Positions 1 through 49,863 of a stretch of 49,863 bases of DNA are shown in pieces. This DNA comes from Elusimicrobiota bacterium. Its GTDB lineage: Bacteria > Elusimicrobiota > Elusimicrobia > FEN-1173. A program made the position numbers and the translations under genes. The DNA lies in NCBI GenBank assembly GCA_016788905.1, contig JAEURZ010000021.1, positions 1 to 49,863 of the forward strand, written 5' to 3'. The notes below the pieces were generated by a model that saw only the letters and a program-made list of their open reading frames with translations, was not told where the DNA came from and did no database searches. Every line of letters starts with the position of its first letter. The stretch's first letter is position 1.

Positions 1-73
1 TGTAGGGTTTCATACCTGCCTATTTTAGCGCAGGTCTTCATATCTGCTTGGTGCAATGGCACTTTGAACTCAC

Positions 74-1141
74 GGGACGTTGCATTTATTGTATTAAATA
101 AGTAAATTTGTTCTATGCCACGACAAGCGCGATTGGATGTCCCGGGGGCGTTGCACCATGTCATGGGGCGTGGAATTGAACGGCGGGCCATCTTTTTGCG
201 GAGAGAAGACCAAGAAGACTTTCTGAGTCGCTTGGAAAAACTGGTGGAAGTGAAGGGGTTCTTGATTTATGCCTGGGCGTTAATGCCCAACCACTTTCAC
301 TTATTAGTGCGGTCAACGGCCACACCGCTTTCCCATTCCATGAGAAGTCTTATGACAGGTTACGCTGGATATTTCAATCGAACTCACCATCGGACGGGGC
401 ATCTTTTTCAAAATCGATTCAAGTCCATTCTCTGTGAGGAAGATCCATATCTTTTAGAGCTCGTTCGATATATTCACCTCAATCCACTTCGGGCAAAGAT
501 AGTTGGTTCATTGAAGGATTTGGAACATTCGCCTTTGACGGGTCACGCGGTCCTTAATGGAACCATGAAAAGGGGATGGCAGAATACGAAGGAAGTGTTA
601 AGTCGATTTTCAAAATCAGAAGAGAAAGCTATCCGAAAATATCGGGCATTTATTGCAGAGGGAGTGGGAAAACCCATACCAAAAAACTTGGAGGGTGGGG
701 GTCTTATCCGAAGCATGGGCGGCTGGTCAGCGGTAGAATCACTTCGCAAAGGGCGAGAAAAGTATTGCTCCGATGAACGGATATTGGGGGACAGTGATTT
801 TGTCGGGAAGCTACTTAAGGAAGCGGAGAGAGAAGCCGTAGAACATAAGAGATTGATGGTCAAATGGTCTCTTGAACAATTGATTGAGCTGACGTGCCAT
901 AAAATGGGGGTGTCGGTCTCTTCTCTTTCTGGAGGGAGCAAGGAGCGAAGTGTGGTATTGGCCCGGGAAGGCCTGTCCTACCTGTGGGTCAAAAAGTTTA
1001 AGCGCAGTGGGGGGGACCTGGTCCGCGCGACGGGGATGAAACCGATAACAATATATCAATCAGCTCGCCGAGGAGAAAAACGGGCTTCGGATTGGTTGGC
1101 GTGGTTGGGAGAATAGTTTAATACAATAAATGCAACGTCCC
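74..1141 (+). mobile_element. Y1-transposase element bounded by a perfect 25-bp inverted repeat
   Basis: Bases 74-98 and 1117-1141 are exact reverse complements of each other (25 of 25). The right copy begins on the base after the transposase stop codon, so the element is essentially one gene between two arms. No target-site duplication is visible outside the arms. Y1 (HUH) transposases move single-stranded DNA and normally recognise subterminal hairpins. REP-associated members of the family instead sit between inverted REP sequences, which is the closest known parallel. A possible -35 (TTGCAT, 80-85) lies inside the left arm, 17 bases from a -10-like TAAATT (103-108). Confidence 0.75.
115..1116 (+). 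CDS. REP-associated tyrosine (Y1/HUH) transposase with DnaA-like C-terminal domain
   Basis: The protein has 333 residues. The N-terminal ~150 residues are a Y1_Tnp domain. The HUH motif is H60-F61-H62 in MPNHFHLLV, and the likely catalytic tyrosine is Y119 in VRYIHLNP. Such enzymes cut and rejoin single-stranded DNA. The last ~85 residues (LTCHKMGV, SKERSVVLAREGLSYL, TGMKPITIYQ) resemble the helix-turn-helix domain IV of DnaA, an arrangement known in long members of this transposase family and probably used for end recognition. No Shine-Dalgarno is visible. A TAAATT hexamer ends 6 nt before the ATG, so the message may be leaderless. The frame is intact. Family assignment is firm; the role of the C-terminal part is inferred. 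Confidence 0.88.
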   Translation: MPRQARLDVPGALHHVMGRGIERRAIFLRREDQEDFLSRLEKLVEVKGFLIYAWALMPNHFHLLVRSTATPLSHSMRSLMTGYAGYFNRTHHRTGHLFQNRFKSILCEEDPYLLELVRYIHLNPLRAKIVGSLKDLEHSPLTGHAVLNGTMKRGWQNTKEVLSRFSKSEEKAIRKYRAFIAEGVGKPIPKNLEGGGLIRSMGGWSAVESLRKGREKYCSDERILGDSDFVGKLLKEAEREAVEHKRLMVKWSLEQLIELTCHKMGVSVSSLSGGSKERSVVLAREGLSYLWVKKFKRSGGDLVRATGMKPITIYQSARRGEKRASDWLAWLGE

Positions 1142-1171
1142 CTATCCTTGTGCCCCTAAAATGCGTGGTTT

Positions 1172-1180
1172 TGATAAAAT
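1172..1180 (+). promoter_or_regulatory. Extended -10 promoter candidate for the OmpA-like lipoprotein gene
   Basis: TGATAAAAT fits the extended -10 pattern TGnTAtAAT. No convincing -35 is seen at 17 bp. A start about 7 bases downstream would give a leader of roughly 30 nt containing the GGAG at 1205-1208 used by the gene at 1216. It lies just outside the right arm of the transposable element. Confidence 0.35.
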
Positions 1181-1215
1181 GGCGGGGTATTTAAAAAAAC
1201 TATTGGAGAAACCCA

Positions 1216-1842
1216 TTGAATAAAACTCTTTCACTTTTTACCCTGTTGGTTTTAGTTACGGCGTGTGTTTCTCCGGGGAAAAAGACGGCGATCGGGGCGG
1301 GAACGGGAGCGGCTGTCGGTGCCGGGGTTGGGGCCGTGATTGGCCATCAATCGGGGAACAAGGGGCAGGGCGCGGCCATTGGGGCTGGCATTGGAGCGTT
1401 GTTGGGTGCGGGTGTTGGAAATCGCCTTGACCGTCAGGCGCGGGAATTGGAAGCCCTGGCTGAAACGCGGCGCACGGAGAATGGGATTGTCACCACGCTC
1501 AAGGACAGTCTCCTCTTTGATTCCGGGAAAGCTGATTTAAAATCGGCCGCTATCGAGAACATCGAAAAAATAACGGACATTCTCAAAAAATATCCTGAAA
1601 ACCGTTTGGTGGTTGTTGGGTATACGGACAGCACGGGAACCACCGCACAAAATCAACGACTTTCGGAACGCCGAGCCCAGGCGGTGCGCCTGGCCATGAT
1701 CACCCGGGGGCTATCGTCTTCCGTTGTGGAAGCCGTGGGCCAGGGGTCTTCGAACCCTGTCGCTCCAAACACGACAGCGGAGGGGCGCGCCAAAAATCGT
1801 CGGGTGGAACTTCTGATCTCCGCCGAAACCCCTAAGAAGTAA
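1216..1842 (+). CDS. OmpA-family outer-membrane lipoprotein with glycine zipper (YiaD-like)
   Basis: The protein has 208 residues and starts at TTG, 7 nt after GGAG. Residues 1-17 form a lipoprotein signal with lipobox V-T-A-C, so the mature N terminus should be a lipidated cysteine. Residues ~25-70 are a glycine-zipper segment with repeated GAGxGA/GxG units. Residues ~95-205 are an OmpA C-terminal domain, with LLFDSGKADL, the peptidoglycan-binding aspartate in GYTDSTG and arginines in KNRRVELL. The family tethers the outer membrane to peptidoglycan. Residue 19 after the lipid cysteine region shows no inner-membrane Asp+2 (the cysteine is followed by Val-Ser), consistent with outer-membrane sorting. 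This gene supports a diderm cell envelope. Confidence 0.88.
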   Translation: MNKTLSLFTLLVLVTACVSPGKKTAIGAGTGAAVGAGVGAVIGHQSGNKGQGAAIGAGIGALLGAGVGNRLDRQARELEALAETRRTENGIVTTLKDSLLFDSGKADLKSAAIENIEKITDILKKYPENRLVVVGYTDSTGTTAQNQRLSERRAQAVRLAMITRGLSSSVVEAVGQGSSNPVAPNTTAEGRAKNRRVELLISAETPKK

Positions 1843-1866
1843 ATCCAGCGGTCCACGAAATTCCCA

Positions 1867-2547
1867 ATGGCCCTTTACCTGGTGGCGACGCCCATTGGGA
1901 ATTTGAAAGACGTAACGGATCGGGCCCGTGAATCCCTTTCCTTGGCGTCGGCCATCGTGGCGGAGGACACGCGGCGAACGGGGCTTTTTCTTAAACACCT
2001 GGGGATCGATCGACCGCTGATTCGCTACGATGACCATGTCCACGCGCGGGAGGCTCCCCGTCTTTTGGATCGATTGGCGGGAGGGGATCATTTAGCGCTG
2101 GTGACGGACGCGGGGACGCCCGGGCTTTCGGATCCCGGGGGGCGGTTGGTGGCCCTGGCGGTGGAACGAAAAATTCCGGTGGTTCCCATTCCGGGCCCCT
2201 CCGCCTTGTTAACGGCTTTGATGGCGTCCGGGTTACCTTGGGACCAGTTTTCCTTTTTAGGATTTCTTCCTCGGCGGCCGGGTCGGTTTCGACGGGAATT
2301 GGAGTCTGCCGGGCGCCACCGTACTGTGGTATTCTATGAATCCCCACACCGTGTGGTAGCGGCCCTCGAAGCCGCTCAATCGGTATTCGGGGACGTTCCC
2401 GCGGTTGTGGCTCGGGAAATGACGAAGATTCATGAGGAATTTATCCGGGGCCGACTCTCTGAGGTTCGGACGGTGCTAAGAGAACGAACGAAAATTTTGG
2501 GTGAGATCACAGTGATCGTTGCCCCCCAATTGGGAGAAATACCATGA
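1867..2547 (+). CDS. rsmI: 16S rRNA (cytidine(1402)-2'-O)-methyltransferase
   Basis: RsmI methylates the ribose of C1402 in 16S rRNA, in the decoding centre, using S-adenosylmethionine. The tetrapyrrole-methylase fold is recognisable from LVATPIGNLKDVT at the N terminus, AEDTRRT near residue 35, DAGTPGLSDPG near residue 80 and PIPGPSA near residue 115. At 226 residues it is shorter than the E. coli protein of about 286, lacking the small C-terminal helical domain, as in many other phyla. The stop overlaps the argC start by four bases (ATGA), so the two genes are probably translated together although their functions are unrelated. Confidence 0.93.
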   Translation: MALYLVATPIGNLKDVTDRARESLSLASAIVAEDTRRTGLFLKHLGIDRPLIRYDDHVHAREAPRLLDRLAGGDHLALVTDAGTPGLSDPGGRLVALAVERKIPVVPIPGPSALLTALMASGLPWDQFSFLGFLPRRPGRFRRELESAGRHRTVVFYESPHRVVAALEAAQSVFGDVPAVVAREMTKIHEEFIRGRLSEVRTVLRERTKILGEITVIVAPQLGEIP

Positions 2548-3566
2548 TTCGCGTTGCGGTTGTAGGCGCCACGGGGTATACCGGTGGTGAATTACTTAAA
2601 ATACTTGTGGCTCATCCAGAAGCTCGCGTGAATCACGTGACTTCCTCTTCCCGGGTCGGCAAAAATCTTTCCGATATACATCCCTTTCTTCGAAACCGCT
2701 TGGACCTCCCCTTGGAATCCTTTAACGCCAATCAGTTGGCCCAAGACTGTGACGTGGCCTTTTTTGCCCTGCCCCATGGGGTGGGGAGCAAGGACATTGC
2801 AGATTTCGTTGCCCAGGGGAAACGGGCGGTGGACCTTTCCGCGGATTTCCGGCTCAAAGACGTTAAGACGTATGAAGCGTGGTACAAAGTGAAACACGCG
2901 TCTCCGGCACTTCTCAAGAAGGCGGTTTACGGTCTTCCGGAACTTTACCGAAAGGAAATTCGAAAGGCTCCCCTCATTGCCAACCCCGGGTGCTACGCCA
3001 CCACAACGATTCTCGCGTTAGCCCCATTGCTGAGACGGAAATGGTTGGTCCCCGGGTCCGTGGTGGTGGACGCAAAGTCCGGTGTCTCCGGGGCGGGACG
3101 AAAGGTGGATCCGATGTATCTGTATTGTGAAGTGACGGAGAACTTCCAAGCGTATTCTGTGGCCAAACATCGCCACGTGCCGGAAATCGAACAAGTGTTG
3201 GCGGACCAATCCGGGAGCAAAACATCGCTGACCTTTGTGCCCCACCTGGTGCCTATGACCCGGGGTATTTTGGTCACCGCTTACGGAACGCTCAAGAAAA
3301 AAATGACAGCAGCAGCGGTGCGGCAGGCCTTCGAAGAAGATTACGAGGGGGAACGGTTTCTCCGAATTCTTCCGGAGGGACGATGGCCGCAGACGAAAGA
3401 CACCGCGGGGACGAACTACGTGGACATCAATGTGACCATTGATGAACGAAATCGCCGGGTGGTGGTGTTGGCCGCGCTCGATAATTTGGTGAAGGGCGCG
3501 TCGGGCCAGGCGGTGCAAAACATGAATCTTCTCTTCGGCCTCTCGGAGGCCCTGGGAATAAAATAA
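2544..3566 (+). CDS. argC: N-acetyl-gamma-glutamyl-phosphate reductase
   Basis: Third step of arginine synthesis: NADPH-dependent reduction of N-acetylglutamyl phosphate to the semialdehyde. The protein has 340 residues. The nucleotide-binding motif GATGYTGGELL is at residues 8-18, and the catalytic cysteine is C150 in ANPGCYAT. HXVPEIEQ and the C-terminal DNLVKGASGQAVQN motif are also present. The start overlaps rsmI by 4 nt. The next arginine gene, argJ, follows after a small zinc-ribbon gene, while argB and argD lie 14 kb away, so the pathway is split into two clusters. Confidence 0.96.
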   Translation: MIRVAVVGATGYTGGELLKILVAHPEARVNHVTSSSRVGKNLSDIHPFLRNRLDLPLESFNANQLAQDCDVAFFALPHGVGSKDIADFVAQGKRAVDLSADFRLKDVKTYEAWYKVKHASPALLKKAVYGLPELYRKEIRKAPLIANPGCYATTTILALAPLLRRKWLVPGSVVVDAKSGVSGAGRKVDPMYLYCEVTENFQAYSVAKHRHVPEIEQVLADQSGSKTSLTFVPHLVPMTRGILVTAYGTLKKKMTAAAVRQAFEEDYEGERFLRILPEGRWPQTKDTAGTNYVDINVTIDERNRRVVVLAALDNLVKGASGQAVQNMNLLFGLSEALGIK

Positions 3567-3576
3567 GAGGGAACCT

Positions 3577-3774
3577 ATGGGACTGATCTCCTGGATTAAA
3601 CGTTTGGCGGGTGTATCAAAAGATCGAAAACTCAATTGCGCAGAATGCAAAAGCAGTTTCTTCTTTGAAGAAGGGGAACAAAAGTTTTTTACGGAACGAG
3701 GGCTTTCTGAACCTAAACGCTGCCCCACCTGCCGGAAACAAACACGCCGGAACCGGGGGCCGCGACGACGCTAA
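3577..3774 (+). CDS. Small zinc-ribbon protein (zf-trcl type)
   Basis: The protein has 65 residues, with a Shine-Dalgarno AGAGGG about 6 nt before the ATG. Two CxxC pairs are present (CAEC and CPTC). They are separated by a segment with FFFEEGEQKFF and LSEPKRC, the pattern of the probable-zinc-ribbon family zf-trcl. The C terminus is strongly basic (RKQTRRNRGPRRR), which suggests nucleic-acid binding. The function of the family is not known. The gene sits between argC and argJ with gaps of only 10 and 2 bases, so it is almost certainly co-transcribed with them. A shifted-frame reading of the same bases (3611-3799) lacks the cysteine pattern and was discarded. Confidence 0.75.
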   Translation: MGLISWIKRLAGVSKDRKLNCAECKSSFFFEEGEQKFFTERGLSEPKRCPTCRKQTRRNRGPRRR

Positions 3775-3776
3775 CC

Positions 3777-4988
3777 ATGGGAAACATCGTTCCGCTTAAG
3801 AACAGCGATTTGCCAACAGGGTTTCGCCTGTTTGGCTTTCGTTGTGGCGTTTCGTCTGTTCCGGGGAAAAAAGACCTGGCCCTTTTCTATTCGGATCGGG
3901 CGGCCCGGGCGGCGGGCGTGTTCACCACGAACCTTTTCAGCGCCGCTCCCGTCCTTTATTCCCGAAAAAAACTCAAGGCCTCGGCTCAAGCGCGGGCGGT
4001 GGTCATCAATTCCGGTTGCGCGAACGCCTGCACCGGATCCCAAGGAATGGCGGACACGGAGTGGACGGCCAAGACCTTGGCCGCTGGGATAGGACTCAAG
4101 ACCCGTGACATCCTGGTGGCATCGACCGGTGTCATCGGGCGTCATTTACCCCGGCCGGCCTTAGCCCGGGGGATTGAATCGATCGCGGGCGCTCTTCAAA
4201 CCAACGTGCCGCCCTCAACAGAAAACGCGGTCCGCGCCATCATGACCACAGACACCCGGCCGAAAGCCGCCCGCGCCTCTTTCCGAGTCGGAAAAACAAC
4301 CCACACCGTGTGGGGCTGCGCGAAGGGGGCCGGGATGATCCATCCGAATATGGCCACCATGCTGTCGGTGATTCTGACCGACGCCGGGTTCCCATCGGCG
4401 GTCCTCCAAAAGACTTTGTCCGCCGTCACGAAGAAAACGTTCAATTGTGTCAGCGTGGACGGAGACACCTCCACCAACGACAGCCTCTTTCTGTTGGACA
4501 ACGGGGACCTTCGTCCTTATTCCCCAAAAGATCTCAAAGCGTTTCACTCCGCGTTAGAAGAGGTGGCCTTTTCCCTTTCCACCCAAATCGCGGCCGATGG
4601 GGAAGGGGCCACGCGGGTGGCTTGGATCTTTGTCCAGGGAACGCGAAATGAAAAAGACGCCCACCAGCTCGCGGCCACCGTGGCCACCAGCGCGCTCTTC
4701 AAAACCGCGCTTCACGGGGCCGATCCCAATTGGGGAAGAATTTTGGCGGCCATCGGGCGAGCGGGAGTCCCTTTTGACCCCCGCAAAGTGGACGTGACCA
4801 TTGGGGACGTGCGGGTGTGCCGAAACGGGGGCAAAACAGATTATTCAGAAAAACTCGTTCACTCGATCTTAAAAAAAGACAGGGTCACCATCGTCATTGA
4901 TCTCCACCAGGGAAAAGCCTGGAGCCGCTACGCCACGTGCGACTATTCCAAAGAATATATTGCTATCAACGCCGACTACACCACGTAA
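3777..4988 (+). CDS. argJ: Bifunctional glutamate N-acetyltransferase / ornithine acetyltransferase
   Basis: ArgJ recycles the acetyl group from N-acetylornithine to glutamate, and many members also acetylate glutamate from acetyl-CoA. The protein has 403 residues, normal for the family. The self-cleavage site is KGAGMIHPNMATML: cleavage falls between A193 and T194, and T194 becomes the nucleophile of the beta chain. The N-terminal NSGCANACTG and the terminal INADYTT are also typical. The start is 2 nt after the zinc-ribbon stop and has no strong Shine-Dalgarno, so translation is probably coupled. Confidence 0.95.
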   Translation: MGNIVPLKNSDLPTGFRLFGFRCGVSSVPGKKDLALFYSDRAARAAGVFTTNLFSAAPVLYSRKKLKASAQARAVVINSGCANACTGSQGMADTEWTAKTLAAGIGLKTRDILVASTGVIGRHLPRPALARGIESIAGALQTNVPPSTENAVRAIMTTDTRPKAARASFRVGKTTHTVWGCAKGAGMIHPNMATMLSVILTDAGFPSAVLQKTLSAVTKKTFNCVSVDGDTSTNDSLFLLDNGDLRPYSPKDLKAFHSALEEVAFSLSTQIAADGEGATRVAWIFVQGTRNEKDAHQLAATVATSALFKTALHGADPNWGRILAAIGRAGVPFDPRKVDVTIGDVRVCRNGGKTDYSEKLVHSILKKDRVTIVIDLHQGKAWSRYATCDYSKEYIAINADYTT

Positions 4989-4998
4989 CCTGGTCCGA

Positions 4999-5628
4999 TT
5001 GAAGACGGACCTCCTTTACGTCCAGGCGCGTCGCATCAGTCGGGCGGCGGTCGAACGAACGACAGCCCTCTTGGCGAAGGGAGGCGTGGCCGTTTTCCCA
5101 ACGGACACGGTGTATGGAATAGCGGCCAGCGTGTTTCGCCCCCAAGCCGTACGACGGATCTATCAGTTGAAAGGACGATCGTATAAGAAGAGACTTCCTT
5201 TTTTAGTGGCGGACATTGACCAAGCCCTGGCCCTGGTGGAGCGCCCGGGAAAACGCTTGGTCAAATTGTTGGAGAAATATTGGCCCGGCCCGCTCACCGT
5301 TGTTTTTAACACCTCCTCGCTAGGGCAGTGGACCACCGGTGGGAAGGACACCCTGGCGATCCGAATTCCCGACCATCCCGTGACCCTCGCGATCCTTAAA
5401 AAGATGGGCCAGCCCCTGGCGGTTACGAGTGCCAATCGATCCGGCCAACCCGAAGCTGTTTCAGGCCATGAAGCCCAACAGTTTTTCAGCGGACGTGTGG
5501 ATATTTTAGTGGACGCTGGCCCTTGTCCTGGAGGGATTCCGTCTACCGTCATCAACGTTGCCAGTACCCATTGGACCCTCGTCCGAGAGGGCGCCATCAA
5601 GAAAAAAGAATTATTGCGATTTTTATGA
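4999..5628 (+). CDS. L-threonylcarbamoyladenylate synthase (TsaC/Sua5/YwlC family)
   Basis: It makes threonylcarbamoyl-AMP from threonine, bicarbonate and ATP for the t6A37 modification of ANN-decoding tRNAs. The motifs are [20 protein letters not shown], then [39 protein letters not shown] and TSANRSGQP. With the start placed here it has 209 residues, matching the short TsaC/YwlC form without the Sua5 C-terminal domain. The start is uncertain. An ATG at 4897 in the same frame would add 34 residues lying inside argJ, without family resemblance. The TTG at 4999 begins 10 bases after the argJ stop. No clear Shine-Dalgarno is seen. Confidence 0.88.
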
Positions 5629-5672
5629 TGACATCCCCCCTTTTGATGGGGTATTTGAAACGGAGGAAACAC

Positions 5673-6926
5673 ATGAGCTTTCTCAAGAAATCGGATCCGA
5701 AACTTTACAAGACGATCCAAAGCGAAACCAAGCGGCAAGAAGAGGGGCTGGAAATGATCGCCTCGGAAAATTATGTGTCCGAAGCGGTGATGGAAGCCCA
5801 AGGATCCGTCCTCACGAACAAGTATGCCGAAGGCTATCCCGGCAAACGCTACTACGGTGGGTGCGAAGAAGTGGATAAGGCCGAAACCCTCGCCATCGAG
5901 CGCGTGAAGTCCCTCTTTGGTGCGGAACATGCCAACGTCCAGCCCCATTCTGGCTCCCAGGCCAACATGGCGGTCTATTTGGCCATGTTAACACCGGGCG
6001 ACACGATCATGGGATTGGAGTTAGCCCACGGCGGACATCTGACTCATGGCCACCCACTTAACTTTTCTGGGAAATATTTTAAAGTGGTCTCTTACGGGGT
6101 TCACCCGGAAACAGAACAAATCGATTACGATCGGCTGGCGGAACTGGCCAAAGAACATCGACCCAAAATAATCCTTTCTGGGGCCTCCAACTATTCCCGA
6201 ATCATTGACTGGGCCCGACTCCGGGCCATCGCCGATTCCGTGGGGGCCTTCCTCTTCGCGGACATTGCCCATTACGCGGGATTGGTGGCCGCGGGGCTCT
6301 ACCCCAACCCAGTCCCCCTGGCGGATTTCGTAACAACCACAACCCACAAGACGCTCCGGGGCCCCCGGGGTGGAGTGGTTCTGTGCAAAGAAAAATACGC
6401 CAAGGACATTGACCGGGCTGTGTTCCCCGGTGTTCAGGGGGGGCCCCTGATGCACGTGATCGCGGCCAAAGCCGCGGCGTTTCAAGAAGCCCTGAAACCC
6501 AACTTTAAAAAATATCAAACCCAGGTTCTTGCCAACGCCCGCTCCTTGGCAACGGCATTGACCCAGCACGGGTTCCGTATTGTGGCGGGGGGAACAGACT
6601 GCCACCTGCTCACCATCGACCTGCGATCCAAATCCATTACGGGAAAAGAAGCGGAATCGGTTTTGGGGCAAGCGGGGATAACGGTGAATAAAAACACCAT
6701 TCCTTTTGACCCAGAAAAACCGTTTGTGACTTCCGGTGTCCGTTTGGGAACCCCCGCGCTTACCACTCGGGGGATGAAAGAAAAAGAAATGGGAATCGTC
6801 GCGGGGTGGATCAATGAAGCCATGGAGTTCCGGTCCGACCCCAAACAGCTCACCAAAATTCGGAAGAACGTTTTGGGTCTCACTAAAAAGTTTCCGCTCT
6901 ACGCCCATCGGTTAAAAAAGGCGTGA
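5673..6926 (+). CDS. glyA: Serine hydroxymethyltransferase
   Basis: This PLP enzyme converts serine and tetrahydrofolate to glycine and methylene-tetrahydrofolate, the main source of one-carbon units. The ATG at 5673 is chosen because CGGAGGA lies at 5661-5667. A longer reading from 5523 would run into the preceding gene. The 417-residue length is normal. Motifs are [12 protein letters not shown], the [10 protein letters not shown] phosphate-binding region and the PLP lysine K226 in [14 protein letters not shown]. The C-terminal region is complete. Confidence 0.96.
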
Positions 6927-6975
6927 CTTTAGGTTTTCGTTTCACCCCCCGACCGACCTGGGGAGAGAACACCGC

Positions 6976-8025
6976 GTGATCCGCGCCCAAATCCTCGCGT
7001 TTTTCATGGCGTTTGCCGGAACCGCCTGTTTGGTTCCGGTTTTTATGGGACTGTCCCGCCGGTTCGGCGTCATGGATTTTCCGGACCCACGAAAAGTTCA
7101 CGCCAAACCTACCCCCCGATGGGGGGGCGGAGCGATTGCGGGAGGCGTCTTTCTAGGGCTGGGCGCCACAGCCCTTTTCGCTCCCTGGTTTCTCACACTC
7201 CTCGATTACCGCTTCCGAATTATTGAAGAAGGAGAAACCGTAGGAATCCTCAGCCTGAAAGCCCAACTTACAGGGGTCCTCTTGGGGGGACTTGTCTGTG
7301 TGGTGTTGGGGATGTGGGACGACCGCCGGTCCCTCCCCCCCGTGGTGAAACTGTTGGCCCAAATCATCGCCGCCTACATTGCCATGATGTATGGAGTGCG
7401 CATGGCGGGATTGGCCCTCCCGGGATTCGGGTTTGTCACGTTCCCCCTTTTGCTCTCCCAATTCATCACCCTCTTTTGGCTTCTGGGATTTATGAACGCC
7501 ATCAATCTCACAGACGGTTTAGATGGGTTAGCCGGCGGAATATGCGCCATTGCCGCGGGCACGTTTCTCTTCGTGGCCCTCCTCCAAGCGGACACCAAGA
7601 TCGTTCTTTACGCGAAACAACTCAATTTGGCCTCCGTCTTAGCCGCCGCGGTGTGTGGGGCGTGTGTGGGGTTTTTAATCTACAATTTTAACCCCGCCCG
7701 GGTTTTCATGGGGGACGGCGGCGCGCTCTTTCTCGGGTTCATGTTGGGGACCATCAGTATTATTGGAACCTTAAAAACCAGCGCGGTGATCGCCCTTATC
7801 ATTCCCATCCTGGTGGTGGCGCTTCCGGTGATGGATGTGACCTTCACTCTCATTCGCCGCGCGCGTCAACGCCAAGGACTTATGGTGGCCGACCGAGGCC
7901 ATTTCCATCACCAACTGTTGGCGCTGGGCTGGACCCAAAGAGAAGTTGTCTTGCTGGTGTACGTGATCACTCTTTTGCTTTCCATGACCGCGCTGTTGCT
8001 CACATTTTTCAGGGGGAAAGTCTGA
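6976..8025 (+). CDS. UDP-GlcNAc:undecaprenyl-phosphate GlcNAc-1-phosphate transferase (WecA/TagO family)
   Basis: This multi-pass membrane enzyme (about ten hydrophobic segments, 349 residues) transfers a sugar-1-phosphate from a UDP-sugar to undecaprenyl phosphate, starting O-antigen or other surface polymers. Family motifs are KVHAKPTPRWGG near residue 42, the metal-binding DDRRS near residue 115, NLTDGLDGLAGG near residues 177-188, FMGDGGALFLG and the cytoplasmic HFHHQLL. The GTG start at 6976 follows GGGAGAG. The HFHHQLL motif and the lack of an MraY signature favour a WecA-type over an MraY-type role. The next gene, a UDP-GlcNAc 2-epimerase, supports a surface-glycan function. Confidence 0.88.
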   Translation: MIRAQILAFFMAFAGTACLVPVFMGLSRRFGVMDFPDPRKVHAKPTPRWGGGAIAGGVFLGLGATALFAPWFLTLLDYRFRIIEEGETVGILSLKAQLTGVLLGGLVCVVLGMWDDRRSLPPVVKLLAQIIAAYIAMMYGVRMAGLALPGFGFVTFPLLLSQFITLFWLLGFMNAINLTDGLDGLAGGICAIAAGTFLFVALLQADTKIVLYAKQLNLASVLAAAVCGACVGFLIYNFNPARVFMGDGGALFLGFMLGTISIIGTLKTSAVIALIIPILVVALPVMDVTFTLIRRARQRQGLMVADRGHFHHQLLALGWTQREVVLLVYVITLLLSMTALLLTFFRGKV

Positions 8026-9191
8026 CGAACAAAACACGCAAAAAAATAGCCCTCGTATTTGGGACTCGCCCAGAAGCCGTTAAAATGGCGCCGCTCATTT
8101 TGGCCCTTCAATCTTTACCGCGGGAATTTAACCCCCGCATCATCGTCACCGCCCAACACCGGGACATGTTGGATCAAGTTCTCCGCCTCTTTGACATCCG
8201 ACCCCATCACGATCTCGGGCTGATGCGATCCGGACAAAGTTTAACCGACATTTCAGTACGGGCCCTCTCGGGTCTTGAACCGGTTTTTCAGCGGGAGCGG
8301 CCAGACCTGGTTTTGGTTCACGGGGACACGTCCACCGCGCTGATGGCGACCCTGGCCGCGTTTTATCAAAAGGTTCCGGTGGGGCACGTGGAAGCCGGAC
8401 TGCGCTCCCATGAGGACACCAACCCTTTTCCGGAAGAAATGAACCGCAAACTCACGGACAGCGTGGCCCTCCTTCATTTCGCCCCCACCGCCCTGTCCAA
8501 AAAGAATTTGCTCCGCGAAGGCGTTCGCCGGGACAGGATCTGTATTACTGGAAACACGGGGATCGACGCGCTCCACCAAGGACTCGCTCGGCTCAAAGAC
8601 CGGCCCGCCCTCCTCCCCAACGCGGTGGAACGGGCGGCCCAGAACCCCTTTGTCTTGGTGACCGCCCATCGCCGTGAGAATTTTGGCAGGCCTCTCGAAA
8701 ACGCGTTCCGTGCTCTCCGCCACATAGCGCGTGCGCGTCCGTCTCTCCACTGGATCTACCCGGTCCATCCCAACCCCAACGTCCAAGGACCGGCCCGCCG
8801 GATTTTAGGAGGACTCCCCAATTTTTGCTTAACGGAACCCCTCGATTACGGACCGCTCATCTCTCTGATGAAACGCTGCCTTTTTACCGTCACAGATTCC
8901 GGGGGGATCCAGGAAGAAGCCCCCAGTTTAGGGAAACCGGTGTTGGTTCTCCGAGACGTCACCGAACGGCCCGAAGCGGTGCGTGCGGGGACCGTACGGT
9001 TGATGGGAACCCAACGAGATCGAGTGACACGTGAAATCGAAAACGTATTGAACAGCCCTGCCGCCCACAAGCGCATGGCGCGCGCTATAAACCCTTATGG
9101 AGACGGCCGGGCGGCCTCGCGGATCGTGGCCGCGCTACGTCATTGGGCAAACCCAAGAACCCAGCGACCCAAAGATTTTATTCCAAAGTGA
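8022..9191 (+). CDS. wecB: UDP-N-acetylglucosamine 2-epimerase (non-hydrolysing)
   Basis: It interconverts UDP-GlcNAc and UDP-ManNAc, supplying ManNAc-type sugars to surface polymers. Motifs are GTRPEAVKMAPLI at the N terminus, HVEAGLRS near residue 123, EEMNRKLTD, VTAHRRENFG, VHPNPNV and DSGGIQEEAPSLGKPVL. The first ATG (8085) would remove the N-terminal strand and the essential GTRPE loop. The frame stays open upstream without ATG, GTG or TTG. A CTG at 8022 overlaps the previous stop as CTGA and follows AGGGGGA (8011-8017) by 4 nt, so it is the best start, giving 389 residues. An automatic caller may report 8085-9191. Confidence 0.9.
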   Translation: MTNKTRKKIALVFGTRPEAVKMAPLILALQSLPREFNPRIIVTAQHRDMLDQVLRLFDIRPHHDLGLMRSGQSLTDISVRALSGLEPVFQRERPDLVLVHGDTSTALMATLAAFYQKVPVGHVEAGLRSHEDTNPFPEEMNRKLTDSVALLHFAPTALSKKNLLREGVRRDRICITGNTGIDALHQGLARLKDRPALLPNAVERAAQNPFVLVTAHRRENFGRPLENAFRALRHIARARPSLHWIYPVHPNPNVQGPARRILGGLPNFCLTEPLDYGPLISLMKRCLFTVTDSGGIQEEAPSLGKPVLVLRDVTERPEAVRAGTVRLMGTQRDRVTREIENVLNSPAAHKRMARAINPYGDGRAASRIVAALRHWANPRTQRPKDFIPK

Positions 9192-9209
9192 CCCCAAAAG
9201 GGAGTGACC

Positions 9210-12200
9210 ATGGCAAAAAATAATCGATCGTTTTGGGCCCTCATGACCACACAGTTTTTTGGGGCATTCAATGACAATCTCTTTAAAATTACAATTGCGC
9301 TCCTGATCACCCACTGGATGTCGGAAGAAGCGACCCGGAGCTTGGTGCCCATTTCGGGCGGGGTTTTTGCGGCACCCTTTCTCCTGTTTTCTCTCGGGGC
9401 CGGCCGGTTGGCCGACCGATGGAGCAAAACCCGCGTCGTGGTGACCGTCAAGACAGTGGACCTCGGGGTGGTGGTGTTTCTCCTTGCGGGGATTTTTCTG
9501 AAGAGCGTTCCCCTGTTGATGGGAGGCCTTTTTTTGTTGGGCACCCAGAGCGCTTTTTTTAGCCCCGCCAAATACGGGCTTTTGCCGGAAATTAAACCGG
9601 AAACGGACCTGCCCCGGGCCAATGCCCTGCTAAACGTAGCCACTTTCGCGGCCATATTGATTGGGACCATCGCGGGAACCACCCTCACCCAAAGAATCCC
9701 TGTGGTGGCCGTCCTCACAGGAATTGCCGCCATCGGAAGTCTTCTGGCCGCCTGGGCGATCGAAAAAGTTCCCGCCGCCAACCCGACCCAACCCTTGCGG
9801 TGGAACCCCGTCCCAGACATAAAAACCAACTGGGACCTCATCCGGGGTGATCGAACCCTTCGCTTGAGCCTCATTGCCTCCAGCTGGTTTTGGTTTATGG
9901 GTGGGGTTCTTCAGCTGAACGTCCTGGTGTACGTCAAACAGATCATGGGACTTTCTGATTCGGTGTCTGGCGTCCTCCTGATCGCGCTCGTGATCGGCAT
10001 TGCCCTCGGAAGTTTACTGGCCGGCCGACTGTCCCATGAAAAAGTGGAATTGGGCCTGATCCCCCTTGGGGCCCTCGGACTCAGTTTGTTCACCCTGGAC
10101 CTTTTCTTTTCTCACGGCAATATTTATCGGACCTTTGGCGACGTGTTCTGCCTTGGGATCAGCGCAGGGGTATTCATTATCCCCATCAACACTCTCATTC
10201 AAATCCGCAGCCCTCGCCAGGAACGGGGCCGAATTCTGGCCACTGGAAATTTCTTCTCTTTCGTTGCCATTCTCCTGGCGAGTGTATTTCTGTGGGTCAT
10301 GAGCCGCGTTTTCAAAGCGGATCCGTCTCAAATCTTTCTCGTGCTCGGGCTCTTGTCCCTCTTGGCAACAGTGGCCATCGTGACGTATCTCCCCCAAGCG
10401 ATGGTCCGTCTGGGGTTGTTCCTGCTCACCAACCTCATTTATCGGATCCGCGTCGTGGGACTGGAAAATATTCCGTCCCACGGGCCAGCGCTCATCATCC
10501 CCAACCATGTGTCATACGTGGATCCGTTCCTGGTGGGGGGAGCCACCTCCCGTAGGATTCGGTTCATGATGTTTCGGGAAATGTTTGAACGGCCCTTCGT
10601 TCATCCTTTCGTAAAATTCATGGACGTGATTCCCATCTCGCCATCCGACAGCCCTAAACGGATCCTCTCCTCTCTGCTCCAAGCCCGACGGCGGTTGGAA
10701 GAGGGCCATGTGGTCTGCATTTTTGCTGAAGGGGCGATCACCCGATTGGGCCAAACACTCGGATTCCGAAAAGGATTTGAACGAATCGTCCGAGACCTCG
10801 ATGTGCCGATTATTCCCGTACATTTAGACCGGGTGTGGGGAAGCATCTTCAGTTTTGAGCGAAAACAGTTTATTTGGAAAATGCCTCGCCAGATCCCCTA
10901 TCCCGTCACCGTATCGTTCGGGAAACCCCTCCCCCCCACGGTAAAATCCGAAGAAGTTCGCCAATCGGTTTTGGAACTTGGAAGCACCGCTTTCGAACAT
11001 CGGCTGGAAGAACTCAAACCGCTTCACCAACACTTTTTTCGGCAAGCTCAGCGCCAATGGGGCCTAGAGGCCGTGGTCGACACCACGGGAGTTCGGCTGA
11101 CCTACGGACGCCTGGCCACGGGAGCGATTTTGGTTTCAAAACAATTTCGAAAAGTTCTCCCTTCTGATAAAAATGTGGGCGTTCTTCTCCCACCAGGCGT
11201 CGGAGGGGTTATCGCGAACCTCGGGCTCCTCTTCGACGGACGTGTGCCGGTCCATTTAAATTATTCGCTGGGTCGAGAAGTGATTGACCACATTTGCCGG
11301 GAGGCGGGGGTAACGAAAATAATCACCGCTCACAAAATGCTGGACGCCCTCAAATGGGGAGACGACCCGCGGATGGTTTTCTTGGAAGACATTCCCCGGC
11401 CCGGGAAACTGAAGGGGCTCATCTCTTATCTCGGGTTTAGACTCATGCCGGCGTGGATGGTGGAAAAAATGGTGGTTCCCCACTCCAACGTTGGGCCCAC
11501 GGACTTGGCCACAATCCTCTTTACAAGCGGAAGCACTGGGTTGCCAAAAGGCGTCATGCTCACCCATTCCAATATTCATTCGAACATTCAAGGCCTTCAG
11601 GAAACATTCCAATTAACATCCAAAGACACAATTCTTGGTGTCTTGCCCTTCTTCCATTCGTTTGGGTTCACCGCCACGCTCTGGCTGCCCCTGCTGGCGG
11701 GTTGTCGCGCGGCCTACCACCGGAGTCCCTTGGAAGCGGTGGCCATCAAGAATTTGATCCGAGCGGAACGGGCGTCTGTCCTCCTCGCCACCCCCACTTT
11801 TCTCCAAATGTGGGTGAAAAAGTTTACCCGGGAAGACGTGGCCTCCCTCCGTTTTGTTTTGACGGGAGCGGAAAAATTATCGCTCGCGTTCGCTAAAGAA
11901 TTCTCCGAGACCATGGGCGTACCGATCTTAGAGGGGTACGGCACCACGGAACTGTCGCCCGCGGCGTGTGTCAGCGTGTTGAGCGTTCAGCACGCCACAG
12001 AAAACCAAACCGGATGGAAACCAGGGAAAGTGGGTCGTCCTCTTCCGGGGGTGACGGTAAAGATTGTCGATCCCAAAACAGGCGAACGGCAACCGGAGGG
12101 AGTCCCTGGACTTCTGTTGGTCAAAGGGCCCAACGTGATGAGAGGGTATTGGAATCAACCGGAAAAAACAGCTGAAGTTTTGAACGAGGGATGGTACAAC

Positions 12201-12593
12201 ACCGGAGACATCGCCCGCGTGGATGAAGAGGGGTTCGTCGAAATCACCGACCGATTGTCTCGTTTTTCAAAGATCGGAGGGGAAATGGTGCCCCACATGC
12301 TGGTGGAACAAAAACTGGCGGAATTCGCCGGCGAATCGGAGGCGCGTTTTTTGGTGTTGTCCGTCCCGGATGAAAAAAAAGGCGAACGGCTCGTGGTTTT
12401 AATCCACAACCTCCTCCAAACAGTAACCACTCTCCATGAGAAACTTGAAAAGTCGACGATGCCAAAACTGTGGGTTCCCGATAAGAGATCGATTTTCCAA
12501 ATCGATGAATGGCCCGCGCTGGCCTCCGGAAAAGTGGATTTGATTAAAGCCAAATCCCTCGCGGAGAAGTTGACCTCCTCCCCACCCAAGTGA
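9210..12593 (+). CDS. Fused lysophospholipid transporter / 2-acyl-GPE acyltransferase / acyl-ACP synthetase (LplT-Aas)
   Basis: The protein has 1127 residues with three parts. Residues ~1-405 form an MFS transporter like LplT, which flips lysophospholipids across the inner membrane. Residues ~415-600 form a PlsC acyltransferase with the HX4D motif NHVSYVDPF near residue 431 and FAEGAITR. Residues ~620-1127 form an AMP-forming acyl-ACP synthetase with LFTSGSTGLPKG near residue 768, EGYGTTELSP near 907 and GWYNTGDIARVDEEGF near 996. In E. coli these are two adjacent genes, lplT and aas; a single-chain fusion is known in other phyla. It would re-acylate lysophosphatidylethanolamine made during lipoprotein maturation. 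The ATG at 9210 is preferred over GTG at 9204 because AGGGAG ends 5 nt before it. Confidence 0.92.
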   Translation: MAKNNRSFWALMTTQFFGAFNDNLFKITIALLITHWMSEEATRSLVPISGGVFAAPFLLFSLGAGRLADRWSKTRVVVTVKTVDLGVVVFLLAGIFLKSVPLLMGGLFLLGTQSAFFSPAKYGLLPEIKPETDLPRANALLNVATFAAILIGTIAGTTLTQRIPVVAVLTGIAAIGSLLAAWAIEKVPAANPTQPLRWNPVPDIKTNWDLIRGDRTLRLSLIASSWFWFMGGVLQLNVLVYVKQIMGLSDSVSGVLLIALVIGIALGSLLAGRLSHEKVELGLIPLGALGLSLFTLDLFFSHGNIYRTFGDVFCLGISAGVFIIPINTLIQIRSPRQERGRILATGNFFSFVAILLASVFLWVMSRVFKADPSQIFLVLGLLSLLATVAIVTYLPQAMVRLGLFLLTNLIYRIRVVGLENIPSHGPALIIPNHVSYVDPFLVGGATSRRIRFMMFREMFERPFVHPFVKFMDVIPISPSDSPKRILSSLLQARRRLEEGHVVCIFAEGAITRLGQTLGFRKGFERIVRDLDVPIIPVHLDRVWGSIFSFERKQFIWKMPRQIPYPVTVSFGKPLPPTVKSEEVRQSVLELGSTAFEHRLEELKPLHQHFFRQAQRQWGLEAVVDTTGVRLTYGRLATGAILVSKQFRKVLPSDKNVGVLLPPGVGGVIANLGLLFDGRVPVHLNYSLGREVIDHICREAGVTKIITAHKMLDALKWGDDPRMVFLEDIPRPGKLKGLISYLGFRLMPAWMVEKMVVPHSNVGPTDLATILFTSGSTGLPKGVMLTHSNIHSNIQGLQETFQLTSKDTILGVLPFFHSFGFTATLWLPLLAGCRAAYHRSPLEAVAIKNLIRAERASVLLATPTFLQMWVKKFTREDVASLRFVLTGAEKLSLAFAKEFSETMGVPILEGYGTTELSPAACVSVLSVQHATENQTGWKPGKVGRPLPGVTVKIVDPKTGERQPEGVPGLLLVKGPNVMRGYWNQPEKTAEVLNEGWYNTGDIARVDEEGFVEITDRLSRFSKIGGEMVPHMLVEQKLAEFAGESEARFLVLSVPDEKKGERLVVLIHNLLQTVTTLHEKLEKSTMPKLWVPDKRSIFQIDEWPALASGKVDLIKAKSLAEKLTSSPPK

Positions 12594-12608
12594 TACGGTA
12601 AGGACGCC

Positions 12609-13916
12609 ATGGAAAAAGACAAGCCTCTGAGCGGGAACGGTCCACGCCGTATCCTCTGCATCTCCCGAGTGGGATGTATCGGGGACCTCTGCCGCCAGCT
12701 GAAGGCCGAGGGGAACTTGGTCAAATATTTTATTGAAAGCAAACACGACAAAGACGTTTCCGATGGGTTTGTGGAAAAAGTGGACGATTGGAAAACCGCC
12801 AAGGAGTGGGCCGACCTGCTCATTTTCGACGATTCCGATTACGGCAAAGAAGTCGAGGCCCTGCGAAAGGAAGGGAAAGCGGTGGTGGGCGGCACCCTTT
12901 ACACGGACCGGTTGGAAGACGATCGGGATTTCGGTCAGCAAGAAATGAAAGCCGCTGGGATGACGATTTTACCCCACTGGACCTTTTCCAGTTTTGAAGA
13001 AGCCATCCTGTTTGTGAAAACCCATCCCGCGCGGTACGTCGTTAAACCGTCTGGATCAGCCCAAAATGACAAAGTGCTTTCCTACGTGGGACAGGAAGAA
13101 GATGGTCACGATGTGTTGGCCATGTTGGAACGGTACAAAAAAAGCTGGGCCCGACAGATCAAATCGTTCCAGATTCAAAAATACGCCACTGGGGTTGAAG
13201 TGGCCATTGGTGGATTCTTTAATGGAAAAGAATTCATCCTCCCCGTTTGCATCAACTTTGAACACAAAAAAATGTTTAACGACGACATCGGACCTTCCAC
13301 AGGGGAGATGGGAACCTCCATGTTCTACGATGGGGACAGCATCCTCTACCGGGAAACCATTGCCAAAATGACAAGCCGGCTGGCCGCCGTGGGATTCGTT
13401 GGCTATTTCGACATCAACTGCATCGCCACCTCCCGGGCCATCTATCCCTTAGAATGCACGCCTCGGTTCGGCTATCCGACACTCAGCATTCAAATGGAAG
13501 GATCCCTGTCCCGATGGGGAGATTTTTTTCAAGGCATCGCCCAGGGCCAGACCCCAACGCTGCGAACCAAAAAAGGGTTTCAGGTGGGCGTGGTCATTGC
13601 GGTGCCGCCCTTCCCTTTTGAGGACACCACGGCGTTTGAACGCTATTCCGCGGGCGCGGTCGTATTTTTTAAGAAACCGGTCACGGAAGGATTCTACCCG
13701 GGAGACATCAAAGTGGTGGATGGCGAATGGGTTTTGGCTGGCCAGACAGGGTATGCGCTGGTCTGCACAGGGTCCGGCCCCACCATGGAAGACGCCTCCC
13801 GCGAAGCCTACAACAGGGTGAAAAACATCATCATCCCCAACATGTTTTATCGGACGGACATCGGAGACCGATGGCGTCGGGACGGGGACCTCTTACGCAC
13901 CTGGGGATATTTATAG
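12609..13916 (+). CDS. PurD-like ATP-grasp protein of unknown substrate
   Basis: The protein has 435 residues. The central and C-terminal parts resemble phosphoribosylamine-glycine ligase: YVVKPSGSAQNDK near residue 140, GPSTGEMGTS near 230, GYFDINCIATS near 265, ECTPRFGYPT near 282, and a C-terminal GYALVCTGSGPTMEDASREAY with FYRTDIG. The N terminus is not the canonical PurD GxGGREHAL loop but RVGCIGDLCRQLKAEG. It therefore belongs to a divergent ATP-grasp branch usually annotated by similarity as PurD. It starts 15 bases after the LplT-Aas stop and is likely in the same transcript. No purine genes are nearby, so a role in purine synthesis is doubtful. Confidence 0.7.
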   Translation: MEKDKPLSGNGPRRILCISRVGCIGDLCRQLKAEGNLVKYFIESKHDKDVSDGFVEKVDDWKTAKEWADLLIFDDSDYGKEVEALRKEGKAVVGGTLYTDRLEDDRDFGQQEMKAAGMTILPHWTFSSFEEAILFVKTHPARYVVKPSGSAQNDKVLSYVGQEEDGHDVLAMLERYKKSWARQIKSFQIQKYATGVEVAIGGFFNGKEFILPVCINFEHKKMFNDDIGPSTGEMGTSMFYDGDSILYRETIAKMTSRLAAVGFVGYFDINCIATSRAIYPLECTPRFGYPTLSIQMEGSLSRWGDFFQGIAQGQTPTLRTKKGFQVGVVIAVPPFPFEDTTAFERYSAGAVVFFKKPVTEGFYPGDIKVVDGEWVLAGQTGYALVCTGSGPTMEDASREAYNRVKNIIIPNMFYRTDIGDRWRRDGDLLRTWGYL

Positions 13917-13927
13917 ATCGGGGGTCT

Positions 13928-14470
13928 TTAAGGTTGAATAAACGTGTGGTTTCCATCCCATTCCGTGTGAAGTTTTTTCACAGAATCCATCTGCCCCTGA
14001 AAAACAGTCTTTAATATCTTTTCCGCTTTCGCGGGGTCGGACTCTTTGACCCGGAACTTTTTCATCTCGCCTTCGATCCGCGCGGCCTCGGCCACGTTTA
14101 TCCGGCCGTGCATGGATTCGTGTTCGCGAAGTTTGGCCGTAACGGGGGATAAATATTCTTCCTTATTCTCGACCCGCACCCGCACGTTCCGCGCCACAAT
14201 CCAATCTTTCTCTCGGGCCAAAACGTAGGTGAACCGAAAAGATCCCAATGTCCTCGCGTGCCGTTTGCCCAGGAAAAACACTTCAGTCTTCCTCTTCCCC
14301 AGGGATTCCGAAGGAATATGGACAGACCCGAAAGGATACCGGACCGTGGTTCCCTTCGCCCCCTTCGTCGTGGTCCCACTCCCTTCGGAAGGAATGCGGA
14401 GACCGTCTTCCCCATGAAGTCCAGTCAGCCCCACGACCATCAACCCAAACCCCATCAGCCATTGTTTCAT
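13928..14470 (-). CDS. Secreted HExxH protein, DUF922-like putative zinc metallopeptidase
   Basis: The protein has 180 residues counted from the ATG at 14470. A hydrophobic signal peptide covers residues 1-20 and ends near GLHGED. The conserved core is LREHESMHGRINVAEAARI, with the zinc-protease HExxH at H117-E118-x-x-H121. This fits the DUF922 group (LKEHEQGHxDI type). An in-frame ATG at 14509 would add 13 residues in front of the signal peptide and is less likely. A TACAAT hexamer on this strand ends 6 nt before the chosen ATG, which suggests a leaderless message. The gene converges with the ATP-grasp gene, with only 11 bases between the stops. The substrate is unknown. Confidence 0.6.
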   Translation of the reverse strand: MKQWLMGFGLMVVGLTGLHGEDGLRIPSEGSGTTTKGAKGTTVRYPFGSVHIPSESLGKRKTEVFFLGKRHARTLGSFRFTYVLAREKDWIVARNVRVRVENKEEYLSPVTAKLREHESMHGRINVAEAARIEGEMKKFRVKESDPAKAEKILKTVFQGQMDSVKKLHTEWDGNHTFIQP

Positions 14471-14508
14471 GGATCTATTGTATAAATTGGATAGAAATTT
14501 TATTCCCA

Positions 14509-14537
14509 TTGACAGGAAAAGAACAAAGGCATAACCT
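14509..14537 (+). promoter_or_regulatory. Sigma-70-type promoter for the gene at 14558
   Basis: The -35 is a perfect TTGACA (14509-14514), followed by 17 bases and TAACCT (14532-14537), a weak -10. AAGGAAAGG at 14539-14547 can serve as ribosome-binding site before the ATG at 14558. It lies back to back with the promoter of the gene on the opposite strand. Confidence 0.5.
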
Positions 14538-14557
14538 TAAGGAAAGGCGGCTTTACC

Positions 14558-15628
14558 ATGAAAACCAACGTTCATATTGTCATTCCGTTCGATATGGGAG
14601 TGGAACTTGATTTTGTCGGTTCCGACGCAAAAGCCATCGCGAAAGAGGTGTCCCGCCGGCCGATCGAAAACCTAGCTTTGGAGGGGCGTGTCTTTTTTAA
14701 TGTCCATGTCACCGGACAAATCTATAAGTTCGGGGTGGGTCTTTTGGAGTTGGTTTTCTCGGTAGAGGAAGATCTCACTTTCTTGGCCTCTCTCTCGTGC
14801 AAAACAGAGTCTTTAACCGTCAGCGGTGTCCCCATTGCCAAATGGGCCCACACCTTAGTGGACGAAGTGATTGCCCACGCCAAGCGATTCGCCACCCACA
14901 CCTACGATCGTCGACTGGAAGAGGTCAGTCCTTTCCCCATTTTCGTGTTCGAAAAAGGCGGGGTTGAAAACGCTGGGGAGTTTGTAAAACACAACCAAAA
15001 AACGTTGACGGGGCTGGTGTGCGGAGAACCCCATTACGACGCGCTTTCTGAATTCGTTCTCGAACAGGAAAAACTAAAAAACTTTGGTTATTACGAAAAT
15101 GAACTGATCTTAATTAAACGATTTGGAGCGGCCATCAGCTCCTCCGAATCCCAGGTTATCCTTAATCTCGTTCGTTTGGCCTATTCCCTTTACTGGAGTT
15201 TGCGGTCCTACAACTTCCTCCTCGAAAAAGAAATTGATCAAGCCCAATCCCTCTTGGCGGATCTCCCCCCGTACTATAAATTTTGGGCCATGCCGAACCG
15301 TTACCAAACTTTTTCGCGGGAGGCCATGGACTTTGTCAAAGACAAATTGGCCATTGTGGACAGCCTGCACAATGTACAATCCAATATCCCCGGGATCGAA
15401 TCCGATTGGCATTTGAGAACCGTCTACAAGAACGTGGAACGGGAATTCGACATTGATGAACTGTCCAAAGAGGTCGACACCAAACTGGAACGGATTGAAC
15501 AATCCTACAACTCCGCCCGAGATTTCATCTCCACCAACTTTTTTATTGCCGTTGAAATCGTCCTCATTTTATCTCTCGCGTGGATGATGCTGGACACCAC
15601 ACTGCTCTTCATTATCGCTCAGAAATAG
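14558..15628 (+). CDS. Unknown protein with C-terminal membrane anchor (RMD1/DUF155-like layout)
   Basis: I do not recognise this 356-residue protein with certainty. Residues 1-70 are beta-rich (VHIVIPFDMGVEL, YKFGVGLLELVFSVEED). The middle is helical and contains charged stretches (EKEIDQAQSLLADLPPYYKFWAMP). Near residues 300-330 there is a coiled-coil-like run (EVDTKLERIEQSYNSARDF), then a hydrophobic helix (FFIAVEIVLILSLAWMML). A soluble N-terminal domain followed by a coiled coil and one C-terminal membrane span is the layout of RMD1/DUF155 proteins, but the N-terminal match is only suggestive. It has its own promoter and lies between the HExxH gene and ndk. Confidence 0.6.
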   Translation: MKTNVHIVIPFDMGVELDFVGSDAKAIAKEVSRRPIENLALEGRVFFNVHVTGQIYKFGVGLLELVFSVEEDLTFLASLSCKTESLTVSGVPIAKWAHTLVDEVIAHAKRFATHTYDRRLEEVSPFPIFVFEKGGVENAGEFVKHNQKTLTGLVCGEPHYDALSEFVLEQEKLKNFGYYENELILIKRFGAAISSSESQVILNLVRLAYSLYWSLRSYNFLLEKEIDQAQSLLADLPPYYKFWAMPNRYQTFSREAMDFVKDKLAIVDSLHNVQSNIPGIESDWHLRTVYKNVEREFDIDELSKEVDTKLERIEQSYNSARDFISTNFFIAVEIVLILSLAWMMLDTTLLFIIAQK

Positions 15629-15638
15629 GCCCAGCCGT

Positions 15639-15668
15639 TTGACAGGGAGAGAGCGCGCGTGGTAACAT
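15639..15668 (+). promoter_or_regulatory. Promoter of ndk
   Basis: A perfect TTGACA -35 (15639-15644) is followed by an 18-bp spacer and TAACAT (15663-15668). The start would fall near 15675, leaving a leader of about 25 nt that contains CTGGAGG just before the ndk ATG. Confidence 0.5.
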
Positions 15669-15698
15669 CCATTCCTCGGTTCCCCTGGAGGATGTCCT

Positions 15699-16220
15699 AT
15701 GACTGAAGAAAATATTGAATACACGTTGGTCATTGTTAAGCCGGATGGATTAAAGAAATCCCTGACCGGAAATATTTTAACCAAGTTGGCCGAAGCCCGT
15801 TTCATGATTATCGGCGCCAAAGTGGTTCAAGTCTCTCGTGAATTAGCGGAGAAACACTACATTCATCTCAAAGACAAACCCTTTTTCAAGGACCTCATCG
15901 ATTACATCCAAGGCAAACCGTACGGCCCGGAATTTGAACGGGTGATGGCTTTGGTCTACAAAGGGCCCAACGCCATCAAACGCGTTCGGGAAATTGCCGG
16001 GGCGACCAACCCCGAAGAAGCCGATTCCGTCTCCATCCGAGGGGCTTTTGGCCGGATCACCACCAAAGGCGTGTTTGAAAACGTGATTCACGCCTCCTCC
16101 GACGCCGCCGATGCCGAAAGGGAAATCAAGCTTTGGTTTAAACCCGAAGAAATTGTGGTTTCCATTTATCCTTCCAAAAAAGTGAAGGTGGAAGCCAAGG
16201 AAGAATTGATCTGGGGATAA
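15699..16220 (+). CDS. ndk: Nucleoside diphosphate kinase
   Basis: Ndk balances nucleoside triphosphate pools by moving a gamma-phosphate through a phosphohistidine. The N-terminal TLVIVKPDGLKK motif is typical. The active-site histidine is H131 in NVIHASSD, preceded by SIRGAFGRI. At 173 residues it is longer than the usual 140-150: there are additional residues between the RGAFG motif and the catalytic histidine, and a charged C-terminal tail (KKVKVEAKEELIWG). The ATG follows GGAGG at 15687-15691. The flanking genes are unrelated, and it probably has its own promoter. Confidence 0.92.
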   Translation: MTEENIEYTLVIVKPDGLKKSLTGNILTKLAEARFMIIGAKVVQVSRELAEKHYIHLKDKPFFKDLIDYIQGKPYGPEFERVMALVYKGPNAIKRVREIAGATNPEEADSVSIRGAFGRITTKGVFENVIHASSDAADAEREIKLWFKPEEIVVSIYPSKKVKVEAKEELIWG

Positions 16221-16339
16221 GCTTCCTTTTGTTTTCGTCGGAGATGAGATAGAATAACGGTTCAGATTACTTAAAAGACCCGGACCCCACCGGGGCTGCC
16301 CTCACCAACATCGCGAGGACAGCAAGTGGGTTGTGGAAC

Positions 16340-16412
16340 GGGGCTGTAGCTCAGCTGGGAGAGCGCCTGCATGGCATGCAGGAGGTCGTCGGTTCGATCC
16401 CGATCAGCTCCA
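16340..16412 (+). tRNA. tRNA-Ala (anticodon GGC)
   Basis: The 73 bases fold as a cloverleaf. The acceptor arms are GGGGCTG (16340-16346) and CAGCTCC (16405-16411), with one G-T pair. The D arm contains TAGCTCAGCTGGGAGAGC. The anticodon stem CCTGC/GCAGG encloses loop ATGGCAT with anticodon GGC. The T arm contains GGTTCGATCC. The discriminator is A16412, and CCA is not encoded (CAA follows). It reads GCC and GCT codons. Confidence 0.96.
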
Positions 16413-16566
16413 CAATTTTGATGTTCTATATCGTGCGGATCGGGGACACCGGACTGAGGCCGCGGGCGGAAGGAATGCTTGGAGGCCGCTAGGCCGGAAA
16501 CATTGATCAGGTCCAAAATTTTAACGTGTTCAATCGTGCATCATCGGGGACGGCGGACCGAAGCCG
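16374..16566 (+). repeat. Imperfect direct duplication of tRNA-Ala 3' half and its downstream flank
   Basis: Copy A (about 16374-16462) covers the tRNA from the anticodon stem to its 3' end plus about 50 bases. Copy B (about 16473-16566) repeats it with decay. The best-kept blocks are GCATGCAGGAGG versus GAATGCTTGGAGG, GATCAGCTCCACAATTTT versus GATCAGGTCCAAAATTTT, ATCGTGC in both, and ATCGGGGAC in both, with matching spacing. Copy B has lost a functional T arm, so it is a tRNA remnant, not a second gene. The offset is about 103 bases. The 3' end of a tRNA duplicated in direct orientation is what integrated elements leave, but a local tandem duplication explains it equally well. Confidence 0.6.
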
Positions 16567-16641
16567 AAGACTGAAGAAACGGGTGTCGTCTTCTCAATCG
16601 GAGCCCATCACCCGCCCCGCAAACTTCTCTAGGTATTTCCT

Positions 16642-17250
16642 ATGTCCATGCGTGTCCAATCGGGGTCTGCTCGCGGCCGATCCATTAAGGCCCTTCCTTC
16701 AGGTCCTGAGGTTCGACCCATCCTGGCCCGGATTCGAAAATCTCTTTTTGATATCCTTCGTCCTCGTTTAGCGGAATCTCGCTTCCTCGACCTTTTTGCT
16801 GGAACGGGAACTGTTGGGATTGAAGCGCTTTCCAATGGCGCCGCCCGGGCCTCTTTTGTGGATGACAGTCCCACCTCCTGTCGCATGATCGAAAAAAATC
16901 TCGATGTCCTTGGGTTTCGGGCCCGAGCCCGCGTGGTCCGCGGAGACGCGGTGAAACAATTAAATCGGCTCGCGGGAGAAACGTTCGATATCATTTTTAT
17001 GGGCCCGCCCTACAAAGATCTGACCCGGGCCCCACTGGCTTTGACCGTCCCCGCCATCCACGCCATTGTTCAAGAAGGCCTTCTGGCCCCTGGGGGCATC
17101 GTGATTGGCCAACACCATAAAAAAGAAAGTGTGGAGGGCCTCCCGGGCGGATGGGAAGTTTATCGCCAAAACAACTACGGCGACAGTGTTTTAACTTTTT
17201 TTAAACCAAGCGTTCCCCCAGCCCTGGGGGAACCACCGGAGAACTCCTGA
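16642..17250 (+). CDS. rsmD: RsmD-like 16S rRNA (guanine(966)-N2)-methyltransferase with altered motif IV
   Basis: The protein has 202 residues. RsmD methylates N2 of G966 in the 30S subunit. The N-terminal RVQSGSARGRSIKALP, VRPILARIRKSLFDIL and the SAM-binding FLDLFAGTGTVGIEALSNGA near residues 49-68 are standard. The catalytic motif normally reads DPPY or DPPF. Here codons atg-ggc-ccg-ccc-tac give M-G-P-P-Y, so the aspartate is replaced by glycine. The rest of the fold is well kept, so activity may be changed rather than lost. ATG at 16642 or 16648 are both possible. The gene is followed after 3 bases by argB. Confidence 0.85.
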   Translation: MSMRVQSGSARGRSIKALPSGPEVRPILARIRKSLFDILRPRLAESRFLDLFAGTGTVGIEALSNGAARASFVDDSPTSCRMIEKNLDVLGFRARARVVRGDAVKQLNRLAGETFDIIFMGPPYKDLTRAPLALTVPAIHAIVQEGLLAPGGIVIGQHHKKESVEGLPGGWEVYRQNNYGDSVLTFFKPSVPPALGEPPENS

Positions 17251-17253
17251 ACC

Positions 17254-18048
17254 ATGGCCAAAAAACACAGACCCCTCAACCCTAGCCCCCCCTTGGGCAA
17301 GTTAAATGTCTGGGTGGTGAAATTTGGAGGAAGTCTTCTTTCGGATCGATCCGCTCGACGATCCTTTTTGAAAGACGCGGCGCGAATCGCCCGAAAGGAA
17401 CCTCTTGTCTTGGTTCACGGAGGGGGTCCAGAGATCAACGCCGCCTTGGAAAAAATGGGGATCGTTTCCAAATGGATGAACGGGCGACGGGTCACCGATC
17501 CGGTGGCCATGGGGGTCGTGGAAGGCGTCCTTTCCGGGCAAGTGAATAAAAATTTGGTGGGCGAACTGAACGAGTTGGGGGTCCGGGCCGTGGGCCTCTC
17601 CGGCCGAGACGGGGGACTTCTCAACGCCACGCCCGTGCGAACGTTGGGGCGTGTGGGGGAACCGGACAAAGCCAATCCCCACCTTCTCACCGTGTTACTC
17701 AAAGCGGGGTATCTCCCCGTCCTTTCTTCCGTGGCCGCCGGTAAAGATTTCGGGGCTCTCAATGTGAATGCCGACGAAGCCGCGGCCGCGGTGGCCGTTG
17801 CCCTGAAAGCCCGACGGTTGGTCTATCTGACCGATGTCCCAGGCGTCTTGGACTCTCACAAAAAAACCATCCCCACCATTCGGGTTTCGGAGATTAAAAA
17901 ACTCATTCAAGGGAAAGTCATCACGGGAGGAATGATTCCTAAAATCCTTTCCTGCCAAAATGCCCTCAAAAAAGGCGTGAAAGAAATCAACATTATCGAT
18001 GGACGGGCGGGACTTCTTAAACAACTCGGCACAAGGCTGATCCCATGA
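17254..18048 (+). CDS. argB: Acetylglutamate kinase
   Basis: Second step of arginine synthesis: ATP-dependent phosphorylation of N-acetylglutamate. The protein has 264 residues of the amino-acid-kinase fold. Motifs are VVKFGGSLL near residue 21, LVHGGGPEINAAL near 52, NGRRVTDP near 75, NVNADEAAAAVA near 170, YLTDVPGVLD near 191 and KVITGGMIPK near 222. It lacks the long N-terminal helix associated with arginine-sensitive hexameric forms, although residues 1-18 form a short extra N-terminal extension. The stop overlaps the argD start by four bases, so the two are translationally coupled. Confidence 0.95.
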   Translation: MAKKHRPLNPSPPLGKLNVWVVKFGGSLLSDRSARRSFLKDAARIARKEPLVLVHGGGPEINAALEKMGIVSKWMNGRRVTDPVAMGVVEGVLSGQVNKNLVGELNELGVRAVGLSGRDGGLLNATPVRTLGRVGEPDKANPHLLTVLLKAGYLPVLSSVAAGKDFGALNVNADEAAAAVAVALKARRLVYLTDVPGVLDSHKKTIPTIRVSEIKKLIQGKVITGGMIPKILSCQNALKKGVKEINIIDGRAGLLKQLGTRLIP

Positions 18049-19262
18049 GTGACCCAACAGTTTTTACGGAATCCCCGTACCTTTTCAATACGTACGCGCG
18101 TCAACCCGTGACCTTTGTTCGAGGAAAAGGGCCATGGGTCTGGGACACAGAAGGGAAACGTTATTTGGATTTTTTTTCCGGTCTGGCCGTCTGTAACCTC
18201 GGGCACGCCAACCGGCCCGTGGCCCGAGCTGTCTCCCATCAAATACGAACGCTTGTTCATACCTCCAATATTTACAGCACCGCGCCCCAACGGGAATTAG
18301 CCAAGGTCCTTTCCACCCGAACGTTCGGAGGGAAGATCTTCCTGACGAATTCTGGGGCCGAAGCCAATGAGGGCGCCCTTAAACTGGCGCGCCGGTTCGG
18401 ATCAGTCCACCCTGGACCGGATGGACCAAGACATGAAATTATTGTTTTTGACTCGGCTTTTCACGGTCGAACGTTCGGGGCCCTTTCCGCCACCCCGCAA
18501 AAGAAATACCACGAAGGATTCGGGCCGCTTTTACCCGGTTTTCCTGTGGCGCGTTATGGAGACGTGGAATCCGTCAGATCATTTCTATCGGCCAGAACCT
18601 GCGCGGTTTTGGTGGAACCGATTCAGGGAGAAGGAGGTGTTCGCACGGTTCCCCCATCCTTCTTTAAGAACCTTTACGATCTGTGTCGGGAAAGAAATGT
18701 GTTGCTGATGTTTGATGAAGTCCAAACGGGGATCGGGCGAACGGGAACTCTTTTTGCCTATCAAAACCCTGAGGTGGTTTCGGCCGGGGTCATCCCCGAC
18801 GTCATGTCCATTGCGAAGGGGCTCGCCAACGGTCTCCCCATGGGCGCGATCCTGGCTCGGGGAGAAATCGCTGATCTGATTCGTCCGGGCGATCACGCCA
18901 CAACCTTTGGGGGCGGTCCGGTGCCCAGTCAAGCCGCGTTGGCCGTCTTGAATCAAATCACACCCAGCCTTCTTTCCGATGTCCAACGTCTAGGCTCTCT
19001 GATCCGAAAAGAAATTTCCGGATGGATGAAGGAATTCCCTTTTATAAAAGAAGTCCGGGGGAAGGGTTTGATGATCGGGATCGAACTGGATCAGCCGGGA
19101 GCCGAAATCGTCCAAACGGCTCGCAAGGCAGGGCTTTTAATCAATTGCACAGCGGGGAATGTCATCCGCCTTCTGCCGCCCTTTGTTCTGACACGAGCAC
19201 AAACCCTCCGGGGACTTAAATTATTGAAATCTGCTTTTAAAACGTTGGGAGAAAAATCATGA
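18045..19262 (+). CDS. argD: Acetylornithine aminotransferase
   Basis: This PLP enzyme makes N-acetylornithine from the semialdehyde, with glutamate as amino donor. It has 405 residues. Motifs are the [14 protein letters not shown] phosphate-binding region near residue 104, [12 protein letters not shown] near 222 and the PLP lysine K258 in [14 protein letters not shown]. Class-III transaminases share these motifs, but the coupling to argB (4-nt overlap) fixes the role. It also overlaps cysK by four bases, giving an argB-argD-cysK operon. Some ArgD enzymes also serve as DapC in lysine synthesis; that cannot be judged here. Confidence 0.94.
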
Positions 19263-20209
19263 AAATTGCGAAAGATGTCACAGAACTCATTGGCCATACA
19301 CCTTTGGTCCGCCTCCATCGGCTCGGAAAAGAAATGCCAGGAGAAATTGTGCTTAAACTGGAATTTATGAATCCGGCTCACAGTGTCAAAGATCGCATTG
19401 GGCTTGCCATGGTCGAGGCGGCGGAACGCGAAGGGATGATCACCCCCGACACCATTATCGTGGAACCCACCAGCGGGAACACGGGCATCGCGTTGGCCAT
19501 GGTGTGCGCTTCCCGAGGGTACAAACTGGTCTTAACCATGCCGGAAACCATGAGCAAAGAGCGGAGGATCCTCCTGCGCGCCTTCGGAGCGGAACTGATT
19601 TTGACCCCCGGCAGTGAAGGCATGGCCGGCGCCATCAAACGGGCGGAAAGTTTGGTTCAAAGCGACCCCAAATATTTCATGCCCCAACAGTTCAAAAACA
19701 TCGCCAACCCGGAGGTCCATCGTCGAACCACGGCCCAGGAAATCTGGCAAGACACGGACGGCAAGGTGGACGTTGTCATTTCTGGCGTCGGCACCGGCGG
19801 CACCATCACAGGCGTAGGGGAAGTGTTAAAGAAAAACAAACCCTCCGTTCGCATGATCGCCGTGGAACCGGACGCTTCCGCCGTTTTGTCCGGAGGGACC
19901 AAAGGCCCCCATCCCCTTCAGGGCATCGGGGCCGGTTTCATCCCCGACATTTTGAACACGAAGATTTACGACGAGGTCCTTCGGGTTAAAAACGACGACG
20001 CCATGACCACCGCCCGCCAACTGGCGAAAGAAGAGGGCGTACTCGGTGGCATCTCTTCCGGCGCCGCCGTCTGGGCGGCCCTCGAAGTAGCCCGACGTCC
20101 AGAAATGAAAAATAAGATGATCGTGGTCATCATCCCTTCCTTTGGTGAACGTTACTTAAGCACTGCCCTCTTCGCCTCCCTGGCGGAGGAACCCCAACAA
20201 GGCATTTAG
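19259..20209 (+). CDS. cysK: Cysteine synthase A (O-acetylserine sulfhydrylase)
   Basis: It forms cysteine from O-acetylserine and sulfide using PLP. It has 316 residues. The PLP lysine is K44 in AHSVKDRIG, the asparagine loop is [13 protein letters not shown] near residue 70, the phosphate-binding loop is [10 protein letters not shown] near residue 180, and [13 protein letters not shown] is near residue 262. It overlaps argD by four bases. The enzyme supplying its substrate, CysE, lies 0.9 kb downstream, beyond a toxin-antitoxin pair that appears to have been inserted between them. Confidence 0.95.
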
Positions 20210-20237
20210 CCCCACTGCCGGTTAGGGTTCCTCTAGG

Positions 20238-20394
20238 AGCCTGTCCCGCATAAGACTTCGAAGCGAATAGTTGGAGGGCGAGCCGAGACGGAGCCAAATT
20301 TGACGAACCTTTCTTGAAGATAGGTAAGGAAAATATGGCAAAGTCCCAGACCGACAGCCGAATTTGCAGCCGAAAAGCTTACGGGGAACAGGCT
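20238..20394. repeat. Foldback intergenic element with imperfect terminal inverted repeats
   Basis: The ends AGCCTGTCCCGCATAAG (20238-20254) and the reverse complement at 20378-20394 agree at 14 of 17 positions. A second nested pair lies inside: GCCAAATTT near 20293 against AAATATGGC near 20332, with ACCT/AGGT further in. The element fills the space between cysK and the toxin-antitoxin promoter. It shares the words CGAGACGGA (20284-20292) and ACGAAC (20303-20308), in the same order and similar spacing, with the foldback element after gyrB (33602-33610 and 33626-33631). It has no coding capacity and may be a non-autonomous repeat. Confidence 0.5.
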
Positions 20395-20402
20395 GCTTGC
20401 CC

Positions 20403-20431
20403 TTGAAAAGGTCATTTTAAATGACTATACT
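20403..20431 (+). promoter_or_regulatory. Toxin-antitoxin promoter with palindromic operator
   Basis: TTGAAA (20403-20408) and TATACT (20426-20431) are separated by exactly 17 bases. Filling most of the spacer is a perfect palindrome, GTCATTT-T-AAATGAC (20411-20425), placed so that a bound repressor would block RNA polymerase. Phd-type antitoxins repress their own operon through such sites, so this is probably the autoregulatory operator. The -10 ends 6 nt before the antitoxin ATG, pointing to a leaderless transcript. Confidence 0.7.
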
Positions 20432-20437
20432 GATCGT

Positions 20438-20671
20438 ATGAAAACAATGCCCGTAACAGAGTTCAAAGCCCACGCCCTTCAGGTGGTGAGCGAGGTCGCC
20501 GAAACCTATGAAACCGTTGTCATCACGAAACGGGGGAAACCATTTGTCGAGGTGGTTTCCTTTCGGTCTCCGGGACGCAAGGCGATCCCCGGGAAATTGG
20601 CCCACACCCTGGTCTCTGAAAGCGATATTGTTTCTCCACTGGGCGCCGCTCCGTGGGACGCGGCCCGTTGA
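20438..20671 (+). CDS. Phd/YefM-family antitoxin
   Basis: The protein has 77 residues. The N terminus (VTEFKAHALQVVSEV, then ETVVITKRGKPFVEVV) is the Phd/YefM DNA-binding fold. The C-terminal ~25 residues are the less conserved toxin-neutralising tail. It would bind the toxin and repress the operon through the palindrome at 20411-20425. The ATG at 20438 lies where transcription should begin; an in-frame ATG at 20447 is an alternative. The stop overlaps the TTG start of the toxin (TTGA). Confidence 0.85.
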   Translation: MKTMPVTEFKAHALQVVSEVAETYETVVITKRGKPFVEVVSFRSPGRKAIPGKLAHTLVSESDIVSPLGAAPWDAAR

Positions 20672-21066
20672 AATTTCTCCTGGATACCCATGTGTGGGTG
20701 TGGTGGAACCTTTCCCCCAAAAACCTGTCCCCAAAGGTTCGACGTCTGATCGAAGACAGCCATCAATACGACGAAATGCTGCTGTCGGCCATTTCCCCCT
20801 GGGAATTCTGCAAATTGATCGAAAAAGGTCGGCTGAACGTGGCCAGCGATCCTTTGGCGTGGGTGGAAGAAGCGCTGGACATGCCCAAACTTCGATTGGT
20901 TCCGCTGACTCCACGCATTGCTCACCAATCCACCGTCTTGCCAGACCTACCCCACGAAGACCCCGCGGACCAAATTATTCTTGCCACAGCCCGGGAAGAA
21001 AATGTGATCCTCATCACAAAAGATCGGCGGCTGCGGGATTACGCCCATGTGAAAACGTTGTGGTGA
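20668..21066 (+). CDS. PIN-domain toxin (VapC-like ribonuclease)
   Basis: The protein has 132 residues from the TTG at 20668, which overlaps the antitoxin stop as TTGA and gives the family-typical start MKFLLDTHVWVWW. A GTG at 20653 would add five residues. Acidic residues expected of the PIN nuclease are present: D6, E46 in SPWEF, D98/D101 in EDPADQIILATA and D119 in ITKDRRL. VapC toxins cleave specific RNAs, often tRNAs or the sarcin-ricin loop; the target here is unknown. The Phd antitoxin paired with a PIN toxin is a common combination. The module separates cysK from cysE. Confidence 0.88.
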   Translation: MKFLLDTHVWVWWNLSPKNLSPKVRRLIEDSHQYDEMLLSAISPWEFCKLIEKGRLNVASDPLAWVEEALDMPKLRLVPLTPRIAHQSTVLPDLPHEDPADQIILATAREENVILITKDRRLRDYAHVKTLW

Positions 21067-21117
21067 AACGGGCTCGCGGAAACGTGGCGATCCAAACATA
21101 TTTGACCTTATGAACCC

Positions 21118-21810
21118 ATGTTAAACACCCTCTGGCAGGATGTAAAAGCCGCACTTGACCGAGATCCCGCCGCGCGGAACGCCCTGGAAGTGATTCTATT
21201 CTATCCTGGGGTCCACGCCCTTTGGGCCCACCGGGTGGCCCATGGACTGTGGGGGATGGGACTTAAATTATTGGCCCGCGGGGTTTCTTCCACAGCCCGT
21301 TTTATGACCGGAGTAGAAATCCATCCCGGCGCGACCATTGACCAGGGGCTGTTCATCGACCACGGCATGGGCGTTGTCATCGGGGAAACCACGGAGATCA
21401 AAAAAAACGTCACGCTGTATCAGGGTGTCACCTTGGGTGGCACAGCGCTCATTAAGGGCAAACGCCACCCAACTCTGGCCGAAGGGGTCGTGGTCGGGGC
21501 AGGTGCAAAAGTTTTGGGGGCCGTTACCATCGGCCAACGGAGCCGCATCGGCGCCAACGCCGTGGTGGTTAAAAATGTCCCCCCCGACGCCGTCGTCGTG
21601 GGCGTCCCCGGCGAAATCATCAAACGGGGCCCCCACGCCCCCAGCCTCGCCTCCGATTTTGAACACGGAAAACTTCCCGACGTTTTAGGTGAAACCCTCG
21701 CCTCGCTGGTCACCCGTGTCGAGACTCTCGAAAAATACCACGGCAAACCGCTTCCTCCCCTCCCCACCCCCGATCACGGTGTTTGGCATGGACAAGATTT
21801 TTCGATTTAA
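21118..21810 (+). CDS. cysE: Serine O-acetyltransferase
   Basis: It makes O-acetylserine from serine and acetyl-CoA, the substrate of CysK. It has 230 residues. The N-terminal helical domain ([27 protein letters not shown]) is followed by a left-handed beta-helix of hexapeptide repeats, including [31 protein letters not shown] and GKRHPT. The C-terminal tail after residue ~170 is longer than needed for CysK docking. It does not end in the isoleucine required for the classical cysteine synthase complex in its usual setting, although Ile is in fact the last residue (DFSI). It has no close promoter and follows the toxin gene by 51 bases. Confidence 0.93.
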
Positions 21811-21852
21811 CATTGTGTCCTCTTCGTCTTCCATTAGGGGTACACTCCTTCT

Positions 21853-22059
21853 ATGATGAAGAATCCAGAAACCTTTGCACGGTGGGAAACCGACTGGAAT
21901 CGTCGACAACCGGTGGATTACCATGCGAATCTTCGCCTGATGGATGGCCTCGCGGAAGAAGCCAAATTATTGGGGGTCTGGCCGCCCCGGGATATCCGAG
22001 AAGGCCTTGAACAAAAGATTCGCTTTGCGTTGGACTTGAATGTTCGAAGAACTTCTTAA
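21853..22059 (+). CDS. Small protein coupled to a nucleotidyltransferase
   Basis: The protein has 68 residues, is rich in charged and aromatic residues (FARWETDWNRRQPVDYHANLR, then AEEAKLLGVWPP and LEQKIRFALDLNV), and has no membrane segment. I recognise no named domain. It overlaps the following nucleotidyltransferase gene by 20 bases, so translation is coupled. A short gene directly in front of an AbiEii-like nucleotidyltransferase is a common arrangement in which the small protein may be a partner or antitoxin; that is inferred from layout only. A TACACT hexamer (21841-21846) ends 6 nt before the ATG and no Shine-Dalgarno is seen. A second ATG at 21856 is possible. Confidence 0.65.
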   Translation: MMKNPETFARWETDWNRRQPVDYHANLRLMDGLAEEAKLLGVWPPRDIREGLEQKIRFALDLNVRRTS

Positions 22060-22594
22060 ACGGATCGCGGCGGCCCTCGACGCCGCGGGCATCCCGTATA
22101 TGATCATCGGCGGACAAGCCGTTCTCCTTTACGGCGAACCACGCTTAACCCGGGATATTGATCTCACCCTTGGGATTGGTCCTGATGAAGTCGAGCGGAT
22201 GATCGCGATTCTTCCCACTCTCACACTTTCCAGCCTAACGCCGAACCCGAAAGAGTTTGTCCAAGAAACCATGGTGCTCCCCTGTCAGGACCAAAAAACA
22301 GGGATCCGTGTGGATTTCATTTTTTCGCTCACTTCCTATGAAGCGGAGGCCTTGAAACGGTCGAAACTCGTAAAAATGGGAACCATCGAAATCCGATTCG
22401 CATCGCTTGAGGATTTAATCATTCACAAAGTCATTGCCGGACGTCCACGAGACTGGGAAGACGTGGAACGCGTTTTAGCTAAAAACCCCCAGGCGGACAT
22501 CCCTTTTATCGAAAAACAACTCAGTCTCTTCGAAAAGAGTGTTGATCGACCGCTTCTCGAACCCCTCCGACAATTCCTCAAAAAAAAAGAATAA
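22040..22594 (+). CDS. Nucleotidyltransferase, AbiEii/MNT-like
   Basis: The protein has 184 residues. The N terminus has the fold's glycine pair followed by the metal-binding acids: MIIGGQAVLLYGEPRLTRDIDLTLG, with D-x-D at RDIDLT near residue 35. A third acid probably lies in GIRVDFIF near residue 92. The middle ASLEDLIIHKVIAGRPRDWEDV motif is shared with AbiEii/AbiGii toxins and related solo nucleotidyltransferases. Such enzymes add nucleotides to tRNAs or proteins in toxin-antitoxin and abortive-infection systems. The 20-base overlap with the preceding 68-residue gene supports a two-gene unit. Substrate and biological role are not visible. Confidence 0.72.
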   Translation: MFEELLKRIAAALDAAGIPYMIIGGQAVLLYGEPRLTRDIDLTLGIGPDEVERMIAILPTLTLSSLTPNPKEFVQETMVLPCQDQKTGIRVDFIFSLTSYEAEALKRSKLVKMGTIEIRFASLEDLIIHKVIAGRPRDWEDVERVLAKNPQADIPFIEKQLSLFEKSVDRPLLEPLRQFLKKKE

Positions 22595-22647
22595 GGATTT
22601 TGCCTGCCGGATTTTATAGTCCGCAACACATTCCAACGGGGGCCATT

Positions 22648-22656
22648 TGTTATAAT
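22648..22656 (+). promoter_or_regulatory. Extended -10 promoter of uvrA
   Basis: TGTTATAAT is a perfect extended -10 (TGnTATAAT). It ends 6 nt before the uvrA ATG at 22663, so transcription should begin on or next to the start codon. No -35 resembling TTGACA is found at 16-18 bp. I saw no SOS (LexA) box of the CTG-N10-CAG or GAAC-N4-GTTC types. Confidence 0.6.
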
Positions 22657-22662
22657 TGATAC

Positions 22663-25536
22663 ATGACAGATGGAATCCGAATTCGGGGGGCTCGGGAGCA
22701 TAACTTAAAGAACATCTCCCTGGATTTGCCTCGAAACAAGATGATCGTGATTACGGGGCTTTCGGGGTCCGGGAAAAGTTCCTTGGCGTTTAACACGATT
22801 TACGCTGAGGGACAACGGCGGTACGTGGAAAGCCTTTCCGCTTACGCCCGCCAGTTCTTGGAATTGATGGAAAAACCCGATGTGGACCTGATTGAGGGGC
22901 TCTCCCCGGCCATCGCCATTGAGCAACGAACCCCCTCCCACAACCCCCGCTCCACGGTGGGAACCGTCACTGAAATCTATGATTATCTGCGGCTTCTCTA
23001 CGCCCGGGTGGGGACGCCCCATTGCCCCTCCTGTCAACGGGAAATTCAACCCCAATCCGCCAGTCAAATCATCGCGGAAATAACGAAAACCCATGAGGGT
23101 AAAAATATTCAAATCTTGGCCCCCCTAGTCCGTGGGCGGACCGGGACCTACGAGGCCCTCTTTGAGAAGTTAAAAAAAAGTGGATTCGTGAGAGTCCGGG
23201 TGAACGGAACGGTTCACGACCTGGAAAAAAAGATCAAACTGGATCGTTACAAAAAACACACCATCGAAGCCGTCATCGATCGCTTAACGGTGTCGGCCGC
23301 GGGCCGGGAACGGTTGGCGGACTCGGTGGAAACAGCCCTCCGCGAATCCCAGGGTCTCTTGATCGTTGCCCCTGCCGAAAGCGCCCCCCGCGGAACAGGG
23401 AAGGAAAGCGAAGCCCTCTTTTCTGAACACTACGCCTGTGCCCATTGTGGAACCAGTTTGCCCGAAATTGAACCGCGCCTTTTTTCATTCAACAGCCCCT
23501 ATGGCGCATGCGCGGATTGCGATGGGTTGGGTGTTAAATTGGAAATCGCCGAAGATTTGGTGATACCGAACCCGGATCTCTCCATTGATGGCGGCGCCTT
23601 GGCCGCTTGGGCGGACCCCGTGACCACGCGCACCAACCGCTGGAAAAAATCCTGGTCCGGCTATTACATGGAAATTTTAACGGAAGTTTGCCGACGCAAC
23701 AGCATCCCCATGAACCGCCCCTGGAAAAACCTCACCCGTGACCAGCGCCAAAACCTCTTGCGGGGGGGCATTGACCACAAATCGCCTTGGGGAAAAAAGG
23801 TGAAAGAGTTTGAAGGCGTGATAGGAAATTTAGAACGGCGCTATAAAGAATCCGAATCGGCTTTTGTGAAAGAAGAGGTTCAGTCTCGGTTTATGCGAAG
23901 TCGGCTCTGCCCGGGATGTCAAGGCGCGCGGCTCAAACCGGAAGCCTTGGCGGTCACCCTCGGGGGGAAATCCCTTTCCCACGTCACCCATTTTTCCATC
24001 CGCGACGCCCAAGCGTTCTTTCGAGATCTTTCCCTTTCCGAGAAAGCGCGGTTTGTGGCACGCCAAATTCTAAAGGAAATCCAGTCCCGACTCAATTTTT
24101 TGGTGGACGTGGGATTGGATTACGTCACGCTTGACCGCGAATCCGCCACCCTCGCGGGAGGGGAAGCTCAACGGATTCATTTGGCCACCCAAATTGGATC
24201 TGGGTTGGTGGGCGTTCTTTATGTGTTGGACGAACCCACCATCGGGCTCCATCCCCGAGACAACGAACGGTTGTTAACGACGCTCCGGCGCCTCCGGGAT
24301 ATTGGCAACACCCTGGTGGTTGTCGAGCACGACGCGGAAACTATTTTGGCTGCCGACTGGGTGATCGACCTGGGGCCCGGCGCCGGGGTCCAGGGGGGGG
24401 AAATCGTTTCGGAGGGGCCGGTCAGCGCGCTGATGAAAGCGCCCCGCTCTCTCACCGGGGCGTACCTTCGGGGCGAACGGGGAATTCCCGTGCCCGCCCA
24501 GCGGCGTCTCCCTGGGAAAGAACGCTTGGAAATAAAAGGGGCGGCCCAATTTAACCTGAACACCATTGATGTCACTATTCCCTTAGGCCTTTTCGTGGCG
24601 GTGACAGGGGTCTCCGGCTCAGGGAAATCAACCCTGGTGGGTGACATTTTGCACAAAGCCCTGGCCAAACGTCTCAACCACGCCAAAGAGGAACCCGGCA
24701 AACACAAAACCATTTTAGGCGTTGAACTTGTGGACAAGGTCGTGGAAGTGGACCAGACCCCCATTGGACGGACACCGCGGTCCAACCCCGCCACTTACAC
24801 GGGGGCCTTCGGCCCTATCCGAGATCTCTTTGCTCAACTCCCCGAATCCCGGCGACGGGGATACAAACCGGGTCGGTTCTCCTTCAACGTGAAAGGCGGT
24901 CGCTGTGAAAACTGCGAGGGGGACGGCACCCTCAAGATCTCCATGCAGTTTTTACCGGATGTCTATGTCAAATGCGATGTTTGTCTGGGCAAGCGATTCA
25001 ACGCGGAAACCTTGGAAGTGAAATTTAAAGGCAAATCCATCGCCGACGTCTTGGAACTTCCCACCACGGAAGCGGCCACCTTCTTTGAGAACGTTCCCGT
25101 GGTCTCCCGAATTCTCTCCACGCTCGTCGATGTGGGGATGGGCTACGCCGCCATCGGCCAAGCCGCCACCACCCTTTCAGGCGGCGAGGCCCAACGGGTC
25201 AAATTGGCCACGGAACTCTGTCGCCGCCCCACGGGCCACACCCTCTATATCCTGGACGAACCCACCACCGGTCTCCATTTCGCCGACGTGGAAAAATTGT
25301 TGGGCGTTCTTCAACGTTTGGTGGATGGCGGAAATACGGTGTTGGTCATTGAACACAACCTCGACGTGATCAAAACCGCCGATTGGATTGTGGACCTGGG
25401 GCCCGAAGGCGGTTCTGGCGGCGGGCGGCTCGTGGCCGTCGGGACACCGGAAACCATCGTCGCCACCCCGGCTTCCCACACCGGAACCCATTTAAAGGGT
25501 CTTCTCGGCGGGGAGAATCTTCCCAAAACGAAATAA
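22663..25536 (+). CDS. uvrA: Excinuclease ABC subunit A
   Basis: UvrA is the damage-sensing ATPase of nucleotide excision repair. It has 957 residues, full length. Two ABC domains are present: Walker A GLSGSGKSS near residue 31 and GVSGSGKST near residue 648, with two LSGGEAQR-type signatures (LAGGEAQRIH and LSGGEAQRVK). Zinc-binding cysteine pairs occur at CPSCQ, CAHC, CADC, CPGC, CENC and CDVC. The conserved DQTPIGRTPRSNPATYTG is intact. The start is at the ATG directly after an extended -10, without Shine-Dalgarno, suggesting a leaderless message. No uvrB or uvrC is in the window. It borders the origin region. Confidence 0.97.
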   Translation: MTDGIRIRGAREHNLKNISLDLPRNKMIVITGLSGSGKSSLAFNTIYAEGQRRYVESLSAYARQFLELMEKPDVDLIEGLSPAIAIEQRTPSHNPRSTVGTVTEIYDYLRLLYARVGTPHCPSCQREIQPQSASQIIAEITKTHEGKNIQILAPLVRGRTGTYEALFEKLKKSGFVRVRVNGTVHDLEKKIKLDRYKKHTIEAVIDRLTVSAAGRERLADSVETALRESQGLLIVAPAESAPRGTGKESEALFSEHYACAHCGTSLPEIEPRLFSFNSPYGACADCDGLGVKLEIAEDLVIPNPDLSIDGGALAAWADPVTTRTNRWKKSWSGYYMEILTEVCRRNSIPMNRPWKNLTRDQRQNLLRGGIDHKSPWGKKVKEFEGVIGNLERRYKESESAFVKEEVQSRFMRSRLCPGCQGARLKPEALAVTLGGKSLSHVTHFSIRDAQAFFRDLSLSEKARFVARQILKEIQSRLNFLVDVGLDYVTLDRESATLAGGEAQRIHLATQIGSGLVGVLYVLDEPTIGLHPRDNERLLTTLRRLRDIGNTLVVVEHDAETILAADWVIDLGPGAGVQGGEIVSEGPVSALMKAPRSLTGAYLRGERGIPVPAQRRLPGKERLEIKGAAQFNLNTIDVTIPLGLFVAVTGVSGSGKSTLVGDILHKALAKRLNHAKEEPGKHKTILGVELVDKVVEVDQTPIGRTPRSNPATYTGAFGPIRDLFAQLPESRRRGYKPGRFSFNVKGGRCENCEGDGTLKISMQFLPDVYVKCDVCLGKRFNAETLEVKFKGKSIADVLELPTTEAATFFENVPVVSRILSTLVDVGMGYAAIGQAATTLSGGEAQRVKLATELCRRPTGHTLYILDEPTTGLHFADVEKLLGVLQRLVDGGNTVLVIEHNLDVIKTADWIVDLGPEGGSGGGRLVAVGTPETIVATPASHTGTHLKGLLGGENLPKTK

Positions 25537-25831
25537 GTGTTCCTTTTTGGGGCAAGGAAGATCACACTCTGGCCCTGTAGAAATTCCCCACCCATGTAAA
25601 TTTTTTAGCGGGCCTCTTGACAGTTATGGGGGGTTCAATTAAGATGTCCACCGATCTACTCACCGTTCCTTTCTCCCGGCGTTTATCTATTCGGTTATTA
25701 CTTTAGGTTGGGGGGTTTTTTGTCTACGGATCGGTAAAATATGGTAATAGATGGTTCTTAAAAAGATATTAAGATAATCCACAATTTTTATTCACCACTG
25801 TGGATAAACCTGTGGATAAGAGGTATTTTTA
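25537..25831. other. Left part of replication origin, upstream of dnaA
   Basis: This 295-base stretch has no gene. Close to dnaA are two perfect DnaA boxes in reverse orientation (TGTGGATAA at 25799-25807 and 25811-25819) and a one-mismatch forward box (TAATCCACA at 25775-25783). The preceding ~70 bases (25725-25798) are AT-rich with runs such as GGTAAAATATGGTAATAG and TTAAAAAGATATTAAGAT, a candidate unwinding region. DnaA boxes beside dnaA, together with the C-to-G change in strand composition across this region, support an origin. No experiment can be inferred from sequence alone. Confidence 0.7.
25617..25645 (+). promoter_or_regulatory. dnaA promoter
   Basis: A perfect -35 TTGACA (25617-25622), a 17-bp spacer and TAAGAT (25640-25645) form a good sigma-70 site. 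Transcription would start near 25652, giving a leader of about 180 nt that runs through the AT-rich region and all three DnaA boxes. DnaA bound at the boxes could therefore both open the origin and repress its own gene. Confidence 0.6.
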
Positions 25832-27220
25832 ATGATTTTGAGCGAAACAGCGGAGAGCATTTGGGCTGGAGTGATAGAACGGCTCAAACCAACCATTAAA
25901 GAGGAGACCTTTAACCTCTGGCTTAAACCGCTTCGGGCCCTTAAATGGGAAGACCAGCTCTTATCGCTTCAGGTTCCCAACCGTTTTTTTTCAGAATGGG
26001 TCAAAAAGAACTGCCTGAAACAGATCGAAGAGGCCCTCCAGGGAATTCTTGGCCACGAAGCCACCTTGGCTTTTGAGGCCTCCCGGGAAATAGAACCGAT
26101 CCTTAAAGAAGAAGAAGCGCGGACAGACCCCATCCCGGCGCCGAAAACAGAAAGTCATTTTACCAGCGAACAATTCAACCCCAAATACACCTTTGACAGC
26201 TTCGTCGTAGGGCCGTCAAATCGTTTTGCCCAAGCCGCCGGGATGGCCGTCGCGAAAGATCCAGGTCGGGCGTACAACCCGCTCTTCCTATACGGGGGAG
26301 TGGGATTGGGAAAAACCCACATTCTACACGCCATCGGTCATTCCATCCGCCAACACCGGGCCAACGCCCGGGTTCTTTACGTGACCTCCGAACGCTTTAT
26401 TAATGAATTTATTGACGGTCTCCGGTTCGACAAAATGAAAGATTTTCGCGCCAAATACCGTAACCTGGATTGTTTACTGATCGATGACATCCAATCTCTT
26501 ACTGGTAAAGAGAACTCCATGGAAGAGTTCTTTTACACCTTCAATTCTCTGTATGACTCCCGCAAACAGATTATTATTTCTTCGGATCGCACCCCCGGTG
26601 AAACCAAGGTCAGCGCGCGGCTCGTGTCCCGTTTTGAATGGGGTGTGGTGGCCGACATTCAACCCCCCGATTTGGAGACCCGCATTGCCATTTTGAGAAA
26701 AAAGGCTTCATCTGAAAACATTTTTGTTCCGGACGATGTGATCCTCTATATCGCCAGCGTGATCCGGTCCAACATCCGCGAATTAGAAGGAAGTTTAATC
26801 CGCATTGTGGCATTCAGTTCACTCACCGGCACCCCCCTGACCATTGATTCCGCCCGGGAAACGTTAAAAGACATCGTCTCTTCGAATGACGCTTCCCGAC
26901 CGGTCCGGATTGAAGACATTCAAGAAGTGGTCGCCACCCATTTCAATCTGGATTTACGGGAGATGAAATCGAAACGACGGACAGACGCCATCGCTTTCCC
27001 CCGCCAAATTGCCATGTACCTGGCCCGTACGCTCACCGAATGTTCGACCACAGAGATCGGTGGGGCCTTTGGGGGCAAAGATCACACCACCGTCATGCAC
27101 GCCTGCACTAAAATTAAAGGCAAAATGACTTCGGACCCCTATTTCACCGCCTTGATCAACAAGATCACCCAACAGATCAAAAACCATATTGCCTTAGGCG
27201 ACATACGGCCGGCGCGCTGA
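25832..27220 (+). CDS. dnaA: Chromosomal replication initiator protein DnaA
   Basis: DnaA binds DnaA boxes and opens the origin. It has 462 residues with all four domains: domain I (residues ~1-85, WAGVIERLKPTIKEETFNLWLKPL), a short linker, the AAA+ domain with Walker A GGVGLGKTH near residue 156 and Walker B LLIDDIQ near 214, and the DNA-binding domain IV ending in FGGKDHTTVMHACTKI. The start ATG has an AAGAGG about 8 nt upstream. It is flanked by boxes on both sides. Confidence 0.97.
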   Translation: MILSETAESIWAGVIERLKPTIKEETFNLWLKPLRALKWEDQLLSLQVPNRFFSEWVKKNCLKQIEEALQGILGHEATLAFEASREIEPILKEEEARTDPIPAPKTESHFTSEQFNPKYTFDSFVVGPSNRFAQAAGMAVAKDPGRAYNPLFLYGGVGLGKTHILHAIGHSIRQHRANARVLYVTSERFINEFIDGLRFDKMKDFRAKYRNLDCLLIDDIQSLTGKENSMEEFFYTFNSLYDSRKQIIISSDRTPGETKVSARLVSRFEWGVVADIQPPDLETRIAILRKKASSENIFVPDDVILYIASVIRSNIRELEGSLIRIVAFSSLTGTPLTIDSARETLKDIVSSNDASRPVRIEDIQEVVATHFNLDLREMKSKRRTDAIAFPRQIAMYLARTLTECSTTEIGGAFGGKDHTTVMHACTKIKGKMTSDPYFTALINKITQQIKNHIALGDIRPAR

Positions 27221-27541
27221 CCTTTGCCCCAACCAAATGCCCTTTCTGATCCCTCCGTATAAATCTCTGAATAACTTCTTAACAACTCCCCCCACCTGTG
27301 GATGGACCAACCGTTTTGGGATAGTGGGGATAACGCCTTCGTCTTTTCCACAGGTTGTTCAGAAGAGAGGACTGATCAAGCTCCCATGAAACCCATACAC
27401 TTCCGCATCGTTCTGAAAATTACTAACATCATCCCGAGCACCTCTACTACGACGACTTGTACTTTATCTCTATAAGAATAAAGGAACAACTTGAATAACT
27501 TGACAGGCACACTAACCGCACCCCGGAAACAAGAGGCCCTC
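27221..27541. other. Right part of replication origin, between dnaA and dnaN
   Basis: About 320 bases without a gene. Degenerate DnaA boxes are present: TGTGGATGG (27297-27305, two mismatches), TGGGGATAA (27325-27333, one mismatch) and TTTTCCACA (27344-27352, one mismatch). The flanks are moderately AT-rich. The dnaA-dnaN gap carries the origin in many bacteria, so the functional origin may use this part, the dnaA upstream part, or both. A TTG-initiated reading at 27491 is only a longer version of dnaN. TTGACA at 27500-27505 could be a -35, but no matching -10 follows. Confidence 0.6.
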
Positions 27542-28651
27542 ATGGAAATCCATTGCCAAAAAGAAGATCTCCTAAAAGGTGTTCAACTGGCTCAGAACGC
27601 CATCTCCCCGCGGAGCACCCTCCCGGTTCTCGCCAACATCCTTTTTGAGGCGACACCGGAAGGACTTCGGCTTTCCTCCACCGATCTCGAAGTGGGCATT
27701 CGTTGTCATGTTAAGGCCGACGTGAAGTCTCGCGGTGTCACAACCGTTCCCGCCCGCACCATCGGGGAGTTTCTTCGAACCCTAGACGATGGGCGTGAGG
27801 TGTCTCTGAAGATGAGCGACGGAAATAAAATGGAAATCCGTTCCGGTCGGGATCGCTGTTCCTTGGCCTGTTTGCCCAAGGACGATTACCCTGTTCTCCC
27901 CGAATTTAATTTAGAAAAGGCCATAGCGTTAAACCATGGTCTTGTGCGTGAAATGATTCGCAAAACAATTTTCTCCGTTTCCACAGACGAAACCCGATAC
28001 GTTTTAAACGGGGTTAATTTCTTGATGGAAAACGGAAAGATCACACTGATCGCCACGGACGGGCGACGATTGGCCTTCATTCAAAGGACGTTGCCCGATA
28101 AAAAATCCGTTGTAAGGGCCATCATCCCCACAAAAGCGCTCAACGAATTGGCCCGGGTGTTGTCGGCGGAAGAAAAAGGCGCCGATGTCCTGATGGGATT
28201 CACCGAAAACCAGGTCACATTTCAATACAAAACCATCGTTATTATTTCCCGGTTGGTGGAAGGAAATTTTCCGAGTTTTGATCAGGTCATTCCGAAAAGT
28301 CACGACATTCAACTTAAAATAAAATCCCGTCAACTTCTTCAAGCGACCCAGCGCGCGGCGGTGGGGACCATGGATCGCGGCGGATCGGTTCGGTTTAGTC
28401 TTTCAACGGGCCGGCTTCAAATTTCCGCCTCAGCCCAGGGCCGCATCGAAGTGGAGTCTGAAATCGAAGTGGACTACAACGGCGATCCCTTTGCGATTGC
28501 TTTTAACCCCACCTACCTGGTGGATGTTTTTAAATCGTTGGAAGCCGATGAAGTGTTGCTGGAGCTTTCCACGCCCCTCAATCCGGGCGTTATTCGCCCC
28601 GTGGGTGACGACAACTACAAATATGTTGTCATGCCCATGCAAGTCACCTAA
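27542..28651 (+). CDS. dnaN: DNA polymerase III beta subunit (sliding clamp)
   Basis: DnaN forms the ring that holds the replicative polymerase on DNA. It has 369 residues from the ATG at 27542, close to the usual 366. This start is chosen because AAGAGG (27531-27536) lies 5 nt before it and the protein then begins MEIHCQKEDLLKGVQ, as in the family. The upstream TTG at 27491 would add 17 residues without similarity. Three repeated clamp domains are visible, including SPRSTLPVLANILFEA, EFLRTLDDGREV, ATDGRRLAF and the C-terminal YKYVVMPMQV. Confidence 0.96.
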   Translation: MEIHCQKEDLLKGVQLAQNAISPRSTLPVLANILFEATPEGLRLSSTDLEVGIRCHVKADVKSRGVTTVPARTIGEFLRTLDDGREVSLKMSDGNKMEIRSGRDRCSLACLPKDDYPVLPEFNLEKAIALNHGLVREMIRKTIFSVSTDETRYVLNGVNFLMENGKITLIATDGRRLAFIQRTLPDKKSVVRAIIPTKALNELARVLSAEEKGADVLMGFTENQVTFQYKTIVIISRLVEGNFPSFDQVIPKSHDIQLKIKSRQLLQATQRAAVGTMDRGGSVRFSLSTGRLQISASAQGRIEVESEIEVDYNGDPFAIAFNPTYLVDVFKSLEADEVLLELSTPLNPGVIRPVGDDNYKYVVMPMQVT

Positions 28652-28724
28652 CCGATCACCTGCAACAGAAACGGAAACGTCCGTTGTTCCATGACGCCGT
28701 TTCCCCATCACTAAGGAGAATCCC

Positions 28725-29309
28725 ATGCCCTTCACGCTTCCGGCGTTGCCCTACGAGAAAACGGCTTTAGCCCCTCATCTTTCAGCGGAAACCATTGATT
28801 TCCATTACGGCAAACACCACCAGGCTTATGTGGACAACTTGAACAAACTGACGGTGGGAACACCCTTCGAACAAGAGACCTTAGAGGTGGTGATTCAAAA
28901 AACGGTTTCGGGTCCCGTCTTTAACAACGCGGCTCAGGTTTGGAACCACACCTTTTATTGGAATTCCCTCACACCGCAGGGAGGGGGTGAACCTTCCGGA
29001 GCCCTCGCGGACGCGCTGAAAAAAAAGTTTGGTTCCTTCACTTCCTTCAAAGAGATTTTCACTAAAAACGCCCTGGGTCATTTTGGCTCGGGTTGGGTGT
29101 GGCTGATCAAGACGCCTGACGGCGGGGTGGACATTGAAACCATGCCCAACGCCGGAACGCCTTTGGTGGAAGGAAAAAAAGCCCTTCTCACCTGCGACGT
29201 TTGGGAACACGCCTATTACATTGATTACCGGAACGCCCGAGCCAAATATATTGACGGTTTCTGGAATCTCGTCCACTGGGATTTTGCCGCAAAGAATTTT
29301 AAAGGCTAA
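28725..29309 (+). CDS. Superoxide dismutase, Fe/Mn family (iron-type features)
   Basis: It converts superoxide to hydrogen peroxide and oxygen. It has 194 residues with all metal ligands: H27 in FHYGKHHQAYV, H75 in QVWNHTFYW, and D158 and H162 in DVWEHAYYIDY. The active-site glutamine is Q71 in NNAAQVWNH, the position found in Fe-type enzymes; Mn-type enzymes carry the glutamine later. There is no signal peptide, so it is cytoplasmic. A good AAGGAG precedes the ATG. Its place between dnaN and recF, normally neighbours, is unusual. The gene indicates that the organism meets oxygen at least at times. Confidence 0.94.
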   Translation: MPFTLPALPYEKTALAPHLSAETIDFHYGKHHQAYVDNLNKLTVGTPFEQETLEVVIQKTVSGPVFNNAAQVWNHTFYWNSLTPQGGGEPSGALADALKKKFGSFTSFKEIFTKNALGHFGSGWVWLIKTPDGGVDIETMPNAGTPLVEGKKALLTCDVWEHAYYIDYRNARAKYIDGFWNLVHWDFAAKNFKG

Positions 29310-29446
29310 ATTTCCGGCGGTCTCTTCCATCCGATTGAGGTGGTGTTGCCTTTGAACGCGGTGGTTCCGGCCCAAAAGCCTGGAACCGCCAGTGGTTGGT
29401 TCGGGGACCGCCATCTGATCCGATTGACCTCGAGGTCCTGATTTTC

Positions 29447-30589
29447 GTGTACATTTCCTCTCTCAGCCTACGCCAGTTTCGTAATTTTTCCCGGCTGGAC
29501 CTCAACTTCACCCGTGGGGTGAATGTTTTCGTGGGGTCGAACGGTTCCGGAAAATCCAACATCCTGGAAGGCATCGCGGTTCTCACCGCGGGTCAAAGTC
29601 ACCGGAGCGCGGAAGCCCGGCACTGGCTTCAGGAAGGGAAAGAAGAAGCGGCGCTGGTGGGTCGTGCGGAGGGAGAGGATTCCCTCGAATTAGAACTGCG
29701 CCAAAAGCGCGGCCGTCCCCGTCAGTTTCGAGTGAACAATCGGCCTATCCCACGTCAGCGTGACTGGGTGGGGCAAGTCCCCCTGGTCTCGTTTTCTCCT
29801 GAAGAAATGGATTTGGTGAAAGGGGAACCGGGGGTCCGTCGCCGGGCCTTGAACGCGATCCTGACCCAGGTGGATGGGGACTACGCGGAAACGTTGTCCC
29901 GTTACACCAAGATTTTAGAAGAACGGAACGCGGCTCTCCGGCGCGTGCGGGACGGGTTGGCCAAACCTGGGATTTTGGAACCCTGGGATCTTGCGATCCT
30001 GACCGAAGGGGCGCGGCTCACGTTAAGCCGGCAGAGGTTCCTTTCGGAATTTGTTCCCCGAATTCAAAAGAGGCAACAGGATCTTTCTGGTGGGCGGGAT
30101 AAGGGGACGGCTCTCTATCGACCTTCTTTTCATGTCCCCAGCGAAGGAAGAGACGCTGTGGAAGAAGCCAACCGTCGCCGTTTCGCTGAGTTGCGCGACG
30201 GGGAAACAGCTTTGGGGTCCACGCTGATCGGACCTCATCGGGACGATGTGGAGTTTCGCCTGGACAACGATCTGGCCAAAGTGAGAGCTTCCCAGGGCCA
30301 AGCGCGAACCCTGGCTCTGGCGTGGAAATGGGAGGAACGCTTGTTTCTTCGGGAAAAGTCTGGCCGAGAACCGATCTGTCTTTTGGACGATGTGTTTTCC
30401 GAGTTGGACCCCAGCCGACGGTCCCAGCTGACCGGCCTCCTGTACACCAGCGGCCAATGTTTTATCACCCTCACGGATTTTTCTGTTTGGGGGGACAAAC
30501 GGTTTTCGGATGAAGCGAACGTTTTTGAAGTGGATGGAGGATCTGTGAGCGGGCCGATCCGGGGACCCCGTTCCCCGGACCTTGCGTGA
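29447..30589 (+). CDS. recF: DNA replication and repair protein RecF
   Basis: RecF helps load RecA at single-strand gaps. It has 380 residues from the GTG at 29447, where the protein begins MYISSLSLRQFRNF as in the family. The frame is open back to 29396, but those 17 residues have no similarity. Walker A is GSNGSGKSN near residue 30, the ABC signature-like region is ASQGQARTLALAWKW near 285, and Walker B is CLLDDVFSELD near 310. A GAGG sits 11 nt before the start. It overlaps the next gene by four bases (GTGA). Confidence 0.93.
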   Translation: MYISSLSLRQFRNFSRLDLNFTRGVNVFVGSNGSGKSNILEGIAVLTAGQSHRSAEARHWLQEGKEEAALVGRAEGEDSLELELRQKRGRPRQFRVNNRPIPRQRDWVGQVPLVSFSPEEMDLVKGEPGVRRRALNAILTQVDGDYAETLSRYTKILEERNAALRRVRDGLAKPGILEPWDLAILTEGARLTLSRQRFLSEFVPRIQKRQQDLSGGRDKGTALYRPSFHVPSEGRDAVEEANRRRFAELRDGETALGSTLIGPHRDDVEFRLDNDLAKVRASQGQARTLALAWKWEERLFLREKSGREPICLLDDVFSELDPSRRSQLTGLLYTSGQCFITLTDFSVWGDKRFSDEANVFEVDGGSVSGPIRGPRSPDLA

Positions 30590-30939
30590 GGAACCCAAAA
30601 GACGGGCCATCGGCCAAAAAACCGAAACGGCTTGTATCGGCTCAGGAACTTCTGACGGGAATATTGTCACGGAAAGGTTATGACCCCGATCACTTTGCCC
30701 TCTTTGAACTGTGGGATCGCTTGTTGGGGAACGAGGCGCAAAAGGCTCGCGCCGTCGGGGTGAAGGATGGGCGGTTGTATGTTGAGGTGGACACGCCGGT
30801 CCGGACGCACGGGTTGGCCCTTCGGAAACGGGAATTATTAAAAAAAATGAACGCGCCTTTTGGCGGTCGACCCCCCCTATCTGATATAATCTTCCGTCCA
30901 GGGACCCCGGCGTCTTCCGACGATGAGAGGGAACATTAA
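30586..30939 (+). CDS. DciA-like protein (DUF721)
   Basis: The protein has 117 residues, with a GTG start overlapping the recF stop. The DUF721 core is visible: ELWDRLLGNEAQKARAVGVKDGRLYVEVDTPVRTHGLALRKRELLKKMN. DciA proteins help load the DnaB replicative helicase in bacteria that lack DnaC/DnaI. The gene commonly lies between recF and gyrB, as here, which supports the call. The N-terminal 20 residues are basic and probably disordered. No dnaC or dnaI is in the window. Confidence 0.85.
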   Translation: MRNPKDGPSAKKPKRLVSAQELLTGILSRKGYDPDHFALFELWDRLLGNEAQKARAVGVKDGRLYVEVDTPVRTHGLALRKRELLKKMNAPFGGRPPLSDIIFRPGTPASSDDEREH

Positions 30940-33523
<2,584 letters not shown>

Positions 33524-33525
<2 letters not shown>

Positions 33526-33770
33526 CCCGGAATCTTCAGTTGGGCGCGAGGACCGGCCAGGCTCAGAGAGCCTGGCACCTGAGGCGGCAGAGCCGCTGAT
33601 GCGAGACGGAAAAGACGGGCTTTTTACGAACAAAAAAGTGCAGGTCGTAGGCCGCTCCCACGCGGCACTTCCGCTCGCGCGGTCGCGGGGACTACGGACA
33701 AACTTTTTTGTGAAGGAAAAAAGTCCGGATTTTTCGTCGAATCCCGCGATCCAACTGAAGATTTCGGGTT
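33524..33770. repeat. 247-bp foldback element after gyrB, overlapping its stop codon
   Basis: The ends 33524-33543 and 33751-33770 are reverse complements at 19 of 20 positions. Further pairs nest inside in the correct order: 33605-33625 with 33717-33738 (17 of 21), 33630-33639 with 33702-33711 (10 of 10) and 33645-33650 with 33692-33697. The left arm also carries two perfect hairpins with the same AGA loop: GCCAGGCTC/GAGCCTGGC (33556-33576) and GCGGC/GCCGC (33584-33596). The whole element could fold into one long branched hairpin. The first two bases of the repeat are the last two of the gyrB TAA. It contains no gene and looks like a MITE or a structured RNA element. Confidence 0.75.
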
Positions 33771-33784
33771 AAGGATCACGGGTT

Positions 33785-33810
33785 CGATGATTAAAAAATC
33801 ATCGATTTTC
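33785..33810 (+). terminator. AT-rich hairpin before gyrA, possible weak terminator
   Basis: CGATGATT (33785-33792) and AATCATCG (33797-33804) form a perfect 8-bp stem with loop AAAA, followed by ATTTTC. The stem is AT-rich and the T run is short, so termination would be inefficient. A second small hairpin, CTCGG/CCGAG, lies at 33852-33867 just before the gyrA ribosome-binding site. Confidence 0.35.
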
Positions 33811-33886
33811 TTCATCGATAACAGCGTCAAAATTAGGAACGACAATACCAACTCGGCTTGCTCCGAGATGAATGAGGCGACTCTTT

Positions 33887-36379
33887 ATGGCTGATATCAA
33901 AGAACAAGGTGATTTGTTGGAACGGGTGATGCCCCGGAACATTGAAGATGAAATGAAGACGTCCTACATCAATTACGCCATGAGCGTCATTGTGGGGCGG
34001 GCGTTGCCGGACGTGCGGGATGGGCTGAAACCGGTTCATCGACGCATTCTGTACACCATGGACGAGATGGGGTTGGCCCACAACAAACCCTACAAGAAAA
34101 GCGCCCGCGTGGTCGGTGACGTCATGGGTAAATACCATCCTCACGGGGACAGCGCGATTTACGACGCCGTGGTCCGAATGGTGCAGGAGTTTTCCCTTCG
34201 CCATCCCTTGGTGGATGGCCAAGGAAATTTCGGGTCCATCGATGCGGATCCCCCCGCCGCCATGCGGTACACCGAAGTTCGTTTGGCCGGTATCGCCCAA
34301 GAAATGTTGGGCGATATTGAAAAAAATACCGTAGATTTCGGGCCCAACTATGACGGGTCCCTGACGGAACCATTGGTTTTGCCCTCCAAACTTCCCAACC
34401 TTCTCATCAATGGGTCTTCGGGTATCGCTGTGGGGATGGCCACGAACATTCCGCCCCACAATTTAGCGGAGACCTGTGACGCCGCTGTGGCGTATATCGC
34501 CAACGAGGACATTACCAACGCGGAACTGTTGAAGATTATGAAAGGGCCCGATTTCCCCACCTCCGCTATCATCACGGGACGGGAAGGCATTAAGAATTAT
34601 TTTGAAACGGGTCGCGGGTCCATCACCACCCGAGCCCGCACCGAAATCGAAGAAGGAAAAGCCGGGAAACAATCCATCATTATTAACGAGCTTCCCTATC
34701 AGGTGAACAAGGCCCAGCTTTTGGAAACCATTGCGGGTCTTGTGCGGGACAAAAAAATGGAAGGCATTTCGGATATCCGGGACGAATCCGATCGGGACGG
34801 CGTACGGGTGGTGATCGAATTGAAACGGGACGCCAACGCCCAAGTGGTTCTCAATCAACTGTTCAAGTACACCCAGATGGAGACCTCGTTTGGCGTCATC
34901 CTGTTGGCCCTCGTGAACGGGAAACCCCGTGTTCTCTGCATGCGGGAGATGCTCAAATATTATGTGGAACATCGGCGCGAAGTGGTTATTCGCCGTACCA
35001 AATACGAACTCAAACGGGCGGAAGACCGGGCGCATATTTTGGAAGGGCTCCGCATTGCTATCGATAACCTGGACAAGGTCATCAAGACCATTCGTGAATC
35101 AAAAAATACAGAAATCGCCCGAACGGCTCTTATGGAAAAGTTTGCCCTGTCGAAGATCCAGGCCCAGGCCATCTTGGACATGCGGCTTCACCAGCTGACC
35201 GCACTCGAACGCCAAGCGTTGGAAGACGAATATCTGGAACTGATCAAAACCATCGCGCGGCTGAAGGCCCTCTTAGCGGACGCCAAGAAAATCTTAGGCG
35301 TCATTACGGAAGAGCTGCGGGAAGTGAAGGAAAAATACGGGGAAAAACGACGTACCCAAATCACCGCCGCGGCGCAAGAAATGGAAATGGAAGATCTGAT
35401 TGCCCAGGAAGACGTGGTGGTCACGTTCTCCCACGCGGGATACGTGAAACGGCTTCCCGTGGACACGTACCGCGCGCAGAAGCGAGGCGGGCGCGGGATC
35501 ACCGGCATGACCACGAAAGACGAAGATTTTGTGGAACAGCTCTTTGTGACGGACACCCACGCCCATCTTCTCCTTTTCACCACGCGGGGGCGTGTGTACG
35601 CCGTTCGGGTCTATGAAATCCCGGAGGCGAACCGAACGTCTCGGGGAAAAGCTGTCGTCAATTTGATTGCGTTGAACCCGGACGAAAAAGTCACATCCGC
35701 GATTCCCGTTCAATCGTTTGATCCGGTCAAAACAAAAGACATGAGCCTCGCGTTGTGTACCCGAAACGGGCAGATCAAGCGGACCGCGTTGACGGAGTTC
35801 GATGACATCCGGAAAAGCGGAATCATTGCCATCGGGTTGGACGAAGGAGATATTTTGGTGGAAGCCCGGTTGGTGGACGAAAAACGTGAGATTCTTATCG
35901 GCACCAAAACCGGGAATTGCATTCGCTTTCCCCAAGATGAAGTCCGACGGATGGGCCGGGGGGCTGGGGGCGTGCGAGGGATTCGGTTGGACAAAGGGGA
36001 CCAGGTGGTGGGCATGGAAATAACCACTCCCGGCCGGAAAGAAACCCTTGTCACCGCGTGTGAGTTCGGGTATGGTAAGAGAACGGAATTGTCCGAATAC
36101 CGTGACACCAGCCGTGGGGGCAAAGGTGTGATCACGATCAAGACCACGGACCGAAACGGGCCCGTCATTGGGATTAAACTGGTTACGGACACGGACGACC
36201 TTATGCTCATGACGGAAAAAGGCATGGCCGTCCGTGTGCACACCAAAGATCTATCGGTGATCGGCCGGAACACCCAGGGGTATCGTTTGGTCCGCATGGA
36301 AGAGGGCGATAAACTGGCGATCCTGGCGCCTGTGGTGGCGGATGAAAATGAAGGACAAAATGGGGAGGAGAAACCATGA
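33887..36379 (+). CDS. gyrA: DNA gyrase subunit A
   Basis: GyrA cuts and rejoins DNA. It has 830 residues from the ATG at 33887, which has GAGG (33875-33878) 8 nt upstream; the in-frame ATG at 33872 lacks one. The catalytic tyrosine is Y128 in [10 protein letters not shown]. The quinolone-resistance region reads [10 protein letters not shown] with S89 and D93, the sensitive-type residues. The GyrA box is QKRGGRG near residue 528, which with the C-terminal beta-pinwheel identifies gyrase rather than topoisomerase IV. It overlaps the next gene by four bases. Confidence 0.97.
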
Positions 36380-37152
36380 ACACAGGACGTTCGTTAAAAG
36401 CCACAAACCTTGGTTTTATGGCCGTGTGTCTCCTGGCGGGGGGGGCCGTTTCGGCCAAGACGAAGGACGCTGAGAAATTAACAAATCCCCCCATCGTTTC
36501 GGAAACCGTGTTCTTTAAAGATGTCTCTGGTTATTTTTACGGGCAGCTCCCCTTTCTCAAAAAAGGGTATCGGTTTCTGGACGCTTCCTCTTCCGTGGGC
36601 TTTAAGGAAGGGGCCGTGAGTTCCCTGAAGGTGGAACCCGCCAAAGAACAAATGAAAGACAGCGCTCCCGATTTTCAAAACACCAAAGCCATTCACACCA
36701 CCGCAGATTTCTCTCCTTTTGTTGATAAAATTAAGACGGAAGAAGAGGCGGTCCGTTACGTTTTATTCCTCAGCCGAAAGGGATTTCCCTGGATGGAACC
36801 AATTCGATTTGATTATTTTCAAGATGTTCCTTTTATCGCCAGTGAGTTTATAAAAATCTCGTCAACCACCGCGACGGCCTATGCCCTCCGTCCGCCCCGG
36901 GTCGTTATTGAGAAAGGGAACATATTTCAAAAAAAGAAATTTATCATCACCCGAAGTGTCATTCCGTTGGATCAGCCTGGGCTAACGGAAAAAAAGATCC
37001 TGGCGGGAACAGACCCTCTGGTCTTAACCGAAGTAGGCGAAATCACGGAAACATTGACGGAAGAAGGGACCTATTCTTTTTCCCTTCGACGGATCCCGGT
37101 AAAAAACCTTCCGATCCCCAACCCGTTGATCTCCCTTCGAAAGGCGCAATAG
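36376..37152 (+). CDS. Secreted protein of unknown function, coupled to gyrA
   Basis: The protein has 258 residues. The N terminus is a signal peptide (positive residues, then [16 protein letters not shown] and a cleavage site near AVSA-KT). The mature part has no further membrane segment and shows short repeating charged and aromatic stretches ([39 protein letters not shown]). I recognise no family. The start overlaps the gyrA stop (ATGA), so an exported protein is translated together with gyrase. It is followed 75 bases later by serS. The function cannot be stated. Confidence 0.7.
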
Positions 37153-37227
37153 GTTTTCGAATTGATTTCGATTTTTAACGGGACCGGGACCCTCTTTTTT
37201 CGGACCCCTTCAAGGAGCCTTTAGGTC

Positions 37228-38529
37228 ATGCTGGATATTAAGCGTATTCGATCTGAACCGGATGTGGTTCGCAAAGCTCTCCAGAACCGCGGGGGGGCTT
37301 CTTCGGTTCTTTTCGAGCAATTCTTGGTTCTGGACAGTGCCTACCGAGCCACATTGGCGGAACTGGAGCCTTTGCGCGCCCGCCGAAACCAGGCCGCTGG
37401 CGAGGTGGGTCTTAAGAAACGGCAGAAAGAAGATGTCTCGGTTCTTTTAAAAGAACTGGAAGAACTGAAAACCCAACTGAAAGGGCTGGAAGAACGAGCG
37501 GCGGAACAGGAACGCCAGGTCAACACCACACTCCTCGAATTCCCAAATCTCCCCCTGGACACGGTTCCCCTGGGCTCCGGGGCCGCTGAAAATGTTGAGG
37601 AGAGACGGTGGGGAACGCCGCGTGTTTTTTCGTTCGTGCCGAAAGACCACCAGGAGTTGGGCGAGAAATTGGGTTTGATGGATTTTACCCGTGCGGCAAA
37701 GATTTCAGGCGCCCGGTTTTCACTTCTCACAGGAATGGGGGCCCGGTTGGAACGGGCGCTCATCAATTTCATGCTGGACCTTCACACCAACGAGCACGGC
37801 TACACAGAAATCGTACCCCCCTACCTGGTGACCCGCCAAACCATGACCGGGACAGGCCAATTGCCCAAATTCGAGGACGAACTGTACGCCACCAAGGAAG
37901 ATGACCTTTTTCTGATCCCCACCGCGGAAGTTCCCCTGACCAACATGTTCCGTGACGAAGACATGGACGCGGCTCGCCTTCCCCGGTCGGTGTGCGCATA
38001 CACCGCTTGTTTTCGTCGGGAATCTGGGAGTTATGGCAAAGACACGCGAGGTCTCACGCGCAATCATCAGTTCAATAAGATCGAATTGGTGCGGTTTGTT
38101 CGACCTGAAGACACGGCAACGGAACTGGATCTTTTGACGGGTCACGCGGAAACGGTGTTGAAACGTCTCGGCCTTCCCTATCGGGTGATGGCCCTGTGCA
38201 CGGGGGACGTGGGTTTTTCGTCGGCGAAAACGTACGACCTCGAAGTGTGGGCCCCCGGGGAAAACAGTGGAAAAGGGCAGTGGAGAGAAATTTCTTCCTG
38301 TTCAACGTTTACAGATTTTCAAGCCCGGCGGATTGGGTTGCGGTATAAGAAACCCGATGGAAGCAAGGCGTTATTGCATACTCTCAATGGGTCCGGGGTC
38401 GCTGTGGGACGAACCATGGCCGCCCTTTTGGAGAACTATCAGGAAGAAGATGGCGTGGTGACCGTGCCTGAAGCGCTCCGCCCTTACACCGGCTTCGATC
38501 GCTTACTGCCCGGTGACGGTTTCCGGTAG
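37228..38529 (+). CDS. serS: Seryl-tRNA synthetase
   Basis: It charges tRNA-Ser and tRNA-Sec. It has 433 residues. The N-terminal ~105 residues form the long antiparallel coiled coil that grips the tRNA variable arm (KKRQKEDVSVLLKELEELKTQLKGLEERAAEQ). Class-II motifs follow: TGTGQLPKFEDELY, the TAEVPLTN motif, ACFRREsGSYGKDTRGL-type motif 2 and NGSGVAVGRTMAALLENYQ motif 3. Usual length and no anomalies. AAGGAGCC precedes the ATG. A tRNA-Ser gene lies 11 kb downstream. Confidence 0.97.
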   Translation: MLDIKRIRSEPDVVRKALQNRGGASSVLFEQFLVLDSAYRATLAELEPLRARRNQAAGEVGLKKRQKEDVSVLLKELEELKTQLKGLEERAAEQERQVNTTLLEFPNLPLDTVPLGSGAAENVEERRWGTPRVFSFVPKDHQELGEKLGLMDFTRAAKISGARFSLLTGMGARLERALINFMLDLHTNEHGYTEIVPPYLVTRQTMTGTGQLPKFEDELYATKEDDLFLIPTAEVPLTNMFRDEDMDAARLPRSVCAYTACFRRESGSYGKDTRGLTRNHQFNKIELVRFVRPEDTATELDLLTGHAETVLKRLGLPYRVMALCTGDVGFSSAKTYDLEVWAPGENSGKGQWREISSCSTFTDFQARRIGLRYKKPDGSKALLHTLNGSGVAVGRTMAALLENYQEEDGVVTVPEALRPYTGFDRLLPGDGFR

Positions 38530-38650
38530 GCGGAGGTCATGTGCTGAACGGGCTCATCCAAAAAAGAGGGCGCGACTTCCGTTTGCCGCGGTTATGGTTG
38601 AGATATTCGGGTCGAGTGGGGGCTACCGCCACCCTAGGTAAAAATCCAGC

Positions 38651-39964
38651 GTGACAGGGCGACATCCCTTTTTCGCAAAATTTTTTACCGGGATCGTTCT
38701 CCTGGCGTTGGTTTCTCCGGGAAGTGCCGCTTCTCTGCGCCGGAGCGATCGTCGGTATCTGACGGGGGTTTATCGCGACACGTGGGCCTGCCTGGCCCAT
38801 TTTGTCAGCCCGACAACGGGTCTTCCGTATGATTCCAGCCGCCGTCTTCCTTACACGTCCACAACAAACGTTGGATTCTATCTGGCGGCCTGCGCCGTAG
38901 CGGGTCGGACAGGCCTTCTGTCGCCCGCGGAAACCAAATCCCGCCTGGACGCCGCACTCACCAGTTTGGAAAAATGGCCACGGTTTCTTGGCGGGTTTCC
39001 GGTTACGTGGGTAAACGTGGAGACCCTTCGACCGAAGGGGCACCAATTTTCAACCGTGGATCATTTGTCGAACCTCACCGCGTCTTTGCTCGTGGTGAAG
39101 GGAATTGTTCCCGAGCTGGCGGAGCGCATTGATAAATTATTGACTCCCATGAACTGGGGTGACTTATACGATCCGGAGCGGGGGTGGTATAAGGGTGGGT
39201 GGCGGTTGGATCAGAAGGATTTTGATGTGAAACAAAACGGTTGGGAATGGTATTACAGTTATTTAGGGGCGGACACCCGGTTTGGAAGCGTTTGGGGTAT
39301 TGGGACGGGAGAAGTTCCTCTGGACAGTTGGATGGTTCTGAATCGCAATAAAGAATCGAAATACAATTTGTCCTACCTGGTGCCGGGGTGGCAGGGGGGC
39401 GGTCTCTTCATGCAATACGTGGCGGGACTGTTTTTGGATGAACGTTTGACCGAAATCGGTAAGTCCGCCGCGGATTTTGGGTGGGCCCAGGTTCTTCATG
39501 CCCAGCGGATCGGGGCGCCCGTTTGGGGATGGTCCGCTTGCGAAAGCCCGGACGGGAAATCCTATCTGGGGTGGGACGCCATTCGAGACGACGTGGTCAC
39601 CCCCCACGCCGCCGGTCTCGCGGCGATCTATTACCCTCGGCAAGCCACCGCCAATTTCCGCCGGTTCAAAAAAAGAGGCGCGCGGGCGCGCTTTAAAGAG
39701 GAAGGACGCTCCCACGCTTTTGGGTTTCGAGACAGCCTCAATTGGCGCACAGGAAAGGTCTCGGACCATTACCTGTGCCTGGATCAGGGGATGATGTTTC
39801 TGTCTTTAGCGAATGTTCTCCACGACGGCATTCTCTGGAAAGCGGTGGCTGTTGATCATCACGTCCAACGCGCTCTGCGCGAAATTCCGGACTACGCGAC
39901 CCCCGATGACGCTTTTCTCCCACTTTACGTCGAGCGGGATTCCCTCTCGGTGCTGGATAAATGA
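38651..39964 (+). CDS. Secreted glucoamylase-like glycoside hydrolase (DUF3131/PF10091 type)
   Basis: The protein has 437 residues with a signal peptide (FFTGIVLLALVSPGSAA). The family pattern is clear: RDTWACLAHFVSPTTGLPYDSS near residue 42, TSTTNVGFYLAA near 68, PGWQGGGLFMQY near 245, WGWSACESPDGKSYLGW near 295, VTPHAAGLAAIYYP near 318 and FGFRDSLN near 357. Relatives include putative glucoamylases and endo-beta-1,2-glucanases, so a role in trimming beta-glucans in the periplasm or outside is likely. The substrate is not determined. The GTG start has no Shine-Dalgarno; a TAAAAA hexamer ends 6 nt before it. Confidence 0.75.
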   Translation: MTGRHPFFAKFFTGIVLLALVSPGSAASLRRSDRRYLTGVYRDTWACLAHFVSPTTGLPYDSSRRLPYTSTTNVGFYLAACAVAGRTGLLSPAETKSRLDAALTSLEKWPRFLGGFPVTWVNVETLRPKGHQFSTVDHLSNLTASLLVVKGIVPELAERIDKLLTPMNWGDLYDPERGWYKGGWRLDQKDFDVKQNGWEWYYSYLGADTRFGSVWGIGTGEVPLDSWMVLNRNKESKYNLSYLVPGWQGGGLFMQYVAGLFLDERLTEIGKSAADFGWAQVLHAQRIGAPVWGWSACESPDGKSYLGWDAIRDDVVTPHAAGLAAIYYPRQATANFRRFKKRGARARFKEEGRSHAFGFRDSLNWRTGKVSDHYLCLDQGMMFLSLANVLHDGILWKAVAVDHHVQRALREIPDYATPDDAFLPLYVERDSLSVLDK

Positions 39965-40029
39965 CATAATGGCTTTCCCACTCGTTCTTATGGCACAGAA
40001 CCCATTTCTGAGTAAAACAGGAGATTCTC

Positions 40030-41250
40030 ATGGCTTTTGATGAGCTAAATTTACACCCCGATTTAATGCGAGCGATTGAAGCGATGGGATGGCAAGACCC
40101 CACGCCCATTCAACAGCAAGCCATTCCCGTGATTCTGGAAGGGCAGGACGTTTTAGGTGCGGCCCAAACAGGGAGCGGGAAAACCGGTGCTTTTGCCCTT
40201 CCCGTTTTGCACCATTTGCTTGAAAAAAAACGGGCTGGCCCTCGGGTCTTGATCTTAGTCCCCACGCGGGAACTGGCGTCCCAAGTGGATCAAACTTTTC
40301 GGGATTGCGCGCGGTTCACGGATTTTAAGGTGGTGACGATTATTGGGGGAGTGGGGTATGAGCAACAACGGCGTGCGGTAACGGAAGGCGCGGACATTAT
40401 CGTGGCCACCCCCGGCCGGCTGTTGGATCATTTGCAGAACCGTGCGTTCACTTTGGCTCGGGTGGACCATTTGATTTTGGATGAGGCGGACCGCATGTTG
40501 GACATGGGATTTCTTCCGGACATTAAATCCATTGTGTACCAGGTTCCCCAGGAACGCCAGACGTTGTTGTTTTCCGCGACGTTGGTACCTGAAATTGAAC
40601 GGATCGCCTCGTTCGCGCTGAAAGACCCCAATCGGATTCAGGTGGCGCGTCCCGCTACGGTGGCGGAAGGGATCAGCCAAATTCTTTACCCCGTGGTTCA
40701 CAACCAGAAAATGGATCTTTTGATCACCTTGCTCCGCAACACGGAAATGCGATCGGTTTTGGTGTTCACCCGAACCAAGCACGGCGCGGACCGGTTGGCC
40801 CACCGGTTGGAGAAAGCGGGGTATCGTTCTGAAGTTCTTCACTCAAACCGGACCCAGCGCGAACGAACCGAAGCCATGGACAGTTTTCGAGCGGGTAAAT
40901 CTCAAATTTTGGTGGCCACGGACATCGCCGCCCGCGGAATCGACGTTAAAGATATTTCCCATGTGATCAACTACGACGTGCCCCAGCACCCGGAGGACTA
41001 TGTCCATCGGGTGGGTCGAACCGCCCGCGCCTACGGGGTGGGAGACGCGCTGACGCTGATGGATCCCCTTGAGCAGGTTTTCGTGACCGACATTGAAAAG
41101 TTTACAGGGCTTGTTTTCCCGCGGGCGGTGGTCCCTAATTTTCCCTACAAGATCCTTCCCAAGCTGGAGGCCCCAAAACCCTCCAACAAAACATCGTGGG
41201 ACCGCGTGTGGAGCCGGGGCCACACCAATGCGCTTCGTCGTCGACGGTGA
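40030..41250 (+). CDS. DEAD-box ATP-dependent RNA helicase (RhlE-like)
   Basis: The protein has 406 residues. Helicase motifs in order: Q motif (WQDPTPIQQQ, residues 21-30), Walker A AQTGSGKT (45-52), PTRELA (78-83), DEAD (151-154), SAT (182-184), then ARGIDVKDISHVINYD and HRVGRTARA in the second RecA-like domain. The C-terminal tail is short and basic, as in the compact RhlE/DbpA-like group without an RNA-specific domain. It probably remodels rRNA or mRNA, for example in ribosome assembly or cold adaptation. AACAGGAGAT precedes the ATG. Confidence 0.92.
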   Translation: MAFDELNLHPDLMRAIEAMGWQDPTPIQQQAIPVILEGQDVLGAAQTGSGKTGAFALPVLHHLLEKKRAGPRVLILVPTRELASQVDQTFRDCARFTDFKVVTIIGGVGYEQQRRAVTEGADIIVATPGRLLDHLQNRAFTLARVDHLILDEADRMLDMGFLPDIKSIVYQVPQERQTLLFSATLVPEIERIASFALKDPNRIQVARPATVAEGISQILYPVVHNQKMDLLITLLRNTEMRSVLVFTRTKHGADRLAHRLEKAGYRSEVLHSNRTQRERTEAMDSFRAGKSQILVATDIAARGIDVKDISHVINYDVPQHPEDYVHRVGRTARAYGVGDALTLMDPLEQVFVTDIEKFTGLVFPRAVVPNFPYKILPKLEAPKPSNKTSWDRVWSRGHTNALRRRR

Positions 41251-41280
41251 AAAGAGTTCTGGCCTCTTGTGTCAGACCCA

Positions 41281-41309
41281 TTGAAATTTAAATGTTTGGG
41301 GGTTATACT
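41281..41309 (+). promoter_or_regulatory. Promoter in front of the PilB-like gene
   Basis: TTGAAA (41281-41286), 17 bases, TATACT (41304-41309): the same hexamers and spacing as the toxin-antitoxin promoter at 20403. The -10 ends 6 nt before an ATG at 41316, which opens a short out-of-frame reading (41316-41375) overlapping the PilB start. Confidence 0.6.
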
Positions 41310-41315
41310 CACGCT

Positions 41316-41375
41316 ATGTCCTTACAACATGAGACTTTCTTAAATGGCCGAGAACACAGCCACCGGAACCCGTAG
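41316..41375 (+). CDS. Possible 19-residue leaderless upstream ORF overlapping the PilB-like gene
   Basis: The ATG lies 6 nt after the -10 TATACT. The reading frame MSLQHETFLNGREHSHRNP ends at TAG inside the PilB-like gene, in another frame from it. If transcription starts where the promoter predicts, the first start codon on the message is this one, while the PilB ATG at 41344 has no clear Shine-Dalgarno. It could couple or limit PilB translation. Its small size means it may be chance. Confidence 0.3.
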   Translation: MSLQHETFLNGREHSHRNP

Positions 41376-43182
41376 ATCCGTCAAAGACATTCTCACGGAC
41401 GCTCACATTGTGGCGCCCGTGGACTTAAAACGGGCCGAGGAAGAAGCCGCTCGAAATCGTCGACCGCTCCAGCAAGTGCTGGTGGACCTTAATTTGACGG
41501 ACAAAATGACCGTCCTCCAGGTTCTGGCCGCTGAATGGAAAGTCAAACCCATCCTTTTTGATGAAATAAAAATTCAAACCAACGTCGCCAAATTGATCTC
41601 GGACGCTTCCGCTCGCCGAAACTTTGTTTTACCCTTCATTAAAGAAGACGACATTATTCTGGTGGCCATGGCGGACCCCAGTGACCTTCTCGTCCTTGAA
41701 GATGTTCGCATGAAAGTGGGGGGGGAGGTTCGCCCCTTCGTGGCCATGCCGTCGGACATCGAGAGAGAGTTGGATCGGATTTACGGAACCCAAATGGCTG
41801 AGGACGATCAGCCGATGACCGAAGATCAGTTGGACGACGCCGCGGAGGAAAAAACTCGGGAAATTATGGAGTCGTTCCGCGACTCGGATCAAGTGGAGGC
41901 GGTCAGCAAAAAGGCCGATCTGCTTGAAGTGGACGCTTCCGCTCCGGAAGTGGAACGAATTGTGAACGCCATGATCCTGTCCGCCATTCAGCAGAAAGCT
42001 TCAGATATTCACATCGAGCCGATTGAAGATCCCATGGGAAAGAAATCCCGGGTGATCGTTCGGTTTCGGGTGGACGGTTTTCTAAAAGAAGCACCGTTTC
42101 GAATTCCCTGGGTTTTTCGCCACGCCATTTTGGCGAAAGTCAAAATTATGTCCCAGAGCATGAACCTGACCGAGCGACGGATCCCCCAATCGGGTCGCAT
42201 TGAGGTGATGGCGAAGGGACGCCCCATCGAATTCCGAGTGGAGACTATTCCCACCGTTTACGGCGAATCCGCCAGTCTCCGATTGTTAGACCGGAAGAAC
42301 GTCAACGTGGATATTGGAAAGCTTGGTTTTCTTCCCGACATCCTCCAGCGGGTGTTGGACCAATTGCGCGGTGTCGGGGGAAAGAAAAATTTTGGCATGA
42401 TTTTGGTGACGGGGCCCACCGGTTCGGGTAAAACCACCACCCTTTACGCCTGTCTCAATCACATCAATCGCCCGGATATTCGCGTGTTAACCGCGGAAAA
42501 TCCCGTGGAATACAATATTGATGGGATTGTCCAAGTGGCGGTGAATCCCGATATCAGTTTAGGAAAAGATCGTGTGTTTAACTTTGCCACCGCCTTACGG
42601 TCTTTCCTGCGGCTGGATCCCGACGTGATCATGGTGGGAGAAATCCGCGACAAAGAAACCGCCACCATTGCCATGGAGGCCGCCATGACCGGCCATTTGG
42701 TTCTTTCCACCATCCACACCAACGATGCGGCCTCCACTGTTTCACGACTTGCGGAAATGGGCCCACCTCCGTATTTGGTGTCGAGTACGCTTAAGGCGGT
42801 TTTAGCCCAACGTCTTTGCCGTGGACTCTGCCCCGACTGCAAAACGACTGTTGAGCCCACAGCCGATGAAAAGGAGATTTTCCGTCTCAATGGATTTGAG
42901 TTGCCGGAGGATACCATGCTGTATGCGGGAAAAGGGTGTAAGACCTGCAACGGATCAGGGTACAAGGGCCGAATGGGAATTCATGAACTTCTCATTATGG
43001 ACGAAACTGTTCGGCGGGTGGCCCTGTCGGACATGACAGCGGACAGCATCCGGAACGCCGCTGTTTTCCACTCGCCGCAACGCATGCGAACGATGGTCCA
43101 AGATGGACTCATTAAAGTTCTTCAGGGGACCACCACGTTAAATGAGGTTTTGGGTTCGGCCATTAAGGAAAAGGAAGAATAA
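41344..43182 (+). CDS. Type IV pilus / type II secretion assembly ATPase (PilB/GspE family)
   Basis: The protein has 612 residues. An N-terminal MshEN-type domain (residues ~10-160, ILTDAHIVAPVDLKRAEEEA and DPSDLLVLEDVRMKV), which in relatives can bind cyclic di-GMP, is followed by the ATPase: ASDIHIEP near residue 220, Walker A GPTGSGKTTT near 357, the Asp and His boxes, Walker B VGEIRDKETA near 434, and a tetracysteine zinc motif (CPDC near 497, CKTC near 533). A cytoplasmic hexamer, it would power pilus extension or secretion. A diguanylate cyclase lies 1.5 kb downstream. No other pilus genes are in the window, so PilB and GspE cannot be told apart. Confidence 0.88.
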   Translation: MAENTATGTRRSVKDILTDAHIVAPVDLKRAEEEAARNRRPLQQVLVDLNLTDKMTVLQVLAAEWKVKPILFDEIKIQTNVAKLISDASARRNFVLPFIKEDDIILVAMADPSDLLVLEDVRMKVGGEVRPFVAMPSDIERELDRIYGTQMAEDDQPMTEDQLDDAAEEKTREIMESFRDSDQVEAVSKKADLLEVDASAPEVERIVNAMILSAIQQKASDIHIEPIEDPMGKKSRVIVRFRVDGFLKEAPFRIPWVFRHAILAKVKIMSQSMNLTERRIPQSGRIEVMAKGRPIEFRVETIPTVYGESASLRLLDRKNVNVDIGKLGFLPDILQRVLDQLRGVGGKKNFGMILVTGPTGSGKTTTLYACLNHINRPDIRVLTAENPVEYNIDGIVQVAVNPDISLGKDRVFNFATALRSFLRLDPDVIMVGEIRDKETATIAMEAAMTGHLVLSTIHTNDAASTVSRLAEMGPPPYLVSSTLKAVLAQRLCRGLCPDCKTTVEPTADEKEIFRLNGFELPEDTMLYAGKGCKTCNGSGYKGRMGIHELLIMDETVRRVALSDMTADSIRNAAVFHSPQRMRTMVQDGLIKVLQGTTTLNEVLGSAIKEKEE

Positions 43183-43842
43183 ATGGGCTCTCCTTCTTCA
43201 AAATCTGAAACGCTGCCTTCAGGTTCGGGAATACTGTTGGTCCTCTCTGCGCCTCTCGGCGTTGGCAAACGGACGCTTTGTCAGGCCTTCCTGGACCGTC
43301 AGCCGAACGCCCGTTTGTCGGTTTCCCAAACCACGCGCCCGCGCGGTCCCCGGGAGGTGGACGGGTATGATTTCTCTTTCGTGACCGAGCCGATGTTTCA
43401 GAAAGAAGTGGCGGCCGGCGAATTTCTTGAACACGTTAAAATTCACGATCATTTTTTTGGAACCCCGCGCACCCCCATTTTTGAAAATCTGGCGGCGGGT
43501 CGTGACGTGTTGCTGGATGTGAACACCCAGGGCGCACGAGACGTCAAAAAAGCGGTACCGGAGGCGGTTCTTGTTTTTGTTTGTCCCCCGACCCTTGAAG
43601 CGCTGGTGGCTCGCCTCGATGCCCTGGATCCCAACCGTCCCGATATATTACCTACGCGCTTGGCCCGTGCCCGACAAGACATTGGAAGTGCCATGGAATA
43701 CGATTACGTTATTTTGAACGACAATTTAGTGGAAACGGCCGAAGAACTTTCCGCCATCCTTCACGTGGAACACCGACGCGCGACCCGCCGTCAGAAAGAA
43801 ATTCGAAAACTGGTTGAATCCCCTTCTCCCGCTCTGCCGTAA
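43183..43842 (+). CDS. gmk: Guanylate kinase-like protein with altered P-loop
   Basis: The protein has 219 residues, beginning on the base after the PilB stop. The order of motifs is that of Gmk: a P-loop near residue 24, SVSQTTRPRGPREVDGYDFSFV near 45, EFLEHVKIHDHFFGTP near 82, LLDVNTQGARDVKK near 109 and YDYVILNDNL near 181. The P-loop reads APLGVGKRTL instead of GPSGAGKSTL: the first glycine is alanine and the Ser/Thr after lysine is arginine. The GMP-binding tyrosine of N-x-YGT is also replaced (HFFGT). It may still phosphorylate GMP or may have lost activity. gmk is essential, so another copy would be expected if this one is inactive. Confidence 0.8.
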   Translation: MGSPSSKSETLPSGSGILLVLSAPLGVGKRTLCQAFLDRQPNARLSVSQTTRPRGPREVDGYDFSFVTEPMFQKEVAAGEFLEHVKIHDHFFGTPRTPIFENLAAGRDVLLDVNTQGARDVKKAVPEAVLVFVCPPTLEALVARLDALDPNRPDILPTRLARARQDIGSAMEYDYVILNDNLVETAEELSAILHVEHRRATRRQKEIRKLVESPSPALP

Positions 43843-43881
43843 ATATTTCTTCTCTCGTGCGATTCTTGGGGCGCCCAAAAA

Positions 43882-44574
43882 ATGACAAAAGTAGTAAGGT
43901 ATTCGACTATGGAGACCCGGCAATTTCTTATAGAGACGACACCCTTCAGTGCCTTGCCTCCTGCGGAGATCACCCTTCTGGCCGAGATCGTTCAGAAACG
44001 ATCTGCCCTGAAAGGCGAACGGTTTTTCGGGGAAGGGGATGACGCGGCCAACACCTACGTCATCATGGAAGGCCAGATGCGGATTACACGGGCCTCCTCC
44101 GATGGGAAACCCTGGACGATAGAGGTGTTGCGGGTGGGGGAAATCTTTGGGTGCGTGGGTTGCGTGGCGGCGGGCCAATACCCGTGTGGGGCCGCGGCGG
44201 GATCGGATGTGACGGTGTTGGCCCTTCCTCTCCTGGTGGTGAACCGCCTTTTGGAAAAATACCCGGCCTTTGGACGGGCACTCTACCTCGATATGAGCCG
44301 GCGCATGCGGGAAGCCCAGAAACTTCGAACCTTGGGCGCGGAATCCGTGGAGAAACGAATCGCCGGGGTCCTCCTGTGGCTTCAAGCCAAATTTGGGACA
44401 ACGCTTCCTTTTACACGTCAAGCTATTGCGGAAATGGCAAGCACCACTCCTGAATCGGCCATACGCGCACTCATTCATTTTCGCCAACGGGGCTACATTA
44501 AAACGGAGTGGAAAAAGATTACGCTCCACAACCCCACGGCTCTCCGCGAACTGTTAGAAGGGGTTGTCGCGTAA
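43882..44574 (+). CDS. Crp/Fnr-family transcriptional regulator
   Basis: The protein has 230 residues. An N-terminal cyclic-nucleotide-binding-type beta barrel (residues ~20-140, FFGEGDDAANTYVIMEGQMRI, GEIFGCVGCVAAGQYPCGA) is followed by a dimerisation helix and an HTH of Crp type near residues 175-215 (LPFTRQAIAEMASTTPESAIRALIHFRQRGYI). The ligand pocket lacks the RxAA cAMP signature. C-x-x-C in GCVGCVAAGQYPC might hold a cofactor, but not in the FNR position. Targets are unknown. ATG at 43909, with AAGG 9 nt upstream, is an alternative start. A signalling gene (GGDEF) follows. Confidence 0.88.
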   Translation: MTKVVRYSTMETRQFLIETTPFSALPPAEITLLAEIVQKRSALKGERFFGEGDDAANTYVIMEGQMRITRASSDGKPWTIEVLRVGEIFGCVGCVAAGQYPCGAAAGSDVTVLALPLLVVNRLLEKYPAFGRALYLDMSRRMREAQKLRTLGAESVEKRIAGVLLWLQAKFGTTLPFTRQAIAEMASTTPESAIRALIHFRQRGYIKTEWKKITLHNPTALRELLEGVVA

Positions 44575-44614
44575 CTGTTATTCGGGTGGTGCGTGGACGA
44601 AACCCATGGGATCG

Positions 44615-44623
44615 TGGTAAAAT
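44615..44623 (+). promoter_or_regulatory. Extended -10 promoter for the diguanylate cyclase gene
   Basis: TGGTAAAAT fits TGnTAtAAT. Transcription would start near 44630, leaving about 12 nt before the ATG at 44642 with no Shine-Dalgarno. No clear -35 is present. Confidence 0.35.
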
Positions 44624-44641
44624 CAGACTGGATTCCTTTTT

Positions 44642-45541
44642 ATGACCATCGGGCCCCCCTTATCGGAACCTCTCTCTAAAAAAGATTCCATCCCATCGGG
44701 ATCTCGAAACGGATCTTCTCACCATCGATCTTTTGCCCGGCGAAACGTTCTCCTCGGGGGAGCCCTCGGGTTGGGATCCCCACTCGGATTCTTGGCTGTC
44801 CGCTTCTATTTTGACCATCGAGCGGTTGTTAACCCATGGATTCTGACGGAACTTTCCGTTCACGGGGACTATTATATTTACGCTGGAGTGGGAACCGTCC
44901 TTGCCATGGGGATCTGGGGCTTGTGGACAGGGCGTAAAATAGACGCGCAACGGAGCCGATCACGGGCATTGGAGCGGGCCGCTCTCCGGCTGCGGGACAT
45001 GGCGGACACCGATGGGTTGACTGGGGTCCATGTACGAAGGCATTTATTGGAAAAATTAGACGAGGAACTGCGTCGAGCGGAGCGGTATAAATATCCGATC
45101 GCCAGTCTTTTTATCGATGTCGACAACTTTAAAATTTTCAACGAGGTGCACGGGCACATGGTGGGAGACGAGGTGTTGCGACGCATTGCCCAAGTCACCC
45201 GGGCCAGTGTGCGCGAGACCGATATTGTGGGGCGGTATGGGGGTGACGAATTTTTGGTGATGTTGCCCCACGCCACGGGGCGTGAGGCTTTCTTGGCGGC
45301 GGAACGGATCCGAAAAGGGGTGGAACAGCTGACCGTCACCCCCCGTTCGGGGGACCCGGTTCCGGTCACCGTGAGTGTGGGCATGATCGCGGCCGTTCCG
45401 CACGAGGCTGATGTGCTTCGGTTTCTTGAAATCGCCGATCAGGCTCTTCATCGATCGAAAGGGCTCGGCAAGAACTGTACGATTTTGTGTGACGTTCCTC
45501 CTTCAGGAGAGTCCTCTGTCTCCCAGGAAGAACGACGCTGA
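44642..45541 (+). CDS. Membrane-bound diguanylate cyclase (GGDEF)
   Basis: The protein has 299 residues. Two hydrophobic segments (about residues 36-56, LLGGALGLGSPLGFLAVRF, and 78-94, YIYAGVGTVLAMGIWGL) anchor it, followed by a short coiled-coil-like linker and a GGDEF domain (residues ~118-280). The active motif RYGGDEF near residue 197 is intact. The inhibitory I-site RxxD (RETD) lies five residues before it, so product feedback is expected. It makes cyclic di-GMP. The MshEN-type domain of the PilB-like ATPase 1.5 kb upstream is a possible target. No receiver or PAS domain is visible. Confidence 0.9.
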   Translation: MTIGPPLSEPLSKKDSIPSGSRNGSSHHRSFARRNVLLGGALGLGSPLGFLAVRFYFDHRAVVNPWILTELSVHGDYYIYAGVGTVLAMGIWGLWTGRKIDAQRSRSRALERAALRLRDMADTDGLTGVHVRRHLLEKLDEELRRAERYKYPIASLFIDVDNFKIFNEVHGHMVGDEVLRRIAQVTRASVRETDIVGRYGGDEFLVMLPHATGREAFLAAERIRKGVEQLTVTPRSGDPVPVTVSVGMIAAVPHEADVLRFLEIADQALHRSKGLGKNCTILCDVPPSGESSVSQEERR

Positions 45542-45612
45542 TGGTTGACCCAAATTCCACGGGGAATCCGTTTCCCTTGTTTCGGAATAAGACCAAAGAT
45601 TAAGGAGGTGGA

Positions 45613-46071
45613 ATGATGGCTCCTGCAACCGCTACGGAACAATTGTTAAAAGATCATAAGATGATTCGAAAGATTTTAGAAGGTTTCCAAATCCGTAACC
45701 CGCGTTTTCCAGAAATACTAAAAACACTTCAGCGGGTGGTTTTGGGGCACGCGTGGTTTGAAGACACGTTCTTCATGCCGGCGCTCAAAGCCCGGCCTAT
45801 GGTTTTTAAACCGTTCTGGGTAGAAATTGGCCAGGAACATGAGGACATCGCTGGATTGCTCAGTTTGTTGAGAAAGACAGATGTTAAAAACAAGGACGTC
45901 CTGAAAGCCCGGGTGATGACACTGCGGTCTTTGCTCGACACACATTTTGCTAAGGAAGAAGAAGTCCTTTTCCCCTTGGCAGAGAGCGTTATTTCCAGGG
46001 AACGTCTGGTGGAGATGGCGGCCGCCATGGAGCGTCGGAAGGCGCACGTGAGGACTCTCGATATTCTTTGA
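45613..46071 (+). CDS. Hemerythrin HHE-domain protein
   Basis: The protein has 152 residues of four helices. Metal-binding residues fit the HHE pattern: H15 (LLKDHKMI), H46 and E50 (LGHAWFEDTFFMP), H76 (GQEHEDI), H111 and E115 (DTHFAKEEEVLFPL). Such diiron proteins bind oxygen or nitric oxide, or store iron. A near-perfect AAGGAGGTG precedes the ATG at 45613 (a second ATG at 45616). It overlaps the GIY-YIG gene by four bases (TTGA). With sodA and the Crp/Fnr regulator it points to handling of oxygen or nitrosative stress. Confidence 0.85.
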   Translation: MMAPATATEQLLKDHKMIRKILEGFQIRNPRFPEILKTLQRVVLGHAWFEDTFFMPALKARPMVFKPFWVEIGQEHEDIAGLLSLLRKTDVKNKDVLKARVMTLRSLLDTHFAKEEEVLFPLAESVISRERLVEMAAAMERRKAHVRTLDIL

Positions 46072-46379
46072 AGAAAAAAAAGTCTGGGAGGGGGAAGGGT
46101 TTCGCTGATCGAGGCCCGGCCGAGTGGACCGTCTACCTTATTCGCTGTCGGGATCGATCGTTGTATACGGGAATTACGAAAGATGTGGCCCGTCGCATGG
46201 ATCAACACAACGCGGGAAAGGGCGCGGCCTACACTCGTTCCCGCAGACCCGTCAGGCTTTATTACCGGGAAGACGGGTTCACCCACTCCCAAGCTCTCAT
46301 CCGGGAAGCCGCCATCAAGCGGTTTCCCCGTTCAATGAAAGAAGACCTACGCGCTCGCCGCGGGCGCACACCGGGTTGA
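46068..46379 (+). CDS. GIY-YIG domain protein (UPF0213/YhbQ-like)
   Basis: The protein has 103 residues, with a TTG start overlapping the hemerythrin stop. After a basic N terminus comes the short GIY-YIG nuclease core: WTVYLIRCRDRSLYTGITKDVARRMDQHNAGKGAAYTRSRRPVRL, with VYLIRC in place of GIY and YTGIT in place of YIG. This size and sequence match the UPF0213 group, whose members act on DNA with poorly defined roles. There is no accessory DNA-binding domain. It ends 36 bases from the convergent ppc stop. Confidence 0.85.
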   Translation: MKKKKSGRGKGFADRGPAEWTVYLIRCRDRSLYTGITKDVARRMDQHNAGKGAAYTRSRRPVRLYYREDGFTHSQALIREAAIKRFPRSMKEDLRARRGRTPG

Positions 46380-46415
46380 CGTCCATCGGGATTCCCTATG
46401 AAACGTTGAAGGGTA

Positions 46416-49157
46416 TTATCCGGTGTTGCGCAACCCGGCCGCGATGCAGTTGATGGTGAGGAGCAGCCGGCTCATATCGGTTTCGTTCCCCCCGCTGTCT
46501 TGCCACTGGCGAAGCAAGTCGATTTGGAGCCGGTTAATTTTATCTAAGGACGGGTGCCGCAGAGAGGCCGCCTGGGCCGCGCGTGTTAATCCTTCCTCAA
46601 TCGACTGGGTTCCGGTTAATCGAAGAACCGCCGCAACGGTTTTGTCGAATTCAACTCGGACGGATGAAAATATGGTGTCCCGGATCTCCGGGTCTTTACA
46701 GAGAGCGGCGTAGCTCTGGGCGATTTCCATGTCCACGGCCAACAGGCTGATTTTTAGGGACATCACCGCGTTATTAAAAAATCGCCAGTCGGTGTACATG
46801 CGTGATAACAAGGGAGCTCGGGCTGGGTCTTTCAAAGCCTGGCCAAGCGCGCTCCCAGCGCCATACCAGGCGGGGAGTAAATGCCGGTTTTGGGTCCAGG
46901 AGAAGACCCAGGGGATGGCTCGAAGATCTTCGATCCCAGCGGTTTGCTTCCGTTTGGCTGGACGGCTTCCAATGTTTAATTTCCCAATGGCGTCGAGCGG
47001 TGAACATTGGCGAAAATACGTGACAAATCCCGGCGTCTCGACAAGTTTTCTGTAGGCGGCGTAGGCTTCCCCAGACAGTTGTTCCATTTCAGTGATAAAT
47101 TCCTTCTGGACCGTGTGGGGATTAAATTCGTTCTCCAGACCGGCCGCCATGACGCTTCCGGTCAGAATGGAGAGATGAAAAAGTGCGGCGTCAGGGTTCG
47201 CGTATTTAGAAGAAATAACTTCCCCTTGTTCGGTCATTTTGATGCGACCGCGTAAGGTCTTGGGAGGAAGGCCCAGGACGGTTCGGTGGGCTGGTTTCCC
47301 CCCTCGCGACAAAGACCCTCCCATCCCGTGGAAGAATTTAAGAGTTATTCCGTGCCGGTCGGCGACATCCGTCATCCCCGATTGCGCTTTGTAGATTTCC
47401 CATTGGGAAGTAATTGTGCCCCCGTCTTTGTTGGAGTCCGAATAGCCCACCATTACCTGTTGCAATCCTTGACGCAGAGCCAGGCTTTTTTTGATGATCT
47501 CTTTAGAGAAAAGGGCCTCCAGCATGGCGGGCGATCGCCGTAAATCTCCAATGGTTTCAAACAAGGGGACGATGGACAGGGGTGAGGCTCCGTTCGTGAA
47601 ACCGCCAGCTTCTTTAAAAAAGAGGTAGGCCATCAGGAGGTCCGACACGTGCCGTGTCATGGAGATGATGTAAGACCCCACACCGTCCGGATCAACCTGA
47701 CGGCGCGACCAGACAATGGCCCGAAAGGTGTCGAGGACTTCTCGGGTCTGTCCCCCGTAAGTGGCACGATCGCTTTGAAGTGGTTCAGGGGAAGCCAAAC
47801 GCGACAGGAGCCATTCTTGCCGGGCTTCCTCATTCAGGTCTCGATAGGAACGGTTCTCCGCGGCCAACCGGAGTTCATCCATGGCGTTTTCGAGGACTTC
47901 GCTGTTTTCCCTTATGTCCAGACGGGCCAGATGAAATCCAAAAGTTTTGACCCGGAATTCCAACGGTTGAAGCCAGGTTTCGCCTGCGGAAAACCCCCCG
48001 TGGGTTTCAAGACTTCGTCGCATGAGAGCCAAATCCGCAAGAAATTCCGCCGGATTTCGGTAGGCGTGATCTGGGAAAATGGGATCGGTGCCGTTCGCAG
48101 AGAGAGCTCGCCGCCGGGCGGATATTCGTTCCCGCATAATACCCAACTTGACTCGGTAGGGTTCATGGGGGTTTCGCTCGGCAAGGGTTTGGAAATGGGG
48201 AAGAGTTTCGGAATCACGTTCAATGGATTCCTTGAACGCTTCGGAGACCTCAATCCCGTGGATCGAATGGGCGAAACGTTTAATCAAGTTCGCTAATTCT
48301 TCCTCATAAAGTTCCAGGATAAATGACGCGTGGCGCCGGAGGGTTTGGCGTGTGATCTCGGCTGTAACGAAAGGGTTGCCGTCTCTATCCCCGCCTCGCC
48401 AGCTGGAGAACTGCATCACAGGAGGAATTTCAAAAGACTCGTCAGGGAATTGTTTTTTCAGCACTCGGTCCAGGCGAGAAAGCAGAACGGGGGTCAACGG
48501 ATAGAAAGACGCCTTGAAAAAAAAGAGACCGTTTTCAACCTCGTCGACCACCCGCGGTTTTTCTAAGAAAATGTGCCCGGTATGGAAAAGCGTTTCGATT
48601 TGAGCGCGCAGACTATCGGTAATTTCCTCTTTTTCTAGGGTGGTGAGGTTCTCACCATCGAGTTTTTGAAGGTCGGCATAAATCAGTCGGTGGGCTTCCA
48701 AAACGGAAACCCGTTTGGCTTCAGTGGGGTGGGCGGTGATCACGGGTTGAATTTCAAAACGGCTTAGAAAAGAGCGTATGGTTTCCGGGGAAACGGTATG
48801 GCTCGCCAGTGTGTCAACCACGGAAGAAAACGTCCAGAGTGGGGCGTGGCCCGCGTCCGCGTCCATTTCCATGCGCCGGCGCATTTTCGCTGCGCAGGAC
48901 TCTTCCGCGATGTTCAGCAAATGAAAAAAAATGGATAGGGCTTGTGTCCACTTCTCTTGGGCCGTGGGATCGTTCACCCCTCGTTCCTGGAGTTTGTCGG
49001 CTTCTTTCGTCGTCTGCCCTTTCCCATTAGGAAGGGAGGGAATCACGAATCCTTCGCTGGCGTGGCCCAAAACTTCTGCCAGTAATTCGGTGAGGAGAGT
49101 GGCTTCTTTATGAAAGGCTTCTGTGTCCCACTGTGTGATTGTTTCAAAATCAGTCAA
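46416..49157 (-). CDS. ppc: Phosphoenolpyruvate carboxylase
   Basis: It carboxylates phosphoenolpyruvate to oxaloacetate, refilling the TCA cycle. It has 913 residues, complete. Catalytic motifs are TAHPTEAKRVSV near residue 140, WRGGDRDGNPFV, GYSDSNKDGG near 570, FHGMGGSLSRGG near 607, and the C-terminal NCIAAGLRNTG. The start is TTG at 49157, preceded on its strand by AAAGGCGG. It is the only long gene on the minus strand and converges with the GIY-YIG gene. No terminator is evident in the 36 bases between them. Confidence 0.97.
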   Translation of the reverse strand: MTDFETITQWDTEAFHKEATLLTELLAEVLGHASEGFVIPSLPNGKGQTTKEADKLQERGVNDPTAQEKWTQALSIFFHLLNIAEESCAAKMRRRMEMDADAGHAPLWTFSSVVDTLASHTVSPETIRSFLSRFEIQPVITAHPTEAKRVSVLEAHRLIYADLQKLDGENLTTLEKEEITDSLRAQIETLFHTGHIFLEKPRVVDEVENGLFFFKASFYPLTPVLLSRLDRVLKKQFPDESFEIPPVMQFSSWRGGDRDGNPFVTAEITRQTLRRHASFILELYEEELANLIKRFAHSIHGIEVSEAFKESIERDSETLPHFQTLAERNPHEPYRVKLGIMRERISARRRALSANGTDPIFPDHAYRNPAEFLADLALMRRSLETHGGFSAGETWLQPLEFRVKTFGFHLARLDIRENSEVLENAMDELRLAAENRSYRDLNEEARQEWLLSRLASPEPLQSDRATYGGQTREVLDTFRAIVWSRRQVDPDGVGSYIISMTRHVSDLLMAYLFFKEAGGFTNGASPLSIVPLFETIGDLRRSPAMLEALFSKEIIKKSLALRQGLQQVMVGYSDSNKDGGTITSQWEIYKAQSGMTDVADRHGITLKFFHGMGGSLSRGGKPAHRTVLGLPPKTLRGRIKMTEQGEVISSKYANPDAALFHLSILTGSVMAAGLENEFNPHTVQKEFITEMEQLSGEAYAAYRKLVETPGFVTYFRQCSPLDAIGKLNIGSRPAKRKQTAGIEDLRAIPWVFSWTQNRHLLPAWYGAGSALGQALKDPARAPLLSRMYTDWRFFNNAVMSLKISLLAVDMEIAQSYAALCKDPEIRDTIFSSVRVEFDKTVAAVLRLTGTQSIEEGLTRAAQAASLRHPSLDKINRLQIDLLRQWQDSGGNETDMSRLLLTINCIAAGLRNTG

Positions 49158-49329
49158 TTGAATGGTCCGCCTTTAAAGGGATTGTGCATGGAAGTAAACC
49201 GCCACCCATTGTACCAATTCCCGGGGGGGACTCACGGGCCACGCTCTCAAACCCTGGCAATAGTCGAGCCTAATGCAAAACACGGGTTAAATTCATATGA
49301 TGGGGCCAAGCCAGAGATTTATTGTTGAT

Positions 49330-49863
<534 letters not shown>

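Follow-up and report, generated by a model that had tools for sequence, protein, structure and literature searches.

The stretch of DNA analysed here (the window, 49,863 nt from an Elusimicrobiota bacterium) carries a Y1 transposase gene tightly enclosed by a perfect inverted repeat (Table 1), and this element is a TIRYT, or TIRtron, a kind already published. It is likely that the element possesses two ends of its own, each made of a tag and a copy-specific mirrored interior, and that together these form a mobile unit. Our best reading is an active or recently active transposon with the arms as its ends, and the window copy is intact and probably functional. A preliminary description of the window had already pointed to the 25-bp repeat with its right copy at the stop codon, and both details hold: the mirror is complete and the right arm follows directly on the TAG at 1114-1116. 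The left arm is separated from the start codon by 16 nt, the arm-to-arm spacing is 1018 nt and the inverted-repeat score of the element's own pair is 25. The 8-nt half-site repeat described below for relatives is weak in the window interior (3/8 positions, read by eye).

Table 1. Features of the transposase element in the window.
Feature	Position	Strand	Remarks
Left arm: tag GGGACGT (74-80) and copy-specific interior (81-98)	74-98	+	25/25 complementary to 1117-1141
Y1/HUH transposase gene	115-1116	+	intact, 333 aa
HUH motif, H60-F61-H62	292-300	+	H60 and H62 invariant in 73 sequences
Y119 codon, presumed catalytic tyrosine	469-471	+	Y---NP context (Y119-N123-P124); Y119 and N123 invariant in 73 sequences
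C-terminal domain, residues 251-333	865-1113	+	predicted DnaA domain IV fold
Presumed recognition helix, residues 310-321	1042-1077	+	limits from structure model
Right arm: perfect inverted copy of left arm	1117-1141	-	immediately 3' of stop codon

Several other features of the window were recorded. A dispersed repeat of about 76 nt at positions 1-77 runs up to the first bases of the left arm, and the start of the contig coincides with it. Five further copies of this repeat, 100% identical over 74-77 nt, are situated at contig edges (C10, C28 and C13) or beside a run of N (two in C4), and it may represent the terminus of an insertion sequence or one edge of a repeat array. A perfect 13-nt inverted repeat with a spacer of 21 nt (AAATTCCCAATGG at 1858-1870 and CCATTGGGAATTT at 1892-1904) spans the start of the gene at 1867, which we take to be rsmI-like from a reading of its protein. 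In an Rfam scan of the window only two tRNA genes, at 16340-16412 and 49512-49598, exceed the gathering score.

The window transposase matches Y1_Tnp with an E value of 3.4e-11 (43.7 bits, cut-off 23); it scores under the cut-offs of NCBIfam transpos_IS200 (13 bits, cut-off 55) and of the equivalog NF047646 (66.4 bits, cut-off 80). In an AlphaFold2 model built from 73 sequences (mean pLDDT 90.3), residues 1-195 match best the E. coli TnpA_REP structure 4er8 (Z 15.7, rmsd 2.6, 157 residues aligned), and residues 251-333 match DNA-bound DnaA domain IV in 3pvp and 1j1v (VIA-align, Z 11.0, rmsd 2.1, 83 residues aligned in each). The family profile compared with the PDB at E <= 0.01 gave four distinct sequences, all of them DnaA, over positions 247-328. 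Bac_DnaA_C was found at E <= 0.01 in 49 of the 73 members, the window protein having 0.0062, which is under Pfam's cut-off. According to the model the protein is a TnpA_REP-like core followed by a DnaA domain IV-like domain, and the DnaA-like C-terminus of the preliminary description is thereby borne out by profile and by structure.

TIRYTs were named in 2013 (Di Nocera et al., PMC3733652) and are described there as Y1 transposase genes that sit tightly between long terminal inverted repeats in place of REPs; a single genome may hold several such genes with different TIRs. Terminal inverted repeats are therefore not as unusual for HUH transposases as had been supposed for this element. The window element resembles TIRYTs in its long non-REP terminal inverted repeats around the gene, mirrored at 25 of 25 bases, and in its TnpA_REP/IS200-type tyrosine transposase with HUH motif and catalytic tyrosine. 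It differs in its tag, CGGGACGTT / GGGACGT, which does not fit GGGGWSAS, a motif present in many published TIRs (PMC3733652) but not defining for them. The private mirrored interiors and their half-sites, the unit ends and the empty site reported below go beyond the text of PMC3733652, figures aside. In the largely open-access literature searched, papers on TIRYTs by name were PMC3733652 and PMC6006769 only, and private mirrored interiors, half-sites and unit ends for TIRYTs were absent from the titles and abstract openings examined. In the classification of Quentin et al. (2018, PMC6006769) TnpA_Y1 subclass 2.1, with the class 2 Y---NP context and a C-terminal Bac_DnaA_C or HTH domain, is equated with TIRYT, and the window protein agrees with it in Y119, N123, P124 and its DnaA-like C-terminus. 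That paper reports no insertion-sequence features for the subclass, whereas the relatives examined here show a moving unit and covariation of the domain with the arm interior.

TnpA_REP/RAYT proteins share the core fold, 4er8 being the best structural match, but the GTAG-tagged hairpins of that group are missing here, the arms of the window family do not fold, and the DnaA-like domain is an addition. The window's genome is also, unlike theirs, without dispersed arm copies or short arm dimers; a search of it for REPIN-like GGGACGT-N20-50-ACGTCCC gave none. The arms had been thought far longer than REPs, yet 25 nt falls within the 20-40 bp given for REPs in the abstract of PMC3733652, and what truly sets the arms apart is that one arm by itself forms no hairpin. 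With IS200/IS605 elements (IS608, ISDra2) the family has the HUH/Y1 fold in common; those elements recognise subterminal hairpins, and the window family has long inverted repeats instead.

Eight Y1_Tnp matches were found in the window's genome, seven of them complete copies. The eighth (L008, positions 1-215 of contig C37 in genome G000) is a transposase fragment at a contig edge with 70 aa before the stop. Each of the seven complete copies has its own mirrored arms, with the tag GGGACGT in six and GGGGTCA in L002, and the quality of the mirror ranges from perfect (25/25 in the window, 24/24 in L004, 27/27 in L007) to clearly imperfect (L006 and L002). The five other complete members of the clade have the tag in common with the window element and differ from it in their interiors; their proteins are 42-45% identical to the window protein, and that of L002 is 27% identical. 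Since the clade proteins are only 42-45% identical, one recent burst of copies does not explain the mirror. For the window copy the perfect match need not imply recent movement either, as had been suggested for it, because proteins of this low identity each keep mirrored arms and because same-locus copies in related species change both arms together.

It had also been proposed that the 25-mer be searched for elsewhere, its occurrence at this element only being held against the proposal. With up to three mismatches the whole genome of the window contains no site beyond the element's two arms, so the 25-mer is indeed unique to them, but this does not refute the arms as ends, because the copies share the tag and each has an interior of its own. 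The window copy has no second copy in its genome and no syntenic empty site among the related genomes examined: rsmI was located in three of five, and in none of these three was the lipoprotein gene or the transposase found in the 3.7 kb examined. The clade is patchy in the host phylum (19 of 198 genomes at E <= 1e-70). Relatives were found in 22 of 72,556 plasmid records and one of 50,697 phage records, none of them spanning 80% of the query, and a PHROGs search left the transposase without a matching family.

To describe the arms across relatives, 94 loci were analysed, which after removal of five without a complete ORF and one duplicate protein gave 88 unique copies. Tags were placed by motif and position, with complementarity unused, and both were found in 73 of the 88; the remaining 15, lacking a tag on one or both sides, were excluded. 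In the interior, taken as the 18 nt next to the tag on its inner side, left arms match their own right arms at 0.860 and the right arms of other copies at 0.419 (n=73); none of 10,000 permutations reached the observed own-arm mean. The own right arm was the best or tied best partner in 55 of the 73 copies, and the best inverted-repeat score was at least 15 in 67 of 73 own pairs and in 14 of 300 cross-copy pairs. These own-versus-cross statistics over 73 copies rule out chance or an assembly artefact as the source of mirrored arms. The mirror extends outside the tag at -2 to -4 (own 0.51-0.59, cross 0.35-0.42) and fades beyond. Interiors in the relatives also tend to contain a pair of direct half-sites spaced by 8 nt, in some cases by 9 nt: self-repeat at lag 8 is 0.448 against 0.336 (z 8.2, 0/2000 permutations), at lag 9 it is weak (z 2.9, 4/2000), and the remaining lags between 4 and 12 gave no signal. 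Folding of the left arm alone, scored with RNA energy parameters against mononucleotide shuffles, revealed no hairpin (mean z 0.15, z < -2 in 3 of 73).

The unit that moves in relatives has the arms at its limits, its termini lying some 7-18 nt beyond the tags. In Desulfosarcina alkanivorans PL12, whose genome is complete, four copies lie within 40 kb, all in the same orientation; they are pairwise 99.6-100% identical over 1109-1129 nt and have different flanks, and identity ends beyond the tags, by 8-18 nt on the left and by 7-17 nt on the right. Behind the fourth copy a repeat of the terminal 99-102 nt of the unit, 98-99% identical, is found, and after it come shorter pieces of the end; this repeated unit end accounts for a ninth arm match in PL12. 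Nested tandem right-end repeats at L276/L277 of D. alkanivorans (about 6,922,048-6,922,166) seemingly have one common outer terminus. The nested right-end repeats in this species are possibly the trace of repeated one-ended joining. Among the 68 of 73 copies with enough flank, extra tags in the same orientation were found outside the arms on 26 of 136 sides (3.5 expected), although for a few of the right-hand cases the choice of the nearest tag may be the sole cause; a search of 45 of about 59 nt for extra tags of reverse orientation gave none on any side. A stricter head-to-tail end test gave 10 of 142 sides and none in shuffled flanks.

Homology between L026 and L039 likewise stops at the arms (96.9% identity over 1102 nt). 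We dropped this pair as proof of inter-phylum transfer: elsewhere the two contigs share blocks of 88-90% identity, and one of the bins may be in error. In the related genus g31, a set of 19 genomes, one locus was compared in 16 loci. It is occupied in four genomes, with flank anchors 852-866 nt apart, and empty in G061, where the anchors are 10 nt apart and the transposase search gave no match; G066 has 1157 nt of other sequence there, and in ten the right flank was not found within the stretch compared. Another locus of G066 (L213) is near-empty, 52 nt being left with an apparent remnant of the right arm (read by eye). The view of the preliminary description that the element terminates in its arms is upheld in relatives by the identity that ends at the arms and by the empty site.

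These observations bear on a quite different interpretation, in which a resident, domesticated gene is controlled through its arms, these serving as operators or transcript structures, and moves rarely or has ceased to move. The position of the left arm just upstream of the start codon (16 nt in the window) would suit an operator, the 25-mer occurs at one element only in the window's genome, and certain loci persist across species with an unchanged arm (L141, L154, L158 and L159). An operator, however, needs no right arm, which often overlaps the end of the coding region, and the identity of recent copies that ends at the arms, together with the empty site, speaks for movement. Nor was a promoter found at the arm: the arms had been said to hold the probable -35 of the gene, but a sigma-70 scan of positions 1-1300 gave no promoter-like site (shuffles, mean 1.6). 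We therefore regard domestication as improbable.

Comparison of copies at the same locus shows how the arms change. Arms score at least 14 in 43 of the 46 unique copies from loci L099-L169, mostly of g31. Where both flanks are kept, the differences between arms, read by eye, are largely mirrored: 6/6 of the left-arm differences for L149/L161, 3/4 for L149/L162 and 2/2 for L106/L152. At L141, L154, L158 and L159 the arm is unchanged across same-locus copies. For 11 of the 12 same-locus pairs the dS of the core exceeds that of the flanks, the ratio being about 1.2 to 11 (for L106/L152, 1.09 against 0.23 and 0.22), and because of this excess purely vertical descent of same-locus copies was dropped. 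The same excess is the reason why same-locus copies may be replacements and not inherited, that is, elements exchanged in place by relatives that bring their own matching pair of arms. In accordance with this, the copies of loci A, B and G among the seven loci tested are not monophyletic, and several loci have just one flank in common. Against it stand loci C, D, E and F, which are monophyletic; the copies of locus C constitute one clade when all copies are considered (support 0.988) and nevertheless differ in both arms, and L106/L122 have equal core and flank dS. Replacement in place is thus a possibility to which we give clearly less than even weight. Only one flank is conserved in L105/L125, L136/L148, L136/L156 and L141/L150, a pattern that chromosome breakpoints at the arms, or second insertions there, would produce.

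The mirror could also be upheld mainly by exchange of DNA, through pairing of the two arms of one strand or through end-swapping by the enzyme, one arm being copied onto the other, with recognition by the protein being secondary. The tags of L149, L161 and L162 change in mirror while the inner part stays constant, the single unmirrored difference in L162 is what an intermediate would be expected to show, and the nested tandem end repeats show repeated joining of ends. Copying from arm to arm leaves the likeness of half-sites within an arm unexplained, and it equally fails to explain why the C-terminal domain follows the interior once the core is taken into account. We hold such exchange as the main cause to be rather doubtful.

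That relationship was examined with the protein and arm sequences of the family. The C-terminal region is the most divergent part of the protein, with a mean pairwise identity of 0.28 against 0.64 for the core. Given the core, the C-terminus and the interior have a partial rank correlation of 0.271 (reached in 0/500 permutations); for core and interior, given the C-terminus, it is 0.105. In the covariation of residues and bases, computed with invariant columns removed, 13 of the top 40 raw pairs fall in residues 301-333 (23 of 193 columns), with the core residues A84, V65 and F49 also among the top raw pairs. The strongest raw pair joins residue 312 and arm position 13, and residue 312 also pairs with position 21, 8 nt on. 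After APC the top pairs include residue 315 with position 14 and with position 22, again 8 apart, while the first pair is G85 with position 11, and residues 301-333 and residues 1-60 give 11 each of the top 40. In a matched-pair control residue 315 ranks 1/245 (positions 14/22) and residue 312 ranks 16/245 (13/21). Both residues map by profile alignment onto the DnaA recognition helix. The covariation is suggestive, not proof, of a DnaA-like domain that reads the arm interior, and it makes plausible the earlier proposal that the C-terminal domain recognises the arms.

Quentin et al. (PMC6006769) consider it doubtful that the flanking repeats are what the DnaA-like domain reads, and they suggest fork targeting, and a domain aimed in this way at a conserved host site would be in accordance with its DnaA domain IV fold. 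A conserved host target is nevertheless unlikely, since the domain is the most divergent part of the protein and covaries with the interior of the copy's own arms; we give this published suggestion little credence for the present family.

Under the reading that we prefer, a transposon that terminates in its arms, the HUH core probably works in the vicinity of the tag, and it is probably the interior that the DnaA-like domain reads. Action of the core at or near the tag would be analogous to the guide sequences of TnpA_REP and IS200/IS605 (PMC8266576), and binding of the DnaA-like domain to the interior half-sites is suggested by its fold and by the covariation. If the domain binds the half-sites, each transposase would recognise mainly its own arms, and the mirrored ends would be kept because one protein must read both. 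The mirror may in addition be helped by exchange between arms able to pair with each other, and the substrate would be either double-stranded DNA or a stem formed by the two arms of one strand. More tentatively, the arms could constitute a re-programmable private address, in which the DnaA-type recognition helix changes in step with the four half-sites (two in each arm) and each copy mobilises mainly itself; the arms would then be renewed by the end-joining of the enzyme, with the nested tandem end repeats as its trace.

The role of the DnaA-like domain of TIRYTs was left open in 2018. With the anatomy of tag, tandem half-sites and mirrored arms, and with the unit ends and the empty site, the target of this domain and the mobility of TIRYTs are now directly testable. 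If the domain does read the interior, the family would be a natural set of many matched protein-DNA pairs for the recognition code of DnaA-type domains, and it would provide transposases whose recognition is largely restricted to themselves.
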